From a bacterium (lineage in GTDB: Bacteria > RBG-13-66-14), in assembly GCA_035528375.1 (NCBI GenBank), contig DATKYS010000134.1, positions 1 through 6,110 of the forward strand: a stretch of 6,110 nucleotides of DNA. Reading direction: 5' to 3'. The position numbers and the translations under genes were made by a program. The notes under the pieces were generated by a model. That model was not told the DNA's origin. It saw nothing but the letters and a program-made list of their open reading frames with translations, and did not search any database. Shown one piece after another: positions 1-6,110 of this stretch (positions are counted from its first letter, which is position 1; the number at the start of each line of letters is the position of its first letter).

Positions 1-10
1 AGGGGGCACC

Positions 11-2266
11 TTACCGCGCGACGACCAGGCGCCGGTGCGCCCGACCCGAATCCGTGTCCAGCAGGACCAGATAAACCCCCGGCCTCGCGCCCGAGGCGTC
101 CCAGGAAACTTCGTGCCGACCCGCGGCCAGCTCACCCTCGAAAACGGTGCCCACCCGACGTCCGGAAAGGTCGTAAACGGAGAGCTCCGCCCGGCCCGAC
201 TCCGGCAGATCGAAGCGCACGTTCACCGCGCCCGTCGCCGGCGAGGGCCAGGGATTCGCCAGCGCGACCTCCCGCGACCGCGGACCTTCCCACTGCACCG
301 GCTCGGTCTGGTAGTACGCCTCCCCGTCATCGGAAACGACCAAAAGCAGCCAGCTCCACACGCCGGGGGACGGAATCCGCCGGTCGGTGAAGGTGAAGGT
401 TTCCGGGGCGTCGTAGACGTTCAACAGCGCCCAGTCCAGAAAATCCGTCTCGTCCCAGGCCAGGGGCGAATCGTCCGGGTCCTGGACGCGGTAGAGATAG
501 GCGGTCTCGGCCTCGCCCGCCCGGACACCGCCCGTGATGCAGACCCCGTCGGGCAGGGCGCGGGCGTCGAGCGCCACGGAGAGGCCGGACTCGGAGTGCC
601 GGCACAGGAGCCGGTCGTCGGGGTTGAAGACGACGCCCTGGAAGTCGGTCCGCTCCAGCTCGGCGGTGAACTCCTGGTTCCGCGCGTCGTTCCAGAACTC
701 CAGGCGCTCCGCGTCCCCGTTGCCGTAAACCACGTCGAACTCCAGCGGCATCTCGAACACGTAGGGCGTCTGGTTGAGCGTGTACTGCACCTGATCCACG
801 CCGATGTGAAGCACCGAGCCCTCGAGCCAGTGTCGCCAGCGGTACTCGGGGAAACCGGCCATATAGCACCACTGGTCGAAGAACCAGCCCAGGTCGCCGG
901 GATGGTGCTCGCCCGCGTAGAAATCCTCCAGGGTGTCCTCGAGGTCGGCGGTGACCGCCGTGCCGTAGCGGTGGGCGTCCAGGTAGCTGCGGATGCCGGC
1001 GAAGAAGGCTTCGTCGCCCATCAGGTTGCGCATCATGTGCACGATCCAGGCGCCCTTCAGGTACACCGTGGCGGAGAAGTCCACGTCGGGGTCCACGATG
1101 GGGTAACGCCGCCGGACGTCCTCGGCGAAGTACCACTCCCGATCCTCGAGGAGGGCCTCCCGGGCGTCGTAACAGGACGCGGGGTTCTCCGCCCACAACA
1201 CCTCGCAGTAGCTGGCGAAGCCCTCGTTGAGCCAGGTGTTGCGCCAGTCGGCGCAGGTGACCAGGTTGCCGAACCACTGGTGGGCGTTCTCGTGGGCCAC
1301 GAGCCACTCGTAGCCGGACTCGCCGTCGGTCTCCACCCCGCTCTGGGTCTGGAACTCCATCCCCTTGGACATGTCCTGCTGCCCCAGCCGCTCGAAGCCG
1401 TAGGGACCGAAGTGCTCCTCGTAGTCGTCGAACATGGCCGGGAATACGGCATAGTCGTGCAGGGCCCAGTCCAGCTCGTCGGCGTAACAGTAGAAATCCA
1501 ACAGGACCGGCTCCTCGCGCAGGACGCCGTAGGACAGGCCGTCCTCGGCGTGGACCCAAACCAGGTAGTGGGCCGAGGGGTAGACCGAATCCCAGAGCCA
1601 GGTCCGGGTGCCCGCGCCGGGGTCGTCGGTGACCTCGATCAGGACGCCGTTGCCCAGGCACTCCAGGTCCTCCGGGGCGGTGTAGCGCTCCGTGACGGTG
1701 AACTTGTCCGAGGGGTAGTTGTAGCAGGGGTAGAAGTTGTGCGTGGTGCCGGCGGACTCGTGGGAGATGCAGCGGACGCGGCCCGGCTCGATGGTGAGCG
1801 GCTTGTTATCGGGGGGGGGCCCCTCGTAGTGGACACTGACCACCGCCTCCTCACCCGCGCCGAGCGGCGGGTCCAGGCTCACGGTGAAGAAGCCGTCCTG
1901 TGTCCGGGTGAAGTCCGCCGGGACGCCGTCGTAGAGGCAGCCCGTGATGGTGAGCTCCTCCGAGAGCTGGAGGACCAGCTTCGCCTGACTCCCCTCGGAG
2001 GGGGTGATGCGCCAGTCGGCGTGGCCGGCGAGGGTCCCGACCTGGGGGAAGAACTCGAGGACGAGGTCCAGGTGCAGGAGGTCGGACCCCGAGGGCGGCG
2101 GCTCGGGCAGCGGCCCCATGTCGCTCTGCCCCTTGAGGGCCAGCTCCATGAGGCGCGGGGGCGTCGGGTCTAAAAGGAGGGGGTTGCCCAGGGGGGGTTC
2201 GAGGGGGTTCGAGGCGGGGGCGACCAGGGCGCAGAAGAGAACCAGGAGCGTTATCCGCCCGACCAT
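11..2266 (-). CDS. Secreted M1-family zinc aminopeptidase with FN3-like and C-terminal FlgD/T9SS-type sorting domain
   Basis: Predicted exported zinc metallopeptidase that would remove N-terminal residues from peptides outside the cytoplasm. Residue numbers assume 751 aa. Residues 1-19 form a signal peptide (R4, then a hydrophobic run ending near APAS). A beta-rich N-terminal domain covers about 60-235. The catalytic domain carries the exopeptidase-like motif KGMEFQ (301-306), HENAH (325-329) with zinc ligands H325 and H329, and E348 in NEGF, eighteen residues after the second His as M1 requires. Y402 in VYLKGAW fits the transition-state Tyr. Residues about 565-658 look FN3-like. Residues 668-751 (NPWPSP, VYDLSGRRV, WDASG, GVYLV) match a FlgD/type IX sorting tail. 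The ATG at 2266 is preferred over the in-frame GTG at 2272 because GAGGTGATC immediately precedes it. It is the last visible gene of the operon, 7 bases after coaD. The substrate is unknown, and the Asn usual in GAMEN is Phe here. Confidence 0.93.
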   Translation of the reverse strand: MVGRITLLVLFCALVAPASNPLEPPLGNPLLLDPTPPRLMELALKGQSDMGPLPEPPPSGSDLLHLDLVLEFFPQVGTLAGHADWRITPSEGSQAKLVLQLSEELTITGCLYDGVPADFTRTQDGFFTVSLDPPLGAGEEAVVSVHYEGPPPDNKPLTIEPGRVRCISHESAGTTHNFYPCYNYPSDKFTVTERYTAPEDLECLGNGVLIEVTDDPGAGTRTWLWDSVYPSAHYLVWVHAEDGLSYGVLREEPVLLDFYCYADELDWALHDYAVFPAMFDDYEEHFGPYGFERLGQQDMSKGMEFQTQSGVETDGESGYEWLVAHENAHQWFGNLVTCADWRNTWLNEGFASYCEVLWAENPASCYDAREALLEDREWYFAEDVRRRYPIVDPDVDFSATVYLKGAWIVHMMRNLMGDEAFFAGIRSYLDAHRYGTAVTADLEDTLEDFYAGEHHPGDLGWFFDQWCYMAGFPEYRWRHWLEGSVLHIGVDQVQYTLNQTPYVFEMPLEFDVVYGNGDAERLEFWNDARNQEFTAELERTDFQGVVFNPDDRLLCRHSESGLSVALDARALPDGVCITGGVRAGEAETAYLYRVQDPDDSPLAWDETDFLDWALLNVYDAPETFTFTDRRIPSPGVWSWLLLVVSDDGEAYYQTEPVQWEGPRSREVALANPWPSPATGAVNVRFDLPESGRAELSVYDLSGRRVGTVFEGELAAGRHEVSWDASGARPGVYLVLLDTDSGRAHRRLVVAR

Positions 2267-2275
2267 GATCACCTC
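2267..2275 (-). promoter_or_regulatory. Ribosome binding site of the M1 peptidase gene
   Basis: GAGGTGATC lies directly before ATG at 2266 and matches nine bases of the usual anti-Shine-Dalgarno tail of 16S rRNA. It overlaps the coaD stop codon (TGA at 2276-2274), so ribosomes finishing coaD are well placed to restart. It would run through the GTG at 2272, which argues against that codon as the start. Confidence 0.8.
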
Positions 2276-2771
2276 AAATCCGACCGCCGTTGGCGGCCAG
2301 TTTCTCCTGCAAGGCCCGTTCCACCGCCGGGGGAACGAAGTGGGACAGGTCGCCGCCCAGGCGCGCTATCTCCTTGACCAGACTGGAGTTCAGGTATGTG
2401 TAAATTTCCGACGGCATGAGGAAGAGCGTCTCGAACTGGGGGAACAGGCGGCGGTTGGCCAGCGCCATGCGGAACTCGTCCTCGAAGTCGCTCACGCCGC
2501 GCACCCCGCGGATGACCAGGTGGATGCCGACCTCGCGGGCGAAGTCCACCAGCAGGCCCGGGAAGGCCAGCACGCTGACGCGGTCGCCGTACCCGCCGAC
2601 GGCCTCCGCCATCATGGCCGTCCGCTCATCGGTGGAGAAGAGCAGCCCCTTGGGCGGATTACCCGCCACCGCCACCACCAGGTGCTCACAGATGTGCAGC
2701 GCCCGCTGGACGATGTCCAGGTGGCCGTTGGTCACCGGGTCGAAGGTGCCCGGAAAGATGGCCTGCTTCAA
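2274..2771 (-). CDS. coaD: Phosphopantetheine adenylyltransferase (PPAT)
   Basis: Cytoplasmic enzyme of the fourth step of coenzyme A synthesis: ATP + 4'-phosphopantetheine gives dephospho-CoA + pyrophosphate. At 165 aa it has the usual family length. The nucleotidyltransferase signature GTFDPVTNGH is at residues 8-17, with the (T/H)xGH motif at 14-17. IRGVRGVSDFEDEF at 87-100 supplies the conserved phosphate-binding arginines (R88, R91). SSLVKEIARLGGDLSHFVP at 129-147 is the C-terminal family block with the second ATP-binding segment. The start codon is TTG at 2771-2769; no in-frame ATG fits and GGGGAGG precedes it by six bases. It follows the methyltransferase gene by 22 bases and precedes the peptidase gene by 7, so the three are probably one operon. 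The family assignment is essentially certain. Confidence 0.98.
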   Translation of the reverse strand: MKQAIFPGTFDPVTNGHLDIVQRALHICEHLVVAVAGNPPKGLLFSTDERTAMMAEAVGGYGDRVSVLAFPGLLVDFAREVGIHLVIRGVRGVSDFEDEFRMALANRRLFPQFETLFLMPSEIYTYLNSSLVKEIARLGGDLSHFVPPAVERALQEKLAANGGRI

Positions 2772-2777
2772 AATGAT

Positions 2778-2789
2778 CCTCCCCGGAGG
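2778..2789 (-). promoter_or_regulatory. coaD ribosome binding site inside a small inverted repeat
   Basis: The minus strand reads CCTCC-GG-GGAGG, then six bases, then the TTG start of coaD. The GGAGG (2782-2778) is a strong Shine-Dalgarno sequence and fixes the unusual start. CCTCC just upstream can pair with it (realistically a 4-bp stem with a 4-base loop), which would hide the site. The methyltransferase stop codon ends only four bases before this repeat, so a terminating ribosome would open it. Coupling is an inference; the sequence elements are seen directly. Confidence 0.6.
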
Positions 2790-2793
2790 TTCT

Positions 2794-3396
2794 TCATTTT
2801 TTCACCCCCACGGCGAAGTGGGGGCACCAGACGCCGAAGATTTTATCCCGTAAAAAGAGCCGGAGCCGCACCGCCAGCGACCTCACCTGCCAGATTTTCG
2901 GCAGCGGCGGCTTCACCCGTCCCCGGGCGACGACCTCGAACCCGCACTGACCCAAGAGACGGCGGAGCGCCTCGGGCGTGTAAGGGCGGACGTGCTCCGG
3001 GTCGTCCCAGAAATCCGACCGGCGGCGGAAGAGGTACCAGGGCTCGCGGTGGCGCGGCTCGTCGGCCTGGACCACCACCGTCCCCCGGAATTTTCCCAGG
3101 ATACGCCGCAGCTCCGCGGGGGGCATGTGCTCGATCACGCAGACCATCACCAGTCCGTCGTAGCGGGCGAGGTCGGGCTCGGCGGTGTGGACGGTGAGGC
3201 CGCGCCGGCGGGCCTCGGCGGCGAGTTCCGCCACCGGCTCGTACCCCTCGGCGGGGATGCCGCGCCCGGCGGCCCAGGCGAGGAAATTTCCCGCGCCGCA
3301 GCCGTAGTCCAGCACACGCCCGCACCCCGAGAGGTACGGCCCGTAACCCCGGAAGTGGCGCGGGTCGGTCCCGCCGTAGCGTGCGTCGAGTGCCAA
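2794..3396 (-). CDS. Class I SAM-dependent methyltransferase, substrate unknown
   Basis: Predicted cytoplasmic methyltransferase of the Rossmann-fold class (Methyltransf_11/23 type), 200 aa. Motif I, VLDYGCGAGNF, is at residues 28-38. The acidic end of strand 2 is E53 in GYEP. VMVCVIEHMPP at 83-93 is the post-strand-4 block. A block with HVRPYTPEALRRLL...GF at 135-153 is typical of methyltransferases found in polysaccharide and glycolipid gene sets. A glycan or lipid substrate is therefore possible but unproven. There is no DPPY, so it is not RsmD, the rRNA methyltransferase often found beside coaD. The start is TTG at 3396-3394, with GGAG five bases upstream and a stop codon in frame farther upstream; no ATG or GTG alternative exists between. 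It is the first gene of the operon with coaD and the peptidase. Confidence 0.88.
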   Translation of the reverse strand: MALDARYGGTDPRHFRGYGPYLSGCGRVLDYGCGAGNFLAWAAGRGIPAEGYEPVAELAAEARRRGLTVHTAEPDLARYDGLVMVCVIEHMPPAELRRILGKFRGTVVVQADEPRHREPWYLFRRRSDFWDDPEHVRPYTPEALRRLLGQCGFEVVARGRVKPPLPKIWQVRSLAVRLRLFLRDKIFGVWCPHFAVGVKK

Positions 3397-3401
3397 GTGC
3401 G

Positions 3402-3405
3402 CTCC
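3402..3405 (-). promoter_or_regulatory. Ribosome binding site of the methyltransferase gene
   Basis: GGAG followed by CGCAC and then TTG. The five-base spacing supports TTG as the start. The frame is closed by an in-frame TAA within the TATAAT region upstream, so the gene cannot begin much earlier. Confidence 0.6.
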
Positions 3406-3422
3406 GGATTCGGTCCCCGGCG

Positions 3423-3428
3423 ATTATA
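3423..3428 (-). promoter_or_regulatory. Candidate -10 box of the methyltransferase-coaD-peptidase operon
   Basis: A perfect TATAAT on the minus strand, in otherwise GC-rich DNA, ends 26 bases before the TTG start and would leave a leader of roughly 20 nt. No convincing -35 is present at 15-18 bp: the 17-bp position reads CCGCTT and falls in the preceding terminator stem and T-run. There is no TGn extended -10. The promoter call rests on the -10 and its position between a terminator and a gene. Confidence 0.5.
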
Positions 3429-3442
3429 CCTCAGAAAATACC

Positions 3443-3471
3443 AAAAAGCGGGCGACCGTGGACGGTCGCCC
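3443..3471 (-). terminator. Intrinsic terminator formed by REP unit D
   Basis: On the minus strand a perfect 10-bp stem (GGGCGACCGT and ACGGTCGCCC, two-base loop) is followed by GC and TTTTT. It stands immediately upstream of the TATAAT of the next operon and would act as a second barrier against read-through from rho. The T-run is short, so efficiency may be moderate. Confidence 0.65.
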
Positions 3472-3475
3472 CTAC
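3450..3475 (-). repeat. REP-like palindrome, unit D
   Basis: On the minus strand GTAG (3475-3472) abuts a 22-bp perfect palindrome with 10-bp arms and a two-base centre (3471-3450). The arms (GGGCGACCGT/ACGGTCGCCC) differ from the other units in the middle but stay fully complementary. The unit doubles as the stem of the terminator before the methyltransferase operon. Confidence 0.8.
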
Positions 3476-3504
3476 GGATGAGGCGTGAATGGCGCATCTT
3501 CCTC

Positions 3505-3530
3505 GTAGGGGCCGACCTTCAGGTCGGCCC
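3505..3530 (+). repeat. REP-like palindrome, unit C (inverted copy)
   Basis: On the plus strand GTAG (3505-3508) abuts GGGCCGACCT, a two-base centre and AGGTCGGCCC (3509-3530). This is the only unit in the plus orientation. It faces unit B tail to tail and the two are joined through the palindrome GCCCGCGGGC at 3527-3536, as in the paired REP elements called BIMEs. Confidence 0.8.
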
Positions 3531-3532
3531 GC

Positions 3533-3558
3533 GGGCGGGTGTGGACACCCGCCCCTAC
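3533..3558 (-). repeat. REP-like palindrome, unit B
   Basis: On the minus strand GTAG (3558-3555) abuts a perfect 10+2+10 palindrome (3554-3533) with arms GGGCGGGTGT and ACACCCGCCC. It pairs with unit C to make a 56-base element bounded by CGTAGGGG and CCCCTACG (3504-3559). No T-run follows it, so it is not predicted to terminate by itself. Confidence 0.8.
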
Positions 3559-3583
3559 GTCATCGCAATCGGGCGAATGATGT

Positions 3584-3613
3584 AAAAAAACGGGCGGACC
3601 TGAAGGTCCGCCC
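3584..3613 (-). terminator. Intrinsic terminator of rho formed by REP unit A
   Basis: On the minus strand the perfect stem GGGCGGACCT / AGGTCCGCCC with a two-base centre is followed by one G and then seven T (3590-3584). This is a textbook Rho-independent terminator, about 40 bases after the rho stop codon. It would end rho transcription without needing Rho itself. Confidence 0.88.
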
Positions 3614-3617
3614 CTAC
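3592..3617 (-). repeat. REP-like palindrome, unit A
   Basis: On the minus strand GTAG (3617-3614) abuts a perfect 10+2+10 palindrome (3613-3592). The geometry is identical to units B, C and D, while the inner arm bases differ in a compensated way. It supplies the stem of the rho terminator. Confidence 0.8.
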
Positions 3618-3652
3618 GTCATCACAAACCGGGAGGGTTGAATATCCCCCCC

Positions 3653-4903
3653 CTAGAGCTGCGTCATCAACTGGAGGAACTCCTCGTTGTTCTTCGTCTT
3701 CTTCATCTTGGAAAGGAGCATCTCCATGGCCTCCACGGTGTTCAGGCCGGCCAGGGCGTTGCGCAGGACCCAGAGCTTGCCGCACTCCTCCTCGGACAGA
3801 AGCAGCTCCTCCTTGCGGGTGCCGGATTTGTTGAGGTCCACGGCGGGCCAGATGCGCCGGTCGGCCAGCTTGCGGTCCAACACCAGCTCCATGTTGCCCG
3901 TGCCCTTGAACTCCTCGAAGATGACCTCGTCCATGCGGGAGCCGGTGTCAATGAGGGCGGTGGCGATGATGGTCATGGAGCCGCCCTCCTCGATGTTGCG
4001 CGCCGCGCCGAAGAAGCGCTTCGGCTTGTGCAGCGCGTTGGCGTCCACGCCGCCCGAGAGAATCTTCCCCGAGTGCGGCACCACGGCGTTGTAGGCCCGC
4101 GCCAGCCGGGTGATCGAATCCAGCAGGATCACCACGTCCCGGGAGCACTCCACCAGCCGCTTGGCCTTCTCCAGAATCATCTCGGCCACCTGGACGTGTC
4201 GCTCCGCCGGCTCGTCGAAGGTCGAGGAGACCACCTCGCCCCGGACCGAGCGCTGCATGTCGGTGACCTCCTCGGGCCGCTCGTCAATCAGGAGCACGAT
4301 CAGGTACACGTCGGGGTGGTTGGTGGTGACGGAGTTGGCGATTTTCTGCAGGATCATCGTCTTCCCGGCGCGGGGAGGCGAGACGATGAGCCCCCGCTGG
4401 CCCATCCCCACCGGGCACAACAGGTTGATCACCCGCATCGAGAGGTCCTCGTCCGGGGTCTCCAGGTCGAACTTCTCATCGGGGTAGAGCGGGGTGAGCT
4501 CCTCGAAGACGACCTTCTCCAGGGCGGTTTCCGGGCTCTCGAAGTTGACCGCCTCGACGCGTATCAGGGCGAAGTAGCGCTCGGAGTCCTTGGGCGGCCG
4601 CACCTGGCCCGTGACGATGTCCCCCTTGCGCAGGCCGAAGCGCTTTATCTGGCTCGGGGAAACGTAGATGTCGTCGGGGCCGGGGAGGTAGTTGTAGTCC
4701 GCCGACCGCAGGAAGCCGAAGCCCTCGGGGAGGATTTCCAGGACGCCGTCGGCCAGGACGAAGCCGTCCCCCTCGGTCTTGGCGCCCAGAATCTGGAAGA
4801 TGAGCTCCTGCTTGCGCAGGCCGCTGGCGCCGGTGACGCCCAGCTCCTTGGCCAGTTTCTGCAGTTCGACGACCTTCTTGTTCTTCAGCTCGGCGAGCTC
4901 CAT
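3653..4903 (-). CDS. rho: Transcription termination factor Rho
   Basis: Hexameric RNA-dependent ATPase/helicase that binds C-rich nascent RNA and releases RNA polymerase. It is 416 aa, close to the 419 of the E. coli protein, with no large N-terminal insertion. Residues 1-40 are the Rho_N helical domain. Residues about 50-120 are the cold-shock RNA-binding domain, with GFGFLR (61-66) and DDIYVS (77-82). The ATPase domain shows Walker A SPPRAGKT (175-182), catalytic E208 in [10 protein letters not shown], Walker B D262 in [10 protein letters not shown]266, the Q-loop [16 protein letters not shown] (276-291) and the arginine finger R363 in SGTRKEE. The ATG at 4903 is chosen because TAGAGG stands seven bases upstream and the family begins MELAELKN. 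An in-frame start at 4972 would add 23 Arg/Pro-rich residues unlike any Rho. It has its own promoter, a C-rich leader and an intrinsic terminator, so it is probably monocistronic. Confidence 0.99.
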
Positions 4904-5041
4904 GGGAACACCTCTAAAGTGACGGCGCGGCGATACACGCCGGCGGCGGAACGGGGGAACGGGTTGGCGCAACCTCGGTCAGGAAAAAATCTGTGGGTGG
5001 GTGTTTTTTTGTCGGGGAGCTGTGGATGGGCGTTGAAGTGC
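4904..5041 (-). promoter_or_regulatory. C-rich, rut-like leader of rho
   Basis: Predicted untranslated leader of about 138 nt. Its first part is strikingly C-rich and G-poor: the transcript complementary to 4981-5047 (including a few bases around the presumed start point) has 30 C and 5 G in 67. Such C-over-G bias is the known hallmark of Rho utilization sites, and rho is autoregulated through its leader in E. coli. Farther down are two small perfect stems, GGTTG-3-CAACC (4962-4974) and CGGCG-5-CGCCG (4928-4942). The Shine-Dalgarno sequence GAGG is at 4914-4911. Autogenous attenuation is an inference from composition; no small leader ORF stands out. Confidence 0.6.
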
Positions 5042-5047
5042 GGGGAA

Positions 5048-5076
5048 ATGGTAACGCCAGAAGATTGGTATGTCAA
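5048..5076 (-). promoter_or_regulatory. rho: Sigma-70-type promoter of rho
   Basis: On the minus strand a perfect -35 TTGACA (5076-5071) is followed by exactly 17 bp and TACCAT (5053-5048), a four-of-six match to the -10 consensus. Transcription would start near 5041. It lies 13 bases after the stop codon of the nuclease gene, at the border between AT-rich and GC-rich DNA. It is the best two-box promoter in the window. Confidence 0.75.
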
Positions 5077-5089
5077 GCAGGTAGTAAAA

Positions 5090-5542
5090 CTAGAAAAGAG
5101 TAAACCAATCGAAACCTAACTCAATGTAAACACGCTGACGGAATAAATTGTTTGGATCTATAATAGTATCCGTTGATTCATCATCTTCATCATATTTAAA
5201 GTCAAGTTCTATCCCAATACCACTGAATATTAATTGAGCTTTTAAATCTATAGCTATATTGTTATTTGGATCGGCAAATACAAGTAATGTAGGTATCGGA
5301 GATGCTTTACAATCTTGTAATGCATAAGATAATTTCTGGAAAGTTGTCCCGCCGGTTTTTTGGAATTTTGCCTCAACACCTAAATATTTATTTGTATCGC
5401 TATGTTTAAGGATTAAATCTAAATGTCTCGGTTTACCTACAAATCTATAACCAACTGGTTTTTCTTCTTTTATATCAATGGGTAAATTCCAAGATTCAAT
5501 GTATGCCCTTATTGCTTTTTTAAATCTATCGCCGGTAGCCAT
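5090..5542 (-). CDS. Probable type II restriction endonuclease, PD-(D/E)xK fold
   Basis: A 150-aa cytoplasmic protein, probably the DNA-cutting partner of the methyltransferase gene just upstream. The visible signature is D42 in RHLDLIL followed by E57 and K59 in GVEAKF, the D-x(14)-E-x-K arrangement of PD-(D/E)xK nucleases. It is followed by TGGTTFQKLSYAL (63-75), a block seen in small enzymes of this superfamily. An Asp/Glu-rich stretch lies at 117-123. There is no signal peptide or membrane segment. The ATG at 5542 has AAGG seven bases upstream, overlapping the methyltransferase stop, so the two genes look co-translated. The DNA is AT-rich, unlike rho, which fits horizontal acquisition. 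I do not recognise a specific restriction enzyme family. If the methyltransferase modifies GATC this enzyme would cut there, but that is inferred from the pairing only. Confidence 0.8.
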   Translation of the reverse strand: MATGDRFKKAIRAYIESWNLPIDIKEEKPVGYRFVGKPRHLDLILKHSDTNKYLGVEAKFQKTGGTTFQKLSYALQDCKASPIPTLLVFADPNNNIAIDLKAQLIFSGIGIELDFKYDEDDESTDTIIDPNNLFRQRVYIELGFDWFTLF

Positions 5543-5554
5543 AGAAAAACCTTT

Positions 5555-6110
5555 CTAGTAGTTAGTTACAATAAGTTCTGTTGCTCCCGTTCGCTTATCA
5601 CCCTTACAATTTATTGCTCTATTTGCCTTGATTACAGTAATGCTGTAATCAGAGTATAAATCATTAATTAAATCTGTATTTGAATTCGATAACATAACAA
5701 AACAACCTCGATTGTCTAAACACCTAAAATCCTCTGCCAGCCTCTGTTGTTCGTACTCATCAAACCCACTGCCATTGTATTTCGTAAAGTGAGCTGTGTC
5801 GCTTATTGGTTGATAAGGCGGATCAAAATAGATAAAATCCCCAGACTTCGTATCTTCTATAGCCCGCGAAAAATCAGCAGATCTTATTATTATTTCAGCA
5901 CTATTCAAGTATTCTGATACAGACAGAAGATTATCTTCATCTAAAATCGTGGGGGTCTTGTATGAACCAAATGGTGCGTTAAATTTACCTTTCCTATTTA
6001 CTCGCCAAAGACCATTGTAGCAAGTTTTATTTAGAAAAATAAACCTAGAAGCCCTTTCTACCTTGCTTAATTCATTAGGGTCAATTGAGCGCACATTATA
6101 GAAATATTTT
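5555..6110 (-). CDS. Dam-family adenine-N6 DNA methyltransferase, 5' end beyond the window
   Basis: Transfers a methyl group from SAM to adenine N6 in DNA; as part of a restriction-modification pair it would protect host sites. About 184 codons are visible. The frame stays open to the window edge with family-like residues (KYFYNVRS), so the in-frame GTG at 6094 is internal and the SAM-binding FxGxG motif lies outside. Visible blocks are RFIFLNKTCYNGLWRVN and the following KFNAPFGSYK (the Dam target-recognition region), DPPY at 5824-5813 (motif IV, catalytic), then FTKYNGSGF and a C-terminal RAINCKG block. The Arg in GLWR corresponds to R124 of E. coli Dam, which contacts the GATC site. This favours GATC, but other Dam-family members such as M.EcoRV differ. 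The order recognition region then DPPY fits the alpha class. It is AT-rich, followed 12 bases later by the nuclease gene. Confidence 0.92.
   Translation of the reverse strand, partial: KYFYNVRSIDPNELSKVERASRFIFLNKTCYNGLWRVNRKGKFNAPFGSYKTPTILDEDNLLSVSEYLNSAEIIIRSADFSRAIEDTKSGDFIYFDPPYQPISDTAHFTKYNGSGFDEYEQQRLAEDFRCLDNRGCFVMLSNSNTDLINDLYSDYSITVIKANRAINCKGDKRTGATELIVTNY

What the first reader, a model, noticed from the sequence alone, without database searches (positions are those of the whole stretch)
3450..3617. Four REP-type palindromes with exact shared geometry and compensated arms
All four units consist of GTAG directly abutting a 22-bp perfect palindrome (10-bp arms, two-base centre). The outer arm bases are constant (GGGC/GCCC) while the inner ones differ between units and are always matched on the other arm. 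A GTAG-type tetranucleotide beside a palindrome is the described hallmark of REP elements mobilised by REP-associated tyrosine transposases (RAYTs). Compensated variation implies selection for, or copying of, a folded structure. No RAYT gene is in the window, and the family may be undescribed in this lineage.
Basis: partly seen in the sequence, partly recalled or inferred. Interest (0 to 1): 0.6.

Follow-up and report, generated by a model that had tools for sequence, protein, structure and literature searches.

The report
GTAG-tagged REP palindromes with RAYT transposase
The four hairpin sequences are part of a very common repeat family of this bacterium that is almost certainly spread by a dedicated transposase; this is a known kind of element in a little-studied lineage, and several hairpin types sit side by side and are never paired with their own kind.

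Summary
Four 26-bp units (GTAG plus a perfect 10+2+10 palindrome) lie at 3450-3475(-), 3505-3530(+), 3533-3558(-) and 3592-3617(-), between rho and a methyltransferase gene. The genome holds 370 copies of GTAGGGGC-N14-GCCC (6 in the reversed control), plus 114 of a sister type. In sampled contigs 215 of 224 lie outside called genes. The genome has one RAYT gene (NF047646, above cut-off, HUH and Tyr motifs) bracketed by such elements. Refinements: the 'compensated arms' are not free variation. The window shows four of a few discrete stem types, each in many copies. Constant parts are GTAG, the outer GG/CC, the body length and a strand-polarised TYYA loop. Related RAYT clades are bracketed by different stem types of the same geometry. 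Inverted neighbours are never of the same type (0 of 153 in three genomes) and fall into two classes, as E. coli Y and Z units do. A sister genus has rho and the methyltransferase gene overlapping, with no array. Two units carry T-runs and look like intrinsic terminators. GTAG REPs, RAYT bracketing, compensatory stems and heterodimer preference are published (PMC3733652, PMC8266576): a new member of a known kind.

The parts
3450..3475 (-). REP unit type C: GTAG-GGGCGACCGT-CC-ACGGTCGCCC, followed on its strand by GCTTTTTGG
   Evidence: terminator-like
3505..3530 (+). REP unit type B: GTAG-GGGCCGACCT-TC-AGGTCGGCCC; tail-to-tail with type C (29-bp spacer), head-to-head with type A (2-bp spacer)
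3533..3558 (-). REP unit type A: GTAG-GGGCGGGTGT-CC-ACACCCGCCC; commonest single stem of the GGGC units in the genome (121 with up to 1 mismatch)
3592..3617 (-). REP unit type D: GTAG-GGGCGGACCT-TC-AGGTCCGCCC, identical to the unit just upstream of the RAYT gene; followed by GTTTTTTT, about 35 bp after the rho stop codon
3397..3652 (.). 256-bp intergenic gap that holds the array; in a sister genus the rho stop overlaps the methyltransferase start (ATGA), with no gap
3653..4906 (-). rho transcription termination factor, upstream neighbour on the minus strand
   Evidence: PF07497, PF00006, PF07498
2794..3396 (-). methyltransferase gene, downstream neighbour on the minus strand
   Evidence: PF13489

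Best explanation
The four units are GTAG-type REP elements in a BIME-like array. Each is a non-autonomous DNA hairpin recognised on the GTAG strand by a REP-associated tyrosine (HUH) transposase. Proposed mechanism: the enzyme binds the single-stranded hairpin through GTAG, the perfect stem of fixed length and the TYYA loop, cuts beside it and moves or copies units in trans, mostly into intergenic DNA. Shown here: copy number, intergenic placement, fixed geometry, discrete stem types, strand-polarised loop, a bracketed RAYT gene, correspondence between RAYT clade and stem type in related genomes, and pairing of two classes of unit in inverted pairs. Inferred: that this RAYT acts on these units, that types A, C and g are relics or trans-substrates of RAYTs now seen only in congeners, and that T-tailed units such as the one after rho work as intrinsic terminators.
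For: 370 vs 6 (reversed) copies. 88 of 283 10-2-10 near-palindromes follow GTAG. 215/224 outside called genes. RAYT 109 bits vs cut-off 80 in NF047646; it matches E. coli TnpA-REP 4er8, with HLH and the Tyr of YIWENP in line with the HMH and Tyr115 of 4er8. The RAYT has type D 12 bp upstream and an inverted B-like unit downstream. Most related RAYTs have GTAG or GTGG plus a 20-22-nt palindrome close to one or both ends, tags outward, with different stems. RAYT clades match stem types: own clade with ACCTTCAGGT or related stems, clade II with GGCGGGG, G010a with A and C. Pair 10 at the loop is T-A in 284/288 perfect units and the loop is TYYA; the matching T and A positions were critical in the REP-Mb SELEX (PMC8266576). 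Inverted neighbours never same-type: 0 of 153 in three genomes. No array in the sister genus, where the genes overlap.
Against: Mobility itself is not seen: no matched filled/empty site between strains was found, and the sister-genus comparison spans 81% Rho identity. Only one RAYT was found for at least six stem types. The assembly is in 144 contigs and some end in REPs, so RAYTs could be missing and pair statistics could be biased.
Confidence: 0.92

Rival explanations
1. They are ordinary intrinsic terminators, kept by selection for RNA hairpins, with no transposase involved.
For: Two of the four units are followed by T-runs on the tag strand, and the one after rho looks like a strong terminator. 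T-tailed units lie after a gene 3' end more often (33/46) than others (62/117), Fisher P 0.034.
Against: About 70% of units lack a T-run (55 of 193 have one). The GTAG tag, exact length, near-identical copies in hundreds, tight inverted pairs and presence around RAYT genes are not explained by termination. G-T and A-C mismatches are equally frequent (17 vs 15), so there is no sign of RNA pairing on the tag strand.
Confidence: 0.05
2. Terminator use is a secondary, domesticated role for a subset of REPs that keep or acquire a T-run (compatible with the best explanation).
For: as above; fits the published view that many REPs are transcribed (PMC3733652).
Against: The association with gene ends is modest and rests on a crude gene caller.
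Confidence: 0.5
3. Absence of same-type inverted neighbours reflects only loss of long perfect palindromes (SbcCD-type cleavage) or assembly failure, not class-specific pairing.
For: Published suggestion for heterodimer excess (PMC3733652). Identical types do occur around RAYT genes about 500 bp apart (L140, L149). Some contigs end at REPs.
Against: Beyond avoiding self, 101 of 111 tight pairs join {B,C,h} with {A,D,E,F,g}; shuffles that forbid self pairs reach at most 87.
Confidence: 0.3
4. They are ends or remnants of a conventional insertion sequence or a CRISPR-like array.
For: Short repeated units at one site.
Against: Units alternate in strand, have no uniform spacers, stand in hundreds of mostly intergenic places, and the only associated transposase found is a RAYT.
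Confidence: 0.01

Closest known systems
GTAG REP superfamily (Di Nocera et al. 2013, PMC3733652)
   Same: GTAG tag, short stem with small loop, complementary stem variants, HH/TT dimers often of unlike units, RAYT genes bracketed by the repeats
   Different: The published survey names Proteobacteria, Cyanobacteria, Chloroflexi and PVC for GTAG repeats; here a small phylum with 14 genomes held, with at least six stem types of identical geometry in one genome
E. coli BIMEs with Y, Z1, Z2 REPs and TnpA-REP
   Same: Two classes of unit combined in inverted pairs; HUH transposase with equivalent motifs
   Different: Perfect palindromes without the E. coli bulge; more types per class; 2-bp head-to-head spacer
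Group 3 TnpA-REP systems (S. maltophilia, Marinomonas REP-Mb; PMC8266576)
   Same: Perfect palindromes; loop T..A positions conserved as in the REP-Mb SELEX
   Different: Longer stem (10 bp including the T-A pair) directly abutting GTAG; TCCA as well as TTTA/TTCA loops
REPINs of Pseudomonas (PMC3116915)
   Same: Inverted REP pairs spread by a RAYT
   Different: Those pairs are of like units (from my own knowledge); here the members of close inverted pairs are always unlike

Membership tests
GTAG REP element | GTAG (or near variant) directly beside a short palindrome | tested here: met
GTAG REP element | High copy number in the genome | tested here: met
   370 of the GTAGGGGC type and 114 of the GGCGGGG type
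GTAG REP element | Extragenic location | tested here: met
   215/224 outside called genes, crude caller
GTAG REP element | Inverted pairs and clusters (BIME-like) | tested here: met
REP-associated tyrosine transposase (RAYT, NF047646) | Family model above curated cut-off | tested here: met
   109.4 bits vs 80
REP-associated tyrosine transposase (RAYT, NF047646) | HUH motif and catalytic tyrosine | tested here: met
   HLH at 71, Tyr129 aligned with Tyr115 of 4er8
REP-associated tyrosine transposase (RAYT, NF047646) | Gene bracketed by inverted REPs | tested here: met
REP-associated tyrosine transposase (RAYT, NF047646) | Binds and cuts single-stranded REP | not testable with these tools
   needs purified protein
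REPIN | Inverted pair of like REPs as the mobile unit | tested here: not met
   0 of 153 close inverted pairs are of the same type
Intrinsic terminator | GC-rich hairpin followed by a T-run | tested here: inconclusive
   two of four units; 55 of 193 in the sample

The most novel reading that the evidence does not exclude
In this lineage the RAYTs read mainly shape (GTAG, a 22-nt hairpin body, TYYA loop), so that many stem sequences coexist as substrates, and the mobile unit is an obligate pair of one class-1 and one class-2 REP that stand for the two ends of an IS200-like element.
Probability: 0.25. Interest if true: 0.5.

Novelty: new member of a known kind. Interest (0 to 1): 0.33.

Why it matters
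It extends the REP-RAYT association, with a rich set of stem types, to a small and little-studied phylum. Because RAYT clades and stem types can be matched across related genomes, it offers a natural test of what RAYTs recognise and of why inverted REP pairs are made of unlike units, which the 2013 survey said has no obvious explanation.

Tried and rejected
Continuous compensatory drift: rejected, since only 20 distinct perfect bodies occur in 288 units. RNA-level selection judged by G-U excess: no signal, 17 G-T vs 15 A-C. Spread of this element in 50 named genomes of other phyla and classes: 0-5 matches each, mostly at control level, so it is largely a lineage-specific expansion. Identification of the phylum by name: not possible with unnamed handles; the best Rho match in named genomes is 73% (Zixibacteria). 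First pass over RAYT flanks ignored strand and was redone. rho was not found in the three congeneric assemblies, so no closer empty site could be read.

Full report
Observation. The four units are exactly as described, with three of the four tagged on the minus strand. On their own strands they read GTAG + GGGCGACCGT-CC-ACGGTCGCCC (3450-3475), GGGCCGACCT-TC-AGGTCGGCCC (3505-3530, plus strand), GGGCGGGTGT-CC-ACACCCGCCC (3533-3558) and GGGCGGACCT-TC-AGGTCCGCCC (3592-3617). They lie in a 256-bp gap between rho (3653-4906) and a methyltransferase gene (2794-3396), both on the minus strand.

Copy number and place. The genome (2.63 Mb, 144 contigs) has 518 CGTAGGGGC against 104 for the reversed pattern, 370 GTAGGGGC-N14-GCCC against 6, and 114 of a sister type GTAGGGCGGGG... 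against 0. In 785 kb of sampled contigs 215 of 224 units lie outside called genes, where about 18% of the sequence is non-coding (crude gene caller). In 484 kb not chosen for hits, GTAG is by far the commonest tetranucleotide beside a 10-2-10 near-palindrome.

Discrete types. The perfect GGGC units of this genome fall into six stems: A GGGCGGGTGT, B GGGCCGACCT, C GGGCGACCGT, D GGGCGGACCT, E GGGCGGGTCT, and a rare F. The window holds C, B, A and D. Across three congeneric genomes 288 perfect units have 20 bodies. Pairs 1-2 do not vary (the search required GTAGGG, so the first two bases were fixed beforehand), pairs 3-9 vary with both sides changed, and pair 10 is T-A in 284 of 288. The loop is TYYA on the GTAG strand (TCCA, TTTA, TTCA, TCTA), so the centre is strand-polarised although the arms are symmetric. 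In the Marinomonas system SELEX found T12, T13 and A15 of the loop critical and a mismatch-free stem important (PMC8266576).

RAYT. One Y1_Tnp gene was found in the genome. It passes the NCBIfam REP_Tyr_transpos cut-off. Its only solved relative by sequence is E. coli TnpA-REP (4er8), with HLH at 71 and Tyr129 aligned to Tyr115. Twelve bases upstream of its start codon is a unit identical to the window's type D; downstream are an inverted, elongated B-like unit and a D-like unit. In the 14 genomes of the phylum, 11 match the RAYT model. Many of these genes have GTAG or GTGG plus a 22-nt (sometimes 20-nt) palindrome close to one or both ends, tags outward, even where the stem sequence is unrelated (e.g. 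CGTCAGTTGTTACCAACTGACG). The RAYT tree separates the own-genome gene plus three from another family, a congener group bracketed by GGCGGGG units, a congener gene (G010a) bracketed by A and C, and longer relatives, some of them near symmetric GTAG...CTAC palindromes. Type counts per genome agree in part: A and C occur only in the own genus and one sister genus, and B also in the family that carries the other own-clade RAYTs. That A, C and g are kept here without their RAYT is an inference, since RAYTs may be hidden in assembly gaps.

Pairs. Head-to-head units are most often 2 bp apart and tail-to-tail units 20-30 bp apart, in all three genomes. No inverted neighbours within 130 bp are of the same type (0 of 153; about 24 expected, summed over the separate shuffles). 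Beyond that, tight pairs join {B, C, h} with {A, D, E, F, g} in 101 of 111 cases; shuffles that forbid self pairs reach at most 87 of 111. The partition was chosen to fit, but the shuffles were optimised the same way. The published survey reports heterodimer preference and offers SbcCD clearance of long palindromes as a reason. The two-class pattern suggests a Y/Z arrangement on top of it. Assembly bias against long palindromes is a real caveat, and copies of one composite are not independent.

Site history and role. In a sister genus (G013, Rho 81% identical) rho ends in ATGA overlapping the methyltransferase start; in another (G012) rho is followed directly by coaD. The array is therefore an addition in this lineage or a loss in the other; addition is more likely given its make-up. 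The unit next to rho has a seven-T tail and folds well (z -3.7). T-tailed units lie after gene ends somewhat more often than others (P 0.034). Termination is a plausible secondary role.

Verdict. The parts are all known: GTAG REP superfamily, RAYT bracketing, compensatory stem variants and unlike pairs. The gain is a clear, many-typed case in a little-studied phylum, with RAYT clade to stem type correspondences that can be tested.

Noticed in passing
window 5090-6110: AT-rich stretch with a PD-(D/E)XK nuclease-like gene (PF20472) and a D12 adenine methyltransferase gene (PF02086) beside a high-GC operon; looks like an acquired restriction-modification pair.
   Followed up: partly
L033 2285-2310 and similar T-tailed units in L034, L036, L037, L047: Many T-tailed REPs continue into a second conserved repeat, TTTTTTATAAGGYRGCCCTCACCC followed by a CCCTCTCCC/GGGAGAGGG hairpin, so the arrays are mosaics of at least two repeat families.
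   Followed up: partly
L132 1917-1954; also in L046, L047, L149: An elongated B-type unit, GGGCCGACCGACGGCGCGCCGTTCAGGTCGGCCC (or TTTAGG), in which the hairpin tip is replaced by a longer palindromic insert; recurrent.
   Followed up: no
L158, L160, L136, L141, L153: A longer (about 180-210 aa) Y1_Tnp clade lies near fully symmetric palindromes GTAGGGGCG...CGCCCCTAC (GTAG at both ends, no unpaired centre) in some of these loci, a second geometry of tagged palindrome in the phylum.
   Followed up: partly
window 11-2272: M1 peptidase with a Por secretion C-terminal sorting domain (PF18962), a sign of type IX-like secretion.
   Followed up: no
G000 contigs C17, C28, C29, C101: Several contigs begin within or right at a REP unit, so REPs probably break the assembly and RAYT or REP counts are lower bounds.
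   Followed up: no
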